Of a stretch of 64,000 nt of DNA, positions 1 to 64,000 are shown piece after piece. A program made the position numbers and the translations under genes. The notes beneath the pieces were generated by a model. The model worked only from the letters and a program-made list of their open reading frames with translations. It had not been told where the DNA came from and made no database searches. Within the stretch, counting starts at the first letter, position 1. Every line of letters starts with the position of its first letter. The stretch comes from Acuticoccus sediminis (GTDB lineage Bacteria; Pseudomonadota; Alphaproteobacteria; Rhizobiales; Amorphaceae): positions 124,001-188,000 of the forward strand of contig NZ_QHHQ01000003.1 in the NCBI RefSeq assembly GCF_003258595.1, written 5' to 3'.

Positions 1-1
1 C

Positions 2-988
2 CGCGCTCTCGCGCGGGCCGACCGCCCCGACACCGCTGCCGCCGTCGCCGCGACCCGTGCCCGGGAGGCGCAGCTCACCAAGCCCGCCGGCTCGCTCGGC
101 CGGCTGGAGGCGATCTCCGAGTGGCTCGCCTCCGTGACCGGCCGCGCGCCGCCCGCCGTCGACCGCCCGCGCGTGGTGGTCTTCGCCGCGAGCCACGGCG
201 TCGCCGACCGCGGCGTGTCGGCCTTCCCGTCCTCGGTGAACGCCCAGATGCTCGCCAACTTCCGTGAGGGAAAGGCGGCGATCAACCAGATCTGCGGCGC
301 CTACGGCATCGGCCTGTCGGTGTTCGACCTCGCCGTGGACGTTCCGACCGGCGACATCGCCGAGGTCGACGCCTTCGCGTCCGAGCGGGACACCGCCGCG
401 ACGCTCGCCTTCGGGCTGGAGGCGATCGCCAACAATGTCGACCTTCTCGGCCTCGGTGAGATGGGGATCGGCAACACCACCGTCGCGGCGGCGCTATGCG
501 CGGCCATCCTCGGCGGCAGCGGGGCGGACTGGGCCGGGCCCGGCACGGGCGTCACCGGCTCCGCGCTCGCGCGGAAGGCCGAGGTGATCGATCTCGCCGT
601 GGCGCGCGTCGCCGGCGAGACGGATCCCTTCATCCTGCTGCAGCGGATCGGCGGGCGCGAGATCGCGGCGATGGCCGGCGCCATCCTCGCCGCGCGCTCG
701 CAGGGCGTGCCGGTCGTGGTCGACGGCTACGTCGCGACGTCCGCCGCCGTCGTGGTCCACGCGATGAACCCGGCCGCCATCGACCACTGCATCTTCGCCC
801 ACCGCTCGGCCGAGCCGGCGCACGCCCGCGCGATGGCGGCACTCGGGGTGGAGCCGCTCCTCGACCTCGGCATGCGCCTCGGCGAGGGCACGGGCGCCGC
901 GCTTGCGATGGGCCTCATCAAGGCGGCGGCGGCGTGTCACTCCGGCATGGCGACATTCGCGGAGGCGGGTGTCGACGGACCGGCCTGA
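2..988 (+). CDS. cobT: Nicotinate-nucleotide--dimethylbenzimidazole phosphoribosyltransferase, 5' end missing
   Basis: CobT makes alpha-ribazole phosphate from nicotinate mononucleotide and dimethylbenzimidazole, a cytoplasmic step in assembling the lower ligand of cobalamin. The frame is open from base 2, so the start lies upstream of the window; about 20 residues are probably missing. The family motif TKPAGSLGRLE is read at 80-112. Later come ASHGVADRGVSAFP, GEMGIGNTT and, near the C-terminus, LGEGTGAAL, which carries the glutamate known as the catalytic base in the Salmonella enzyme. The GTG at 134 is internal and not the start. The stop overlaps the start of the next gene (TGATG), so the two are probably translationally coupled. 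Recognition is firm. Confidence 0.95.
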   Translation, partial: RALARADRPDTAAAVAATRAREAQLTKPAGSLGRLEAISEWLASVTGRAPPAVDRPRVVVFAASHGVADRGVSAFPSSVNAQMLANFREGKAAINQICGAYGIGLSVFDLAVDVPTGDIAEVDAFASERDTAATLAFGLEAIANNVDLLGLGEMGIGNTTVAAALCAAILGGSGADWAGPGTGVTGSALARKAEVIDLAVARVAGETDPFILLQRIGGREIAAMAGAILAARSQGVPVVVDGYVATSAAVVVHAMNPAAIDHCIFAHRSAEPAHARAMAALGVEPLLDLGMRLGEGTGAALAMGLIKAAAACHSGMATFAEAGVDGPA

Positions 989-1698
989 TGGCCCGGCCGC
1001 CGGCCCCGACGGCGCGGCGGCCGACGGCGCCGCGCGGGCCCCGCAAGCGGCGCCCGGCAGGCGGGGAGGCGGGCCTTCAGGACCTCCTCTTGCGCATGAA
1101 GGCCTGCCGCGTGTGCGTGGAGGCGCCGCTCGGCGGCCCGTTGCCGCAGCACCCGCGGCCGATCTTCCAGATCTCGCCCAGCGCGCGCATCGCCGTCTGC
1201 AGCCAGGCGCCCGGTAACCGCGCCCACATCGCGGGCCGGCCCTTCTTCGACCCGTCCGGCGTGCGGCTGAGGTCCTGGATGGGCCTCGACGAGGCGACCT
1301 TCTACGACGCGGCCCGCGTCGCCATCATCCCGATGGGCTTCTGCTTCCCAGGCTATGACAGGAACGGCGGGGACCTGCCGCCCCGGCGCGAATGCCGCGC
1401 CACCTGGCACGACGCGCTGTTCGAGAAGCTGCCGCAGCTCGAGCTGCTCCTGTGCATCGGCCGCTATTCGCTCGCCTACCACCTGCCCGAAACGAAGCGG
1501 ATGTCGCTCACCGAGATCGTCGCCGCCTGGCGGGAGATCGCCGCGCGGACGGCGCCGCGCACGGTGATGGCGCTGCCGCACCCGTCGTGGCGCAACAATG
1601 CGTGGCTGCGGAGGAACGCCTGGTTCGAGGCGGAGCACCTGCCGGAGTTGCGGCAGCGGATCCGGACGATCCTTTCCCGCACCGAGGATGCCGCCTGA
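988..1698 (+). CDS. Uracil-DNA glycosylase family protein with Fe-S type cysteines
   Basis: This 236-aa protein belongs to the uracil-DNA glycosylase superfamily. It shows a motif-A-like segment (CSQAPGNRAH, residues 71-80), followed by GRPFFDPSG, and a motif-B-like ALPHPSWRNN (195-204). Cysteines at 40 and 43 (CRVC) and at 119 and 136 give C-X2-C...C-X16-C, the spacing of [4Fe-4S] ligands in family 4 and 5 glycosylases, so an iron-sulfur cluster is likely. The usual catalytic Asp or Glu of motif A is not obvious, so activity on uracil is unproven. The N-terminal 30 residues are basic and Pro/Arg-rich. It overlaps the cobT stop by one base. Nothing links it to cobalamin synthesis beyond that coupling. 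Confidence 0.8.
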   Translation: MARPPAPTARRPTAPRGPRKRRPAGGEAGLQDLLLRMKACRVCVEAPLGGPLPQHPRPIFQISPSARIAVCSQAPGNRAHIAGRPFFDPSGVRLRSWMGLDEATFYDAARVAIIPMGFCFPGYDRNGGDLPPRRECRATWHDALFEKLPQLELLLCIGRYSLAYHLPETKRMSLTEIVAAWREIAARTAPRTVMALPHPSWRNNAWLRRNAWFEAEHLPELRQRIRTILSRTEDAA

Positions 1699-1854
1699 CC
1701 ACCGGCCACAGACCCCGGCGTTGCTTGCGGCGGCAAGTCGCCTTCTGTTCTTAACTAATAAGTAATAGTAAGTGTCCTCAAGGACTTGCCGACTGGAAAA
1801 GCAAGCGTCGTGCGCCTATCATGATCGATACACCGATGCTCTGAGGTTGATGTA

Positions 1855-2487
1855 ATGAAGTCCGAGGCCGCTCGGTTACTCACAGGCATGATACTTTCGG
1901 TCGGCCTGACCGGGACGGCGTTCGCGCAGAACCAGGACCTGCCGCCCGCCGCGGCCGAGACGCGGGACACCGGCCGCATCTTCCTCGACGGCCGCGTCGC
2001 CGAGGTCTACGTCGACAACGTGAAGACGATCGCCGTGATGCCAGAGGCACCGCAGTCCAACTGCCCGTCCACCGAGTACGTCTACGAGCGCGACCGGCCG
2101 AAGTGGCTGTACGAGACCGGCCGCCTCCTGGTGGCGGCGGAGGAGGGGGCGGACATCCGCATCTCCTTCACCTGCTACGGCGGCCTTCAGAGCATCAACG
2201 CGATCCAGTTCCTCTCCCCGTCGACGCGCCGCGTGACCTCCGGCACGCCGCAGCAGTCCCGTCTGGTGCCGACGGCGGCGGACCAGCGGAACGGCCTGCC
2301 CCCGTCCCGCAACCCCGACACGCGGCAGGAGACGCGCTCCCCCGGCACCGCGGCGGCGGCCGTGAGCGACGCGCGGGGCGCGCCGCTGCCGACCGGCGGC
2401 GTCGGCGCGGCGGGCGGGTTCGCACCGCCTCCGCCGCCGAGCGCCGCCAACGCGGTCAACCAGCGCGTCGCCCCGCTGCCGCGGTAG
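1855..2487 (+). CDS. Secreted protein of unknown function
   Basis: A 210-aa protein that I do not recognise. It has a clear signal peptide (hydrophobic stretch about residues 8-22, cleavage after TAFA). The central region, about residues 40-130, contains two cysteines (NCPSTEY and FTCYGG) that could form a disulfide, and looks like a compact beta-rich domain. The last 80 residues are low-complexity and rich in Pro, Ala and Gly. It probably acts in the periplasm. The ATG has a GAGG eight bases upstream. The 156 bases before it contain an AT-rich patch near 1753-1772 that may hold its promoter; it appears to be a single-gene unit. Confidence 0.7.
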   Translation: MKSEAARLLTGMILSVGLTGTAFAQNQDLPPAAAETRDTGRIFLDGRVAEVYVDNVKTIAVMPEAPQSNCPSTEYVYERDRPKWLYETGRLLVAAEEGADIRISFTCYGGLQSINAIQFLSPSTRRVTSGTPQQSRLVPTAADQRNGLPPSRNPDTRQETRSPGTAAAAVSDARGAPLPTGGVGAAGGFAPPPPPSAANAVNQRVAPLPR

Positions 2488-2529
2488 CGACGGCACCGCC
2501 TCGAAGGGGCGGCGTAGACCGGACGCGGC

Positions 2530-2766
2530 CTAGAACGCCTTGAAGGTGATGATGGTCTTGGTGTCCAGAATGCCGGGAACGGCGTGGACCTTCTCGTTCA
2601 CGAAGTGGCCGATGTCCGTGTCCCGGTCGACATAGAACTTCACGATCAGGTCGTAGTCGCCGGCGGTCGAATAGATCTCCGAGGCGATCTCGGCGTCGGC
2701 CAAGGCGTTGGCGACCTCGTACGATCGGCCGAGCTGGCACTTGATGAGGATGAAGAACGGCGTCAT
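2530..2766 (-). CDS. Stand-alone Lrp/AsnC ligand-binding (RAM) domain protein
   Basis: This 78-aa protein matches only the C-terminal effector-binding (RAM) half of Lrp/AsnC regulators: an alpha/beta sandwich with GDYDLIVKF and ending in TKTIITFKAF. There is no helix-turn-helix, so it cannot bind DNA alone. Members of this type form oligomeric rings that bind amino acids or pair with full-length Lrp proteins. A longer frame is open upstream to 2820, but the ATG at 2766 has a strong GGGAGGAG about four bases before it, which decides the start. It is divergent from the thiamine unit, whose riboswitch begins about 100 bases away. The ligand is unknown. Confidence 0.85.
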   Translation of the reverse strand: MTPFFILIKCQLGRSYEVANALADAEIASEIYSTAGDYDLIVKFYVDRDTDIGHFVNEKVHAVPGILDTKTIITFKAF

Positions 2767-2862
2767 GGGCTCCTCCCGCCCGGCTTTGATGCGGTAAACG
2801 TCGCGGGCGGACAACCCCATAGGGTGTTGGCGTCGATGGGGAAACTCCTTAGATGTTGGTTG

Positions 2863-2943
2863 TCCAAGGGGGCGCCTTCGGGCTGAGAGGCATGTTGCCG
2901 ACCCCTAGAACCTGCTCCGGGTCATGCCGGCGAAGGGATTGGA
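2863..2943 (+). ncRNA. TPP riboswitch (THI element)
   Basis: The conserved THI-box core is present: GGCTGAGAG at 2881-2889, ACCCCTAGAACCTG at 2901-2914, and the 3' part GGTCATGCCGGCGAAGGGA at 2920-2938. P1 is closed by TCCAA (2863-2867) pairing with TTGGA (2939-2943). The GGAGA at 2941-2945 is the Shine-Dalgarno of the downstream GTG at 2950, and its first three bases sit in the 3' strand of P1. Thiamine pyrophosphate binding, which stabilises P1, should therefore hide the ribosome site. No terminator hairpin follows. Control at translation initiation is known for many proteobacterial THI elements; here it is inferred from the overlap. Confidence 0.95.
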
Positions 2944-2949
2944 GACCAC

Positions 2950-4389
2950 GTGACGCACCCGACTTCAGCACGAATCGCAGCCCTCGGGCCTGAGACCGGC
3001 GGCCCGCCGCCGCTCGCCGGTGCCCTGTTCGACCCGACGGACGTCGCCGCGGCGCTCGGGCGGCTGGCGATGGCCCGACCGCGCATCCACGCCCTCGTCG
3101 CCCCCGTCGCGCAGCCGCTGGTCGCCAACGTCGCGGCGGCGCTGGGGATCGACATCTCGATGACCATCGACGCCGACGAGGTGCGCCCGATGGCCGCGGG
3201 CTCCGGCGCGATCTGCGTCAACCTCGGCATGCTGGATTCGGCGCGGCGGGCGGGGATCCTTGCGGCGGTGCGGACCGGCCAGCCGTTCGTCCTCGACCCG
3301 GTGAAGGTCGACCGCGTGCCGGCGCGCCTCGCGTTCGCGCGCGAGCTCCTCGCCTACAAGCCGAGGGTGGTGAAGGGGAACGCGGCGGAGATGGCGGCGC
3401 TCGGGCCGGTCCCGGACGGAACCGTCGCGGTCACCACCGGCGCGGTCGACCGGCTTTCGGTTCGCGGTCCGATGGGCGACCGGACCGTCTACCTCGCCAA
3501 CGGGACATCGAAGCTGGACCGCGTCATCGCGACCGGGTGCACCGCGGGGATGCTGATCACCTCCATCGTCGCGATCGAGAGCGACCCCATGCTGGCGGCC
3601 GTCGCCGGCCTCAGCCTGATGAACGTCTCCGGCGAGATCGTCGCGTCCAGCAACCCGGGGCCGGGTTCGTTCGCTGTCGCGCTGGTCGACGCCATCGGGA
3701 CGGCGGACGCGCAGGAGATCGCTGGGCGCATCCGGGTCGCCAAGCCGCCGCTCGATCCGCGCCTTTACCTCGTCCTCGGGCCCGGCGAGCCTGACCCGCT
3801 CAGGCTGGTCCGCGCTGCGACGGCGGGCGGCGTGACGCTCGTCCAGTGGCGCGACAAGTCCGGCTCGACGGCCGAGCAGGTGGAGGCGGTCCGCGCGCTG
3901 GTTGCGGCGTCGCCCGTGCCGGTGCTCGTCAACGACCGCGCCGACGTGGCGCGGGCCGCTGGCGCCGCCGGCGTCCATGTCGGCCACGGCGACCTCTCGG
4001 CGGCCGAGGCGCGGGAGATCGTCGGCCCGGCGGCCATCGTCGGCCTGACGATCCATTCGTTGGACGAGGCGGTCGCGGCCGACAATGCGCCCATCGACTA
4101 CGCGTCCGTCGGCGGCGTCTTCGAAACGCACAGCAAGGTGAATCCCGACCCGCCCATCGGCATCGATGGTTTCAGGGCGATCGCCGGGCGGCTGCGGCAG
4201 CGCCGGCCGGCGCTTCCCATCGTGGCGATCGCCGGGATCACCGAGGAGCGGGCCGAGGCGCTCGCCGCCGCCGGGGCCGACGGCATCGCCGTCATCAGCG
4301 CCATCACCAGCTCCGGGGAGCCGGGCCGGGCCGCGGAAGCCCTGCGGCAGGCCTTTGCCCGCGGACAGGCCAGGGAGACCGCATCATGA
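2950..4389 (+). CDS. thiM-thiE: ThiM-ThiE fusion: hydroxyethylthiazole kinase and thiamine-phosphate synthase
   Basis: One 479-aa chain carries two thiamine salvage enzymes. Residues about 30-265 match ThiM, which phosphorylates hydroxyethylthiazole: [10 protein letters not shown] at 46-55, [16 protein letters not shown], and ATGCTAGM with the conserved Cys at 197. Residues about 270-475 match ThiE, which joins HMP-PP and thiazole phosphate: LYLVLG, QWRDK (299-303), VNDRADVA (327-334), [10 protein letters not shown] (341-350), [11 protein letters not shown] and IAGI. The two are usually separate genes. The GTG start has GGAGA four bases upstream, inside the riboswitch P1. The stop overlaps the thiD start (ATGA), so the pair is coupled and riboswitch-controlled. 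Confidence 0.93.
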
Positions 4390-5183
4390 TCGCCCTCACC
4401 ATCGCCGGCTCGGATTCGGGCGGCGGCGCCGGGATCCAGGCGGATCTGAAGACCTTCGCGGCGCTCGGCGTCTACGGCGCCAGTGTCATCACCGCGCTGA
4501 CGGCGCAGAACACGATGGGCGTGCAGGGGGTCTATCCGATCCCGGCGGACTTCGTGGCGCAGCAGCTCACCTCGGTGATGTCCGACCTCGACGTGCGCGC
4601 GATCAAGATCGGCATGCTCGCCGACGTCGCGGTCATCGACAGGCTGGCGGATATGCTGGCGGCCGTCCCCGTCCCCGTGGTGCTGGACCCGGTGATGGTG
4701 GCCGCGTCCGGGGACCGTCTCGTCCCGGTGGAGGCGGTGGCGGCGCTGCGTGACCGGCTGTTCGGTGTCGCCACCATCGTGACGCCGAACGTGCCGGAGG
4801 CCGCGGTGCTCCTCGGCACCGCGGAGGCGACCGACGAGGCCGGGATGCGGGCGCAGGCCATGGCGCTCGCCGACCGCGGTCCGGCGATCCTCCTCAAGGG
4901 GGGGCATCTGGACGGACGGGAGAGCGTCGACGTCCTGTGCATCGACGGCGCGTGCGAGCGGCTGACCTCGCCGCGCGTCGCGACGCGCAACACGCACGGC
5001 ACCGGCTGCACGCTCTCTTCGGCGATCGCGGCGCACCTGGCTCAGGGCGCGCCGCTGCGCGAGGCGGTGGCGGGCGCGAAGGCGTACATCTCCGGAGCGA
5101 TCGCGGCGGCCGACGAGCTCACCATCGGCCGCGGCCACGGCCCGGTGCACCACTTCCACGCCCTCTGGCGCCACGAGGTCTGA
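4386..5183 (+). CDS. thiD: Hydroxymethylpyrimidine/phosphomethylpyrimidine kinase
   Basis: ThiD (265 aa) phosphorylates HMP and then HMP-P to give the pyrophosphate substrate of ThiE. The N-terminal [17 protein letters not shown] is the family signature. [22 protein letters not shown] and the anion-hole motif [15 protein letters not shown] near residue 205 complete a ribokinase-like fold of normal length. The ATG overlaps the ThiM-ThiE stop by four bases. With ThiM-ThiE this gives a full salvage route from thiazole and HMP to thiamine phosphate, all behind one TPP riboswitch. No de novo genes (thiC, thiG, thiO, thiS) are nearby. Confidence 0.97.
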
Positions 5184-5321
5184 CGCTCGGCGCCGTCCCG
5201 GCCGCCCAACTCCGGAAGCCGCGCGCTCCGGACCTCAACCTTCCCGATGGCGCGCCGACGGGCACGGCCCTGTTCCCTGGTGAAGCCGGAGCGCCCTGCG
5301 GCGTGGCCCGGCCGGTCGCGC

Positions 5322-6269
5322 CTACTGGGCCGCGGCGGCGAGGCGCCCGTCGAGGCGGCGGGCGAGACGGTCCATCATGCGGGTGAGTTCGGCGTGGCCG
5401 GTGGCGTCGAGCTTCGGACCGGGGGCGCGGGTGGCGGCGGAGGAGATGATGCCGCGGCGCCGCAGGATCTCCTTGCGCACGGCGAGGCCGAAGCCGGGCT
5501 GCTGCTCATGGCGCACGAGCGGCAGGTACAGGTCGAAGACGTCCTCGGCGCCGTCCTGGTCGCCGGCGTGGAAGCGCTTGACCACCTCGACCAGCATCTC
5601 GGGGTAGGCGAAGCCGGTCATGGCGCCGTCGGCGCCGCGGGCGAGCTCCTGCGGCAGGTAGAGGCCGCCGTTGCCGCAGAGGATGGAGACGCGCCGCGCA
5701 CCGCGCTTTTCGCTGCTCTCGCGGACGGCGGAGAGCTTCGGCAGGCCCGGCCAGTCCTCGTGCTTCAGCATGACGACGGAGGGCACTGCCTCGACGATGG
5801 AGACGAATGCGCCGGCGGAGATCGGCATCGATGTCGTCAGGGGGAAGTCCTGATAGACGATCGGCACGTCCTTCAGCGCCTTGGCGATCGTCTCGAACAG
5901 CGAGACGAGGTTGCTCTCGGTCTTCGAGGCGGCGTTGGGGGCGATCATCACGCCGGCGGCGCCGTTGTCCATCGCCACGTTGGCGAGGGCGTACATGTTG
6001 TCGAGGCCGGGGTTGGAGACGCCGACGACGACGGGGACGCGCCCGTTCACGCGCTTGAGGACCCGGGTCAGAACCGCCTCGGACTCGGCGGTGGTGAGCT
6101 TGGGGGCCTCGCCCATCATGCCGAGGATCGTGATGCCGTCGACGCCGCTCGCGAGGTAGAAGTCGGTGAGCCGGTCGATGCTGGCGTGGTCGATCGCGCC
6201 GTCATCGGTGAAGGGGGTTGCGGAAATGATGAAGACGCCCCGGGCGTCCTCCGTCAAACGTTGCGCCAC
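5322..6269 (-). CDS. DapA/NAL-superfamily aldolase or lyase, not canonical DHDPS
   Basis: A 315-aa protein of the class I pyruvate-lyase superfamily (DHDPS, N-acetylneuraminate lyase, 2-keto-3-deoxy-aldonate aldolases). Tyr139 (IVYQDFP) and Lys169 (VMLKHED), the Schiff-base residue, are in place. Dihydrodipicolinate synthase carries two threonines in GTTGE; here residues 50-54 read GMMGE, so lysine synthesis is unlikely. The true substrate, probably a 2-keto acid aldol, cannot be read from sequence. The gene stands alone, convergent with thiD. An aldonate dehydratase and KDGal kinase lie 17 kb away, but no evidence ties them together. Confidence 0.85.
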   Translation of the reverse strand: MAQRLTEDARGVFIISATPFTDDGAIDHASIDRLTDFYLASGVDGITILGMMGEAPKLTTAESEAVLTRVLKRVNGRVPVVVGVSNPGLDNMYALANVAMDNGAAGVMIAPNAASKTESNLVSLFETIAKALKDVPIVYQDFPLTTSMPISAGAFVSIVEAVPSVVMLKHEDWPGLPKLSAVRESSEKRGARRVSILCGNGGLYLPQELARGADGAMTGFAYPEMLVEVVKRFHAGDQDGAEDVFDLYLPLVRHEQQPGFGLAVRKEILRRRGIISSAATRAPGPKLDATGHAELTRMMDRLARRLDGRLAAAAQ

Positions 6270-6421
6270 CGATCACTCCTCGCCGTCATGTCAGCTATAT
6301 CCTGCAGCTATCATGGCCGCCGTGGACGCTCCAGACCAGCACATTCCCACGGTCCGTGATTTGTGGCGCCGCCCGCTGCGGCGGATCGGCGCCGGAGCGA
6401 GGGTGCATCATTTTTCATCTG

Positions 6422-6436
6422 GAACAAAAAGAGAAC
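6422..6436 (+). promoter_or_regulatory. LexA (SOS) box, GAAC-N7-GAAC
   Basis: GAAC (6422-6425), seven bases (AAAAAGA), GAAC (6433-6436). Read on the other strand this is GTTC-N7-GTTC, the direct-repeat LexA operator known from Rhizobiales and Rhodobacter, with the typical A/T-rich centre. It ends 17 bases before the ATG at 6454 and is 153 bases from the divergent gene starting at 6269, so it should control the small plus-strand gene. The match is exact; binding is inferred. Confidence 0.85.
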
Positions 6437-6453
6437 ATGTGCTTTCTGAGGAC

Positions 6454-6678
6454 ATGTCTCGTCGCTCGCTCCCCTATGTCGACCGTCAGTCCGTCGTCGC
6501 CCGGCTCGGCCAGTGCCGGCAGGCGATGATCGAGTTGCGTGCCGGTTCGCCGCCGCGTTCGCTGGCCCGCGCCTCGGCGGACCAGATGATCTCCAATATC
6601 GACGAGCTCGTCTGGATCCTGACCGGCGAGCGGGACCTCTTCGTCACGAAGGGCCATGGCACCAACCTTGGCCGCTAG
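6454..6678 (+). CDS. Small unknown protein, predicted SOS-regulated
   Basis: A 74-aa protein that I do not recognise. It is basic at the N-terminus (SRRSLPYVDRQ), has a helical middle (RQAMIELRA) and a mixed C-terminal half (MISNIDELVWILTGERDLF); no membrane segment or metal motif is visible. The frame is open upstream to an ATG at 6313, but a LexA box at 6422-6436 would then lie inside the gene, so a start after the box fits better. ATG 6454 has GAGGA only one base away; an in-frame GTG at 6439 is the other candidate. Known LexA-controlled small proteins in this class include division inhibitors such as SidA, but there is no sequence evidence for that role here. Confidence 0.6.
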   Translation: MSRRSLPYVDRQSVVARLGQCRQAMIELRAGSPPRSLARASADQMISNIDELVWILTGERDLFVTKGHGTNLGR

Positions 6679-6790
6679 CGCCGGGTGGCGGGCTAGCGGC
6701 CCGGGAATTGCCGCGGCCGCCGCAGGCGCCCGGCTTGCGGCCGGGACCGCGCGCCGCCGTCGACCGATCCCATGCGGGCACAACGCTCCG

Positions 6791-8596
6791 CTACTCGGCG
6801 GCCTCCTGCCCGGAGGGATCGCCGTCGGACATGCGTCGCCTCATGTCGGGACCGTCCTCGCGGCGGGCGTCGTCGCGGCGTTCGGGGGTCGTCGTCGGCT
6901 CGCCGCTCTCGGTGACGCCGCCGTCGTAGGTGTTCTGCGTCCCGCCGTTGTCGTTGATGGTGTTGGCGACATAGGCGAGGCGGGTGCGCGGCAAGGCGCC
7001 GGGCTCGGGCATATCGCGCAGGTAGGCCAGCAGCCGCTCGCGCATGCGGCAGTGGAGGTCCCACGCCGCGGTCGGGTTGTCGGCGATGCAGTAGAAGCGA
7101 ACCGACATCGCGATCTCGTCGTGGTCGATCACCTGAACCTTCGGGTCCTCGCCCTCGGACCAGTCGGGGTCGTCGCCGGCCATCTTCGCGAACACCTGGC
7201 GCAGGTTGTCGACGTCGGTCCGGTGGTCGAGCTTGAGGAGGATGGGCAGGATCATCTTCGGCTCCTCCATCGTCCAGTTCTCGAAAGGGTTGGAGACGAA
7301 GTGCTTCACGGGGACGATGAACCGCTTCAGGTCCCAGGTCCGCAGGCGCACGTAGGTGTAGTTGATCTGCTCCACATAGGCCCAGTGGTCGTCGTAGTAG
7401 ACCGCGTCGCCGATGCGGATCGGCTTGGCGAGCGCGAGCTGCAGCGAGGCAAAGATGTTGCCCAGCACCGTCTGCGCGGCAAGGCCGAAGATCGCGGTCG
7501 CGACACCGGCGGAGACCAGCAGCGACAGCCCGAACGAGGAGAATACCCGCAGTGACGAGAAGGCGACGGCGAGCCCCACCACGACGACGAACATCACGCC
7601 GATGCGCTTGGCGGCGGAAAGGTTCGTGTACCAGCGCCGCGCGCTGGTGTTCTCCGGGTTGTCGATGGTGGAGAGATAGCGGTTGGAGGTGAAGTCGATG
7701 ACCGTGTCGAGCGTGCGCGACACGCCGAAGACGATCGCCGCGATGATGACGATCCAGAACAGGACCGAGAGCGTCGTGTCCGTAGCGGACGAGAATTCGA
7801 AGATCGAGGAGACGGTGACCTGCAGGACGATGCCGATGGCGAGCAGCGCCGTCGGCAGCCGTCCCCGGCAGATCGCGGCGCGCACGCCGGCGAACGGGAC
7901 ACGGTTCGACACGAGGGTCATGATCCGCCAGATGGCCCAGGCGACGAGGAACGTGAACGCGGCGATGACCGGGATCGTGATCAGCTCCCACCACAGGATG
8001 CCCCAGATGGTCTCCTGCCGCAGCACATCGGGGAGGGCCTTCTCGAAGGCGGTCGGGCCGTAGCGGGCGTAGAGCTCGGGGATGTGCTCGACCGTCTGGC
8101 GCGAGAACACCCAGACCGGCTCGGCCCCGGCGGCGTTGACGCGGTTGAGGCGGACGGTGACCGGCCACTCCGGCAGGTCGAGGACGCCGATCTGGATGCT
8201 GCGGCGGGCGACGCCCACCATCGGCTCGCGCTCGGACCCCGTCGTGTCCATGCCGTCCGGCCGGTCCGGCAGGGCGTTGAAGTCTATGGGGATCTTTCGC
8301 TTCAGGACGAACGACAGCTCTTCCGCGAGGCGAGGGCCGAGCCGATGCTGCTCCCCCTCGGGCACGAACTCGAGGTCGAGGACGTGGGCCGCGGTGACGT
8401 AGTCCGTCCGGTCGGTGGCGCTGACGAACGCCTCCATCGCCGAGCGCGGCGTGCTGAGGTCGACGTTGCGCGGCGCGGGATCGAGGCCGGCGTTCAGGGT
8501 CTCGACCTCGAAGGTGGGTTCGCCCTCGTCCTGCGCCGCAGCGCCTCCGGTGCAGGTGACAGCGACCAGTATGGCGGCCAGGATCCGTCGCAACAT
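6791..8596 (-). CDS. MscS-family mechanosensitive channel with large periplasmic domain
   Basis: A 601-aa inner-membrane protein. It has a signal peptide (cleavage after GGAAA, about residue 21), a periplasmic domain of about 175 residues, then membrane segments near residues 199-226, 249-267, 275-293 and 333-350 and a glycine/alanine-rich pore helix at 356-386 (SAGVATAIFGLAAQTVLGN). The MscS beta domain follows (KPIRIGDAVYY, FIVPVKHFVSNPFENWT), with a cytoplasmic C-terminal domain and an acidic, disordered tail. Such channels release solutes on membrane tension. The ATG at 8596 has GAGGG seven bases upstream; longer starts at 8623 and 8713 lack this. It is monocistronic. Confidence 0.92.
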   Translation of the reverse strand: MLRRILAAILVAVTCTGGAAAQDEGEPTFEVETLNAGLDPAPRNVDLSTPRSAMEAFVSATDRTDYVTAAHVLDLEFVPEGEQHRLGPRLAEELSFVLKRKIPIDFNALPDRPDGMDTTGSEREPMVGVARRSIQIGVLDLPEWPVTVRLNRVNAAGAEPVWVFSRQTVEHIPELYARYGPTAFEKALPDVLRQETIWGILWWELITIPVIAAFTFLVAWAIWRIMTLVSNRVPFAGVRAAICRGRLPTALLAIGIVLQVTVSSIFEFSSATDTTLSVLFWIVIIAAIVFGVSRTLDTVIDFTSNRYLSTIDNPENTSARRWYTNLSAAKRIGVMFVVVVGLAVAFSSLRVFSSFGLSLLVSAGVATAIFGLAAQTVLGNIFASLQLALAKPIRIGDAVYYDDHWAYVEQINYTYVRLRTWDLKRFIVPVKHFVSNPFENWTMEEPKMILPILLKLDHRTDVDNLRQVFAKMAGDDPDWSEGEDPKVQVIDHDEIAMSVRFYCIADNPTAAWDLHCRMRERLLAYLRDMPEPGALPRTRLAYVANTINDNGGTQNTYDGGVTESGEPTTTPERRDDARREDGPDMRRRMSDGDPSGQEAAE

Positions 8597-8835
8597 TCGC
8601 GCCCTCGTCGTCTCATGTCCCATCGAATGGCCGGCGAGGAGGGGCGCCGCCGCTCGGGGCGCCGCCGGTCGGAGCGCGTGGCGACGCGCATCCGCAACCG
8701 CTGCCGGCAACATGAGGGCAACCGGCCCGGATCTGGATTGGTTCCAAGTTTTTGTATTTGGGCAATCGAGCGGCGGACGGATGGCGACGTAAGGACGATC
8801 GCCGCGTCGATCTGACGGGAATGAGGCACAAAAAA

Positions 8836-8851
8836 GGGCGCCGAAGCGCCC
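8836..8851 (-). terminator. Rho-independent terminator of the stress operon
   Basis: Read on the minus strand: GGGCGC, TTCG loop, GCGCCC, then six T (8835-8830). A six-pair GC stem capped by the very stable UUCG tetraloop and followed by a T-run is a textbook intrinsic terminator. It starts 30 bases after the stop of the DUF3618 gene (8882) and defines the end of that minus-strand operon. Confidence 0.92.
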
Positions 8852-8881
8852 TTTCTCGTCACGATCGCGGAATGAGGCCGG

Positions 8882-10306
8882 TCAGACCTTCGCCTCCTGG
8901 CGCGCTGCCTTCCTGGCCGAATCGACCACGTGCTCGGCGCGCTCGGCGATGGTGTCGCTCCCCTCGCTGGGCAGGAGCCCCTCGTCCTTGGCGGTATTCT
9001 CGGCCGCCGAGAGGGAGGCTTCGGCGATGCGCTCGGCACGCTCGGCCTGTGACATCGCGTAGTCGTAGGCCTCGTCGCGCAGGTTGTCGCGGTAGGGGCC
9101 CACATACTCGTTCTCGACGCGGGTCGAGGGCAGCATCGCGCCGATGGCGGCACCGATGCCGACGCCGATGGCGGCGGCGAGGAGCGGCTCCTCGTGGATG
9201 AAGTCCATGGCGCCGCGGCGGGCCCGGCGGCCATAGTAGCGGGCCTGGTCGGCCGCGTCGTAGGCCGCGTCACGCGCCGAGTAGTAGGCGCTGGAGGCCG
9301 CGTCCGAGATGGCGTAGGCGCCGGACTTCAGCTGCGCGTTGGCGTAGTGCAGGCCGTGCAGGGCCTCGTCACGGGCGAAGCGCGCGTGGTCGTACAGCGT
9401 GTCGAGCACGGAGGTCGCGGTGTCGCCCGCGGCGTAGGCGCCGGCCTTCATCTGGTCCGAGGCATAGCGCAGGCCGTGGCGGGCCTCGTCGGCCGCGAAC
9501 TTCGCCTGGTCGTAGATGGCCGAGGCGGCATCCTTGGTGGTGTCGGACACCCGGTAGGCGCCGGCCTTGAGCTGCCCGGCGGCATACTCGGCGCCGTGCT
9601 TGGCCTCGTCGGCGGCATAGCGCGCCTGGTCATACACCGAGTGCCCGGCCGAGGCGGCCTTGGCCTTGGCCGAATAGGCGCCGGCCTTCAGCTGCGAGAC
9701 GGCGTACTCCGCGCCGTGCCGGGCCTCGTCCGCCGCATAGCGGGCGTGGTCGTAGGCGGTGACGCTGGCCGAATTCGCCGCATCGCGCGCCGAGTAGGCG
9801 CCGGCCTTGAGCTGGGCCACGGCATACTCGATGCCGTGCCGCGCCTCGTCCGCGGAGAAGCGCGCGTGGTCGTACGCGGTCTTGCCAGCGGCCCGGGCGT
9901 CGTCACGCAACGCGTACGCGCCGGACTTCAGCTGCGACATGGCGTAGTCCGCCCCGAGGCGCGCCTCGTCGGCCGCGTATCGCGCGCGGTCGTAGGCATG
10001 ACGGGTGGCGGCGCGCACGTCCGACGGTCCGGACGGATAACGGGGCGACTTCGGCTTGTTCTGGCTCATGAGGAGCCATGCGAGGCCGACACCCGTCAGC
10101 GCGATCGGCAGGGGGTTCTCTTTGATTTGACGACCGAGATTGCTCACGAATTCGCCTCCTTGGCCGCCTGCTGTCGTGAACGAGCGGGCGACACTGTCCA
10201 GAATGTGGGCGGTCGAGAGCTTGGCGCGCAGGGCGTCCAGGGTCTCCTCGACCTCATAGCGCTTGGCTTCCACCTCGCGCTCGATTTGCGTTGTGCTGCG
10301 GCTCAT
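8882..10306 (-). CDS. DUF3618 membrane-anchored protein with six 40-residue repeats
   Basis: A 474-aa protein. Residues 1-80 match DUF3618 (charged helix RYEVEETLDALRAKL, then a short membrane segment at 65-80). Residues 104-343 are six tandem repeats of 40 residues, built on YDxARxAADEARHGxxYAxxQLKAGAY plus a variable 12-residue linker. Then come a Tyr/Arg-rich stretch, an HEEPLLAAAIGVGIGAAIGAML glycine-zipper anchor like the ElaB/YqjD family, and a charged tail. The repeats should form amphipathic helices, as in LEA or apolipoprotein-like proteins that lie on membranes. Enzymatic function is unlikely. The ATG at 10306 overlaps the stop of the upstream holin-like gene (ATGA). It is the last gene of the stress operon. 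Confidence 0.85.
   Translation of the reverse strand: MSRSTTQIEREVEAKRYEVEETLDALRAKLSTAHILDSVARSFTTAGGQGGEFVSNLGRQIKENPLPIALTGVGLAWLLMSQNKPKSPRYPSGPSDVRAATRHAYDRARYAADEARLGADYAMSQLKSGAYALRDDARAAGKTAYDHARFSADEARHGIEYAVAQLKAGAYSARDAANSASVTAYDHARYAADEARHGAEYAVSQLKAGAYSAKAKAASAGHSVYDQARYAADEAKHGAEYAAGQLKAGAYRVSDTTKDAASAIYDQAKFAADEARHGLRYASDQMKAGAYAAGDTATSVLDTLYDHARFARDEALHGLHYANAQLKSGAYAISDAASSAYYSARDAAYDAADQARYYGRRARRGAMDFIHEEPLLAAAIGVGIGAAIGAMLPSTRVENEYVGPYRDNLRDEAYDYAMSQAERAERIAEASLSAAENTAKDEGLLPSEGSDTIAERAEHVVDSARKAARQEAKV
9278..9997 (-). repeat. Six tandem 120-bp coding repeats (40 aa each)
   Basis: Within the DUF3618 gene, residues 104-343 repeat with an exact 40-residue period: units begin at residues 104, 144, 184, 224, 264 and 304 with (A/V/I/L)YDxAR. 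The first 28 residues of each unit are strongly conserved (ADEA, Y, QLKAGAY or close variants) and the last 12 vary. The period is held at DNA level (120 bp) without indels, which suggests expansion by recombination followed by divergence. Copy number may differ between strains. Confidence 0.95.
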
Positions 10307-10791
10307 CGGATCTGTTCCCTCGCCAGTTCGGCGTCGCGCCGGACTTGCAGGGTCGTCCGGTCCGGTGCCAGATTTTCGACGTTCAGATCTGTGGTCCCAG
10401 AGCGGACGAGGAACGCACCGACGGCGGCGAACACGGCGCCGACGATGAGCGAAGCCCATCCTGTATTGGCAACGACGATGTCCGCCGAAGAGTTCTCCGC
10501 CGCGGACGATCCCAGCGCGGTGATGAGGTTCGCGACCGCCACCACCAGCGCCTGCGTCAGGACGATGAGCGAGACCAGCAGGACGATGGCCCCGGCGGCG
10601 ATCTTGCCGACCCCCATCTGGAGCTGGTTGATCTTGTCCTGCATCTCCGAGCGGATCAGCTCGCCTTCCTTGCGGAAGAGCTCCGATACGTCACGGAAAA
10701 GCTTGGTCAGGAGGTCCGGAAGCGAGCGCGTGTGCGCCAGGGCCTCGGCCATGGCGCTCGGCTCGTCCGGACGGTGGGATTGATAGGTCAT
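10303..10791 (-). CDS. Phage holin family protein (holin-X-like, DUF1469)
   Basis: A 162-aa small membrane protein. The N-terminal half is a charged amphipathic helix (LPDLLTKLFRDVSELFRKEG). Two membrane segments follow, near residues 64-90 and 108-130, and then a basic tail. This matches the putative actinobacterial holin-X family, which despite the name is a common chromosomal stress-associated membrane protein rather than a phage lysis gene. Its stop overlaps the DUF3618 start by four bases, and the NDI-like gene lies ten bases upstream, so the three are one operon. Confidence 0.85.
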   Translation of the reverse strand: MTYQSHRPDEPSAMAEALAHTRSLPDLLTKLFRDVSELFRKEGELIRSEMQDKINQLQMGVGKIAAGAIVLLVSLIVLTQALVVAVANLITALGSSAAENSSADIVVANTGWASLIVGAVFAAVGAFLVRSGTTDLNVENLAPDRTTLQVRRDAELAREQIR

Positions 10792-10801
10792 CGCGGGCGC
10801 C

Positions 10802-11326
10802 TCACTTGGGGGACGAGTTGGCGGGGGCCACCGGCGAGGCAGGACTGTAGCTCGGCGCGGGCCGGTATCCGGTCACCGGCGCCGGAGCCGCGACGGTATC
10901 GGCCCCCTCGGCCGGGCCGGTGGCGCGCAGGAAGCGGCCGACGGCCAGACCGGCGAGCACCGCACCGCCGACGAAGGCGGCCGGGTTGCGGCGGGCGAAG
11001 CCCTGCACCGAGCCCATAACGTCGTCGATGGAGGTGTGCGAGACCGTGTTGGCGATGTCCTCGAGGCTCGACGCCGCCTGCGAGACGAGGCGGGCGGCGA
11101 TGTCCTGATCGCGCTGGTTCAGCTCGTCCGAGGCGCGGCGGATGGCCGTCGCGAAGTCGGTCAGCCCGCCGGCAGCCGCGGCACGGCCGCGCTCGGCATA
11201 GGAATACGCGGTCCGCTGCGCCTCGTCGGCGGCCTCTTCGGCACTGCTCTTCAGCGTTTCGGACGCCTCGTGCAGCTTATCCTGCGCGGCATGCGTCTCC
11301 CGTTTGATATCGTCTTTGGTCGACAT
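10802..11326 (-). CDS. Nutrient-deprivation-induced-like membrane-anchored stress protein
   Basis: A 174-aa protein: charged coiled-coil-like helix at about 1-95 (ETLKSSAEEAADEAQRTAYS; NQRDQDIAARLVSQAASSLE), a glycine-zipper membrane anchor at about 114-134 (NPAAFVGGAVLAGLAVGRFL), and a Pro/Ala/Ser-rich tail. This architecture resembles proteins annotated in rhizobia as nutrient-deprivation-induced and the ElaB/DUF883 group. A likely role is membrane or ribosome association under stress, but the mechanism is not known. It lies 62 bases after the 24-aa peptide gene and is probably on the same EcfG-driven transcript. Confidence 0.75.
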   Translation of the reverse strand: MSTKDDIKRETHAAQDKLHEASETLKSSAEEAADEAQRTAYSYAERGRAAAAGGLTDFATAIRRASDELNQRDQDIAARLVSQAASSLEDIANTVSHTSIDDVMGSVQGFARRNPAAFVGGAVLAGLAVGRFLRATGPAEGADTVAAPAPVTGYRPAPSYSPASPVAPANSSPK

Positions 11327-11388
11327 GCGATATTCTCCTCGCTGTGCGTGCTTTTCGCCAAGAGAGACTGAGTTATGCCGGAACTATG

Positions 11389-11463
11389 TTACGCGAGACC
11401 CAGCAGGCTCAAGATAAAGAGGACGACAACGACCAAGCCGACAAGATAGATTAAGCTGTGCAC
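11389..11463 (-). CDS. 24-residue single-span membrane peptide
   Basis: A 25-codon frame, GTG to TAA, encoding a peptide that begins MHSLIYLVGLVVVVLF and ends SLLGLA. Almost the whole chain is one hydrophobic helix. The GTG is preceded by GGAGAGA at a good distance, and an EcfG-type promoter lies 47-72 bases upstream. Very short membrane peptides of this kind (one helix, ending LGL plus one residue) occur in rhizobial genomes but are often unannotated. It is the first gene of the stress operon. The function is unknown; a regulator of a larger membrane partner is an inference only. Confidence 0.7.
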   Translation of the reverse strand: MHSLIYLVGLVVVVLFILSLLGLA

Positions 11464-11780
11464 CGGCTCTCTCCTGATTCATTTGTTTTAGCAGCACTGT
11501 TCGTACCAGAACGTCCACCCGGCGCCGCCGGTTCCGAACGGTAAACTCCGTGCCATCAGCCAGCGGAGACACCAACCGAAGGCGAGAGCGCTGGCCACTG
11601 CTCTTGTTTCTGGAAGACCTGAACATACTAGATCGTTCCATGACGAGATGGTCATGGAAAGGCCCGCGCGAAAGGTCTGATCGTGCGAGAAGCGGCAATT
11701 TGCCGGTTGTTTCGCGGCCGCCCAGTCCCCCGGCGCTCGACGATGCCTCCGGACCGGCGATGGCGCCGGCCCGCGCGGCG
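11464..11780. other. 317-bp gap holding the stress-operon promoter
   Basis: The part at 11464-11535 holds the Shine-Dalgarno and EcfG promoter of the minus-strand stress operon. From 11536 to 11780 I see no convincing gene: frames on both strands are short, lack ribosome sites and show no family motif. It separates the stress operon from the end of the ABC exporter gene. Confidence 0.7.
11510..11535 (-). promoter_or_regulatory. EcfG general-stress-response promoter
   Basis: On the minus strand: GGAAC (11535-11531), 17 bases, CGTT (11513-11510). This matches exactly the GGAAC-N16/17-CGTT consensus of the alphaproteobacterial general-stress sigma factor EcfG. The -10 element is 47 bases before the GTG of the 24-aa peptide gene. 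No other gene lies between, so the promoter should drive the peptide, NDI-like, holin-X-like and DUF3618 genes as one unit. Confidence 0.85.
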
Positions 11781-13502
11781 CTATTCGGCGGCGAACTGCG
11801 TCTGGTGCAGCCGGCTGTAAAGGCCCCCGCGCGAGATGAGCTCGGCATGGCGACCCTCCTCGGCCACCCCGTCCGGCGTCACCACGACGATCTTGTCCGC
11901 GCCGCGGATGGTGGCGAGGCGGTGGGCGATGACGAGTGTGGTGCGCCCCTCCGAGAGGGCGGCGAGGGAGGCCTGGATCTGCCGCTCGGTCTCGGAGTCG
12001 AGCGCCGACGTCGCCTCGTCGAGGACCAGGATCGGCGGGTCCTTCAGGAAGATCCGCGCGATCGCGAGGCGCTGCTTCTGCCCGCCGGAGAGCTTCACGC
12101 CGCGCTCGCCGATCACCGTGTCGAGCCCGTCCGGCAGCGAGGCGACGAGATCCTCGATCCGCGCCGCGCGCACGGCGGCGACGATGTCCTCCTCGCTGGC
12201 GTCGAGGCGACCGTAGGCGACGTTCTGGCGGATGGTGCCGGCGAACAGGAAGACGTCCTGCTGCACGATGCCGATCTGCCGGCGCAGCGAGGCGATCGTC
12301 ATGTCGCGGATGTCCATCCCGTCGATCATGATGCGGCCCTGCTGCGGCTCGTAGAAGCGCGGCAGGAGCGAGCAGATCGTGGTCTTGCCCGCGCCGGACG
12401 GGCCGACGAACGCGACCGTCTCGCCCGCCCGGATCGAAAGGTCGATCCCCTTCAGCACGGGCAGCCCGGTGGCGTAGGCGAAATGGACGTTCTCGTAGGT
12501 GATGTCGCCCTTCAGCGCCTGCGCCTCCACGGCCTTCGGCCGGTCGACGATGTCCGGCTCGATCGCCAGCAGGTCGAGGTAGGAGCGGAAGCCGGCGATG
12601 CCCTTCGGGTACATCTCGAGGATCCGGTTGATCTTCTCGATCGGGCCGAAAAAGATCGTGATCAGCAGGAGGAACGAGACGAACCCGCCCGCCGTCAGCT
12701 CGCCCTTCAGGACGAACCACGTCCCCGTCACCATGACGACGAGCTGGATGAGGCGCAGCCCCAGGTAGGAGAGGGCCGAGTTCGCCGCCATCAGCCGGTA
12801 GGCCTGGAGCTTGGTGGTGCGGTACCTGGCGTTGTCCTCGGCGAAGAGGGCGGTCTCGTGCGCCTCGTTGGCGAAGGCCTGGACGACGCGCATCCCGCCG
12901 ATGTTCTCCTCCAGTCGCGCGTTGAAGGCGCCGACGCGGCGGAAGAGGGCGCGGAAGTTGGTCGTCATGCGCGTGCCGACCCACATCGTCAGCCAGCCGA
13001 TGACCGGCACGATCGCCCCGACGATCAGCGCCAGCTCCGCGTTGATCGTCAGCATCAGCAGGAAGGCGCCGAAGAAGGTCATGATCGCGAGGAAGACCTC
13101 CTCCGGCCCGTGGTGGGCGAGCTCGCCCACCTCCTCGAGGTCCTTCGTGACGCGCGCCGTGAGGTGGCCGGTCTTGGCGCTGTCGTAGAAGGAGAAGGAG
13201 AGCTTCTGGAGGTGGTCGAAGGCGCGGCGGCGCATCTCGGTCTCGATGTTGATGCCGAGCATGTGCCCCCAGTACGTCACGACCGCCATCATGACCGAGT
13301 TCATGACGTAGATCGCGAGGAGGGCGGCGGCCGCCGTGACGATCAGCGACCAGTTTCCCGCCGGGAGGAGATGGTCGATGAAGACCTTGATCGCCATCGG
13401 AAAGGCGAGCTCCAGCAGGCCGCACAGCACCGCACACCCGAAGTCGAGCGCAAAGAGACCTTTGAACGGCGCATAGTATGAGAAGAATTTGCGCAGGAGC
13501 AT
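11781..13502 (-). CDS. MsbA-like ABC exporter (fused permease-ATPase)
   Basis: A 573-aa half-transporter. Six membrane segments occupy residues about 15-300, with the coupling-helix region DLEEVGELAHHGPEE. The ATPase domain has Walker A GPSGAGKTT (367-375), the Q-loop in IGIVQQDVFLF, the signature LSGGQKQRL and Walker B ILVLDEATSALD. The homodimer probably flips lipids, LPS precursors or hydrophobic compounds across the inner membrane; the cargo is not decided by sequence. MLLRKFFSYYAP is the usual N-terminus; an ATG 39 bases upstream (13541) is possible and neither start has a strong ribosome site. The gene stands alone on this strand, divergent from the GFA gene. Confidence 0.9.
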   Translation of the reverse strand: MLLRKFFSYYAPFKGLFALDFGCAVLCGLLELAFPMAIKVFIDHLLPAGNWSLIVTAAAALLAIYVMNSVMMAVVTYWGHMLGINIETEMRRRAFDHLQKLSFSFYDSAKTGHLTARVTKDLEEVGELAHHGPEEVFLAIMTFFGAFLLMLTINAELALIVGAIVPVIGWLTMWVGTRMTTNFRALFRRVGAFNARLEENIGGMRVVQAFANEAHETALFAEDNARYRTTKLQAYRLMAANSALSYLGLRLIQLVVMVTGTWFVLKGELTAGGFVSFLLLITIFFGPIEKINRILEMYPKGIAGFRSYLDLLAIEPDIVDRPKAVEAQALKGDITYENVHFAYATGLPVLKGIDLSIRAGETVAFVGPSGAGKTTICSLLPRFYEPQQGRIMIDGMDIRDMTIASLRRQIGIVQQDVFLFAGTIRQNVAYGRLDASEEDIVAAVRAARIEDLVASLPDGLDTVIGERGVKLSGGQKQRLAIARIFLKDPPILVLDEATSALDSETERQIQASLAALSEGRTTLVIAHRLATIRGADKIVVVTPDGVAEEGRHAELISRGGLYSRLHQTQFAAE

Positions 13503-13629
13503 GGGGGAACCCGATCGCTGGCCCGAGCGTCGGGCGGTCATGTTCGTGTAGGCCCCATGACCGCGGCGGGCAACGCATCCAGGCGGGTCCGTTCATCCGC
13601 GGATCGCCTTTGAGTAGCGCAGGGAGGAC

Positions 13630-14022
13630 GTGACGTTGATCCGGACAGGACGATGCAACTGTGGCGCGGTGCGCCTGACGGTCGAGGGCGAGCCGAGCGA
13701 GGTGGGCCTGTGCCACTGCCGCACCTGCCAGCGCGAGACCGGCGGCCCCTACATGGCCTATGCCGTCTTCGGGCGCGACACGCTGAGGGTGGAGGGCGAG
13801 ACGGCGTCCTGGATCGAGACGACGGACCACCGCCATTTCTGCCCCGTTTGCGGCGCTCCGCTCTTCGCCACCATGGACGGCGACCCCACCGTCGAGGTGC
13901 GCCTCGGCTGCCTCGACGACACCGGCGGGCTCGATCCGAAGTTCGAGATCTGGGTCGGTCGACGCCTCCCGTGGGTCGCGCCGATCCCCGGCGCGAGCCA
14001 GCACGAGGGGAACTTGCCGTAA
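13630..14022 (+). CDS. GFA-family zinc protein (Gfa-like, CENP-V fold)
   Basis: A 130-aa protein of the glutathione-dependent formaldehyde-activating fold. Zinc-binding cysteines are spread in the family order: CNCG (9-11), CHCRTC (28-33), and HFCPVCGAPLF in the second half. Members bind two zinc ions; most have no proven activity on S-hydroxymethylglutathione. The GTG at 13630 has GGGAGGA only one base away; an in-frame TTG at 13636 sits seven bases away and may be the true start. It stands alone ahead of the SMP-30-like gene. Confidence 0.88.
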   Translation: MTLIRTGRCNCGAVRLTVEGEPSEVGLCHCRTCQRETGGPYMAYAVFGRDTLRVEGETASWIETTDHRHFCPVCGAPLFATMDGDPTVEVRLGCLDDTGGLDPKFEIWVGRRLPWVAPIPGASQHEGNLP

Positions 14023-14092
14023 GTATTACTTGCGCGTTGGCTTAGGCATCTGGCATCGAGCGGAAAAATCCACGCGGGGGAGGATCCGCCCT

Positions 14093-15007
14093 ATGCTCCA
14101 GAGCCATCTGGAAATCCTGGACGACGAGTTCCGCAAACTCGTCCTGGGCAATTGCGCGCTCGACAAGCTCTGGACCGGCGGTCGCTGGCTCGAGGGGCCG
14201 GCCTACTTCGCCGCGCATCGTTCGCTCGTGTTCTCCGACATCCCGAACAACCGGATGCTGCGCTTCGACGAGGCGACGGAGACGGTCGGCGTGTTCCGCA
14301 CGCCGTCGATGCACGCCAACGGCAACACCCGCGACCGCGATGGGCGCCTCGTCAGCTGCGAGCACTCCGGGCGGCGCGTCACCCGCACCGAGCACGACGG
14401 CACCATCACGATTCTCGCCGACCGCTACGACGGCAAGCGCTTCAACTCGCCCAACGACGTCGTCGTCCACGAGGACGGCTCGGTCTGGTTCACCGATCCG
14501 ACCTACGGGATCGACAAGGACTACGAGGGCGGGCGCGCGCCGGAGGAGATCGGCGGCAGCCACGTCTACCGCATCGATACCGCGACGGGCGCGGTGGCGG
14601 CCGTCGCGACGGACTTCGTGAAGCCGAACGGTCTCGCCTTCTCGCCGGACTACTCGATCCTCTACATCGCCGACACCGGCGTCAGCCACGTCAAGGACGG
14701 GCCGCGCCACATCCGCCGGTTCTCGGTGACGGACGGCAAGCTCTCCGGCGGCGAGATCTTCGCCACCTGCGAGTACGGCCTGTTCGACGGCTTCCGGCTG
14801 GACGAGCGCGGCAATCTCTGGTCCAGCGCCGGCGACGGGGTTCACTGCTACAACCCGGCCGGCACGCTGATCGGCAAGATCAAGGTGCCGGAAGTGGTCG
14901 CCAACGTCTGCTGGGGCACGCAGAAGCGCAACCGGCTCTATATCTGCGGCACCACATCGCTCTATGCGACCTACCTCGCCACCAACGGCATGCCGTACCC
15001 CGGCTGA
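14093..15007 (+). CDS. SMP-30/gluconolactonase-family hydrolase
   Basis: A 304-aa six-bladed beta-propeller of the SMP-30/gluconolactonase/LRE family. Visible family features are WLEGPAYF near residue 32, SDIPNNRMLR, NSPNDVVV, WFTDPTYGI, KPNGLAFSPD and LYIADTG. The conserved Glu, Asn and Asp residues bind the divalent metal of the active site. The enzymes open sugar-acid lactones such as gluconolactone or xylonolactone; the substrate here is not certain. The ATG at 14093 has GGGGGAGGA eight bases upstream; an upstream in-frame start at 14030 lacks one. No sugar dehydrogenase is adjacent. Confidence 0.9.
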   Translation: MLQSHLEILDDEFRKLVLGNCALDKLWTGGRWLEGPAYFAAHRSLVFSDIPNNRMLRFDEATETVGVFRTPSMHANGNTRDRDGRLVSCEHSGRRVTRTEHDGTITILADRYDGKRFNSPNDVVVHEDGSVWFTDPTYGIDKDYEGGRAPEEIGGSHVYRIDTATGAVAAVATDFVKPNGLAFSPDYSILYIADTGVSHVKDGPRHIRRFSVTDGKLSGGEIFATCEYGLFDGFRLDERGNLWSSAGDGVHCYNPAGTLIGKIKVPEVVANVCWGTQKRNRLYICGTTSLYATYLATNGMPYPG

Positions 15008-15028
15008 GCCGCAGGCCCGCGTGACCCG

Positions 15029-15056
15029 CCGCCCGGACGGAACCCGGTCCGGGCGG
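15029..15056. terminator. Ten-pair hairpin between convergent genes
   Basis: Perfect ten-base arms (CCGCCCGGAC at 15029-15038, GTCCGGGCGG at 15047-15056) with an eight-base loop. It lies between the convergent ends of the SMP-30-like gene (15007) and the TolC-like gene (15065). No T-run follows on either side, so it is either a Rho-assisted terminator or an RNA 3'-end stabiliser serving both genes. Confidence 0.6.
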
Positions 15057-15064
15057 CCCGACTG

Positions 15065-16738
15065 CTAGCTGCCGCTGGGCGTCCTGAACCCGGACCAGCG
15101 GTCCTTGGCCGCCACATAGTGCTCCTCGGGATCGTAGGCGGGGACGCCAAGGCCGAGCGCCGCCGGGTCCAGCTCGCCGATCTGCCGCAGCACCTGGAAG
15201 GCCGCGGCGTCGCGCTGGCGTTCCGCTCCGGCCCGCAGGATCTCGAGGCGGATGAGATCGCGCTGCGCGTCGAGGACGTCCACCGTGGTGCGCTGCCCGA
15301 CGCGCAGCTCCTCGAGCAGCCCGTTTACCGCCCGCCGCGCGACGCCGATGGAGGCGTCCGCCGCCGCGACCGACTGGCGGGACGACTGGTAGGCGCTCCA
15401 CGCGGAGGCGATGTCCGAACGCGTCCGGTTGCGCGCCAGGTCGACGTCCATCCGCGCGCCGCTGAGCGATTCCTTCGCCCGCCGCACCCGGGCCGCGACC
15501 GCGCCGCCCTGGTAGAGCGGCATGCTGAAATTGAGCCGCACCTCGGCCGATTCGGTGTGGTCGGCGGACGAGTCGCCCGCGTCGAGCCCGACGCGCCCGC
15601 TGACGCTCACGGACGGCAGGCTCTCGCCCTCGAGCGCGCGAACCTCGAAGTTCGCAGCGTCCACCGCGTGGAGGGCCTGGGCGATGTCGGGATTGCGCGC
15701 CAGCCCGGTCCGCACCGCGTCGGACATGCTCGCGGGCATCAGCTTCGTGACGTCGATGTCGAGCCGCAGCGTGCCGGGGTCGGTGTTGCTGTACTCGCGG
15801 AACCGGGCCTCGGCGGCGCGGGCGGCGGCGGCCTCGTCGAACAGCAGCGTCTGCGCCTCGCCGAGGCGGGCGATGGCCTGGTCGATGTCGGTGCGGGTGC
15901 CCTCGCCGTAGCGCAGCCGCGCCTCGGCGGCGGCGACCTGCTCGTGCAGGAAGGCGACTTCCTGCTCGCGCAGCGCTTCGCCCCGCCGGAAGCGCCGCAC
16001 GTCGAGGAATGCGTTCGCGGTCGCGAGGATCACGTCCTGCTGCGTCGCCTTGAGCCGCTCCCGCTCGGCATGGACGCCGGCTGTCGCCGACCGCGTCGCG
16101 TTGCGGGTTCGGAAGCCGCGGAAGAGGGGCTGCGTCACCTCCAGCGATACGGAGGCTGACAGCTCGTCGTCCGTCAGGCTGCCGGATCCCGACAGGGTCG
16201 GCACGTTGATGTCCCGTTCCGACTGCAGCCCCGCGCTGGCGCCGAGCGTCAAGGTTGGCCGGCCCGAGGAGCGGGCGATTGCAACGTCCTCGTCCGCGGC
16301 GCGCACGTCGGCGCGGGCGCGGTTGATGATCGAGTTGGTGAGGTAGGCCTCGCGGAAGGCGTCCGACAGGCGGTCGCTCTCGGGCGTCGCGTCGGGGAGG
16401 GGGCCGCGGTAGCGCGTGTCGGTCAGTGGATCGTCGCGCACCGGCGTGTCGTAGCGCACGCGCGGCTGGTCGATGTCGTCCGGCATCGGGTGGACGGTCA
16501 CGACGGTGCGCGCCTCGGTCAGCTCGGCCGAGGCGTCGGGCGGGGTGATGAGGGGCGTTTCGTGAAGCGACTGCGGGGCGACGAAGAACTGCGCGGTCGA
16601 CGCACCGGGGGCGGCCACCCGGCGGCTGAGGTCGGCGTGCTCGATGGCGCGGAACGCGTCGCCCGGGCCGGGACCGGCGGCGCGGGGCCCGCAGGACCCC
16701 AGGCCGATTGCGACGATCAAAAGAAGAATGACACGCAT
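15065..16738 (-). CDS. TolC-family outer-membrane channel of type I secretion
   Basis: A 557-aa outer-membrane efflux protein. The N-terminus is a lipoprotein-type signal (MRVILLLIVAIGLGSC, lipobox LGSC). It is followed by a Pro/Asp-rich linker of about 110 residues and two repeated helical OEP domains (FREAYLTNSIINRARADVRAA; LARNPDIAQALHAVDAANFE) with the beta-strand motifs PTLTLGASAG and PSVSVSGRVGL. Trimers form the channel-tunnel that meets the HlyD-type adaptor. It is downstream of the HlyD and ABC genes with the same orientation, 93 bases apart, so the three make a complete type I secretion system. The ATG has GAGGCGG before it. Confidence 0.92.
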   Translation of the reverse strand: MRVILLLIVAIGLGSCGPRAAGPGPGDAFRAIEHADLSRRVAAPGASTAQFFVAPQSLHETPLITPPDASAELTEARTVVTVHPMPDDIDQPRVRYDTPVRDDPLTDTRYRGPLPDATPESDRLSDAFREAYLTNSIINRARADVRAADEDVAIARSSGRPTLTLGASAGLQSERDINVPTLSGSGSLTDDELSASVSLEVTQPLFRGFRTRNATRSATAGVHAERERLKATQQDVILATANAFLDVRRFRRGEALREQEVAFLHEQVAAAEARLRYGEGTRTDIDQAIARLGEAQTLLFDEAAAARAAEARFREYSNTDPGTLRLDIDVTKLMPASMSDAVRTGLARNPDIAQALHAVDAANFEVRALEGESLPSVSVSGRVGLDAGDSSADHTESAEVRLNFSMPLYQGGAVAARVRRAKESLSGARMDVDLARNRTRSDIASAWSAYQSSRQSVAAADASIGVARRAVNGLLEELRVGQRTTVDVLDAQRDLIRLEILRAGAERQRDAAAFQVLRQIGELDPAALGLGVPAYDPEEHYVAAKDRWSGFRTPSGS

Positions 16739-16831
16739 GGAGCCGCCTCTGAAAAACGGCTCATTGATGAATTGTTAGGGTTAATGACTCGCTAATCCGC
16801 CCAGTCCGGGCCGCAGGTCCGGCCCTTGTCC

Positions 16832-18157
16832 TCAGCTTTCGGTGAAGGTCATGCTGGCGGCGTTGAAGAGCGGCTCCAGCAGGTAGTCGAGCACGCTGCG
16901 CGCCTTCGTCTCGATGAAGACCTCGGCCGGCATGCCGGGGACGAGGGCCGTCCCGTGCAGCTTGTCCCGCTCAGACTGGGGCAGCATAATGCGAGCGCTG
17001 AAGTAGGCCTGGCCGGTGGCCTCGTCGACGCTGCGTTCGGCCGAAACGCTGCTCACGGCGCCGTCGAGGCGCGGGGTGGTGCGCGACGGGAGGCCGGTCA
17101 GCATCACGTCCGCCACCTGGCCGACGTGGATCTCGTCGACGTTGATCGGCGCGATCCTCGCCTCCACCACGAGGGTATCGCTCTGCGGCACGATCTTCAT
17201 GAGCGTCGCGCCGGGCGCGATCACGCCGCCGACGGTGCTCACCTGGCTTTCGTGGACGATGCCGGCGACCGGCGCGCGGATCGCGATCCGCGAAAGCTCG
17301 TCGTCGGCGGCGATGTTGCGCTCCGCGACCGTCGCGATCTCCGTCTGAAGCTCGGAGATTTCGGAGAGGACGCTGCGCTGGAACTCCTTCTCGACCTGCA
17401 GGACCTGCATCCGGATCTCGGCGATGCGGCCGCGCGAGGCGGCGATCCGGGCGACGAGCTCGCCTTCCTCGCCGGTGAGGCGGGCGGCTTCGCGGCGTCG
17501 CTCGGTGACGCGGGCGCGGGGCACGAGGTCCCGCTCGAGGAGCTGGGTGAGGTCGGCGAGCTCCGCCTCGATGAGGGCGATCTCGTCGCGCTTGGCCTTT
17601 GCCTGCGCGTCCATGCCGTCGATCTGCTGCTCGAGCTGGGCGATCTGCTCGGAGAGTTGCGCCGTCTGCCCCTCCAGCGTCGCCTGCCGCGCGCGGAAGA
17701 CCGAGCGCTGGCCGTCGAGGATCTCGGCGACGGCGGGCTGGCCGGCGCGATCCGCGAGGTCGGGGCCGAAGCTGACCTCGTCCGCGTGGTCGCGCTCCGC
17801 CTCCAGCCGGTCCATCCGGGCGTTGAGGGCGGTGAGCTGGGCGGCGACCAGATCGCGTCCGGCGCGGGGCTGGGTGTCGTCGAGCTCGACGAGGAGGTCG
17901 CCGGCCTGGACCACGTCGCCGCTCTGCACGTGGATCGCCGCGACGATGCCGCCCTCGCGGTGCTGGATCTCCTTGACGCGCGAGTCCACCGCGATGACGG
18001 CCTGTGCGACCACCGCGCCTGAGACGCTCGCCATCGCGGCCCATCCGCCGAAGCCCAGAACCAGTGCGGCGGCCGTGATGAAGCCGAGCCGCAGGTAGTG
18101 CCCCGTGGAGCGGGCGAAGACGGGCGCGTTCGGGTCCTCGTCCAGCACGACGCTCAT
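16832..18157 (-). CDS. HlyD-family type I secretion periplasmic adaptor
   Basis: A 441-aa membrane-fusion protein (HlyD/PrtE class). A short cytoplasmic N-terminus leads to one membrane helix at about 25-47 (LGFITAAALVLGFGGWAAMAS). Then come a lipoyl half-motif (VKEIQHREGGIVAAIHVQSGDVV), a long coiled-coil hairpin at about 90-285, the second lipoyl half (APVAGIVHESQVSTVGGV) and a beta-barrel with IAPINVDEIHVGQVADV. It bridges the ABC protein and TolC. The ATG at 18157 overlaps the ABC gene stop by four bases, so the two are co-translated. Confidence 0.95.
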   Translation of the reverse strand: MSVVLDEDPNAPVFARSTGHYLRLGFITAAALVLGFGGWAAMASVSGAVVAQAVIAVDSRVKEIQHREGGIVAAIHVQSGDVVQAGDLLVELDDTQPRAGRDLVAAQLTALNARMDRLEAERDHADEVSFGPDLADRAGQPAVAEILDGQRSVFRARQATLEGQTAQLSEQIAQLEQQIDGMDAQAKAKRDEIALIEAELADLTQLLERDLVPRARVTERRREAARLTGEEGELVARIAASRGRIAEIRMQVLQVEKEFQRSVLSEISELQTEIATVAERNIAADDELSRIAIRAPVAGIVHESQVSTVGGVIAPGATLMKIVPQSDTLVVEARIAPINVDEIHVGQVADVMLTGLPSRTTPRLDGAVSSVSAERSVDEATGQAYFSARIMLPQSERDKLHGTALVPGMPAEVFIETKARSVLDYLLEPLFNAASMTFTES

Positions 18158-19884
18158 TCGGCGGCCTCGGGTTTCGCTTCGTTGACGACGCGGATCGGCG
18201 GCTGCGGGTCCACCCGCCGCGTGACGCGCGCCAGCACGTCGTCGCGCGGGCCGAGGTCCTTCGTCCGCCCTTCGCCCAGCATCAGGAGCTGGTCGCAGCC
18301 CGCGACGGCCGATGGCCGGTGGGCGATGATGACGGCGATACCGCCGCGCCGCCTGACGGCGAGGACCGCGTTCAGCAGCGCCTCGTCGCCCTCGGCGTCG
18401 AGGTTGGAGTTGGGCTCGTCCAGCACGACGAGGAACGGTTTGCGATAGAGCGCGCGGGCGAGGGCGACGCGCTGGCGCTGCCCCCCGGAAAGGACGGCGC
18501 CCTGCTCGCCGATCGGCGTGTTGTAGCCGTCGGGCAGCGACAGGATCAGCTCGTGCACCCCGGCCTCCCTGCCGGCGGCGACCACGTCCTCCGGATCGAA
18601 GTCGGGGTCGAACCGGGCGATGTTGTCGGCGACCGTCCCGGGGAAGAGCTCGACGTCCTGCGGCAGGTAGCCGATGTGGTCGCCGAGCGTGGCCGGCGGG
18701 TACTGGTCGATGGGGGCACCGTCGAGCGTCACCGAGCCGCGCACGGCCGGCCACACGCCGACGAGGGCGCGTGCGAGGGTCGATTTCCCCGATCCGGACT
18801 TGCCGATGACGCCGAGCGACTGTCCCGCGTTGAGGCGGAACGCGACGTCGCGGAGGATGGGCTGCTGCGTGCCGGGCGCGATGACGGTGACACCCTGCGC
18901 CGCGACCTCGCGCCTCGGCGACGGGAGGGCCATGCGGTTCTTGTCCCCGGTCGCGGCGATGGTGGCGCTCAGCCGCTTGTAGGCCTGCCGCGCGTTGAGG
19001 AACTGCCGCCAGTTCGACACCGCCGCCTCGACCGGCTGTAGCGCGCGGCTCATGATGATGGACGCCGCGATCATCGACCCGGCGGTGATCGCGTGGTGGA
19101 TGGCGAGGTAGGCGCCGAGCCCCAGGATCGCCGACTGGAGGCCGAGGCGGATGACCTTGGTGATGACGCTGGACGTGGCGACGATCTCGGCGGCTCGCCC
19201 GTTGGCGCGCAGGTAGCTCCGGTTGGCGCCGCGCCACACGCTGCCGAGGCCGGCGAGCATGCCCATCCCGCGGACGACCTCGGCGTTGCGCCGCGTCGCC
19301 TCGGCGAACTGCGTGCGCCGCGCACCGAGCTGGTTGGTGCGCTGCACCGCGCTGCGGGCCGAGCGGTCGGTGACGATCGCGATGGCGAGGAGGACACCCG
19401 CACCCGCCGTCGCCAGGAGACCGAGCGCCGGGTGGATCATGAAGACGACCGCCAGGTAGATCGGCATCCACGGCACGTCGAAGAGGGCGGTCATCCCGGC
19501 CGAGGAGAAGAACTGCCGCAGCACGTCGACGTCACGGATCGGCTGCACGTGCTCGCCGGTCGGCCCGAGCTTCATCGGCGCGTCGATGTACGAGGCGAAG
19601 GCCGTCGGGGTCAGGTCCTCGTCGATATCGTGGCCGACCCGGATGAGGATGCGCTGCCGCACGAGGTCCAGCACCGCCATGAAGACGTAGAGGACGAGCA
19701 CGATCACCGACAGCGCCACCAGTGTCGGCACCGAGCCGGACGCGATCACCCGATCGTATATCTGCAGCATGTAGACCGGGCCGGTCAGCATCAACAGGTT
19801 GACGAGACAGGAGAAAAACGCGACGCCGGTCAACGCGGACCGTGCTTTCCTCATGATGCGAGCGCTCAACTTAGCGTTCGACAT
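18154..19884 (-). CDS. Type I secretion ABC permease-ATPase (PrtD-like)
   Basis: A 576-aa PrtD/LapB-class ABC protein without an N-terminal peptidase domain. Membrane segments include LTGPVYMLQIYDRV at about 33-46, typical of PrtD. The ATPase shows Walker A GKSGSGKST, the Q-loop in GYLPQDVELFPG, signature [15 protein letters not shown] and Walker B LVVLDEPNSNLD. It powers export of a protein with an uncleaved C-terminal signal, usually an RTX protein. No such substrate gene is present in the window. Four 20-bp phased repeats lie 69-137 bases upstream of the start and may be operators. Confidence 0.95.
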   Translation of the reverse strand: MSNAKLSARIMRKARSALTGVAFFSCLVNLLMLTGPVYMLQIYDRVIASGSVPTLVALSVIVLVLYVFMAVLDLVRQRILIRVGHDIDEDLTPTAFASYIDAPMKLGPTGEHVQPIRDVDVLRQFFSSAGMTALFDVPWMPIYLAVVFMIHPALGLLATAGAGVLLAIAIVTDRSARSAVQRTNQLGARRTQFAEATRRNAEVVRGMGMLAGLGSVWRGANRSYLRANGRAAEIVATSSVITKVIRLGLQSAILGLGAYLAIHHAITAGSMIAASIIMSRALQPVEAAVSNWRQFLNARQAYKRLSATIAATGDKNRMALPSPRREVAAQGVTVIAPGTQQPILRDVAFRLNAGQSLGVIGKSGSGKSTLARALVGVWPAVRGSVTLDGAPIDQYPPATLGDHIGYLPQDVELFPGTVADNIARFDPDFDPEDVVAAGREAGVHELILSLPDGYNTPIGEQGAVLSGGQRQRVALARALYRKPFLVVLDEPNSNLDAEGDEALLNAVLAVRRRGGIAVIIAHRPSAVAGCDQLLMLGEGRTKDLGPRDDVLARVTRRVDPQPPIRVVNEAKPEAAE

Positions 19885-19952
19885 TCCGGCTACATCTCCC
19901 AGGTCACGGGGTGGTCGACACGACCTTTACCACCGAAACACCGCTTCGACAC

Positions 19953-20021
19953 GATTCGGTCGCATCCGAGATGAATCGGTCCCATCCGGGATGAATACGT
20001 CCAATGGGCGGCGAATCGGTG
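19953..20021. repeat. Four 20-bp phased repeats upstream of the type I secretion operon
   Basis: Copies of G(A/T)ATCGGTC or a close variant begin at 19953, 19973, 19993 and 20013, exactly 20 bases apart. The first two units also share CATCCG(A/G)GAT. Spacing of two helical turns puts every copy on one face of the DNA, which is typical of cooperative regulator binding. They sit between the secretion ABC gene start (19884) and the end of the capsule-type gene (20093). No known consensus is recognised. Confidence 0.6.
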
Positions 20022-20092
20022 GACGGGACGAATGCGACCGATCCGGGTCCAGCCGGTCCCGTACGCGCCGGGGATCGGGCCGGGACGGGGAT

Positions 20093-21376
20093 TTAGCGGA
20101 CGTTGACGCCCATGACCCGCGCCGCTTCCAGGCGCGGCGGGGGGAAGACGAACATGTCGCTCCGCCCGATCTCGGCCTTGATGCGCCGGACGACCTCCGC
20201 CGCGCCGACTTCCATGCCGGCGGGGTTGTAGAAGCTGCCCTTGAGCTGCGTGGCGCGGGCGAGGGCCTTCACGAAGGTTTTGACGTATTCCTTGTCGGGC
20301 TTCTGCGGATTGCTCCAGAAGGTGTCGAGCGGCTGCTGGTCGGTCAGGTCGGGCAGGTTGTAGACGGCGCTACCCATCGCCTTCGTCGGCGCCCCCGCGC
20401 GCAGCGCGTAGAGGCCGACGGTGGAGTTGACCAGGACCACGCCGGCCGCGTTGTCGAGCATGTCCTGCAGCGATCCGGCGGCGATCATCCGGATGCGGCC
20501 GGTCAGGTCGTGGTCGCGCTTGATGCGCTTGAGCGTGTGGCGCCAGTTCTCCAGCCCGCTGTCCAGCGGGTGGATCTTGACGAGGACCGACGTCTCCTTG
20601 GGCGCATGCCGGGCGAACGAGGCGAACACCTCGTCGATGAAGGCGCTGAGGCGGCGATAGGGGGAGTTGTCGCGGATCTGGTAGTCCACCTCGAGCTGGA
20701 GCGGCACGAGGAAGTAGGGCTTGTTGTGCTTCAGGATCCGCTGGAGCTGGCGCGGGGCGCGGTTACGGGCGATCTGCCGCCGCAAGAGCTGCGGAACCCA
20801 TGCGGCGTACTCGCGGACCGGGCTCGTCGGCTTGTCGTCGTCGAAGTGCCAGTAGCCGGGCGAGCCCAGCAGCCGGGCGAAGTTGTAGGCGACGTCGTGG
20901 AACGCCTCGTTGGTGAAGAGGTGCCGGTAGCGGATCACGTCGTCGATCGTCGGTGCGTCGGAGGCGATCCGCTCGATGTGGCCCCGGTCCGTCGGGAAGC
21001 GGGAGTAGACGCCCATGCCGCCCGGCTCCAGCGTCAGCCAGTCCGGACGCAGGTAGCCGTTCTCGATGGCGTAGGGGATGACGCCGACCTCCTCCGCCAC
21101 GCGCGCCGCGACGCGGTGGTAGGGCAGGCGGTCGGCGAAATAGATGATGTCGGTGATCGCATTGTCTGCGATCAGCTTGCGCAGGAACGGCTCGAACTCG
21201 TCGATCCGCCCGCGGAAGGAGATGCCGTGGCCGCGCGCGAACAGCCAGTCTCCGGCGTGCAGCAGCACCCGCGTCACGGGGACGTCGGCCTCCTCGAAAT
21301 GGCGGACGAGGACGGAGAAGAAGCTGGTGGGCGGACCCTCGAGGAGCAGAACCCGCCGCGCAGAGGCTGGCGACAT
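20093..21376 (-). CDS. Capsule polysaccharide biosynthesis/export-type protein
   Basis: A 427-aa protein resembling the KpsS/LipB/Capsule_synth family of Kdo-type glycosyltransferases and capsule export proteins. It has RRVLLLEGPPTSFFSVLVRHFE at the start and the family core LVKIHPLDSGLENW, GVVLVNSTVGLYALRAGAP and PVYNLP-like AVYNLPDLT near residues 290-360. It probably acts at the cytoplasmic face of the inner membrane on surface polysaccharide. The ATG at 21376 is preferred to a TTG at 21442. It is co-directional with the type I secretion genes but 208 bases upstream of them, so joint transcription is uncertain. Confidence 0.85.
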   Translation of the reverse strand: MSPASARRVLLLEGPPTSFFSVLVRHFEEADVPVTRVLLHAGDWLFARGHGISFRGRIDEFEPFLRKLIADNAITDIIYFADRLPYHRVAARVAEEVGVIPYAIENGYLRPDWLTLEPGGMGVYSRFPTDRGHIERIASDAPTIDDVIRYRHLFTNEAFHDVAYNFARLLGSPGYWHFDDDKPTSPVREYAAWVPQLLRRQIARNRAPRQLQRILKHNKPYFLVPLQLEVDYQIRDNSPYRRLSAFIDEVFASFARHAPKETSVLVKIHPLDSGLENWRHTLKRIKRDHDLTGRIRMIAAGSLQDMLDNAAGVVLVNSTVGLYALRAGAPTKAMGSAVYNLPDLTDQQPLDTFWSNPQKPDKEYVKTFVKALARATQLKGSFYNPAGMEVGAAEVVRRIKAEIGRSDMFVFPPPRLEAARVMGVNVR

Positions 21377-21965
21377 GAGCGGATCGGACCTCGAACGACA
21401 GTGACACGCCGATTTCCAACGCGAGGCGTCGGCGCAATGCAAGGCCGTTCAATACAAATATTCTATGTTTCAGGTATCGCGGTGCTGCCAGACGGGAGTT
21501 ATGTCAATTTTGCCGATCTCCGGTAGAGTGATATCAACTCTCGATTGAGGGGCGAGGTCCGCACGGGACATGCGGGGCAGCGTCCGCGAATCAACGGCCG
21601 CGGCCGGAACCGGTTCCGGCCGCGTTACCCATCCCGTCACCGACCTCTCGGGCCGCCCGGCCTGCCCGTTCGCCGCGCCGTCCGGAATCCATTGGTTCAG
21701 AACGTTGAAATGCCGTGCGGATCCGGCGGCGTGATCGTGGGCGAGCGTCACATGCCGGTGATCTTGCCGCTTTAACCCGAGCGCTCGTCGGCGCCGCTGG
21801 CCCGCACCTGTGGCGGATCGAGACCGCCGGCCGCAGTCTGGAGGACGTCGGCGCCGGGAATGCCTTCCCGGACTGATCCGGGGGCGAGGTGGGGGGCCGG
21901 CACCACCCTTCGCCCGGCAAGCTGGCACGTCAGCGCGGCCCCGCGAGACCGGGCACCTGCGGCGG
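21377..21965. other. 589-bp gene-poor region with a perfect 26-bp palindrome
   Basis: No supported gene. The first 150 bases are the most AT-rich (for example ATACAAATATTCTATG near 21453) and probably hold the promoter of the capsule-type gene. A perfect palindrome lies at 21599-21624. Short plus-strand frames (for example 21437-21526 and 21545-21775) lack ribosome sites and family motifs. Confidence 0.6.
21599..21624. repeat. Perfect 26-bp palindrome
   Basis: CGCGGCCGGAACC at 21599-21611 and its exact complement GGTTCCGGCCGCG at 21612-21624, with no loop. As RNA it would form a very stable hairpin but without a T-run; as DNA it has the symmetry of an operator for a dimeric regulator. It lies 223 bases upstream of the capsule-type gene and 342 bases beyond the end of the next minus-strand gene. 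Confidence 0.75.
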
Positions 21966-22406
21966 CTATCTGCTGCGCTGGCAGTCGAAGCTTGTCCGGC
22001 TCGAGAGGCTGCCGGTCTGTTCGTTGGCCGTGACCTTGGCGCTGTAGAGGGTGCCTTCCGCCACTTCGAAGGCGCCGAAGCCCCAGGGCACGCCGCCACG
22101 CAGCGTCTCCTTCGTGCCGTCGGCCACGAAGAGCGGCCCTTGGGGGCGGTACTCGACCCGCCAGCGCCCGGTGATCTCGAACGGGTCCTTCCCGGCAGGG
22201 GAGGTCTCCGTTCCTTCCGCGGTCAGCACGCCGTCGGCGTCGGCGATCATCGAGAAATGCTGGTCGATTCCGTGGCTCTTGAAGCCGTCCGGCGTGAATT
22301 CGGACAGTGACAGCTCACAGACCCAGCGGCCGATGAACCGGTCCTGCGTGGCGAACGCCCCGGTCACCGAACCCAGAAAAGCGACTGCGACGACTGCAAG
22401 CCTCAT
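21966..22406 (-). CDS. Small secreted protein, unknown
   Basis: A 146-aa protein with a signal peptide (MRLAVVAVAFLGSVTGAFAT). The mature part starts RFIGRWVCELSLSEFTPDG and has a second cysteine at the C-terminus (TSFDCQRSR), so one disulfide is likely. The GRW-C...PDG pattern and length suggest a small lipocalin-like or protease-inhibitor-like beta barrel, but I cannot assign a family. The ATG at 22406 has GAGGG upstream; a longer frame to 22466 lacks support. A second protein with a similar opening is encoded at 36130-36570. Confidence 0.7.
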   Translation of the reverse strand: MRLAVVAVAFLGSVTGAFATQDRFIGRWVCELSLSEFTPDGFKSHGIDQHFSMIADADGVLTAEGTETSPAGKDPFEITGRWRVEYRPQGPLFVADGTKETLRGGVPWGFGAFEVAEGTLYSAKVTANEQTGSLSSRTSFDCQRSR

Positions 22407-22510
22407 TGCTAAACCCTCAGACGAAACAACGGCTTGCAGTGTTGCAGATCGCCGCCCGCACCTCAATCTGAGATTGCGTAGTGGCGGTGCCGATTTGACC
22501 CGTGCGCCGC

Positions 22511-23599
22511 TTATGCTGCGCGCGGGTAGTCCGTATAGCCAGTGGCGCCCGGAGTATAGAAGGTATCCGGGTTCGGCGCGTTCAGATCGGCCCCTTTGAG
22601 AAATCGCTGCGGCAGGTCCGGATTGGAGATGTAGGGGCGCCCGAACGCCACCAGCTCGCCCTTGCCCGCGGCGAGGTCGACCTCGGCCCGGTCCGCGTCA
22701 TAGCCGCCGGAGAGGACCACCGTGCCGCCGAAGGCGTCGCGCATCGCGGTCTTGATGCTCTCCGGAACCTCCGGCGCGCCCATGGCGGAGTGGTCGACCA
22801 CGTGGAGGTAGGCGAGGCCGAGCGCGCCGAGTTCGCGGGCAAGCGCGACGAACTGCTCGTCGATGCCCTCGAACGCGCCGAGGCCGTTGAAGGCGCCGTA
22901 GGGGGAGAGGCGGATGCCGACGCGCTGCGCGCCGATGGCCTCGACCGTCCGGCGGGCGACCTCGATGGCGAAGCGGTTGCGCGCTTCGGGCGTCCCGCCC
23001 CAGCCGTCGGTGCGCTGATTGGTGATGGGATTGATGAACTGGTCGATCAGGTAGCCGTTCGCGCCGTGCAGCTCGACACCGTCGAGACCCGCCGCGAGCG
23101 CGTTGCGGCTCGCCGATACGAACTCGTCGATGGCCTGGTGGATCTCCGCCTCGGTCATCGCGTGCGGCACCGGATGGGCCTTGGCGCCCTCCGCGTCGGT
23201 GTACATCTCGCCGGGAGCGGCGATGGCGGACGGGGCGACGACCTTGCCGCCTTCGGGGAGGTTGAGGGGATGGCCGATGCGGCCGGTGTGCATGATCTGG
23301 GCGAAGATCCTGGCGTCACCGTCGTGGACCGCCTCGGCGACCTTGCGCCAGCCTTCGATCTGCGCCGGGCTGAAAAGTCCCGGAATTCGAGGGTAGCCGA
23401 GGCCGTTGGGGCTCGGCGCGGTGCCTTCCGTGATGAGGAGGCCGGCGCCGGCGGCGCGCGCGCCGTAGTACTCGGCCATTAGGTCGTTCGGCACGTTGCC
23501 GACCGCCCGGGAGCGCGTCATCGGCGCCATCACGACACGGTTCTGAAGCGTCAGGTCGCCGAGCTCGAACGGCGAGAACAGGTGCGGATAGGATGGCAT
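22511..23599 (-). CDS. Alkene reductase, old yellow enzyme family (NemA-like)
   Basis: A 362-aa FMN-dependent ene-reductase TIM barrel. Family marks: LFSPFELGDLTLQNRVVMAPMTRSRA at residues 5-30, ITEGTAPSP, the substrate-binding His and Asn in VELHGANGYLIDQF, and LVAFGRPYISNPDLP near the C-terminus, which binds the FMN phosphate. It reduces alpha,beta-unsaturated carbonyls, N-ethylmaleimide-like compounds or nitro compounds with NAD(P)H, often as part of an electrophile response. Start ATG 23599 fits the family; ATG 23614 is the other option. It is divergent from the IlvD/Edd gene, with several dyad sites between. Confidence 0.95.
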   Translation of the reverse strand: MPSYPHLFSPFELGDLTLQNRVVMAPMTRSRAVGNVPNDLMAEYYGARAAGAGLLITEGTAPSPNGLGYPRIPGLFSPAQIEGWRKVAEAVHDGDARIFAQIMHTGRIGHPLNLPEGGKVVAPSAIAAPGEMYTDAEGAKAHPVPHAMTEAEIHQAIDEFVSASRNALAAGLDGVELHGANGYLIDQFINPITNQRTDGWGGTPEARNRFAIEVARRTVEAIGAQRVGIRLSPYGAFNGLGAFEGIDEQFVALARELGALGLAYLHVVDHSAMGAPEVPESIKTAMRDAFGGTVVLSGGYDADRAEVDLAAGKGELVAFGRPYISNPDLPQRFLKGADLNAPNPDTFYTPGATGYTDYPRAA

Positions 23600-23673
23600 C
23601 TGCGGATCTTTCATGAGCAATCGGTAAGGTCGATGCGGCGCTGAGTTGGGGGCCGGGTGTAATGATTGCAATA

Positions 23674-23713
23674 GCACTCAGTGCATAGGCACCTATGCCG
23701 CCTGTTCAAACAG
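23674..23713. promoter_or_regulatory. Three adjacent dyads in the divergent promoter region
   Basis: GCACT-C-AGTGC (23674-23684), GCATAGG-CA-CCTATGC (23683-23698) and CTGTT-CA-AACAG (23702-23713) are three perfect inverted repeats within 40 bases, between the ene-reductase (start 23599, minus) and the aldonate dehydratase (start 23785, plus). They are typical of operators for dimeric repressors. No matching regulator gene is adjacent. Confidence 0.55.
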
Positions 23714-23784
23714 ACTGCGCGTGTCTCCAGAGAGTTGTGTGACACCGCAATCCGGCGTTAGTTGAATTCCAATGAGCGGGGGAT

Positions 23785-25581
23785 GTGGCTGTGGCCGATA
23801 CACCAAGAAAATTGCGTAGCCGCGAGTGGTTCGACGATCCGTCCGACCCTTCGGCAACGGCACTCTATCTGGAGCGCTATCTCAACTGGGGCCTGACGCA
23901 GGAGGAGCTGCAGTCCGGCAAGCCGATCATCGGCATCGCGCAGACCGGGTCGGACCTGTCGCCCTGCAACCGCCCGCACATCGAGCACGCCAAGCGCATC
24001 CGCGAGGGCATCCGCGAGGCCGGCGGCATCGCCCTGGAATTCCCCGTCCATCCGATCCAGGAGACCGGCAAGCGGCCGACCGCGGCGCTTGACCGAAACC
24101 TTGCCTATCTCGGCCTCGTCGAGATCCTGTTCGGCTACCCGCTCGACGGTGTCGTGCTGACGGTCGGGTGCGACAAGACGATGCCCGCCTGCATGATGGC
24201 GGCGGCGACAGTCGACATCCCGGCGATCGCCTTCTCGGCGGGTCCGATGCTGAACGGCTGGTACAACGGCCAGCGGACCGGCGCGGGCACCATCGTCTGG
24301 CACGCGCGCAAGCTGATGGCCGCCGGCGAGATCGACTACAAGGGCTTCATCGACCTCGTCGCCTCCGCCTCGCCGTCGCCCGGCTACTGCAACACCATGG
24401 GCACGGCGACGACGATGAACTCGCTCGCCGAGGCGCTGGGGATGACGCTCCCCGGCCAGGCCGCCATCCCCGCGCCCCACAAGGAGCGCGGCGCGATGGC
24501 CTACGAGACCGGCAAGCGCATCGTCGACATGGTGAAGGAGGACCTGAAGCCCTCCGACATCCTGACGAAGAAGGCGTTCGAGAACGCCATCGTCATCAAC
24601 TCGGCCATCGGCGGCTCCTCCAACGCGCCGATCCACATCAACGCCATCGCCAGGCACATCGGCGTCGACCTCGACCTCGACGACTGGGAGCGCTGCGGGC
24701 TCGACGTCCCGCTGCTCGTCAACATGCAGCCGGCGGGCGAGTATCTCGGCGAGGACTACCACCACGCGGGCGGCGTGCCGGCGGTGGCGGCAGAACTGAT
24801 GCGCCACGGCAAGCTGCACGAGGACGTCATCACCGCCAACGGCAAGACCGCGGGCGAGAACTGGAAGGCGGCGCCCAACCGCTGGCCGGATGTCATCCGC
24901 ACGTTCGACACCGCTCTCAAGGAGCATGCCGGCTTCCGCGTGATGAAGGGCAACCTCTTCGACGCGGCGGTGATGAAGCTCTCGGTGATCTCGCCGGACT
25001 TCCGCGAACGGTACCTCTCGAACCCCGACGATCCGGACGCCTTCGAGGGCCGCGCGATCGTGTTCGACGGGCCCGAGCACTACCACCACGCGATCGACGA
25101 TCCCTCGCTCAATATCGACGAGCACTGCGTCCTCTTCATCCGCGGCACGGGGCCGATCGGCTATCCGGGCGGCGCCGAGGTCGTGAACATGCGTGCGCCG
25201 GACTACCTTCTGAAGAAGGGCGTCCAGGAACTTCCGTGTGTCGGTGACGGGCGCCAGTCGGGGACGTCCGGCACGCCGTCGATCCTCAACGCCTCGCCGG
25301 AAGCGGCGGCGGGCGGCGGTCTCGCCCTCCTGAAGATGAACGACCGTGTTCGGATCGACCTCAAGAAGGGGCGTGCCGACATCCTCATCTCCGACGAGGA
25401 GCTGGCGGCGCGGCGCAAGGCGCTGGAGGAGGCCGGGGGCTACAAGTACCCGGAGAACCAGACGCCGTGGCAGGAGCTGCAGCGCGGCTGCGTCGATCAG
25501 TTCTCGGCCGGCATGGTGCTGAAACCGGCGGTCAAGTATCGCAAGATCGCCCGTACCTTCATGCCGCGCCACTCGCACTGA
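23785..25581 (+). CDS. IlvD/Edd-family aldonate dehydratase (L-arabinonate/D-galactonate type)
   Basis: A 598-aa dehydratase. Cysteines 61 (SPCNRPH), 129 (GCDKTMPAC) and 202 (GYCNTMG) match, with a shift of two, the [2Fe-2S] ligands C59, C127 and C200 of Rhizobium leguminosarum L-arabinonate dehydratase, which also acts on D-galactonate and D-fuconate. [10 protein letters not shown] holds the catalytic serine region. It forms a 2-keto-3-deoxy sugar acid. The neighbour DgoK suggests D-galactonate as the physiological substrate. GTG 23785 lies two bases after a GGGGG; the in-frame GTG at 23791 is better spaced and may be used. Confidence 0.92.
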
Positions 25582-25623
25582 GCCGATGCGCCACGCGGTC
25601 TGCGCGCCCGTCGGGGGCGTTTC

Positions 25624-26523
25624 GTGCTGATCGGGGTCGACTGGGGGACGACGAGCCTGCGGGCCTACCTCATCGGCGACGACGGGTGGCCCGTCGACCG
25701 GGTGGAGGGCAGGCAGGGCCTCCTCAACGTCACCGACGGTGACTTCGAGGGCGTGCTGCAGCGGGCCGTCTCCGGGTGGCTCGCCGACGCGCCGGCCGGC
25801 ACGCCGATCCTGCTGTCCGGCATGGTCGGCTCGCGTCAGGGCTGGGTCGAGGCGCCTTACGTTTCCGTCCCGGCGACGGCGGCCGCGCTCGCGGCGAACT
25901 GCGCCGAGATCGCGACGTCGTCGATGGGGCGGGTGCGGATCGTTCCGGGCGTGCTGCTCGACGATGCGGCGAGCGGGCGCGCCGACGTTATGCGCGGCGA
26001 AGAGACCGAGATCATGGGCGCGCTCGCGGCGCTCGGTCTCTCCGACGGCACCTTCGTGCTGCCGGGGACCCACTCCAAATGGGTGACGGTCTCGGCCGGC
26101 GTCATCACCGACTTCTCGACCTACATGACCGGCGAGATCTTCGCCGCGATGCGCGACCACACCATCCTTTCGCGCATGATGAAGAGCGAGGGCGACGACG
26201 CGGCGGCCTACGCCGACGGCGTCGGCACCGGCCTTGCCCTGTCCGGGCCGGGCGAACTCCTGTCCGCGCTCTTCGGCGTGCGCGTTCGGGGGCTGCTGGG
26301 GCGGCTGTCAGAGGCCTCCTCGGCGAGCTTCCTCTCCGGACTGCTGATCGGCGCGGAGATCGCCTCGGCGGCGGCCGGGCGAGCGGAGGTCGTCATCGTC
26401 GCCGCACCGGGTCTCGCCGAGCGCTACAGGAGCGCGCTGGCGACGGCGGGGATCGCCAACCGCCTCGCCCCGCCGGACACGGCCGCGCAGGGCCTCGCAC
26501 GGATCGCCGCGCAGCTCCCGTAG
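25624..26523 (+). CDS. dgoK: 2-dehydro-3-deoxygalactonokinase
   Basis: DgoK (299 aa) phosphorylates 2-keto-3-deoxygalactonate in the De Ley-Doudoroff route. Family motifs: VDWGTTSLRAYL at residues 5-16 (phosphate-binding), GMVGSRQGWVEAPYV, VMRGEETEIMGAL and LPGTHSKWV. The start is a GTG after a GGGGGCG. It follows the IlvD/Edd gene by 42 bases on the same strand, so the two probably form an operon. The aldolase (DgoA) that should complete the pathway is not adjacent. Confidence 0.93.
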   Translation: MLIGVDWGTTSLRAYLIGDDGWPVDRVEGRQGLLNVTDGDFEGVLQRAVSGWLADAPAGTPILLSGMVGSRQGWVEAPYVSVPATAAALAANCAEIATSSMGRVRIVPGVLLDDAASGRADVMRGEETEIMGALAALGLSDGTFVLPGTHSKWVTVSAGVITDFSTYMTGEIFAAMRDHTILSRMMKSEGDDAAAYADGVGTGLALSGPGELLSALFGVRVRGLLGRLSEASSASFLSGLLIGAEIASAAAGRAEVVIVAAPGLAERYRSALATAGIANRLAPPDTAAQGLARIAAQLP

Positions 26524-26661
26524 CTCCGGCTGCCGCATCGCCTTGGCTGTGCGGCGCGCCGCGAGGCGGGACATTCGTGGGCCGGGAAGCGCCGGCGGCC
26601 TCGCCGGACTCTTCCGGGAAGCCCCGGCTCGAGCCCGGTCCGGAGCGTCAGGGCCGCGCGG

Positions 26662-28089
26662 TCAGGCCAGCGCCGCGAGGTCGGGGAGGGGGCGCGCCGT
26701 GACCGGGTCCGCGGCGAACTGCGCCTCGATCGCGGCGGCGATCGCCAGGATCTTCCGGTCGGCGCCGCGCGGGCCGATGACCTGCAGGCCGAAGGGCATC
26801 CCGTGACCGTCCTTGCCCGCGGGGATCGCGGCGGCGCAGGCAAAGCCCATCGTCGGGATGTAGCTGAGGGCGAGCCAGCGCATGTACGTCGGCATCGCCT
26901 CCCCGTCGATCTCCTCCACGAAGAGCTGGCTGTGCGGGAACGGGGACACCGACGCGGCCGGCGCGATCAGCGCGTCGTAGCGTTCGAAGAAGGCGACGAA
27001 CCGGCGATAGAGTGCCGCCTGCTCGCGCTGCGCCCAGGCGACGTCCGCCGTGGTGAAGGTGAGGCCGCGCTCGGTGTTGTCGATGACGTTGCGGTCGAGC
27101 TGGTCGCGGTGCTTCTGCACGCGCTCGTGGTGCGCCACCAGGAAGGCGATGCCGCGGGTGATCTCGAAGATCTCGTGCGCGGGACCGAAGTCGGGTGTCG
27201 CCGTCTCCACATTGAGGCCGGCCGACGCCAGCGACCCAACGCGCGCGTCGAACACGCCGCGGATCTCCTTCGCCACCGGGGCGAGGTCGAAGTCCACCGA
27301 CGTCGCGAGGCGCACGCTCGAGAGGTCGGCCGCCGGGATGGCCGCTTCGATCCCGTCCGCCGCATGGGAGTACGGGTCGCGCGGGTCGTAGCCGGCCTGG
27401 GCCGACATCAGGAGGACCGAATCGGCCACCGTCCGTCCCATCGGGCCGTTGACGCCCCAGGGCGAGAGGTAGGCCGCCATCTCCGGCGCCGGGACGAGGC
27501 CCATCGAGGGGCGGAAGCCGGTGATGCCGCAGAAGCTCGCCGGCGTGCGCAGGCTGCCGCCGTAGTCCGAGCCGGTCGCGACCGGCACCATGCCGACCGC
27601 GAGCGCTGCCGCCGAGCCGCCCGAGGAGCCGGCCGACGTCTTCGTCGGGTCGAACGGGTTGCCGGTGGGGCCGAACAGGCGGTTGGTCGTGTTGGCGCCG
27701 GCGGCGAACTCGGGAAGGTTCGTCTTGGCGAACACGACGGCGCCCTCGGCCCGCAGCCGCGCGACGCCCGGCTCGTCCTCCGCCGCCACGTTGTCGGCGT
27801 AGAGGAGCGAGCCGTGCGAGGTCACCATGCCCTTGACGTCGCGGTTGTCCTTGATGGCCGTCGGCAGGCCGTGCAGCCGGCCCAGCGGGCGGCCGTCCAT
27901 CACCGCCTGCTCGGCGGCCTTCGCCCCGTTCATCGCCGCGTCCGCGTCGAGCGCGACGATTGCGTTGAGCGTCGGGTTCAGCCTGGCGATGCGCGCGAGG
28001 CAGCTCTCCATCAGTTCCACCGGCGACAGCGCCTTCGCACCGATGAGGCGGCGCGCTTCGGTGGCATCGAGGTCGGCTGGCTCGCTCAT
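26662..28089 (-). CDS. Amidase-signature family hydrolase
   Basis: A 475-aa amidase. The Ser-cisSer-Lys triad can be placed at Lys80 (LPTAIKDN), Ser155 (TSAGSSGGSAAAL) and Ser179 (GSDYGGSLRTPAS), with the usual 24-residue gap between the two serines. It hydrolyses a carboxylic amide to acid and ammonia. It is not the GatA subunit, as no gatB or gatC is nearby and the sequence reads like catabolic amidases. The ATG at 28089 has AGGAGG six bases upstream. It is divergent from the M20 peptidase with 150 bases between. Confidence 0.93.
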   Translation of the reverse strand: MSEPADLDATEARRLIGAKALSPVELMESCLARIARLNPTLNAIVALDADAAMNGAKAAEQAVMDGRPLGRLHGLPTAIKDNRDVKGMVTSHGSLLYADNVAAEDEPGVARLRAEGAVVFAKTNLPEFAAGANTTNRLFGPTGNPFDPTKTSAGSSGGSAAALAVGMVPVATGSDYGGSLRTPASFCGITGFRPSMGLVPAPEMAAYLSPWGVNGPMGRTVADSVLLMSAQAGYDPRDPYSHAADGIEAAIPAADLSSVRLATSVDFDLAPVAKEIRGVFDARVGSLASAGLNVETATPDFGPAHEIFEITRGIAFLVAHHERVQKHRDQLDRNVIDNTERGLTFTTADVAWAQREQAALYRRFVAFFERYDALIAPAASVSPFPHSQLFVEEIDGEAMPTYMRWLALSYIPTMGFACAAAIPAGKDGHGMPFGLQVIGPRGADRKILAIAAAIEAQFAADPVTARPLPDLAALA

Positions 28090-28239
28090 GAACGTCCTCC
28101 TGAAACGGGCCGCGATCTTTAGCGCCTCGGACACAAAACAAAACCCTCGACGTGCCCCGGAGTCGGATTTGCAGGGGAACGCTTTGCGCTGGACCCCGAC
28201 CGGCGGGCGGCCCATGCTCGCCATGAAACGAGAGGCGCC

Positions 28240-29364
28240 ATGACTTCCGAGACGACCCCCGAGACGAGCGAACTCATCGCCGGACTGAAACCCTGGATCG
28301 AGACCGAGAGCCCCACCTCCGACCCCGCCCGGGTCAACGCCATGATGGACCTCGCGACCGCCGAGCTGTCCGCCGCCGGTGCCAGCGTGACGCGGATTCC
28401 TGGCCGCGACGGCCGGGGCGACCACCTCTCCGCCGCGATGCCCTGGGGTGGTGACGGGCCCGGTGTCCTGGTGCTGTGCCATCTCGACACGGTCCACCCG
28501 GTCGGCACGCTCGCCCAGCTTCCGTACCGCCAGGACGGCGACCGCCTCTACGGCCCCGGCACCGCGGATATGAAGGGCGGCGCCTACATCGCCCTGAAGG
28601 CGGCGGCCGCGGTCGGCAAGGACGGGACGGGACGGCTGCCGGTGCGCTTCGTCTTCACCGCCGACGAGGAGACCGGCAGCAAGACCTCCCGCACCCTTAT
28701 CGAGGAGAGCGCGAAGAACGCCAGATACGTGCTGGTGACCGAGGCCGGACGCGACGGCGGCAAGGTGGTGACTTCGCGCAAGGGCGTCGGCATCTACGAG
28801 CTGACGGCGACGGGCCGCGCCGCGCACGCCGGTACCAGCCACGCCGACGGGCGCAGCGCCGTCGTGGAGATGGCCCGGCAGATCCTCGCCATCGAGGCGC
28901 TGACGGACCGTGAGCGCGGCATCACGCTCAACGTCGGGCAGGTGCACGGCGGTACCGTCACAAATACGGTGCCGGAGCGCTGCGTCGCCAACATCGACCT
29001 GCGCGTCACCGAGGACCGCGACTTCGCCGGCATCGACGCCGCCCTCCACGCGCTGGCGCCGCACGACCCCGACGTGACGCTCTCCCTGACCGGCGGTCCG
29101 AACCGGCCGGCCTACACCAAGGGTCCGGGGATCGCGGCGCTGCACGAGCACGCCGCCCGCCTTGCCGCCGAGCTCGGCTTCCCGCTGGAGGATCTGCACA
29201 CCGGCGGCGGCAGCGACGGTAGCTTCGTCGCCAACCACGTGCCGACACTGGACGGTCTGGGTGTCGAGGGCGCCGCCGCACACACCATCAACGAGCACCT
29301 TTACGTGTCGTCGATGGTGCCGCGCATGATGCTGCTGCGGCGTCTGATGGAGACCTTGAGCTAG
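28240..29364 (+). CDS. M20-family metallopeptidase (carboxypeptidase G2-like)
   Basis: A 374-aa zinc peptidase. Metal ligands and catalytic residues are in place: His81 and Asp83 (CHLDTVHP), Asp110 (GPGTADMKGG), Glu143-Glu144 (TADEETGS), a Glu in VTEAGRDG and a C-terminal His in AHTINEHLYV. A dimerisation lid domain spans about residues 180-290 (GRAAHAG). It probably removes C-terminal glutamate or cleaves N-acyl amino acids. No signal peptide, so it is cytoplasmic. The divergent amidase may act on related N-acyl substrates, but this is inference. Confidence 0.92.
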   Translation: MTSETTPETSELIAGLKPWIETESPTSDPARVNAMMDLATAELSAAGASVTRIPGRDGRGDHLSAAMPWGGDGPGVLVLCHLDTVHPVGTLAQLPYRQDGDRLYGPGTADMKGGAYIALKAAAAVGKDGTGRLPVRFVFTADEETGSKTSRTLIEESAKNARYVLVTEAGRDGGKVVTSRKGVGIYELTATGRAAHAGTSHADGRSAVVEMARQILAIEALTDRERGITLNVGQVHGGTVTNTVPERCVANIDLRVTEDRDFAGIDAALHALAPHDPDVTLSLTGGPNRPAYTKGPGIAALHEHAARLAAELGFPLEDLHTGGGSDGSFVANHVPTLDGLGVEGAAAHTINEHLYVSSMVPRMMLLRRLMETLS

Positions 29365-29422
29365 CCGGACGGGGCCGACGCGGCCGCCCGGCCGCCGGGG
29401 AGCCTCGGGACCGGAGGCCGCC

Positions 29423-30694
29423 TCAGGAGAAGAGGCGGCGCGGGGCTGTGCGCAGGCGCGGCTCGTAGGCGCCGTCCGCGTCCCGGACGGACTTCGCGGG
29501 CGTCTGCGCGAACCGCTCGGCGAAGGCGCGGGCCTGGCTCTCGCGGTCCGCGAGGGGGGCCTCGCCGGTGCGCCGATCCGGGGCCGTGGCGCCGCGCCTG
29601 GCCGCCTCGTTGGCGCGGCGGCGCTCGGCGATGCGCGCCTCGATCATCTCCACCGTCAGGCGGCGCGGCGGCTCGGGCTTTGCAGGCACGGCCGGGGCCG
29701 GCGCGGCCGCGGCGGGCTCGACGACGCTGCCGGGCAGGGCCTGTCGCGCCGGCTGTTGTACCGGGTCCGGCTGGCGGTGTCCGCGGGTCGCGGCTTCCAG
29801 CTCGGCGCGGTCGAGGCGGGCCTCGAGCATGGTGACACGTCGGACCACCTCGACCACCGCGTCCTGCAGGCGCGTCACCTCGGACTTCTTGGCGACGTTC
29901 GCCACCTCGGCGATCAGCGTGCCGAGCGAGCGCGCGATGCCCGTCTCCGACTGCACCACGACGGGTGCCGGCGCGGGGGCGGCCTCGACCGGCGCGGGTT
30001 CCACGCTCGGGGCGGCGGCCCCGACGGACGCGTCGACGGTCTGGCGAAGCTGGTCGAGCCAGGTCTCCGGCGCCGGTGCGGCCACCGGAGCCGCTATCGG
30101 GGCGGCGGCGGCGAGCGGGACGAGGGGCTTGTTGCGGATCTCCTCGAGCGCCCGGGCCAGGACGTAGAAGTTGGCGAGCGTCGAGTCGGCAGTGATCGGA
30201 ACCTCCGCGGCCGCCTCGGCCGCAGCGGCCGTGACCGGCGCCTCCTGCGCCGTGGCCGACTGGACGGGGGCCGGCTGGGCGTGGGCCGTTTCCGTAGGCG
30301 GCGATTGCAACTGTGCAGATTGCATCGGGGCCGACTGTGCCGGAGCGGCTTGCGCCGGGGCCGCCTGTGCCGGGGCGGATTGGGTCCGGGCCGGCGGCAG
30401 CGGCGCCGCCTTGGCCGGTGCGGGCGGCTCCTCCCGGAGTTCCGCGGCGGTGCGGACCGGAGGGAGGGTGCGCTTGGCGCGATAGGAGGCGGGGGCCTGC
30501 TCCATCAGCGGCCGCTGCGGCCGCCCGATGCGTCCGGCCGGGAGGTCGAGGTCGGGTTCGCGAAGCGAGGCGACGGCCCGGTCGTAGTCCGACGAGTGCG
30601 ACTCTTTCTCGGCCCAGCGCGGCGCACCCCAGGCATCGGGTTCGCCCAACGCGGTCGACAAGCGCTGATCGGCCTCATTCCTTGTCTTCAGCAT
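29423..30694 (-). CDS. Pro/Ala-rich protein with short coiled coil, unknown
   Basis: A 423-aa low-complexity protein. Residues about 90-165 are Pro/Ala/Gln repeats (PAQAAPAQAAPAQ then variants with S). Residues about 275-305 (TRLQDAVVEVVRRVTMLEARLDRAE) form a charged coiled coil, and residues 340-370 are Arg-rich. No signal peptide or membrane helix. I do not recognise a family; a scaffold or polar-localised role is possible but unsupported. The ATG at 30694 has AGGAAGG six bases upstream, which favours it over a GTG six bases further out (30700). Confidence 0.65.
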   Translation of the reverse strand: MLKTRNEADQRLSTALGEPDAWGAPRWAEKESHSSDYDRAVASLREPDLDLPAGRIGRPQRPLMEQAPASYRAKRTLPPVRTAAELREEPPAPAKAAPLPPARTQSAPAQAAPAQAAPAQSAPMQSAQLQSPPTETAHAQPAPVQSATAQEAPVTAAAAEAAAEVPITADSTLANFYVLARALEEIRNKPLVPLAAAAPIAAPVAAPAPETWLDQLRQTVDASVGAAAPSVEPAPVEAAPAPAPVVVQSETGIARSLGTLIAEVANVAKKSEVTRLQDAVVEVVRRVTMLEARLDRAELEAATRGHRQPDPVQQPARQALPGSVVEPAAAAPAPAVPAKPEPPRRLTVEMIEARIAERRRANEAARRGATAPDRRTGEAPLADRESQARAFAERFAQTPAKSVRDADGAYEPRLRTAPRRLFS

Positions 30695-31048
30695 AGACAC
30701 CTTCCTCGACTCTCGGCCGCATGCCGAATCGGCCCCGTCGAAGCGCCGTTAACGGAATTGGACGCAGGGATGGTGGTCCGTGCAACGTGCAATCACGGGC
30801 TTTGCACAGAACCCATCGCCGCTCCGTTCAAACGGTGGAAAACGGCCGAAAGACTGGGGATTTGTATGCCATGCGCGGGCACTGCGCGGCAAATATCCCT
30901 ATAGTCGGTCGATCGCCTTCCCGCCGGCGTGGCGCCATGATCAAGGTCACAAGTCGCTTGCGCATGGCTTGCTTTGCGAATCGGGCGCAAGCTGTTTAGC
31001 TCTTGCAGGCCCTCGCGCGAGCGTCGCGGGTCCATCAACGGAGATCGA
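30695..31048. other. 354-bp divergent intergenic region
   Basis: It separates the Pro/Ala-rich gene and rnhB and should hold both promoters. An inverted repeat lies at 30956-30963 (GCTTGCGC) and 30985-30992 (GCGCAAGC), 57 bases before rnhB. GAATC, a CcrM methylation site, occurs at about 30726 and 30978. Short plus-strand frames here have no ribosome site or motif. No gene is supported. Confidence 0.6.
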
Positions 31049-31861
31049 ATGGCACTGACCCCGGCCCGGCACCGCAGCCTCTCGCGCTACGAGAAGATCG
31101 TGTGCGGGGTCGACGAAGCGGGACGGGGGCCTTGGGCCGGACCCGTGGTCGTGGCCGCCGTGATCCTCCCGCGGGACATGAAGATCGAGGGGGTCGCCGA
31201 CTCCAAGATCCTCTCCCACAAGGTCCGCACCGAGCTGTTCGACTATATTGCCGCGGAGGCGATGGTCTCGACCGTCGTCGTCAGCGCGCGCCGGGTGGAC
31301 GAGATGAACATCCGCGCCGCCACGCTCTGGGGCATGCGCAAGGCCGTGGCGACGCTCCCCGTCCGCCCGTCCGTGGCGCTGATCGACGGGCGGGACATGC
31401 CGGACGGCCTGTGCGTCCCCGGGCGGCCGCTCGTCGGCGGTGACGGGCGCTCCTCGGCGATCGCGGCCGCGTCCATCGTCGCCAAGGTGACGCGCGACCG
31501 GCTGATGATCCACCTCGCCAAGACCTTCCCGCGCTACGGGTTCGAACGTCACAAGGGCTACGGCACGCCCGAGCACCGGGAGGCGCTGGCGACCTTCGGC
31601 CCGTCGATCCACCACCGCCGCAGCTTCGCCCCGGTGCGCGCCTGCTTCGCCCCGGAGGCGATGGACGGCCTGCCGGACGTCGCCGACGTGATCGACGACG
31701 CGCTGGACGGGCCGGTCGACATCGCCCTCGCCGGTCCTCTGGACGGCCCCGTCGACGACACGGGCGGCTATGCGGCGGCGCACCCGGCCGAGCCCGCGCC
31801 GCCGCGCCGCGGCAGGGGGCGGCGCGGGTCGGCGTCGGCGGTCTCGTCGCGGGCGGGCTAA
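31049..31861 (+). CDS. rnhB: Ribonuclease HII with C-terminal extension
   Basis: RNase HII (270 aa) cuts RNA in RNA-DNA hybrids, including single ribonucleotides in DNA. The catalytic start GVDEAGRGPWAGPV places Asp22 and Glu23; ALIDGRD near 114 and the VTRDRLM aspartate near 138 complete the metal site. KGYGTPEH is the C-terminal family motif. The core ends near residue 200; about 65 further residues are Asp/Pro/Gly- then Arg-rich and not part of the fold. The ATG at 31049 has GGAGA seven bases upstream. Confidence 0.96.
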   Translation: MALTPARHRSLSRYEKIVCGVDEAGRGPWAGPVVVAAVILPRDMKIEGVADSKILSHKVRTELFDYIAAEAMVSTVVVSARRVDEMNIRAATLWGMRKAVATLPVRPSVALIDGRDMPDGLCVPGRPLVGGDGRSSAIAAASIVAKVTRDRLMIHLAKTFPRYGFERHKGYGTPEHREALATFGPSIHHRRSFAPVRACFAPEAMDGLPDVADVIDDALDGPVDIALAGPLDGPVDDTGGYAAAHPAEPAPPRRGRGRRGSASAVSSRAG

Positions 31862-31957
31862 GCCCCTGCCATCACGCATCTTCCGGCATGACCGCGCCGC
31901 ACGATTTTTCCCGCCGCCCCGCTGACGGCGGGTCAACTGCGCGGTAAAACAGCGTTC

Positions 31958-34258
31958 ATGACTGAATCGTTGACGCACAGCTCCCATTGGGGTGCCTTCT
32001 CGGTGACCCCCGAGGCCGATGGCCGGCTCGAGATCACGCCCCACAAGGGAGATCCCGATCCGTCGCCCATCCTGCAGAATCTCACCGACGCGCTGCGCCA
32101 TCCCGCCCGCGTCGCTCGCCCGATGGTGCGCCGCGGCTGGCTGACCGACGGTCCCGGCCCGACGACCCGGCGTGGTCACGACGAGTTCGTCGCCGTCCCC
32201 TGGGACGACGTGATCGACCGTCTGGCTGCGGAGCTGAAGCGCGTCGAGTCCGAGTTCGGCGCGGAGGCCGTCTTCGGCGGCTCCTACGGCTGGTCGAGCG
32301 CAGGGCGCTTCCATCACGCCCAGAGCCAGGTGCACCGGTTCCTGAACAAGACGATCGGCGGCTACGTGAAGTCGGTCGGCACCTACAGCTCGGCCGCGGC
32401 CCACGCGATGCTGCCGCACATCTTCGGCTCCGTCATGGACGTGGCGCGCCACAACGTGACATGGGACCAGATCGTCGAGCACACCGAGCTGGTGCTCGCC
32501 TTCGGCGGCCTCGCGGTGAAGAACTCGGCCATCGCGCAGGGCGGCATCAGCCAGCACATCGAGCGCCTGTCGATGGGCGCCGCGGCGAAACGCGGTGCGC
32601 GGTTCGTCCTCATCTCGCCGCTGCGCAGCGACATGCCGCCGGACGCCAATGCCGAGTGGCTCCCGATCCAGCCCGGCACCGACACGGCGCTTCTCCTGGC
32701 GATGATGTACGTCCTCGACAGCGAGGGCCTCGCCGACATGGACTTCGTCGACCGCTACACCGTCGGGTTTGACACGTTCGCGGCGTACATGCGCGGCACC
32801 AGCGACGGCCAGCCAAAGGACCCGCACTGGGCGGCGCCGATCACCGGCATCCCGGCCGACACGATCGCGCAGCTCGCGCGTGACGCCGCCAGGGCGCGCA
32901 CCCTGGTGACCAACTCCCACTCGCTCCAGCGCTCCGAGCACGGCGAGCAGCCGCTGTGGGCCTCGGCGGTGCTGGCGGCCATGCTCGGCGACATCGGCCT
33001 GCCGGGCGGCGGATACCACTATTCGCTCGGCTCCCTCGGCCACACGGGCCGCGCGCCGGCCGCCGTGCCGCTGCCGACCCTGCCGCAGGGGGACAACGGC
33101 GTCGCCAACTACATTCCGGTCGCCCGCATCACCGACATGCTGGAGAACCCGGGCGTCGAGTACGACTACAATGGCAACCGCCTGACCTACCCGGACATCA
33201 AGCTGATGTACTGGGCCGGCGGCAACCCGTTCCACCATCACCAGGACCTTGAGCGGCTCGCCAGGGCGCTGGGCAAGCTGGACACCTTCGTGGTGCACGA
33301 CTTCGCCTTCACCTCCGCCGCGCGGCACGCCGACATCGTGTTGCCGGCGACCATGAGCCTGGAGCGCGAGGACCTCGGCGCTGGCGGCACCGACTCGCTC
33401 ATCGTCGCCATGCGCAAGCTGGCCGAGCCCTACGGCGAGGCGCGGGACGACTACTCGATCTTCGCCGGGATCGCAGAGCGCATGGGGCGCGGCGAGAACT
33501 TCACCGAGGGGCGCACCGCCGAACAGTGGCTCGAGCACCTCTACGAGCGCACCCGCGAGGCGCTGATCGCGCGTGGCGACCCGGCCCCGACGCTGGCCGA
33601 GCTGCGCGAGGCGGGCGACCTCGCGATCCCGATGGTACCCGACGATGGCGCCCTGATGGCCCGCTTCCGCGAGGATCCGGAGGCGAACCCGCTCGCGACC
33701 CCGTCCGGCAAGATCGAGATCTACAGCGAGACCGTCGCGGCGATGGGCTACGACGACTGCCCGGGCCACCCGACCTGGCTGGAGCGCTTCGAGGCTCCGC
33801 GGGGCGACGCGCCGCTTTGGCTCATCGCCAACCAGCCGGCGACGCGCCTGCACAGCCAGCTCGACTACGGTGCGCACTCGCGTGCCGGCAAGCGCGACGG
33901 GCGCGAAGTGGCGCGCCTCCATCCCGAGGACGCGGCGGCGCGCGGGATCTCGGTGGACGACGTCGTCGTCGTGACGAGCCCGCGCGGCGCCTGCCTGGCG
34001 ACCGCCGACATCAGCGAGGACGTCCTGAAGGGCTGCGTGAACCTTGCGACCGGCGCCTGGTACGATCCGGTCGACATCGGCGGGCAGATCGTCTGCGTCC
34101 ACGGCAACCCCAACGCCGTGACGCTCGACCGCGGCACGTCCAGGCTCGGCCAGGGCTGCACGGGCCAGCTCTCCTGCGTTGAGGTCGCTCGCTGGACCGG
34201 CCAGGTCCCCTCCGTGCGCGTCCACCGCGCACCGGATGCCGTGTCCGACGTCGCCTGA
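31958..34258 (+). CDS. Molybdopterin oxidoreductase, DMSO/biotin-sulfoxide reductase type
   Basis: A 766-aa molybdenum enzyme of the type III DMSO reductase family (BisC, TorA, DorA). The serine that ligates molybdenum fits Ser114 in GGSYGWSSAGRFHH. MGD-binding segments include GGLAVKNSAIAQGG, ANAEWLPIQPGTDTALL, MYWAGGNPFHHHQDL, ATPSGKIEIYSE and LHPEDAAARGI. There is no twin-arginine signal and no N-terminal Fe-S cysteines, so it is cytoplasmic, like BisC, which reduces biotin or methionine sulfoxide. The substrate is not certain. It stands 130 bases before ureC and is probably a separate unit. Confidence 0.92.
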   Translation: MTESLTHSSHWGAFSVTPEADGRLEITPHKGDPDPSPILQNLTDALRHPARVARPMVRRGWLTDGPGPTTRRGHDEFVAVPWDDVIDRLAAELKRVESEFGAEAVFGGSYGWSSAGRFHHAQSQVHRFLNKTIGGYVKSVGTYSSAAAHAMLPHIFGSVMDVARHNVTWDQIVEHTELVLAFGGLAVKNSAIAQGGISQHIERLSMGAAAKRGARFVLISPLRSDMPPDANAEWLPIQPGTDTALLLAMMYVLDSEGLADMDFVDRYTVGFDTFAAYMRGTSDGQPKDPHWAAPITGIPADTIAQLARDAARARTLVTNSHSLQRSEHGEQPLWASAVLAAMLGDIGLPGGGYHYSLGSLGHTGRAPAAVPLPTLPQGDNGVANYIPVARITDMLENPGVEYDYNGNRLTYPDIKLMYWAGGNPFHHHQDLERLARALGKLDTFVVHDFAFTSAARHADIVLPATMSLEREDLGAGGTDSLIVAMRKLAEPYGEARDDYSIFAGIAERMGRGENFTEGRTAEQWLEHLYERTREALIARGDPAPTLAELREAGDLAIPMVPDDGALMARFREDPEANPLATPSGKIEIYSETVAAMGYDDCPGHPTWLERFEAPRGDAPLWLIANQPATRLHSQLDYGAHSRAGKRDGREVARLHPEDAAARGISVDDVVVVTSPRGACLATADISEDVLKGCVNLATGAWYDPVDIGGQIVCVHGNPNAVTLDRGTSRLGQGCTGQLSCVEVARWTGQVPSVRVHRAPDAVSDVA

Positions 34259-34388
34259 TCGATCGCGCGGTCCATATTCGGGGGCCGCGCGATTTCGCAA
34301 GACGTGAATTAGCCCCGCCGCGTTGCACTTATCTGCGCGGCGGGACATTCTCGCGGGCGCATCTCCCCGGCTTCGGAGCCATCAGCCT

Positions 34389-36086
<1,698 letters not shown>

Positions 36087-36129
36087 GCCGCGGCCGCCGG
36101 AACTCGGCCCGGCCGTCCTCGTGCGGCGC

Positions 36130-36570
36130 TCAGTCGTCCCGGGCGCAGGCGTCGGCGGTGTCGTCGTGCGCCTTCGTGAAGCTCGTGGCGGTGATGTCGC
36201 TCAGCGTAGCGCGCATGGGGCCGTCCATCACCCGGTCCCGCATCGCCTCGACGGTCTGCGGCGGGAGGATGTCCCGGCAGGTGAGGGGGGCGAACTGAAG
36301 ATCGGAGTAGGTCTCGACGAGGCTCGTGCCCTCGAGCGTCCACCGGCCGTCGCCGGTGCCGCCGATGGTGCAGGTCCGCGCGCCGAGGTGGACGCTGGTC
36401 GACAGGATCGCCTCGAGCGTGCCGTCGGGGTGGTAGGTCGTCGTGCTGTCGGCGGTGATGTCGGGGGTCGAGACGTGGCAGGTCCAGCGGCCCACGAGGT
36501 CGATGTCGCCCGCCGAAGCCTCCGCCGCGGTGATGGCGAGGACGAGTGCGGCAAGGATGGACGAGCGCAT
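36130..36570 (-). CDS. Small secreted protein, unknown, antisense within the urease cluster
   Basis: A 146-aa protein with a signal peptide (MRSSILAALVLAITAAEASA). The mature chain starts DIDLVGRWTCHVSTPD and has four cysteines (WTCHV, RTCTIGG, LTCRDIL, ADACARDD), so two disulfides are possible. A TTTYHPDGTLEA strand and GDGRWTLEGTSLVETYSD suggest a small lipocalin-like barrel. No family is recognised. It resembles in length and opening motif the protein at 21966-22406. It lies between ureC and the other urease genes on the opposite strand, so a single ure transcript would have to read through it antisense. Confidence 0.65.
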   Translation of the reverse strand: MRSSILAALVLAITAAEASAGDIDLVGRWTCHVSTPDITADSTTTYHPDGTLEAILSTSVHLGARTCTIGGTGDGRWTLEGTSLVETYSDLQFAPLTCRDILPPQTVEAMRDRVMDGPMRATLSDITATSFTKAHDDTADACARDD

Positions 36571-36763
36571 GGGACGGAACTCTGGCATTATCGACACGAG
36601 AGCGGACATGGGTAAGTCGTTCTGACGTCAGGGCTGCGCTTCGCGGCTCCTCGCGTCAAGCCGCAGCCGTCCGCTGGTTCGTCCCGTGCCGGGCGGACGC
36701 GGTCCAACCCCGCGAATCCTGCCGGCTCGCTCGTTCGTTCTGATGCGACTGGAGGGATGCGAC

Positions 36764-36931
36764 ATGATCAACGATCCACGCGATCGCCCGACACCGAAGA
36801 CCGATGACAAAATCATTCCCGGACAAGACGAGACGACCGCCGACTACGACGAGGCCGAGCTCGACGAGGCCATCGAGGAAAGCTTTCCGGCAAGCGACCC
36901 GCTCCCGCCGCCGACACGCGCCGGCGACTGA
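36764..36931 (+). CDS. Small acidic protein with EESFPASDP motif
   Basis: A 55-aa acidic protein. The core DEAELDEAIEESFPASDPLPPP matches a small, widespread motif (E-x-FPASDPP) found in short bacterial proteins of unknown function. The ATG at 36764 follows TGGAGGG by seven bases, a good ribosome site. It lies 21 bases before ureE and is likely co-transcribed with it. Nothing visible ties it to nickel handling; it has no His or Cys. Confidence 0.75.
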   Translation: MINDPRDRPTPKTDDKIIPGQDETTADYDEAELDEAIEESFPASDPLPPPTRAGD

Positions 36932-36952
36932 CGGCCAGGGAGGGCGCCCGGC

Positions 36953-37498
36953 ATGATCCGCGCCCATACCCGCCTGGAACCGGGCGAGGGCGGTCCGCCC
37001 TCGCTGATGGTGCGCCTCGGCTACGACGACCGCTTCCGCCGCCGCCTCGTGGTGGACACCGTGGAGGGGGAGCGTGTGCTCTTCGACCTCGCCGAGGCGA
37101 CCCGCCTTCGTGACGGCGACCGCCTCGCCCTGGAGGATGGCCGCGTGCTCGGCGTCCAGGCGGAGCGGGAGGACGTGGTCGACATCACCGCCCCCGACGC
37201 CGCGACCCTGACACGCCTCGCCTGGCACCTCGGCAACCGCCATACGCCGACGGCGGTGCTGGGAACCGCCCTGCGGATCCGCCGCGACCATGTGCTGGAG
37301 GCGATGGTTGAGCGGCTCGGCGGTAAAGTGACCCCGATCCGCGCCCCCTTCGACCCGGAGGTCGGCGCCTACCACGACGGCGGCGGCCACGGGCATCACC
37401 AGATCGACGACCAGCATCATGGTCACGACCATGACCATGACCATGACCACGAGCACGGTGCCGGGCATCACCACGGCCACCACGACCATGACCTCTGA
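36953..37498 (+). CDS. ureE: Urease accessory nickel chaperone UreE with His-rich tail
   Basis: UreE (181 aa) binds nickel and hands it to the UreG-containing activation complex. The N-terminal peptide-binding domain (about 1-70) is followed by the metal-binding domain with LAWHLGNRHTPT and the conserved HVLEAM. Residues about 140-181 form a tail with some 18 histidines, mostly HDHD and HHGHH. The DNA of the tail contains repeated CATGAC units (about 37426-37446), a simple repeat prone to slippage. The 3' end overlaps ureF by 11 bases. Confidence 0.95.
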   Translation: MIRAHTRLEPGEGGPPSLMVRLGYDDRFRRRLVVDTVEGERVLFDLAEATRLRDGDRLALEDGRVLGVQAEREDVVDITAPDAATLTRLAWHLGNRHTPTAVLGTALRIRRDHVLEAMVERLGGKVTPIRAPFDPEVGAYHDGGGHGHHQIDDQHHGHDHDHDHDHEHGAGHHHGHHDHDL

Positions 37499-38174
37499 GC
37501 CCGTCGCCGCCGCGCCGGACGAGCTGGCGCTGCTCCTGACCTGGTTTTCGCCCGCCTGTCCCATCGGCGCCTTCTCCTACTCCCACGGCCTCGAGACGCT
37601 GTTCGAGAATGGCGGGCTCGATAACGCCGCAGCGACGAGGGCCGCGGTCGAGACCGCGCTGCGGGACGGGGCGGGGCGAACCGACGCGATCCTGATCGCC
37701 CACGCCTGGCGGGCCGCCCGCGCGCGAGACGGCCGCACGTTGGACGACCTCTCCGACCTCGGCCTCGCACTCAGCCCCTCCGCCGAGCGGCGGGAGGAGA
37801 CGCTGCGGCAGGGCAACGCCTTCGCCGGCCTCTTCGACACCGTCTGGCCGGGGGCGCTCGGCCTGTCGGACAGGGACCGGCCGCTCCCCGTCGTCGTCGG
37901 CGCGGCGGGCGGTCTCCACGGCGTGCCGCTGCGGCCGTTGCTGATCGCGGCGCTCCACGCCTTTGCCGCCAACCTCGTCTCGGCCGCGGTGCGCCTCGTG
38001 CCGCTGGGGCAGACCGACGGGCAGCGTGTTACCGCGGCGCTGCTTCCCGTCACGATCGAGGTGGCGGTCGCGGCCGAGACGGCGGTGCTCGACGACATCA
38101 CCGCGACCGCCATCGGCCTCGACGTGTGCGCCATGGCCCACGAGACGCAACACGTGCGCCTGTTCCGCTCTTGA
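37488..38174 (+). CDS. ureF: Urease accessory protein UreF
   Basis: UreF (228 aa) joins UreD and UreG in the complex that inserts nickel into urease. Family marks: LLTWFSPACPIGAFSYSHGLET at residues 17-38, the GNAFAGL region, FAANLVSAAVRLVPLGQTDGQR and the C-terminal MAHETQHVRLFRS. The start ATG at 37488 lies inside the end of ureE; the same frame is open upstream only because of the His-codon repeat. UreF normally needs UreD, which is absent from the window. Confidence 0.95.
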   Translation: MTSEPVAAAPDELALLLTWFSPACPIGAFSYSHGLETLFENGGLDNAAATRAAVETALRDGAGRTDAILIAHAWRAARARDGRTLDDLSDLGLALSPSAERREETLRQGNAFAGLFDTVWPGALGLSDRDRPLPVVVGAAGGLHGVPLRPLLIAALHAFAANLVSAAVRLVPLGQTDGQRVTAALLPVTIEVAVAAETAVLDDITATAIGLDVCAMAHETQHVRLFRS

Positions 38175-38245
38175 ACGTCGCGCATGGCCTTGCGCCCCAC
38201 GGCGCCGGGTGCAACAGATTCGCTTTCTTCTCGAAAGGATGAGCT

Positions 38246-38866
38246 ATGTCGGCGACGGCACACGGGCCGCTTCGTGTTGGAATCGGGGGGCCGGTCGGCT
38301 CCGGCAAGACGATGCTGATGGAACGGCTGTGCAAGGCGCTGCGTGACCGGATCGACATCGTCGCGATCACCAACGACATCTACACCAAGGAAGACGCGCT
38401 GATCCTTTCCCGCGCCGAGGCGCTGGCCGAGGAGCGCATCATGGGCGTGGAGACCGGCGGCTGTCCGCACACCGCCATCCGCGAGGACGCGTCCATCAAC
38501 CTCGCCGCCATCAAGGAGATGCGCGAGCGCTTCCCCAAGGTGGACCTGGTGCTGGTCGAATCGGGCGGCGACAATCTCGCGGCGACCTTCTCGCCCGAGC
38601 TCGCCGACCTCACCATCTACGTGATCGACGTGGCGGGCGGGGAGAAGATCCCGCGCAAGGGTGGTCCCGGCATCACCCGCTCGGACCTGCTGATCATCAA
38701 CAAGACCGACCTCGCCCCGTTCGTCGGCGCCTCGCTCGACGTCATGCGCGACGACGCCAAGCGCATGCGCGGCGACCGGCCCTTCCTGATGACCAACCTG
38801 CGGGCCGGCGACGGTGTGGACGACGTGATCGCCTTCCTCCGCGACAAGGGCGGGCTGGCGCTCTAG
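38246..38866 (+). CDS. ureG: Urease accessory GTPase UreG
   Basis: UreG (206 aa) is the SIMIBI-class GTPase that drives nickel delivery to urease. P-loop GGPVGSGKT at residues 14-22, the nickel-binding Cys-Pro-His motif in [47 protein letters not shown] and the guanine-binding NKTDLA are all intact. It lies 71 bases after ureF with its own ribosome site (GGATGAG). The set ureC-E-F-G is intact as far as it goes. Confidence 0.98.
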
Positions 38867-39071
38867 GCACGGGGCGGGAACGGTGGCGGCGGCCGGCCCG
38901 GAGAGGGTTGCGGCGGCGGCCCGTGGATGATCCGATCACCGGAGGCCGACATCTCGAAGGGGGTGCACGGCGGCCGCGGTGTCGCTTATTTCTGGCGGTA
39001 TGTTGCAGCGAGACGATGGGACGAATGGTGCGATTCTCAGGACAGGCGTGCGCGCCCGAAGGAAGCGTCGG

Positions 39072-39956
39072 TTGAGCTTCGATCCGCGATACGGCGAGGC
39101 GGTGCCGGTTGGAAACGCGATCACGCGCATCACGGCCAACAACCCGGGGTCCTTCACCGGCGCCGGGACCAACACCTACCTGATCGGCGAGGAGCGGCTC
39201 ATGCTGCTCGATCCGGGCCCGGACCTTCCCGAGCATCTGGCGCTGATCGGGAAGGCGATCCGCGGCCGGCCCGTCTCGCACATCCTGGTGACGCACTCCC
39301 ACCGCGATCACATCGAGGGCCTGCAGGCGGTGCGCGACATGACGGGCGCACCGGTGGTCGCCGAGGGACCGGCGCGCCTGTCGCGCACGCTCCACCCCAG
39401 CGAGGTGGACCCTCGCCCAGGCTACGCCGACCGGCTCTTTCCCATCGACCACGTGGTGAGCGACGGCGAGACGATCTCCAACGGCGAGGTCTCGGTGACG
39501 GCGGTGACGACGCCCGGTCACGCCCCGGACCACGTCGCCTTCGCCTATGGCGACGACTTCTTCAGCGGCGACCACGTCATGGGCTGGTCGACGACCGTGG
39601 TTTCGCCGCCCGAAGGCTCGATGCGCGCCTACGTCGCCTCGCTGGAGAAGATCATGCCGATGGGCCACACCCGGTACCTGCCGGGCCATGGCGACATGAT
39701 CGACGAGCCGGCGCGGACCGTCTCCGGCATCCGCAGCCACCGCCTGATGCGCGAGCGCGCCATCCTGCAGCGCCTCCAGGCCGGCGACCGCGCCATCTCC
39801 GACATCGTGGCGAACCTCTATTCCGGCATCGACCGCAGCCTCTACGACGCGGCGGCCATGTCCGTGCTGGCGCATCTGGAGATGCTGTACGAGCAGGGGC
39901 GGGTGTTCGCGGAAGGCTACGGCAAGTCGGCGCGCTGGCGTCCCTCCGGCGTCTGA
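39072..39956 (+). CDS. MBL-fold metallo-hydrolase (LACTB2-like)
   Basis: A 294-aa metallo-beta-lactamase-fold hydrolase. The metal motif THSHRDH is present, with GHAPDHVAFAYGDDFFSGDHVMG and LPGHGD as later metal-site segments. FTGAGTNTYLIG and LLDPGPD are typical of the LACTB2-like branch, members of which are RNA endonucleases or act on small thioesters. A C-terminal winged-helix-like domain spans about 210-285. The TTG at 39072 has AAGGAAG six bases upstream and fits the family N-terminus; GTG 38979 and ATG 39000 would add a basic extension. The next gene follows eight bases after the stop. Confidence 0.85.
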   Translation: MSFDPRYGEAVPVGNAITRITANNPGSFTGAGTNTYLIGEERLMLLDPGPDLPEHLALIGKAIRGRPVSHILVTHSHRDHIEGLQAVRDMTGAPVVAEGPARLSRTLHPSEVDPRPGYADRLFPIDHVVSDGETISNGEVSVTAVTTPGHAPDHVAFAYGDDFFSGDHVMGWSTTVVSPPEGSMRAYVASLEKIMPMGHTRYLPGHGDMIDEPARTVSGIRSHRLMRERAILQRLQAGDRAISDIVANLYSGIDRSLYDAAAMSVLAHLEMLYEQGRVFAEGYGKSARWRPSGV

Positions 39957-39964
39957 GAGGGGCT

Positions 39965-40537
39965 GTGACGGTTCCACGACTTCTGGTCACCGGGTTCGGT
40001 TCGTTCCCGGGAATGCCGCAGAACCCGACCGAGCGGCTCGCGGCGGCGCTGGCCGCGACCCCGCCGGCGGGGGTGACGGTCCGGCGGCTCGACACGCACT
40101 GGACGGTGGTGGAGACGTTGCCGCCGGTCGCGCGGACGTTCGACGCCGTGATCATGTTCGGGGTCGCCGGCCGCGAGACGATGATCCGCTACGAGCGGAT
40201 CGCGACGCCGTTCACCGGTCCCAGGGTGGACGCCGACAACCGGATGCCGCCGGCGCTCCTGCGCTCCCGCTTCACCGAGTTCGACGTGCCGGAGCTCGTG
40301 CGCGACGCGCGGACGGCGGGCTTCCCCGTCCGCCTCAGCCACAGCGCGGGGACGTACGTTTGCAACGCGGGGTATGGGGCGGCTCTGGCGGGCAATCCGC
40401 TGTCGCTCTTCGTCCATGTCCCGCCGACGACGCGGCGCGGCCCGCTCAGCGACGCCGGGCTGGAGCGCCACGCGCGCTGGCTGATCGGGCTCGTGCAGGA
40501 GAGCCTGCGATCCGGACGCCCGTCCTTCGGCGCCTGA
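39965..40537 (+). CDS. Pyroglutamyl-peptidase I (C15)
   Basis: A 190-aa cysteine peptidase that removes N-terminal pyroglutamate from peptides. The triad is Glu77 (RYERIA), Cys133 (SAGTYVCNAGY) and His151 (SLFVHVPP), in the family order. VTGFGSFPGMPQNPTE is the N-terminal signature. It is a little shorter than the usual 200-215 residues and the segment before the catalytic Cys is compact. The GTG start is eight bases after the upstream gene stop, so the two are co-transcribed. Confidence 0.88.
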   Translation: MTVPRLLVTGFGSFPGMPQNPTERLAAALAATPPAGVTVRRLDTHWTVVETLPPVARTFDAVIMFGVAGRETMIRYERIATPFTGPRVDADNRMPPALLRSRFTEFDVPELVRDARTAGFPVRLSHSAGTYVCNAGYGAALAGNPLSLFVHVPPTTRRGPLSDAGLERHARWLIGLVQESLRSGRPSFGA

Positions 40538-40579
40538 ACTGACGTTCGGGCGCCAAGGGACCGTGCTCGCCCGGTCCGC

Positions 40580-41596
40580 CTAGCTGGAGCGGGGCTGGTA
40601 GGGATGATCCTCCCGCCAGCGACGCATCATCTCGAGGAAATCGTCGGGGAGGTCGTCCGGCAGGTCGATCTGCAGCGTGACGAGGAGATCGCCGCGTCCG
40701 CCCGACTTGGTCGGCAGGCCGAGACCGCGCAGGCGCAGCGTCTTGCCGCCCGACGAACCCGCCGGGACGGTGATGTTGACCGAGCCACCGAGCGTCGGCG
40801 CACGCACCTTGGCGCCCAGTGCCGCGTCGTACAGCGTCACCGGCAGGTCGAGGCGCAGGTTCTGCCCCTCGCGCTGGAACACCGGGTGAGCGGCGATGCG
40901 CAGGGTCAGGATCGCGTCGCCGGGCTGACCGCCGGTCGGGCTCTCGTGCCCGAGGCCGCGCAGGCGGATCTGCTGGTCCTGCTCGGCTCCGGCGGGAATG
41001 CGCACGTCCACCGTCCGCCCGGTGGGGAGGGAAACGCGCAGCTTCTCGTCGCTGGCAAGGTCCTCCAGGGTCACGGTCACCACGACGTCGAGGTCCTGGC
41101 CGCGCTCCGGGGCGCCGCCGCCGAAGCCGCCGGCACGCTCGCCGCCGCCGGCCCGGCCGCCGCCCGCCATGAACTCGCGCAGGATCTCGTCGACGCCGGC
41201 CCCGCCGTCGCCCGAGGTGAAGCGCCACGTACGGTTCTGCCCGCCACCGCCCCCGCCGCCGCCCGCGCCTGTGTTCTGCGAGCCGCCGCGGCCGAAGCCG
41301 GAGAACCCGCCGAAGCCCGAGAACGGGTCGCCGGACGCGCCGCCGGTCCCGAAGCCGGCGTGAAAGCGCGGCTGGCCGGCCGCGTCGATCTCGCCCCGGT
41401 CGAACTTCGCCCGCTTCTCCTTGTCGCCCACGATCTCGTAGGCGGAGTTCACTTCGGAGAAACGCTCCTGTGCCTTTGGATCGTTGGAATTGGTGTCAGG
41501 ATGGTACCGCTTGGCGAGCCGACGGAACGCGGATTTAATCTCGCTCTCCGAGGCTGACTTCGATACGCCAAGCACGGTATAGGGGTCGCGCGCCAT
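40580..41596 (-). CDS. DnaJ-class co-chaperone (CbpA-like, no zinc finger)
   Basis: A 338-aa Hsp40. The J domain at residues 3-70 has the HPD motif in KRYHPDTNSND. A Gly/Phe-rich linker spans about 75-140, with a run of nine glycines. Two C-terminal beta-sandwich domains follow (GQDLDVVVTVTLEDLASDEK; GGSVNITVPAGSSGGKTLRLRGLG). The Cys-rich zinc finger of DnaJ is absent, so it is CbpA/DjlA-class. It stimulates Hsp70 ATPase in the cytoplasm. It is divergent from pdxH with 94 bases between. Confidence 0.94.
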   Translation of the reverse strand: MARDPYTVLGVSKSASESEIKSAFRRLAKRYHPDTNSNDPKAQERFSEVNSAYEIVGDKEKRAKFDRGEIDAAGQPRFHAGFGTGGASGDPFSGFGGFSGFGRGGSQNTGAGGGGGGGGQNRTWRFTSGDGGAGVDEILREFMAGGGRAGGGERAGGFGGGAPERGQDLDVVVTVTLEDLASDEKLRVSLPTGRTVDVRIPAGAEQDQQIRLRGLGHESPTGGQPGDAILTLRIAAHPVFQREGQNLRLDLPVTLYDAALGAKVRAPTLGGSVNITVPAGSSGGKTLRLRGLGLPTKSGGRGDLLVTLQIDLPDDLPDDFLEMMRRWREDHPYQPRSS

Positions 41597-41690
41597 CACT
41601 GGTCCAATCTTAGCGGCGCCGGACGTCCGGCACCTCTCCATTCGTTATAGGTGCTGTCATGAAGACACCCATATGTAGTGCGGCTTCGTC

Positions 41691-42305
41691 GTGAGCGCGA
41701 GCCTTACCGATGCCGCGATTGCGGCAGGAACAACGCCAGATCCCTTCGAACTGTTCACACAGTGGCTCGAAGAGGCCTGGAAGAGCGAGCCCAACGACGC
41801 CAACGCGATGACGCTGGCGACGGTGGACGCGGGCGGGCTTCCCGACGCACGGATCGTGCTGCTGAAGGGCCACGACGCCGACGGTTTCGTGTTCTATACC
41901 AACCGCGAGAGTGCGAAGGGGCTGGAACTTCGCGAAAATCCGAAGGCGGCCCTGCTCTTCCACTGGAAAACGCTGGGCCGGCAGGTTCGCGTCCGCGGGG
42001 CGGTGAGCCTGGTGTCGGACGCCGAATCGGACGCCTACTACGCCACGCGCCCGCTTCTCAGCCGGATCGGCGCCTGGGCGTCGGACCAGTCGCGCCCCGC
42101 CGAAAACCGCAAGCTGCTCGAAAAGCGCGTGGCCGAGCGGGAGGCGGAATTCGGGGAAGAACCGCCCCGGCCGCCGCACTGGGGCGGCTATCGCATCACG
42201 CCGGAGGCGATCGAGTTCTGGCAGGCCGGCGAATTCCGCCTGCATGACCGCTTCGTGTACCGCCGCGACGGTGCCGGCTACACGGTACAGCGCCTTTTCC
42301 CTTAA
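41691..42305 (+). CDS. pdxH: Pyridoxamine 5'-phosphate oxidase
   Basis: PdxH (204 aa) oxidises pyridoxine or pyridoxamine phosphate to pyridoxal phosphate with FMN and oxygen. Family motifs: [22 protein letters not shown] at residues 38-59, [46 protein letters not shown] and the C-terminal HDRFVYRR plus VQRLFP. Length is normal. The start is a GTG. Next to a chaperone gene in many Rhizobiales, as here. Confidence 0.96.
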
Positions 42306-42445
42306 GCGCAGGCGGCGGCACGGAGCCATCCGTGCCGCGATAACCGCATCACTGGTATGCGCTGACGTCGGTCCGGCCGGACGGTCCGGCGCGGCCGTCC
42401 GCTGCGCCCGGGCCGGGGTGCGGCTGGGCCGGTCGTTGCGGCGCC

Positions 42446-43951
42446 TCAGTGGACCGCGCTGCTCGGCTTCATCGAGCGGTACATGTTGCTGCCGTCGCGG
42501 GCGAAGCCGTTGGCGCTCGCGACCGCCGCGGAGATCTGGCTGAGGTCGTCGGTGATCCCGTGTACCGACTGCGCCGCCTGGTTCATGCCGGCGGCGATCT
42601 CGCGCGCGGCGCTGCTCTGCTCCTCGACAGCGCTGCCGGCGACGGTCACGCTCTCCTCCACCTCCCGGATCGCCGACGAGATACCCTTCAGCACGCTCAC
42701 CACGTCGCCGGCGACGTTCTGCACGCGGTCGATGTCGGAGCCGATCTGGTTGGTCGACTTCTCCACCTGGTCGGCGAGCGACTTCACCTCGGCCGCGACG
42801 ACCGCGAAGCCCTTGCCCGCCTCGCCCGCGCGCGCGGCCTCGATCGTCGCGTTGAGGGCGAGCAGATTGATCTGCCCGGCGACCTTGGAGATGATCTCCA
42901 CGATCGACGTCATCGAGCTGGCTGCCTCGGAGAGTTCTGAGATGTGCCGGTCCGCGGTCTGCGCCTGGGTGTTCACGTGGCCGACCGCGGTGCGCGACTT
43001 CACCATCGCGTCGGCGATGCGCCGCGAGGTGTGCTCGAAGTCCTGCACGGCGTCCGCGACCTGCCGCACCATCTGCGAGGTCTGCGTCGCCACGCTCGAG
43101 GCGGAGGCGGAGCGGTCGTTGGCGCTCGAGACGGCGTTGACGATTTCTCCCAGCTTGCTGTCCACCTCGGAGGCGACCTTCGCCGACTCGGTGCGCAGCG
43201 TGACCTTCTCGGTGATGTCGGTGGCGATCTTCACCACCTTCGTCACCCGCCCGTTGAGGTCGACGACGGGCGTGTAGCTCGCTTCCAGGAAGATCGACGA
43301 GCCGTCCTTGCGGACGCGCTCGAACTCGCCCGCCTGGACCTTGTTCGCGGCGAGCTCGCGCCAGAACGTGCTGTACTCGCTCTCCGACATGATGCGGCTC
43401 GGGGCGAAGATGCGGTGTTCCTTGCCGATGATATCGTCCCGCCGGTAGCCCATCGCCTTGCAGAAGACGTCGTTCGCGTCGACGATGTGGCCCTTCTGAT
43501 CGAACTCGATCACCGCGTAGGAGCGCGTGATGGCGTCGACCCGCGCGGCGCGCCCGGCCTCGGCCTGGTAGGCGGCCGTCATGTCGGTCGCCATGACGAC
43601 GTGCTTGGCGTTGTCCTTGTTGCCTTCCAGCCCGTACCAGCGGATGTTCACCTGCCGCACGTCGCCGTTCTTGTGCGTCATCATGCCGAGGCGGATGGCG
43701 AAGTGGTTGCGCCTGACCTGGCCGACCATCTCCTTCTGGATCTCGCCGGGATTGTTGCCGACGGGCGTGAAGAGGTCGAAGAACGGCTTGCCGATGGGTG
43801 AGTAGCCGAGCAACGTCGTGACGTTCTCGTTCGAGCCGATGATGCGGTACGATGCGTCCAGCAGCAGCTGAACGTTTGCCCCGGCCAATCCATCAAGGAG
43901 CAGCCGCCGGCCGTTGGACGACAGCGACTGAGTGAAAAAGCCCTTGGACAT
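42446..43951 (-). CDS. Cytoplasmic methyl-accepting chemotaxis protein, PAS-PAS-MCP
   Basis: A 501-aa receptor with no membrane segment. PAS domain 1 is at about 20-125 ([21 protein letters not shown]), PAS domain 2 at about 140-255 ([31 protein letters not shown]). The signalling domain follows, with the highly conserved hairpin tip [26 protein letters not shown]. Such soluble receptors sense redox or internal metabolites and feed CheA. No C-terminal pentapeptide for CheR binding is seen. The ATG at 43951 follows AGGAGG at ten bases. No che genes are nearby, so it is an orphan receptor. Confidence 0.93.
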
Positions 43952-44062
43952 ACAGAGTTCGCCTCCTACCCGCTGGCCGGGAGAGTGCACCCCTTGCCTG
44001 ACGCGGACCTTGTCTCGCCCGGCGGCGGGAAAGGGTGGCCGGCTTCGGTGGAGGCGCTCTGG

Positions 44063-45415
44063 TCAGCGCAGCGTCGCGGTGTCGATCTCCACTTTCGAGG
44101 ATGCCGCGCGCATCTGGCCGAGATCCAGCTTCAGGTTGGCGATGCGCGCGTAGGCGTGGCGGATGCGGTCGGCGAACTCCGGCGACCGGCGGGCGTGCTC
44201 GGCGAGGGCGGCGATGATCCGGTCGATCACCTCGTAGCCCTGGCCGGAGGCGAGGGAGAGGAGGGCGATGTCGCCGCCCGCCTCGACCATCATCGTCACC
44301 GCCTCGACGAGGTTCCACTTGGCCGAGACCGCGTCCATAGCGAGGTCGTCCGACACGACGACGCCGCCGTAGCAGAGCGTTCCGCGCAGGAAGCCGTCGA
44401 TGGCGTCGCCCGAGAGCGAGGCGGGGAGGCCGTCGTCGGTGAGCCCGGCGAGTGTGAGGTGGCCCGCCATGATCATGTCCGCCTCGTTGGTGGCGATCAT
44501 GTCGCGGAAGGGCTCCATCTCCTCCGGCGTCCAGGTGGCCGTCAGGTCGATGGCGCCGTCGTGGCTGTCGTTGGTGGAGGAGCCGTGGCCGGGGAAGTGC
44601 TTCAGCGCGGTTCCGACGCCAGCGGAACGATGGGCCTCGGCGAAGGCGGTGGCGTAGCGCGTCACGGTGCCCGGATCGGCGCCGTAGCTGCGGCCGAAGC
44701 GGGCGATGACGGGATTGTCGGGGTTCACCGCGAGGTCGACGACGGGGCCGAAATTGGCGGTGAAGCCGAGGTCGGCGAGGGAGCGGGCCATCGCCTTGTA
44801 GGTCTCGAGGGCGGCGGCGGTGGAGCCGGTGGCGACGTCGGCGGCCGAGGGCGTGTCGGGCGCGCCTTCCGAGGGCTTCAAGCGCATCACGAGGCCGCCT
44901 TCCTGGTCGACGGCGATGATCGGCGGCAGGTCCGGGTTGGACCGCGCGAAGAGCTGGTTGACGGCGCGGATGTCGCCGGCGGAGCGGATGTTGTGGCGAA
45001 ACGTGAGGACGCCGCCGATCCGCGACCGGGCGATGGCCTGGCTCGCCGCGCGCACGCCCGCGTCGTTCGGCGTGGTGCCGCCGTAGCTGACGACGAGGAG
45101 CTGGCCGATCATCGCCTCGATCGGCACCGAGCGCAGGTCCGGCGGAAGGCGGAACCAGGTCAGCTCGGGATCGGGCGGCGTGCAGGTGGAGGCGAAGAGG
45201 TCGCCCATCTTCGGCTTGGGCCGGGGGAGGCCCTGCCAGCCGGCCGGCCGCGTGATGAGACCGTCGATGGCCGCGTCGGTGTTGCCGGGGGCGGTCGGCT
45301 GGGCGGACACGGGCGCGGCGCTCAGTCCGGCCACGAGCGCACCGGCCAGCAGGCACCTGAGCGCACGGACGGACCCGTTCATGGCTGCGTGGCCGCGCGG
45401 GACGGTAAAACGCAT
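44063..45415 (-). CDS. Glycoside hydrolase family 3, secreted beta-N-acetylhexosaminidase-like
   Basis: A 450-aa GH3 enzyme with a signal peptide (residues about 1-39, cleavage after PVSAQ). The TIM barrel has IAVDQEGG, the KHFPGHGSS motif with the NagZ-type His loop, and VVSDDLAMDAV with the catalytic Asp. NagZ enzymes recycle peptidoglycan in the cytoplasm; this one is exported, so it may act on periplasmic murein or external chitin fragments. The ATG at 45415 has AGGGAG eight bases upstream; ATG 45382 lacks one. Divergent from smoE across a 450-base gap. Confidence 0.9.
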   Translation of the reverse strand: MRFTVPRGHAAMNGSVRALRCLLAGALVAGLSAAPVSAQPTAPGNTDAAIDGLITRPAGWQGLPRPKPKMGDLFASTCTPPDPELTWFRLPPDLRSVPIEAMIGQLLVVSYGGTTPNDAGVRAASQAIARSRIGGVLTFRHNIRSAGDIRAVNQLFARSNPDLPPIIAVDQEGGLVMRLKPSEGAPDTPSAADVATGSTAAALETYKAMARSLADLGFTANFGPVVDLAVNPDNPVIARFGRSYGADPGTVTRYATAFAEAHRSAGVGTALKHFPGHGSSTNDSHDGAIDLTATWTPEEMEPFRDMIATNEADMIMAGHLTLAGLTDDGLPASLSGDAIDGFLRGTLCYGGVVVSDDLAMDAVSAKWNLVEAVTMMVEAGGDIALLSLASGQGYEVIDRIIAALAEHARRSPEFADRIRHAYARIANLKLDLGQMRAASSKVEIDTATLR

Positions 45416-45865
45416 TGGGTCCGCTCCCTGTCGACACGTCGGACGGCAGACGATCGCTGCATCTTGCGGGACGGGTCTACCCTCGAACGACCACCTTCAA
45501 CACCTCGGCGTGTTCAACATCCCGCGAACACGGCATTCCGCGAGGTTGGTATTCCGCGAGCGTGGCGTGCCGAGGGCGCAGCTGCCCCGGCTCCCCGACG
45601 CCCTGGCTCCCCGGCGTTAAGCGTCCGGCGCAGTGATGCGGTCGCCCGCGAGGCCGCAGTATCCGGTCCACGCCGGCGACCGGGGAGGGGTATCGGCTTC
45701 CATCGGAAATTGCAACGCGGCGGGCGGGCGCACATTCCCGTGATGCCGCAGAGTTCTAGCCGTATAAAATATGAGCATGCCTAACGTTGACAGACGGCAC
45801 ACAAGTTCGGCAGGCTGGCTAAAAATAGGACGGAAAAAACATCCAGTTCTGCTGGGAGGAAAGCC
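45416..45865. other. 450-bp divergent control region before the polyol operon
   Basis: No gene is supported. A 16-bp tandem repeat lies at 45522-45569. Nearer smoE there is an AT-rich stretch (TATAAAATATGAG near 45763) and TTGACA at 45787-45792, 74 bases before the smoE start, but no well-spaced -10 can be named. The region should hold promoters for the GH3 gene (minus) and smoE (plus). Confidence 0.6.
45522..45569. repeat. 16-bp tandem repeats (CCGCGA units)
   Basis: CCGCGA begins at 45522, 45538 and 45554, exactly 16 bases apart; the second and third copies are preceded by ATT and extend to CCGCGAG. A degenerate fourth (CCGAGG) starts at 45570. The array is about 300 bases upstream of smoE and 107 bases upstream of the GH3 start. 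It could be a regulator array; no consensus is recognised. Confidence 0.6.
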
Positions 45866-47176
<1,311 letters not shown>

Positions 47177-47186
47177 TCCCGGATCG

Positions 47187-47250
47187 CCGAATGCCGCAAA
47201 GAAGCATTCGGTGAGCCACTGGGGCGGGCGTTGCGGCGCCCGCCCTTTTT
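47187..47250 (+). terminator. Two intercistronic hairpins after smoE, second with T-run
   Basis: Hairpin 1: CCGAATGC (47187-47194) pairs with GCATTCGG (47204-47211). Hairpin 2: GGGCGGGCG (47222-47230), loop of six, CGCCCGCCC (47237-47245), then five T (47246-47250). The second is a strong intrinsic terminator located inside the operon, 22 bases before smoF. Partial termination or 3'-end protection here would raise smoE over smoFGK, as with malE. Confidence 0.88.
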
Positions 47251-47271
47251 CTCCCCATCAGAGCGCGCGCC

Positions 47272-48144
47272 ATGGCCACGACACACACACGAGCCGCCGC
47301 GAAGATCATGATGTCGCCCGCCGTCATCCTGCTGCTCGGCTGGATGATCGTCCCCCTGGCGATGACCATCTATTTCTCGACGCTCTCCTACAGCCTCTAC
47401 AATCCGGGTGACACGCCCTTCGTGGGCTGGGGGAACTACCAGTACTTCGTGACCGGGCCGTCCTTCTGGCCGGCGATGATCAACACGCTGTGGATGGTCG
47501 GCGGCGTGCTCCTCATCACCATCATCGGCGGCGTCCTGCTGGCGCTCCTGCTGGACCAGCCGTTCTTCGGCCAGGGGATCGTGCGGATCCTCGTGATCGC
47601 CCCGTTCTTCGTCATGCCCACGGTCTCGGCGCTGGTGTGGAAGAACATGTTCATGAACCCGGTGAACGGGCTCTTCGCCTACATCGCCAAGGTGTTCGGC
47701 TTCGCGCCGGTGGATTTCCTGTCGGAGATCCCGCTCCTGTCCATCATCATCATCGTGGCCTGGCAGTGGCTGCCGTTCGCGACCCTGATCCTCCTGACCG
47801 CGCTCCAGTCGCTGGACACCGAGCAGATGGAGGCGGCGGAGATGGACGGCGCCCCGGCGGTCTCGAAGTTCTTCTCCATCATCCTGCCGCACCTGTCGCG
47901 CGCGATCACGGTCGTGGTCCTCATCCAGACCATCTTCCTCCTCGGCATCTTCGCGGAGATCTTCGTCACCACGAACGGCGGGCCGGGCAACGCCACCACG
48001 AACCTCACCTACCTCGTCTACCTCGAAGCCATCGTCGGACAGGACATCGGCTCGGGGTCCGCGGGCGGCATCATCGCCGTCGTCCTCGCCAACATCGTCG
48101 CGATCTTCCTGATGCGGATGATCGGCAAGAATCTGGACATCTGA
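47272..48144 (+). CDS. smoF: Polyol ABC transporter permease 1
   Basis: A 290-aa MalF-type inner-membrane permease with six predicted segments, starting at about residue 16 (VILLLGWMIVPLAMTIYFSTL). The coupling EAA loop reads EAAEMDGAPAVSKFFSIILP at about residues 186-205. Together with SmoG it forms the channel for sorbitol/mannitol uptake. The ATG is 22 bases after the terminator-like hairpin; smoG starts two bases after the stop. Confidence 0.94.
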   Translation: MATTHTRAAAKIMMSPAVILLLGWMIVPLAMTIYFSTLSYSLYNPGDTPFVGWGNYQYFVTGPSFWPAMINTLWMVGGVLLITIIGGVLLALLLDQPFFGQGIVRILVIAPFFVMPTVSALVWKNMFMNPVNGLFAYIAKVFGFAPVDFLSEIPLLSIIIIVAWQWLPFATLILLTALQSLDTEQMEAAEMDGAPAVSKFFSIILPHLSRAITVVVLIQTIFLLGIFAEIFVTTNGGPGNATTNLTYLVYLEAIVGQDIGSGSAGGIIAVVLANIVAIFLMRMIGKNLDI

Positions 48145-48145
48145 C

Positions 48146-48976
48146 ATGGCCAGAGCGATCTCCACCCGCCGCAAGTGGATCGTCACCGTCATCGCCTGGG
48201 CGATCGGCCTCGCGATCTTCTTCCCGGTCCTCTGGACCATCCTGACGAGCTTCAAGACCGAGGGGGAGGCGATCGCCTCGCCGCCCTCGTTCCTGTTCTT
48301 CGACTGGACGCTCGAGAACTACCAGACGGTGCAGGAGCGGTCGGACTACCTGCGCCACTTCTGGAACTCGGTGGTCCTGTCGCTCGGCTCGACCCTGTGC
48401 GGTCTCATCATCGCCGTGCCGGCGGCGTGGTCGATGGCGTTCGTGCCGGGACGGTTCACCAAGGACATCCTGATGTGGATGCTCTCCACCAAGATGCTGC
48501 CGGCGGTGGGCGTGCTGATGCCGATCTACCTGCTCTGCCTCAACGCCGGGCTGCTCGACACCAAGGTGGCGCTCATCTTCGTGCTGATGATGATCAACCT
48601 GCCGATCATCGTGTGGATGCTCTTCACCTACTTCCGGGAGATCCCCGGCGACATCCTGGAGGCGGCACGCATGGACGGGGCCACCATGCGCTCGGAGATC
48701 ATCCACGTGCTGGTGCCGATGGCGGTGCCGGGGATCGCTTCCACCCTGCTGCTCAACATCATCCTCGCCTGGAACGAGGCGTTCTGGACGCTGAACCTCA
48801 CGACGGTGAACGCCGCGCCGCTGACCCAGTTCATCGCCAGCTACTCCTCTCCGGAGGGCCTCTTCTACGCCAAGCTCTCCGCCGCTTCGACGATGGCGAT
48901 CGCCCCGATCCTCATCCTCGGCTGGTTCAGCCAGAAGCAGCTCGTGCGCGGCCTCACCTTCGGCGCGGTCAAGTAA
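48146..48976 (+). CDS. smoG: Polyol ABC transporter permease 2
   Basis: A 276-aa MalG-type permease. Membrane segments include [22 protein letters not shown] at about 10-31; the EAA loop is [20 protein letters not shown]. The C-terminal [14 protein letters not shown] is the typical end of sugar MalG permeases. Partner of SmoF. It is one gene of a tight operon with gaps of 1-13 bases downstream. Confidence 0.94.
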
Positions 48977-48987
48977 GGGTCATCGGC

Positions 48988-49986
48988 ATGGGACAGATCA
49001 TCCTGAAAGACGTCACCAAGTCGTTCGGCGGCGTCGAGGTCATCAAGCCGCTCAATCTGGAGATCGAAGACGGCGAGTTCGTCGTCTTCGTCGGGCCGTC
49101 CGGCTGCGGCAAGTCCACGCTGCTGCGCCTCATCGCGGGGCTGGAGGACGTGACCTCCGGGCAGATCCTGATCGACGGGCAGGACGCCACCGCGACGCCG
49201 CCCGCGAGGCGCAAGCTGGCGATGGTCTTCCAGTCCTACGCGCTCTACCCGCACATGACCGTCGCCAAGAACATCGCCTTCCCGCTGCGGATGGCGAAGA
49301 TGGACCGCAAGACCATCGACGCGAAGGTCAGGCAGGCGGCGGCGACGCTGAACCTCACCGACTACCTGCACCGCCGGCCCGGCCAGCTCTCCGGCGGCCA
49401 GCGCCAGCGCGTCGCCATCGGCCGCGCGATCGTGCGCGAGCCGGCGGCCTTCCTGTTCGACGAGCCGCTCTCCAACCTCGACGCGGCGCTGCGCGTCAAC
49501 ATGCGCCTCGAGATCAGCCAGCTCCACAACGACCTCGAGACGACGATGATCTACGTCACCCACGACCAGGTCGAGGCGATGACGATGGCCGACAAGATCG
49601 TCGTCCTCTCCGCGGGGCAGATCGAGCAGGTGGGCTCGCCGCTGGACCTCTACCGCAACCCGCGCAACAAGTTCGTCGCGGGCTTCATCGGCTCGCCCAA
49701 GATGAACTTCATCGACGGCGCCGAGGCCGCACGGCACGACGCCGACACCATCGGCATCCGGCCCGAACACATCACGCTGTCGACCGGGGAGGGCGCGTGG
49801 CCCGGCACGGTCAGCGTCTCCGAACATCTCGGCTCGGACACGTTCTTGCACGTGAAGGTCGACGGGATCGGCACGGTGACGGCGCGCTCGGACGGCGAGT
49901 TCGGCGTCCACCACGGCGACCGCGTCTACCTGAGCCCGGCGCCGGACAAGATCTACCGGTTCGACGCGGCGGGCCACGCCATCTGA
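48988..49986 (+). CDS. smoK: Polyol ABC transporter ATPase
   Basis: A 332-aa MalK-type ATPase. Walker [10 protein letters not shown] (36-44), signature LSGGQRQRV (134-142), Walker [12 protein letters not shown] and the switch His in [11 protein letters not shown]. The C-terminal regulatory TOBE domain (about 240-332) has GIRPEHI. It energises SmoFG. The ATG is 11 bases after the smoG stop and 13 bases separate it from smoS. Confidence 0.95.
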
Positions 49987-49999
49987 GACGGAGGGGACG

Positions 50000-50767
50000 A
50001 TGCGGCTGGCCGGCAGGAACGCGCTCATCACCGGGGCCGCCCGCGGCATCGGCCGTGCGTTCGCCGAGGCCTACGCCCGCGAGGGCGCGCAGGTCGCGAT
50101 CTGCGACGTCGACTGGCAGGGCGCGAAGACGACCGCGGACGAGATCGCCGGGACGATCCCGATCTACCTCGACGTGACGGACCAGGCGTCCATCGACGCC
50201 GCCGTCGGCATGGTCGCCGCCGAGCTCGGCAGCGTGGACATCCTCGTCAACAACGCGGCGCTGTTCGACCTCGCCCCCATCGTCGACATCACCCGCCGGA
50301 GCTACGACACGCTGTTCGCCATCAACGTGAGCGGCGTACTCTTCACGATGCAGGCCGTGGCGCGGCAGATGATCGCCCAGGGCCGCGGCGGCAAGATCAT
50401 CAACATGGCGAGCCAGGCCGGACGGCGCGGCGAGCCGCTGGTCGCGGTCTACTGCGCCACCAAGGCGGCGGTGATCTCCCTCACCCAGTCCGCCGGGCTC
50501 GACCTCATCAAGTACGGGATCAACGTCAACGCCATCGCCCCCGGCGTGGTGGACGGCGCCCACTGGGACGGGGTCGACGCCAAGTTCGCGGCCGCCGAGG
50601 GCCTGCCGCGCGGCGAGAAGAAGCGCCGCGTCGGCGCCTCGGTTCCCTATGGGCGGATGGGCGTCGCGGAGGATCTCACCGGCATGGCGATCTTCCTCGC
50701 CACCGCCGAGGCCGACTACATCGTCGCCCAGACCTACAACGTCGACGGCGGCAACTGGATGAGCTAG
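50000..50767 (+). CDS. smoS: Sorbitol dehydrogenase (SDR family)
   Basis: A 255-aa short-chain dehydrogenase that oxidises sorbitol to fructose with NAD+. TGAARGIG (11-18) binds the cofactor; NNAALFDLAPI, catalytic Ser138 with Tyr151 and Lys155 (YCATK) follow. The C-terminal AEADYIVAQTYNVDGGNWMS matches Rhodobacter SmoS closely, as does the operon position. The ATG has GGAGGGG upstream. Confidence 0.95.
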   Translation: MRLAGRNALITGAARGIGRAFAEAYAREGAQVAICDVDWQGAKTTADEIAGTIPIYLDVTDQASIDAAVGMVAAELGSVDILVNNAALFDLAPIVDITRRSYDTLFAINVSGVLFTMQAVARQMIAQGRGGKIINMASQAGRRGEPLVAVYCATKAAVISLTQSAGLDLIKYGINVNAIAPGVVDGAHWDGVDAKFAAAEGLPRGEKKRRVGASVPYGRMGVAEDLTGMAIFLATAEADYIVAQTYNVDGGNWMS

Positions 50768-50832
50768 ACCCCCGCGCGGCCGATGCTGCACGCTATGCGT
50801 GTCCCGATCCACGACGAGCCCCGAGCGATCCG

Positions 50833-52302
50833 ATGATCCGACTGTCCAACGCCACGCTGTCCCAGATCCAGACCGCGGCGACGCCGCGCTACGACAGGGC
50901 CGCGCTGAAGCCGGGCATCGTCCACTTCGGCATCGGCAACTTCCACCGCGCCCACCAGGCCGTCTACCTCGACCGCCTGTTCAACCTCGGCCGCGACCAC
51001 GACTTCGCGCTCGTCGGTGCCGGCGTCATGGCGGGCGACCAGAGGATGCGCGAGGCGCTCGCCGGACAGGACTACCTCACCACCGTCGTGGAGCAGTCCG
51101 CCGCCAGGAGCGAGGCCCGCATCACCGGCGGCATGATCGATTTCCTCCCCGTCGGCGACGCGACGGCGATCATCGCCCGCCTCACCGACCCCGCGATCCG
51201 CATCGTGTCGCTGACGGTGACGGAGGGCGGGTACTTCATCGATTCGAGCGGCGTCTTCGACCCGACGCATCCGGAGATCCGCCACGACGGCAAGCATCCT
51301 CTGGCGCCGCGTACGGTCTTCGGCCTCATCGCCGCCGCACTGTCGGCCCGCCGGGCGAGCGACACGCCGCCGTTCACGGTGATGTGCTGCGACAACATCC
51401 CCCACAACGGCTCGGTGACGCGCAGCGCCGTCGTCGGCGTCGCCAATCTCTACGATCCCGATCTCGCCAACTGGATCGCCAGCGAGGTCGCCTTTCCCAA
51501 CGCGATGGTGGACCGGATCACCCCGGCGACGGGCGAGCGCGAGCGGCGGCTGTGCGCGGACGACTTCGGCATCGAGGACGCGTGGCCGGTGTTCTGCGAG
51601 GACTTCACGCAGTGGGTGCTGGAGGACAACTTCCCCTCCGGCCGCCCGGCGCTGGAGGAGGTCGGCGTCGAGTTCGTCGCCGACGTCACGCCCTACGAGC
51701 TGATGAAGATCCGCATCCTCAACGGCGGGCACGCTGTGATCGCCTATCCGGCCGGTCTCCTCGGCATCACCTACGTCCATGACGCGATGGGGCATCCGCT
51801 CATCGCCGGCTTCCTGGAGAAGGTCACCCGGGACGAGATCATACCCACCGTCCCGCCGGTACCGGACACGAGCCTCAACGAGTACGCCGAGCTGATCGTC
51901 ACCCGCTGCGCCAACCCGAAGATCGGCGACACCGTGCGGCGTCTCTGCCTCGACGGATCGAACCGTCAGCCGAAGTTCATCGTGCCGACGCTCGCGGACC
52001 GCATCGCGGCAGGCCAGCCGATCACCGGGCTCGCGCTGGAGTCCGCCCTGTGGTGCCGCTACTGCGCCGGGACCACCGACGCGGGCGAGACGATCGCCCC
52101 GAACGATCCCAACTGGGAGAAGCTCCAGCCGGTCGCGCAGGAGGCGCAGTCGAACCCCAACGCCTGGCTCGGGCAGGCGGATATCTACGGCGCGCTCGGC
52201 AATGCTCCGATCCTGCGCGAACGCTTCGCCGCGGCGCTGGAGTCGCTGAAGTCGGACGGCGTGGAGACGACCCTCCAGCGCTATATCGCCGGCGAACTCT
52301 GA
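50833..52302 (+). CDS. mtlK: Mannitol 2-dehydrogenase
   Basis: A 489-aa long-chain polyol dehydrogenase that converts D-mannitol to fructose with NAD+. The N-terminal cofactor motif is KPGIVHFGIGNFHRAHQAVYL (26-46); CDNIPHNG and the catalytic block KIRILNGGHAVIAYPAGLLG (Lys292, Asn297, His300) are intact. It completes the smo operon. A fructokinase (mtlZ in Rhodobacter) is not present here; a bidirectional terminator follows. Confidence 0.95.
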   Translation: MIRLSNATLSQIQTAATPRYDRAALKPGIVHFGIGNFHRAHQAVYLDRLFNLGRDHDFALVGAGVMAGDQRMREALAGQDYLTTVVEQSAARSEARITGGMIDFLPVGDATAIIARLTDPAIRIVSLTVTEGGYFIDSSGVFDPTHPEIRHDGKHPLAPRTVFGLIAAALSARRASDTPPFTVMCCDNIPHNGSVTRSAVVGVANLYDPDLANWIASEVAFPNAMVDRITPATGERERRLCADDFGIEDAWPVFCEDFTQWVLEDNFPSGRPALEEVGVEFVADVTPYELMKIRILNGGHAVIAYPAGLLGITYVHDAMGHPLIAGFLEKVTRDEIIPTVPPVPDTSLNEYAELIVTRCANPKIGDTVRRLCLDGSNRQPKFIVPTLADRIAAGQPITGLALESALWCRYCAGTTDAGETIAPNDPNWEKLQPVAQEAQSNPNAWLGQADIYGALGNAPILRERFAAALESLKSDGVETTLQRYIAGEL

Positions 52303-52340
52303 CGCGGCGCCGCGCGCGGGCGGCAGCGCAAACGGAAAAA

Positions 52341-52365
52341 GCGCCGGCGGGGTCACCGCCGGCGC
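52341..52365. terminator. Bidirectional terminator after mtlK
   Basis: GCGCCGGCGG (52341-52350), loop GGTCA, CCGCCGGCGC (52356-52365). On the plus strand T-rich sequence follows; on the minus strand five T follow (52340-52336). It sits between the convergent mtlK and alanine-symporter genes and can end both transcripts. Confidence 0.92.
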
Positions 52366-52401
52366 TTCGTCTTTCGTCGCCCGTCAGGGACTGCACGTCG
52401 C

Positions 52402-53871
52402 CTACTGTGCGGGGACGGCGGCCATTCCGGGTGCCTCGGGCGAGGGCGGAGTGCCGGAAATGTCCGGCCAGGCCGACTTGTCGAGGTCGAGGTCGGGATA
52501 GTCGGCGGGGTTCAGCACCGGCTCGTCGACGCCGGCCTGCACCTGCGCGGTGAAGTCCCGCACCATCTTCAGCCCGATCGGGAAGAGCATCAGCACCGCC
52601 ATCAGGTTGACCAGCGCCAGAACGCCCATCAGCGGATCGGAGAAGAAGAACACCGAGGTCGCGCCCTCGGCGGAGGCGCCGATGAAGACGAGCGCGATCA
52701 CGGCGATGCGCAGGATCGTCTGGCCCATGACGCCCTCGGTGAAGACCGCCAGCGCCGTCTCGCCGAGGTAGTAGTTGTAGATGATCGACGAGAACGCGAA
52801 GAGCAGGACCGCGAAGGCGAGGAAGTAGCTCGCCCACGAGCCGAAGTGGCTGGAGAGCGCCTGCTGCGTCAGCACCACGCCGTCGATGTCTGCGCCGGGC
52901 TGGTAGACGTCGCTGAGCAGGATCATGAACGCCGTGCACGAGCAGATCACCATGGTGTCGATGAACACCGAGAGGGCCTGCACCACGCCCTGGCTCACCG
53001 GGTGCTTCACGTACGCGATGGCCGCCACGTTCGGCGCCGAGCCGAGGCCCGCCTCGTTGGAGAAGAGGCCGCGCCGAAGACCCTGCGCGATCGCCGCGCC
53101 CACGCCGCCGGAGACCACCGAGGTGATGCCGAACGCGTTGGAGAAGATGCTGACGATGACGCCCGGCAGCGACGGCAGGTTCATGATGATGACGACGAGC
53201 GCGAGGCCGATGTAGCCGAAGGCCATCACCGGCACGACCACGTCGGCGACCTTGGCGATGCGGTGGATGCCGCCGAACACCACGAGGCCGGTGAGGACTG
53301 CGAAGGCGATGCCGCTGTAGAGGCGCGAGAGGCCGAAGCTCTCCTTCAGCGCGCCGGCGACGGTGTTGCCCTGGAAGGCGTTGAAGCCGAACGCGAAGGC
53401 GGCGATCAGGCAGATGGCGTAGAGGATCGCCAGCCACCGGAAGTTGGCGCCGAGGCCGTGGATGATGTACTGCGCCGGCCCGCCACGGTAGCTGCCATCG
53501 GCCTCCGTTCGCTTGAAGAGCTGGGCGAGGGAGCACTCGAAGAGGCTCGTCGCCATGCCGACGAGGGCGATCGCCCACATCCAGAACACCGCGCCCGGAC
53601 CGCCGAGCGTGATCGCGACGGCGACGCCCGCGATGTTGCCGCCGCCGACGCGCCCGCCGACCGACACGAGGAGCGCCTCGCGCGAGGAGATATGCTCGCC
53701 CTCGCCGGGCGCGGACTTGGTGAGGACTCCGAACATCCGGCCGAAGAAGCGGAGCTGAACGAAGCGCGACGCCAGCGTGAAGAAGCCGCCGAGGACGACC
53801 AGGAAGGGGATCAGCGACCACCCCCAGGTGAAGTCACCGATGGCGTCGAAGAACGAACGTATGATGTCCAT
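52402..53871 (-). CDS. Alanine/glycine:cation symporter (AGCS family)
   Basis: A 489-aa inner-membrane transporter with about 11 segments. Family marks: GGRVGGGNIAGVAVAITLGGPGA near residues 70-92, ECSLAQLFK, GSYRGGPAQYI, and GLRRGLFSNEAGLGSAPN near 265-282. It imports alanine or glycine with Na+ or H+. The ATG at 53871 has GAGG five bases upstream; the longer frame to 53949 is not supported. Repeats at 53954 and 54013 flank the likely promoter. Confidence 0.94.
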   Translation of the reverse strand: MDIIRSFFDAIGDFTWGWSLIPFLVVLGGFFTLASRFVQLRFFGRMFGVLTKSAPGEGEHISSREALLVSVGGRVGGGNIAGVAVAITLGGPGAVFWMWAIALVGMATSLFECSLAQLFKRTEADGSYRGGPAQYIIHGLGANFRWLAILYAICLIAAFAFGFNAFQGNTVAGALKESFGLSRLYSGIAFAVLTGLVVFGGIHRIAKVADVVVPVMAFGYIGLALVVIIMNLPSLPGVIVSIFSNAFGITSVVSGGVGAAIAQGLRRGLFSNEAGLGSAPNVAAIAYVKHPVSQGVVQALSVFIDTMVICSCTAFMILLSDVYQPGADIDGVVLTQQALSSHFGSWASYFLAFAVLLFAFSSIIYNYYLGETALAVFTEGVMGQTILRIAVIALVFIGASAEGATSVFFFSDPLMGVLALVNLMAVLMLFPIGLKMVRDFTAQVQAGVDEPVLNPADYPDLDLDKSAWPDISGTPPSPEAPGMAAVPAQ

Positions 53872-53953
53872 GAGGGCCTCGTGCAGTGGCAATGGACCGC
53901 GAGAGATTCGCGGCACGCACGCGAGATCCGACCGACCCGGCCGGAACACGGGT

Positions 53954-54026
53954 GCGCCATGATGTCACTCTCAGCCGAGAAGCCTGTCAATAAATTAGTC
54001 ATGCCGCTTATGGCGCCATGACATCA
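53954..54026 (-). promoter_or_regulatory. Paired 14-bp repeats flanking a -35 element
   Basis: On the minus strand TGATGTCATGGCGC (54026-54013) and TGACATCATGGCGC (53967-53954) are near-identical repeats 59 bases apart; TGATGTCA and TGACATCA are reverse complements of each other. Between them lies TTGACA, followed 17 bases later by TGACAT, a weak -10 that overlaps the second repeat. This would fit an operator pair controlling the alanine symporter gene. Confidence 0.5.
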
Positions 54027-54029
54027 ACC

Positions 54030-54992
54030 TTAACCGAAGCGTTCCCGCCAGGTCGGGAAACGGTCGCCGGGGCGGGGTGTTGCCTCGTAGACGGCACGGG
54101 CGATGGCGCGCGCAAGACACTGCGTCGCCGCGGCGTGGAGGGCGATCGTCTCTTGCATCGATGCAGCCGCGGGGGCGCGTCCGGTGCTGGCGGCGAACAC
54201 GGTGTCGCCGTCCATGATCGTGTGCGCCGGCCAGACCGCGAGGGCGATCCCGTCGTGCGCGGCGACCGCCATCCGATGCGCCTCGCCGCGCGTCATCGTC
54301 GCGTCGGTCGCCACCATGGCGATGGTGGTGTTGCCGCGCATGACCGCGCCGAGCTTGGTGTCGACGCTCGAGAAGTCCGCCTCGGCCGGGGCGGTGAGGC
54401 CGCCGAATTCGCCGTTCACCTCGAAAGGCGCGGCGCGAAACCATGGGCCGTTGGCGGCCACCGCGGCACCGACCGCATTGGCGATCACCATCGCCCCGAC
54501 CGTCGCCTCGCCGACCCGCATCGACGCCGTGCCGAAGCCGCCCTTGAGGCCCGCCGTCATCGCGTTGCAGCCGCCCCCGACGGTGCCGACGGTCATGTCG
54601 GGCGCGGCGAGGGCGGCCTCGACGCTGGCGGCGCCGAGCGCACGGAAGTCCGCCCTCGGCCCCGACAGGTCGAAGACGACGGCCGCCGGCACGATCGGCA
54701 CCCGGTGCGGGCCGATGGCGAAGCCGCGGCCGTGGTCGGCGAGGGCGGTCATGACGCCGTCCGCCGAGGCGAGGCCGAACGCCGACCCGCCGGAGAGGCA
54801 GATCGCATCCACCCCGGGGCCGAGACGCGAGGGGTGGAGCGCCTCGGTCTCGCGCGAGCCGGGCGCGCCGCCATGGACTGCGACGCCTGCGACGGCGGGT
54901 TCGTCGAAGACCGCAGTGGTGACGCCGCTGCGCCGCTCGTGGTCCGTGGCATGGCCCAGGCGCAGGCCCGGCACGTCGAGAATATGGTTCAT
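54030..54992 (-). CDS. P1-family aminopeptidase (DmpA/BapA fold)
   Basis: A 320-aa N-terminal-nucleophile peptidase. Precursors cut themselves before the nucleophile; here the site is probably Asn221-Thr222 in RGNTTIAMVATDA. VPGLRLGHATD at the start, CLSGGSAFGLASADGVM and GTVGGGCNAM are family marks. Members release N-terminal D- or L-amino acids or beta-amino acids from short peptides. The nucleophile is Thr rather than the Ser of DmpA. Cytoplasmic, as no signal peptide is present. It lies 158 bases upstream of the symporter gene on the same strand. Confidence 0.9.
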   Translation of the reverse strand: MNHILDVPGLRLGHATDHERRSGVTTAVFDEPAVAGVAVHGGAPGSRETEALHPSRLGPGVDAICLSGGSAFGLASADGVMTALADHGRGFAIGPHRVPIVPAAVVFDLSGPRADFRALGAASVEAALAAPDMTVGTVGGGCNAMTAGLKGGFGTASMRVGEATVGAMVIANAVGAAVAANGPWFRAAPFEVNGEFGGLTAPAEADFSSVDTKLGAVMRGNTTIAMVATDATMTRGEAHRMAVAAHDGIALAVWPAHTIMDGDTVFAASTGRAPAAASMQETIALHAAATQCLARAIARAVYEATPRPGDRFPTWRERFG

Positions 54993-55076
54993 GCCGGGAG
55001 TTTAGCGGCGACGCCCTCCCGGTCGAGTGGGGCTCCGGCTATGGCCGGGCCCGGAGCCGGGCAGGGTAGGGCCGGT

Positions 55077-56213
55077 TCACGGGGTCGCCGAGATCGAGAA
55101 ATTGAGGAGCTGCGGCAGCGCGTCGGGCTTCAGCAGCGCCCCGCCGACGATCTGGGCCGCGTTCACGGAGGCCGGCGGCGCGAGATTGACCGCCAGGGTG
55201 CCCGGATTCGCGAGGAAGCGCCGCACGGCGTCCGTCACCTGCGCCTGAAGGGCGGGGACACCGACGAGGGCGAGGAGGCTGTCGACCGTCGCCACGGCGT
55301 CGCTGCGCACCTTCTCGACCGTGTCCCCGGAGCGCTCCACCGTGCGGGTGACGAGGCGCTGCACGAGGCCGCCGTCGCGGAAGGCGAGCGTCAGGGACTC
55401 GAGGCGCACGTCGGTGAGGAGCGGCAGCATCTGCGGCAGCGCGCCGGCATTGTCGCGGATCGCGGCGATCCGCTCGGCGCTGAGGCCCTCGGCCGCGCCG
55501 GAGACGACGAGGGCGCCCACGCCGTCCGCCGCCAGCGAGGCCTCGCGTACCGCGAGCGTGCCTTCGCCGGCGCTCCAGAGACCCTCGAGCGCGCCGCTGA
55601 TCGTCAGCGTGTCGTAGCCGAGGTCGGTGAGGTAGGTGCCGGCGGTGCCCTGGAAGAAGGCCGCGTCGACCCTGGCGGCCTGGAAGGCGACACGCCCGCT
55701 CCAGGGGCCGCCTTCGTCGGCGCGCGTCACCTCGATCCGCCCCACCTCGAGGGCCCGGCCCGCGGCGGGGCGCGCGGCGACGTCCTGCGCCAGAAGGCTC
55801 TCGAAGTCGCCCAGCACGGTTTCGAGCCAGGAGCCGCCGCCGTCCCGCATCGGCAGGTGGGGCCTGGCGAGCGTCAGCATCCCGGCGGTCGAGTGCGAGG
55901 CCGCGTCGGCGGTGTTGGTCATGCGCATGTCGCGGTACTGGATCGCCTCGGCCCGCAGGCCGTTGTCGGCGTCGATCAGGCCGTCGACGATCACCACGGT
56001 GCCGATCTCAAGCCGCTCGTTGCGCGCGGAGGCGCTGAGGCCGGTGAGGACGGTGCCGCGGTCGGCGCGCTGGGCGGCGGCGAAGGCGACGTCGTCGAAC
56101 CCGCCCGATTCGACGATGCGCAGGAACCCGTCCGCCACGGCGTTGCCCGTCGGCTCGAACGCGGCGGCCGGCGTGGCGAGGAGGGCGAGGAGGAGCGGCA
56201 GCAGTCGGCGCAT
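55077..56213 (-). CDS. Secreted protein, unknown, possibly periplasmic
   Basis: A 378-aa protein with a signal peptide (MRRLLPLLLALLATPAAAF). The rest has alternating beta-strand patterns with repeated theme GxxxIxxTxAD and LTDLGYDTLTISGALEG, and no cysteines. It resembles large alphaproteobacterial periplasmic proteins of unknown function, but I cannot assign a family. The ATG at 56213 has AAGGAAG five bases upstream. It is divergent from glmU across about 160 bases. Confidence 0.7.
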   Translation of the reverse strand: MRRLLPLLLALLATPAAAFEPTGNAVADGFLRIVESGGFDDVAFAAAQRADRGTVLTGLSASARNERLEIGTVVIVDGLIDADNGLRAEAIQYRDMRMTNTADAASHSTAGMLTLARPHLPMRDGGGSWLETVLGDFESLLAQDVAARPAAGRALEVGRIEVTRADEGGPWSGRVAFQAARVDAAFFQGTAGTYLTDLGYDTLTISGALEGLWSAGEGTLAVREASLAADGVGALVVSGAAEGLSAERIAAIRDNAGALPQMLPLLTDVRLESLTLAFRDGGLVQRLVTRTVERSGDTVEKVRSDAVATVDSLLALVGVPALQAQVTDAVRRFLANPGTLAVNLAPPASVNAAQIVGGALLKPDALPQLLNFSISATP

Positions 56214-56375
56214 GGGTCTTCCTTCGGCACAGCGTTCCTCCGGTAGCGGATGCACGCCCGTCCTTCAAATGACGACTGCGGTACGTGGATGGCGCTTGAA
56301 TTCGCGCAGGTTGCGCTTGCCGGCGCGCGGGCAAGGTGGTGGGAGAGGGGGAGGCGATCGATGGAGGGCAAGGCG

Positions 56376-57689
56376 ATGGCACGAACGCTGGCGGTGATTC
56401 TGGCGGCCGGCAAGGGCACGCGGATGCGCTCCGGGACGCCCAAGGTGCTGCACAAGGTCGGCGGCCTGCCGATGGTCGACCACGTCCTCGCCGCGGCGAA
56501 GTCGGCCGGCGTCGAGCGGGCCGCGCTGGTGGTCGGGGCCGGGGCCTCCTGGGCCACGGACCGCGCCTCGGACGCCCTCTCCCTGCACGTCCAGACGGAG
56601 CAGATGGGCACCGCGCACGCCGTCCTCGCCGCGCGGGAGGCGTTCACCGACGACATCGACGCGATCGTCGTCCTCTTCGGCGACAACCCGCTGGTGACGG
56701 CGGCGACCATCGACCGGATGGTCGACCGCGTTCTCGGCGGTGCCGACCTTGCCGTGCTCGCCTTCAGAACCGACGCGCCGACCGGCTACGGCCGCCTGCT
56801 GCTGGACGCCAACGGCCACGTCCGCGCGATCCGCGAGGAGCGCGACGCGACCGAGGAGGAGCGGGCGATCACGCTGTGCAACTCCGGGGTCATGGCCATC
56901 CGCGCCGGCGCGCCGCTCGATGCGCTGCAGGCGATCGAGGCGAACAATGCCAAGGGCGAGTACTACCTGACCGACCTCGTCGCCATCGGCGCCGAGCGGG
57001 GCTTCAACATGGTGTGGGAGGAGGCGCCGGTCGCCGAGGTCATGGGCGTCAACGACCGTGCGCAGCTCGCGGACGCGGAGGCCGTCTTCCAGCAGCGTGC
57101 CCGCAGCAGGGCGCTGGAGACGGCGACGCTGATCGCGCCGGAGACCGTCTTCTTCAGCCACGACACCGTGGTCGGCGAGGACGTCACGATCGAGCCGAAC
57201 GTCGTCTTCGGCACGGGGGTCGCGATCGGCGACGGGGCGAGGATCTATGCCTTCACCCACCTCGTCGACACCGTGGTCTCGCCGGGCGCCGCGATCGGCC
57301 CGTTCGCCCGCTCGCGCGGCGGCACGAACGTCGGCCCCGGCGCGAAGATCGGCAACTTCGTGGAGCTGAAGAACGCCGCGCTGGCGACGGGGGTGAAGAT
57401 CAGCCACCTCTCCTACATCGGCGATGCCGGCGTGGGGGCGGAGGCCAACATCGGCGCCGGTACGATCACCTGCAACTACGACGGCGTGAACAAGCACCGC
57501 ACCGAGATCGGCGCGGGCGCCTTCATCGGCTCCAACAGCGCGCTGGTGGCGCCGGTCTCGATCGGCGAGGGGGCATTCGTCGCCTCCGGCTCGGTGATCG
57601 TCGAGGACGTGCCGGCCGACGCGCTCGCGATCGCGCGGGGACGGCAGGCGACGAAGCCGGACCGATCGCCGCTGAAACCCAAGCCGTAG
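56376..57689 (+). CDS. glmU: Bifunctional GlcN-1-P acetyltransferase/GlcNAc-1-P uridyltransferase
   Basis: GlmU (437 aa) makes UDP-GlcNAc for peptidoglycan and LPS. The N-terminal uridyltransferase has LAAGKGTRMRSGTPKVLH (8-25), GTAHAV and the metal Asp in FGDNPLV. The C-terminal left-handed beta-helix acetyltransferase has FARSRGGTNVGPGAKIGNFVELKNA, ISHLSYIGDA with the catalytic His, and CNYDGVNKHRT. Note SRGG in place of the usual LRPG. An in-frame ATG at 56361 also has a good ribosome site (GGGGGAGG). It probably heads an operon with the repeat-protein gene and glmS. Confidence 0.97.
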   Translation: MARTLAVILAAGKGTRMRSGTPKVLHKVGGLPMVDHVLAAAKSAGVERAALVVGAGASWATDRASDALSLHVQTEQMGTAHAVLAAREAFTDDIDAIVVLFGDNPLVTAATIDRMVDRVLGGADLAVLAFRTDAPTGYGRLLLDANGHVRAIREERDATEEERAITLCNSGVMAIRAGAPLDALQAIEANNAKGEYYLTDLVAIGAERGFNMVWEEAPVAEVMGVNDRAQLADAEAVFQQRARSRALETATLIAPETVFFSHDTVVGEDVTIEPNVVFGTGVAIGDGARIYAFTHLVDTVVSPGAAIGPFARSRGGTNVGPGAKIGNFVELKNAALATGVKISHLSYIGDAGVGAEANIGAGTITCNYDGVNKHRTEIGAGAFIGSNSALVAPVSIGEGAFVASGSVIVEDVPADALAIARGRQATKPDRSPLKPKP

Positions 57690-57719
57690 GGGGCGCGGAC
57701 GCACCCGGAACGCATTTTC

Positions 57720-57745
57720 GGAACTTCGACCTCACCGCGCCGGTT
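57720..57745 (+). promoter_or_regulatory. Candidate EcfG-type promoter, one mismatch
   Basis: GGAAC (57720-57724), 17 bases, GGTT (57742-57745). The consensus is GGAAC-N16/17-CGTT, so the -35 is exact and the -10 differs at its first, least conserved base. It lies 49 bases before the start of the acidic repeat gene, almost the same distance as the EcfG promoter at 11510-11535. Confidence 0.4.
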
Positions 57746-57793
57746 CATCTCCCGAGGGTGACGTTACGGATCGCGGCTGCGAAGGAGGCGGAG

Positions 57794-58270
57794 ATGACGA
57801 TCAGGGAGCAGATCATCCATCAGCTTCAGAGGGTGTTCGGGGCCGAGGCACGCGACCCCGACCCCGCCCACATGAACCGGATGGAACGCGCCGAGGCGCA
57901 AAGTGCGATGCTGAAGTCCGGCAAGGGCATGGAATCGGAGTTTGCCGACCTGACCGAATCGGCCCGCCAGTACGCCCGCGAGGCGAGCCAGCACGGCCAG
58001 GAGCCGATGGAATCGGAGTTCGTCGACGACAGCGAGGGCGCGCACGCGCTCGCGCAGGCCGCCAGCGAGCATGATGGCAGCCATCTCGAGAGCGACATCG
58101 TCGACGACAACTTCGACGCCGAGGAGGAGGCCGAGCTCGCCTCGCCCGGCTCGATGCCGATCCCCCGCAGCGAGCTCGTCGATCATACCGAAGGCGCCAG
58201 GATGGCCGCCATCCGCGCGTCGCAGCGGCGCGAGGAGAATGACGACGAGCTCGACTACGACAAGGCCTGA
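57794..58270 (+). CDS. Acidic protein with four 26-residue repeats, unknown
   Basis: A 158-aa, strongly acidic protein that I do not recognise. After an N-terminal helix (IREQIIHQLQRVFG), four imperfect repeats start at residues 47, 73, 99 and 125 with ESEF, ESEF, ESDI and RSEL, an exact period of 26. The pattern is (E)SE(F)VDDxEGAxxxAxxASxH. No signal peptide, cysteine or membrane segment is seen; the repeats look like surface-exposed helices. The ATG has AAGGAGG five bases upstream. It sits between glmU and glmS but shows no link to amino-sugar synthesis. A weak EcfG-type promoter upstream suggests a stress role; this is inference. Confidence 0.75.
   Translation: MTIREQIIHQLQRVFGAEARDPDPAHMNRMERAEAQSAMLKSGKGMESEFADLTESARQYAREASQHGQEPMESEFVDDSEGAHALAQAASEHDGSHLESDIVDDNFDAEEEAELASPGSMPIPRSELVDHTEGARMAAIRASQRREENDDELDYDKA
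57929..58240 (+). repeat. Four 78-bp coding repeats (26 aa each)
   Basis: Codons 46-149 of the acidic protein repeat with an exact 26-codon period (repeat starts at residues 47, 73, 99 and 125). The first two copies are the most alike; the third has an extra-acidic EEEAE insert region but keeps the phase. The conserved phase implies duplication of a 78-bp unit. Confidence 0.85.
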
Positions 58271-58480
58271 TTTTCGAGCACCTTTGCCGACGCAGGCTGC
58301 GTTTCTGTAACTCCATGTGAAGTGCAATTGGTCTCACCTGCGCTAGAGCAGTTCGGGCCGTCGAGGTGCTGATTCGCTGGTCGTGTGCGGTCCGGGCGTG
58401 CCCCGGACGGACCAGAGGGCGGCGCGTCTCCGGGCGGCACCGACTGTTCGAGGCATGCGTACGGGAAGGCGGAGACCACT

Positions 58481-60307
58481 ATGTGCGGTATTGTGGGCGT
58501 GATCGGAGCCAGGCAGGCGGCTCCGTTGATTCTCGATGCGCTGAAACGGCTGGAATACCGGGGCTACGACTCGGCAGGCATCGCCGCCGTCGCCGGTGAC
58601 GGGACGATGGACCGGGTGCGTGCCGCCGGCAAGCTGCGCAACCTGGAGCAGCGGCTCGATTCCCATCCGCTCGACGGCGGCACCGGCATCGGCCACACCC
58701 GCTGGGCGACCCACGGCGCGCCGACCGACGCCAACGCACACCCGCACGTCGCCTCGCCGGTGGCGGTGGTCCACAACGGCATCATCGAGAACTACCGCGC
58801 GCTCCGCCAGAAGCTGCAGGCGGAGGGTGCCGTCCTGACCTCGGAGACGGACACCGAGACGATCGCCCACATCCTCGCGCACGAGCTGGCGCAGGGGGCC
58901 GACCTGAAGAGCGCGATCGAGGCGACCCTGTCGCAGCTCGAGGGGGCATATGCGCTCGCCTTCTCGTTTGCCGGTCAGCCGCAGTTGCTGGCGGCGGCGC
59001 GCTTCGGCAGCCCCCTCGCCATCGGTCTCGCCTCGGACATGAAGATGATCGGCTCCGACGCCATCGCGCTGGCGCCCTTCTGCGACGAGATCGTCTACCT
59101 GGAAGACGGCGACTTCGCGATCCTCACCCAGTCGAGGCTCGACATCTACGACCGCGACGGCCACCCGGTGGAGCGCGAGGCGGTCCCGGTGCCGATGCAA
59201 GTCTCGCTCGCCGAGAAGGGCAACTACCGCCACTTCATGGCCAAGGAGATCCACGAGCAGCCGGAAGTGATCGCGCGGACCCTCAGCCACTACATCGACG
59301 TCGGGTCGGGTACGCTGCGCGACGGCGCGGTGCCGATCGACTTCTCCCAGATCCGCCGCCTGTCGATCGCGGCCTGCGGCACCGCGTACTACGCGGGGCT
59401 CGTCTCGCGGTACTGGTTCGAGCGGCTGGCGCGCCTGCCGGTCGACCTCGACGTCGCGTCCGAGTACCGCTACCGCGCGCAGGCCTTCCCGGCCGACGAG
59501 CTGGCGCTCTTCATCTCCCAGTCGGGGGAGACGGCCGACACGCTGGCCGGGCTGCGGGCGGCGAAGGCCGGCGGGCAGCAGCTCGCCACCGTCGTCAACG
59601 TGCCGACCTCGACGATGGCGCGCGAGGCGGACATCGTCCTGCCGACCCTCGCCGGACCCGAGATCGGCGTCGCCTCCACCAAGGCGTTCACCTGCCAGCT
59701 CGCGACGCTGGCGTGCCTGGCGGTGAAGGCGGGCATCGACCGCGGCACGCTGTCGCCCCTCGATGCGGAAGGGTTCCTGTCGGCGCTCGTCGAGCTGCCG
59801 CGCCTCGTGGCCGAGGCGGTAACGCTGGAGCACTCGATCGAACGTGTCGCGAAGCTTGTGGCGCCGGCGTCATCCGCGCTCTTCCTCGGCCGGGGGACGT
59901 CGTTCGCGGTGGCGATGGAAGGGGCGCTGAAGCTCAAGGAACTGAGCTACATCCACGCCGAGGCCTACGCTGCCGGTGAATTAAAGCACGGGCCTATCGC
60001 TCTGGTGGACGAAGAGCTCCCGGTCATCGTCATCGCGCCGTTCGACGACCTCTTCGCCAAGACCGTCTCCAACATGCAGGAGGTGCATGCGCGCGGCGGG
60101 CGCATCATCGCGGTGACGGACGCCCGCGGGGCGCATGCGATCGGCGACACGGCGGAGGAACTCATCGTCCTGCCGGACGTTCCGGCCTTCGTGGCCCCCG
60201 TGGTGGCGACCATCCCGCTGCAGCTGCTGGCGTATCACGCGGCGATCATCAACGGCACCGACGTCGATCAGCCCCGCAACCTCGCCAAGTCTGTGACGGT
60301 CGAGTAA
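58481..60307 (+). CDS. glmS: Glucosamine--fructose-6-phosphate aminotransferase
   Basis: GlmS (608 aa) makes glucosamine-6-phosphate from fructose-6-phosphate and glutamine. Cys2 (MCGIVGVIG) is the glutaminase nucleophile after Met removal. GHTRWATHGAP, HNGIIENY and SETDTE complete the Ntn domain. The two SIS domains have ACGTAYYAGL and SQSGETADT, and the C-terminus ends DQPRNLAKSVTVE as usual. The ATG has GGAG seven bases upstream. The 210 bases before it show no ribozyme fold. Supplies GlmU indirectly through GlmM, which is not in the window. Confidence 0.98.
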   Translation: MCGIVGVIGARQAAPLILDALKRLEYRGYDSAGIAAVAGDGTMDRVRAAGKLRNLEQRLDSHPLDGGTGIGHTRWATHGAPTDANAHPHVASPVAVVHNGIIENYRALRQKLQAEGAVLTSETDTETIAHILAHELAQGADLKSAIEATLSQLEGAYALAFSFAGQPQLLAAARFGSPLAIGLASDMKMIGSDAIALAPFCDEIVYLEDGDFAILTQSRLDIYDRDGHPVEREAVPVPMQVSLAEKGNYRHFMAKEIHEQPEVIARTLSHYIDVGSGTLRDGAVPIDFSQIRRLSIAACGTAYYAGLVSRYWFERLARLPVDLDVASEYRYRAQAFPADELALFISQSGETADTLAGLRAAKAGGQQLATVVNVPTSTMAREADIVLPTLAGPEIGVASTKAFTCQLATLACLAVKAGIDRGTLSPLDAEGFLSALVELPRLVAEAVTLEHSIERVAKLVAPASSALFLGRGTSFAVAMEGALKLKELSYIHAEAYAAGELKHGPIALVDEELPVIVIAPFDDLFAKTVSNMQEVHARGGRIIAVTDARGAHAIGDTAEELIVLPDVPAFVAPVVATIPLQLLAYHAAIINGTDVDQPRNLAKSVTVE

Positions 60308-60412
60308 GTATGCCAAGTTGAGGTGCGCTGCGCGTGTGCGAGGTGCGCACGGGTGCGTTCCTCCGCGACGTCAGGCGTGCGGTTGGCGGCCCCGAGTGCT
60401 GTGGGGTACGAG

Positions 60413-61261
60413 ATGGACGAAGAACAGGGTGAAGTCCGGGTCGGGCGGCGGCGCAGCCTCGTCAACAGGTTGCGCAACTATCTGATCACCGGCGTGATCG
60501 TTGCCGCGCCGCTGACGATCACCGTCTACCTCGTCACCTACATCATCAGCGTCGTCGACGGCGTGGTGAAGCCGTGGATCCCGCCGGCGTGGAATCCGGA
60601 AACCTATGTGCCGTTTCCGCTCCCGGGCATCGGCCTCGTGGTGGCGATCGTCGGCCTGGCGCTGCTCGGCTTCCTGGCGGCGAACATCTTCGGCCGGACG
60701 ATCCTGGCGCTGGGCGAGGCGATTCTCGCCAGGATGCCCCTCATCCGCAACGTCTACGCGGCGCTGAAGCAGATCTTCGAGACGGCACTGTCGGAGCGCA
60801 GCCACACCTTCCGACGGGCCGGACTGGTGGAGTACCCGCGCCGCGGCCTCTGGGCCGTCGTCTTCATCGCGACGGACGTGAAGGGCGAGATCAGCCAGAA
60901 GCTGGGCGACGACGACGACGCGATCTCGGTCTTCCTGCCGACGACGCCGAACCCGACATCCGGCTTCCTTCTTTTCGTGCCGCGCAAGGACGTGCTGGTG
61001 CTCGACATGAGCGTCGAGGACGCGGCAAAGCTCGTCATCTCGGCCGGCCTGATCACGCCGCGCTGGGCGCCCAAGGCGCAGGTCGAGCCGATGCGCTCGC
61101 CGCCGAGGTACGGCCCCAGGCACCCCCATGTCGCGGGCGAATCGGTCGAGGTACCGATCCTCGGCACCCTCGCCGAGGAGGACCGCAAGCACGCGGCGGA
61201 GAGCGCCGCGCGCGCCGGCGCCGAGCGGGCGGACGACACCGAGACGGTGAAATCGGAGTAG
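60413..61261 (+). CDS. DUF502 membrane protein
   Basis: A 282-aa protein of the DUF502 family. Two membrane segments at about 23-48 (LITGVIVAAPLTITVYLVTYIIS) and 70-92 (GLVVAIVGLALLGFLAANIFGRTI), then LIRNVYAALKQIFETAL and a soluble beta domain with WAVVFIATDVKGEI and VFLPTTPNPTSGFLLFVPRKDV. The last 55 residues are acidic and disordered. The function of the family is unknown; plant relatives (LCV) affect vascular patterning. It follows glmS in many Rhizobiales, here 105 bases later. Confidence 0.92.
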   Translation: MDEEQGEVRVGRRRSLVNRLRNYLITGVIVAAPLTITVYLVTYIISVVDGVVKPWIPPAWNPETYVPFPLPGIGLVVAIVGLALLGFLAANIFGRTILALGEAILARMPLIRNVYAALKQIFETALSERSHTFRRAGLVEYPRRGLWAVVFIATDVKGEISQKLGDDDDAISVFLPTTPNPTSGFLLFVPRKDVLVLDMSVEDAAKLVISAGLITPRWAPKAQVEPMRSPPRYGPRHPHVAGESVEVPILGTLAEEDRKHAAESAARAGAERADDTETVKSE

Positions 61262-61338
61262 CGCGCGGCCCGGAACGGGCTTGCCACCGCGCGCGGAGCG
61301 GTTAGGAACTCGGGCGCAGTACCCTAATGGGATCATCC

Positions 61339-62319
61339 ATGGCCGAGCTTTCCCCGAAGGACCGCCTGTCTCCGACAGACCCGAGGTCCTCGTTCCAATC
61401 CATGATTCTGGCGCTCCAGGCGTACTGGGCGGAGCGGGGCTGCGCTATCCTGCAGCCCTACGACATGGAAGTCGGCGCCGGCACCTTCCACCCGGCGACG
61501 ACCCTGCGCGCGCTCGGTCCGCGGCCGTGGCGGGCGGCCTACGTGCAGCCCTCGCGCCGTCCGGGCGACGGGCGCTACGGCGAGAACCCGAACCGCCTGC
61601 AGCACTACTACCAGTTCCAGGTCATCCTGAAGCCGAGCCCGAAGGACCTTCAGGCGCTCTACCTCGGCTCGCTGGAGGCGATCGGCATCGATCTCCACCG
61701 CCACGACGTCCGGTTCGTCGAGGACGACTGGGAGAGCCCGACGCTCGGGGCCTGGGGGCTCGGCTGGGAGTGCTGGTGCGACGGCATGGAAGTGTCGCAG
61801 TTCACCTACTTCCAGCAGGTCTGCGGCATCGACTGCCGCCCGGTCTCCGGCGAGCTGACCTACGGCCTGGAGCGCCTCGCCATGTACGTGCAGGGCGTCG
61901 AGAACGTCTACGATCTCACCTACGTCGCCGAGAGCGAGGCGGGGCCGCGCGTCTCCTACGGCGAGATCTTCCTGCAGGCCGAGCGGGAGTACTCGGCGCA
62001 CAATTTCGAGTTCGCCGACACCGAGATGCTGTTGCGCCACTTCCGCGACGCGGAGGCGGAGTGCCATGCGCTGCTCGCCGCAGGCGCGCCGAAGGTCGAG
62101 GGCGAGCGGCACACCCAGGTGCTGCCCGCCTACGACCAGACCATCAAGGCGAGCCACATCTTCAACCTGCTCGACGCGCGCGGCGTGATCTCCGTGACGG
62201 AGCGGCAGGGCTATATCGGCCGCGTCCGCGCGCTCGCGAAGGCGTGCGGCGAGGCCTACCTCGCGACCGACGGCGGCGGCTTCGGCTACCGCGCCGAGAG
62301 CGAGACCGAGGCGGCCTAA
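61339..62319 (+). CDS. glyQ: Glycyl-tRNA synthetase alpha subunit
   Basis: GlyQ (326 aa) is the catalytic alpha subunit of the alpha2beta2 enzyme that charges tRNA-Gly. Class II signatures: [36 protein letters not shown] (19-54) and [33 protein letters not shown] 61327 is an in-frame alternative. glyS, which encodes the beta subunit and is often close, is not in the next 1.7 kb; the following genes are FtsB-like and pdhA. Confidence 0.98.
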
Positions 62320-62422
62320 GCCCCCGAACGGGCACGGCAATGCGCGGGCGGGGCTGGCCTCGCCCGCGAAACGCCTCGTTAAGTCACGCGTGGTTAGGTG
62401 GGTCTGCCCACGGACTCACCTG

Positions 62423-62794
62423 ATGCCCACGCGCCACCGACGTCGATCCCGCTTCACCTTCTTCATCTTCCCGCTGGTGCTCGTCGCCGTCGCGGTCTAC
62501 TTCGGCTGGCAGTCCGGCCGGGGCGACTACGGCGAGGAGGCGCGGGTCGAACTGCGGGACGAGCGGGCCAATCTCGAGCTCGAGCTCGCCAATCTGGTGG
62601 AGCAGCGCGAACACCTTCAGGACCGGGTGCGTCGCCTGCGCGTCGACGCCCTCGACGCGGACCTGCTCGACGAGCGTGCCCGGGCGCAGCTCAACATGGC
62701 GCACCCGAACGAGATCGTGATTCTCAACGTCGCCAAGGACGCCCAGCCGGAGACCGGCAAGACGGACCTCATTCTCGGCGCGCACAACAACTGA
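62423..62794 (+). CDS. FtsB/DivIC-family septum formation protein
   Basis: A 123-aa division protein. A basic N-terminus (MPTRHRRRSR) precedes one membrane helix at 11-29 (FTFFIFPLVLVAVAVYFGW) and a coiled coil at about 38-75 with leucine heptads (ARVELRDERANLELELANL). Then LDADLLDERARAQL and HPNEIVIL, typical of the alphaproteobacterial DivIC/FtsB proteins encoded before pdhA. It links FtsL/FtsQ at the septum. The start at 62423 has no strong ribosome site; GTG 62390 is possible. Confidence 0.9.
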   Translation: MPTRHRRRSRFTFFIFPLVLVAVAVYFGWQSGRGDYGEEARVELRDERANLELELANLVEQREHLQDRVRRLRVDALDADLLDERARAQLNMAHPNEIVILNVAKDAQPETGKTDLILGAHNN

Positions 62795-63320
62795 CCGGCC
62801 CCCACGCGCAGAACCGGTTCGCGCGCGGCGACAAAGTCGTTCGTCAGGATGCCCCGCCAGGAAATAATGTTAGCCCGCTCCGGAGCGGGCGTGTCCTCGG
62901 CGCACCATTCACGGCCGGATCGATCGAACATTGGAATTCATCGTCGCTCGGCCATCGTCATGGTCGATGGCACGGTCAGGCGGCGCGGCCGGCGGAGGCC
63001 GCGCGGTCCCATGGCGGGATGCCAAAAATTACCACAAAACATCGCGAGAATTTCGCTGAAGTTCGACTGTGGAAGTGTGTGGCGATGCTTGATTGCGCCG
63101 GTGCAGATCTGCCGCGCATGCGCCGGGCTTGCGGGACGATCTGTCGAGAACGCATAGCTGGTTGCACCGATACGGCGCGCGCGCGGCCGATCACCCGGGA
63201 TCCCGCTGCGATCGGCCGTTTCGCAACGGGTTTGCGCGCGGACAAATCGGCTCGCCTGCTTTTCGTTGGCCGAGCCGTGGTCTAGGTTCACATCAAAAGC
63301 GGGACGTCAGGAGGGGCCTT
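62795..63320. other. 526-bp intergenic region before pdhA
   Basis: No gene is supported. A perfect 18-bp palindrome GCCCGCTCC/GGAGCGGGC lies at 62873-62890. Another inverted repeat (GGCTCG at about 63250, CGAGCC at about 63271) lies 45 bases before pdhA. The stretch 63015-63080 is less GC-rich than its surroundings and may hold the pdh promoter. Plus-strand frames such as 62849-63157 lack a ribosome site and any domain. Confidence 0.6.
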
Positions 63321-64000
63321 ATGGCCGTCGAAGCCAAAGCAAGAGAATCGGACGAGGCTGGCCAGACCGAAACTGCGTTCACGGCGGACGACTATCTTCG
63401 CGCCTACGAGGATATGCTGCTGATCCGCCGGTTCGAGGAAAAGGCCGGCCAGCTCTACGGCATGGGCCTGATCGGCGGCTTCTGCCACCTCTACATCGGT
63501 CAGGAAGCGGTCGTCGTCGGCGCGCAGATGGCGATGAAGGAAGGTGACCAGGTCATCACCGGCTATCGCGACCACGGCCACATGCTGGCGACCGGCATGG
63601 ACCCGAAGGGCGTGATGGCCGAGCTCACCGGCCGCGCGTCGGGCTACTCCAAGGGTAAGGGTGGCTCGATGCACATGTTCTCGGTCGAGAAGAACTTCTA
63701 CGGCGGCCACGGCATCGTCGGCGCGCAGGTGTCGCTCGGCACCGGCATCGGCTTCGCCAACCGCTACCGCCAGAACGGCGCGGTGGCGCTCACCTATTTC
63801 GGTGACGGCGCGGCCAACCAGGGCCAGGTCTACGAGAGCTTCAACATGGCCAAGCTCTGGTCGATCCCGGTCATCTACATGATCGAGAACAACAAGTACG
63901 GCATGGGCACCTCCATCGAGCGCGCCTCGTCGACGACGGACCTGTCCCAGCGCGGCCGCTCGTTCGACATCCCGGGCGAGCAGGTGGACGGCATGCACGT
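63321..64000 (+). CDS. pdhA: Pyruvate dehydrogenase E1 alpha subunit, 3' end missing
   Basis: Partial E1 alpha (227 codons seen). It decarboxylates pyruvate with thiamine diphosphate and acetylates the lipoyl group of E2. Family marks: YEDMLLIRRFEEKAGQLYGMGLIGGFCHLYIGQEA (residues 28-62), GYRDHGHML, SKGKGGSMHMF with the phosphate region, and the ThDP motif GDGAANQGQVYESFNMA with NNKYGMGTS. The ATG at 63321 has AGGAGGGG five bases upstream. pdhB and pdhC are expected downstream. Confidence 0.97.
   Translation, partial: MAVEAKARESDEAGQTETAFTADDYLRAYEDMLLIRRFEEKAGQLYGMGLIGGFCHLYIGQEAVVVGAQMAMKEGDQVITGYRDHGHMLATGMDPKGVMAELTGRASGYSKGKGGSMHMFSVEKNFYGGHGIVGAQVSLGTGIGFANRYRQNGAVALTYFGDGAANQGQVYESFNMAKLWSIPVIYMIENNKYGMGTSIERASSTTDLSQRGRSFDIPGEQVDGMH

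Follow-up and report, generated by a model that had tools for sequence, protein, structure and literature searches.

A small gene behind a predicted LexA box in Acuticoccus sediminis and its relatives in Alphaproteobacteria

The window, which is the whole stretch of 64,000 nucleotides analysed here from contig NZ_QHHQ01000003.1 of Acuticoccus sediminis, contains a gene for a protein of 74 amino acids that, judging from the DNA, is very probably part of the bacterial DNA-damage emergency response. This placement in the SOS response rests on the finding that the gene and most of its relatives stand behind the same switch, a box of the form GAAC-N7-GAAC, which is the alphaproteobacterial SOS operator. 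The explanation that we favor, with about even confidence, is that of a LexA-repressed single-gene unit whose product serves as an accessory factor where single-stranded DNA carries lesions. Small LexA-controlled proteins are already known as a kind; what appears new is this family, with its unusual link to SRAP (YedK/HMCES) genes.

The gene and the box ahead of it

The positions of the gene and of the box are given in Table 1.

Table 1. Coordinates of the two features in the window.
Feature	Position	Strand	Basis
Gene of a 74-aa protein, unnamed family with predicted SOS link	6454..6678 (stop included; 6678 is the final base of the stop codon)	+	Purifying selection; homologues in the genus
Predicted LexA box, GAAC-N7-GAAC, GAACAAAAAGAGAAC	6422..6436	+	Motif match; footprint in six Acuticoccus genomes

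The open reading frame looks like a real coding gene. A homologue is present in six of eight Acuticoccus genomes, counting its own, and Acuticoccus yangtzensis is the named species with a family member. Comparison of these six genomes points to purifying selection, with dN/dS values of about 0.1 to 0.43 (pairwise dS 0.50 to 1.80, dN 0.09 to 0.40). No homologue was found in the congeners G003 (97% complete) and G005 (94% complete). The preliminary description of this DNA had left the start in doubt between 6454 and 6439, the latter an in-frame GTG; the ATG at 6437 belongs to another frame. Translation most likely starts at 6454, which is preferred over the GTG because the column of 6454 is an ATG in all six Acuticoccus homologues, and because the G007 frame closes only 9 nt before this ATG, leaving no alternative start. 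In the window the gene has no partner on its own strand: its neighbours, a DHDPS-family gene on one side and a mechanosensitive-channel gene on the other, are read from the opposite strand, and the same two flanks are recognisable by eye at the copy in G004.

An exact GAAC-N7-GAAC directly ahead of a short gene had been reported in the preliminary description. It was confirmed here as the sole exact copy in the window, and 17 nt separate it from the ATG. Shuffling of the window gives an expectation of 1.31 bare motifs per 64 kb, with at least one present in 75 of 100 shuffled sequences. Since the bare motif is thus no rarer than chance in 64 kb, the case for the box rests on comparison with relatives. 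A narrower form with an AT spacer, GAACAWNWNNNGAAC, picked only after the box had been seen, occurred in none of 100 window shuffles. When the six Acuticoccus genomes were aligned on the box, 9 of its 15 columns were invariant, including seven of the eight core positions, compared with one of the 60 upstream columns and four of the 40 downstream columns. The box of G001 has one core mismatch. A sigma-70-like promoter was not found at 6270-6800.

The genome of A. sediminis encodes LexA, as indicated by a LexA_DNA_bind match at G000:C1:1587894-1588082, and GAACACACGACGAAC, which is not of the AT-spacer form, lies about 70 nt upstream of this match. The bare GAAC-N7-GAAC occurs 125 times in the genome vs. 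49 for a reversed control, and GAACAWNWNNNGAAC has seven sites in the 7.76 Mb vs. none for the reversed control pattern. One of the seven is the box of the 74-aa gene. Another precedes a gene which, from its position and from recall, we take to be imuA-like (it has no Pfam match), followed by an IMS-family (ImuB-like) gene, and another precedes an SRAP gene. The earlier reading of the box as an SOS-type operator is supported by operators of the same type at the genome's own lexA, ImuB-like and SRAP genes.

Of the remaining AT-spacer boxes in this genome, three (L104, L170 and L174) have no clear SOS gene downstream. One (L172, G000:C10:97369) lies ahead of a radical-SAM gene that also matches a helix-hairpin-helix model weakly and whose product is possibly a repair enzyme. 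The SRAP site among the seven is at L173 (around G000:C13:21369-22483), where the LexA-type box of the AT-spacer form separates a pair of divergent SRAP matches, of which the second is partial.

Relatives of the gene and their boxes

Homologues were gathered by protein similarity alone, ignoring the box. Within the order, at least 16 of 297 genomes match profile A1 and at least 24 of 294 match profile A2 at E 0.001 or better, some of these matches being spurious. In the class, with the same threshold and again with some spurious matches, at least 8 of 385 genomes match A2 and at least 9 of 385 match A6. In the phylum at least 9 of 299 genomes match at E 0.001 or better, all within the window's own order. 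Because the whole-genome search scored a limited number of candidates in each genome, it may have missed some relatives. The gene is therefore dispensable and patchy, since two of the eight genus genomes are without it and matches were obtained in 8 or 9 of the 385 class genomes. Eleven loci came from GTDB contigs, and three queries of plasmid records gave 4, 10 and 18. Viral contigs yielded 12 loci, all through the profile of the plasmid clade; the window-clade profile found no relative among the viral contigs scanned, and two family members queried against phage GenBank records had no match.

Several candidates were set aside. L008 has two internal stops and L068 matches 38 model positions in a frame of 215 aa, both without a box; L213-L215 are chance matches to part of a large protein of a phage, and the piece at L216 measures 35 aa. 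The resulting set of 51 loci includes near-duplicates (several from Roseibium, Methylocystis and Phaeobacter) and doubtful members such as G109. The label Roseibium-type used below derives from GTDB records and the label Bradyrhizobium-type from plasmid matches.

The family is alphaproteobacterial and fast-evolving, with relatives in Roseibium, on Phaeobacter and Ruegeria plasmids, in prophages and in Methylocystis. The Roseibium-type chromosomal copies have a neighbourhood common to one another. A second clade is mobile, with members on Ruegeria and Phaeobacter plasmids and several copies in G285. The homology of the window clade and this plasmid/prophage clade was evident in a profile-profile comparison (probability 97.85, E 6.6e-13). 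The tree of the family excludes DG1229, AO1B and the G521 fragment, and its deep forks are poorly supported.

In 44 of the 51 loci the 150 bp ahead of the ATG taken as start contain an exact box, and 39 of these 44 boxes are 29 to 61 bp from it. In the background, 21 of 4234 windows of 160 bp from the same loci contain an exact box. Restoring L008 and L068 changes the count to 44 of 53. Because the set contains near-duplicates, clusters were also counted: at 50% identity the 51 loci form 19, and 17 of these have at least one box. Among the viral loci the box is present in 7 of 12. The seven loci without an exact box are G001, G285e, G285d, G104b, the G521 fragment, G043 and G269; G001 and G285e have a near-box with one mismatch close upstream, and in G043 and G269 an exact box stands ahead of an upstream small gene instead. 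A profile search of relatives, proposed with the preliminary description as a check on whether box and gene travel together, thus gave an affirmative answer.

LexA control of the gene is highly probable on these comparisons. We infer that LexA binds the box and that the product is DNA-damage inducible. A box that matches by chance, with the gene outside LexA control, is very improbable: the bare motif is expected about 1.3 times in a stretch of this length, and in three related Methylobacterium plasmid copies the box spacers are GC-rich, so that those boxes could be due to chance, but the frequency of the box in the family over the background, its spread across the clusters and the footprint in the six Acuticoccus genomes all argue against it.

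Some relatives depart from the usual arrangement. In G285 (Roseibium-type; L110-L113) there are five members over several contigs, and an exact box is absent from two of the five. In Methylocystis plasmids and a similar genome (L105, L131, L146 and L147) a single frame of about 200 codons encodes the family domain followed by a cupin domain at the C-terminus. A weakly related gene, with up to six matches per genome, is found in a Bradyrhizobium-type genus (L128, L129, L192-L203, L210 and L211). This group is joined weakly to the family (profile-profile 80.8, E 1.3e-5), and its membership is tentative. The gene is often behind another small gene of about 76 aa (the one scanned had no Pfam match), and on plasmid L210 the two annotated small genes overlap by 7 nt. 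Within 300 nt, none of 17 multi-copy loci of this type has a box, some of these loci, e.g. L208, being probably spurious. When the region upstream of the preceding small gene was considered in 12 loci (10 of the 17 together with L128 and L129), five had an exact box and three a box with one mismatch. Also among the 12, L199 has a GC-rich exact match and no preceding small gene. Of two plasmid copies, one has a box ahead of the preceding small gene.

The protein and its SRAP neighbours

The product had earlier been said to match no familiar small SOS protein, and no known family matches it: scans of Pfam, NCBIfam, PHROGs and PADLOC gave no fitting family, the matches having E 0.012 or worse and each occurring in at most four members. 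The best E in a PDB sequence search was 0.64. In the open-licence literature, judged by titles and abstract openings, no publication was recognised as being on the family. In alignment A6 (33 members) an arginine, R22, and an aspartate, D50, are invariant, and I49 and G58 are nearly so. The sequence pattern suggests a helical hairpin, with the arginine in helix one and the aspartate in helix two. The N-terminus looks basic and the tail rich in aromatic residues and histidine, and the window protein as a whole has a net charge of +4. Its best 19-residue Kyte-Doolittle mean is 0.59, which makes a membrane helix unlikely, and a mean of 1.6 is reached by only one of the 51 members. The product is most likely soluble. 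The idea of a clamp-binding motif in the tail was rejected on inspection by eye.

An SRAP gene lies 5-6 nt downstream of the family gene, behind one box, in one Ruegeria and two Phaeobacter plasmids, these being the three records opened of ten. The two genes form an apparent operon there. Among 34 fetched genomic regions SRAP is near the family gene in three and was not found nearby in the other 31. In G247 it is divergent, with the box between the two genes. In G238 it is just upstream on the same strand, and the family gene keeps its own box. In G285 it is on the opposite strand at a distance of about 1.2 kb, the SRAP match being in two pieces. Three of 36 loci have SRAP within 1.2 kb vs. 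0.04 expected, at a distance chosen after the fact. SRAP is also close by in three of the 12 viral loci, one of which, L159, has the family gene just as a fragment. In the tree the family gene of G247 falls outside the plasmid/prophage clade, as far as the poorly supported deep forks allow.

The presence of SRAP in a genome says little by itself, since at least one SRAP gene is found in 29 of 29 family-positive genomes and in four of the 14 control genomes. No SRAP gene adjoins the window copy, so that any partnership there would act in trans. SRAP has been described as an SOS-linked, DNA-associated protein, with genes beside umuDC, imuAB-dnaE2, dinB and Ku/ligase genes (PMC3765255). Because SRAP is itself SOS-linked and is carried on mobile elements, the adjacency could be that of shared cargo. 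LexA-type control is common to the SRAP modules and to the present family, and the genes are adjacent in some family relatives; in contrast, no small partner of this kind is mentioned in the passages of PMC3765255 on SRAP SOS modules.

Possible roles in the response to DNA damage

In the favored explanation, LexA would occupy 6422-6436, close before the start codon, and so repress a single-gene unit. DNA damage would lead to RecA filaments and these to self-cleavage of LexA. With repression lifted, the soluble basic 74-aa protein would be made and would serve as an accessory factor at lesion-bearing single-stranded DNA, on or beside SRAP or the RecA/translesion machinery. An accessory role in DNA-damage tolerance is rather probable, and a role as polymerase modifier is possible. 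Direct work with SRAP is a tentative suggestion. Still more doubtful is the specific proposal that the family is a dedicated SOS-induced partner of SRAP, a small helical protein of several alphaproteobacterial lineages and of their prophages and plasmids. It would direct or regulate the covalent shielding of abasic sites in single-stranded DNA, and the degree to which the alphaproteobacterial damage response is mutagenic would depend on it.

The best rival, itself rather unlikely, is a functional analogue of DinI, which would bind RecA filaments and tune the processing of LexA and of mutagenic factors, with the mobile copies serving their elements. By analogy, the similar size, the LexA box, the plasmid and prophage copies and the several copies in one genome all suit such a role. 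The DinI-like proteins of enterobacteria and phages are likewise small and LexA-controlled with copies on prophages, and DinI homologues sit on Gifsy prophages (PMC3121763). The present family differs from them in bacterial class and in having SRAP beside some relatives, and no DinI model was among the Pfam matches up to E 1 in 22 members scanned. The pattern of the sequence is also different, resembling a helical hairpin, and the charge of the window protein is basic overall.

Less likely than a DinI-like role are a division inhibitor and an antirepressor. That the protein, once induced by SOS, inhibits division or slows growth in some other way is unlikely, although this is a frequent role of small SOS proteins. 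The Caulobacter proteins SidA and DidA are membrane proteins, and a membrane helix of their type is unlikely at the hydropathy values given above. The division blocker raised as a possibility in the preliminary description is therefore not favored in its membrane form. Nor does SRAP adjacency point to division control. In Caulobacter, small division inhibitors are reported to act after DNA damage (PMC4211646).

An origin as a LexA-controlled prophage antirepressor, which would inactivate a phage repressor after damage and would leave the chromosomal copies as remnants or decoys, is a slightly poorer prospect again. Three viral contigs have integrase genes near a member and one has a portal-protein gene there, and small LexA-controlled antirepressors are known from prophages, examples being GfoA and GftA of Gifsy prophages and Tum of phage 186 (PMC3121763). 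Unlike these, the window and Roseibium-type copies are chromosomal and stand alone. The window gene is alone between housekeeping-type genes whose counterparts are recognisable by eye in G004, the Roseibium-type copies have their common chromosomal neighbourhood, and an unsystematic look noticed no repressor partner.

To return to the favored reading, an accessory factor at damaged single-stranded DNA would give the SOS response of Alphaproteobacteria a further protein, conserved and as yet unnamed, with SRAP as a concrete candidate partner. If the functional link with SRAP is true, the family would represent a regulator of abasic-site crosslinking in bacteria. The copies on plasmids and in prophages suggest that mobile elements may gain by altering the damage response of their hosts.
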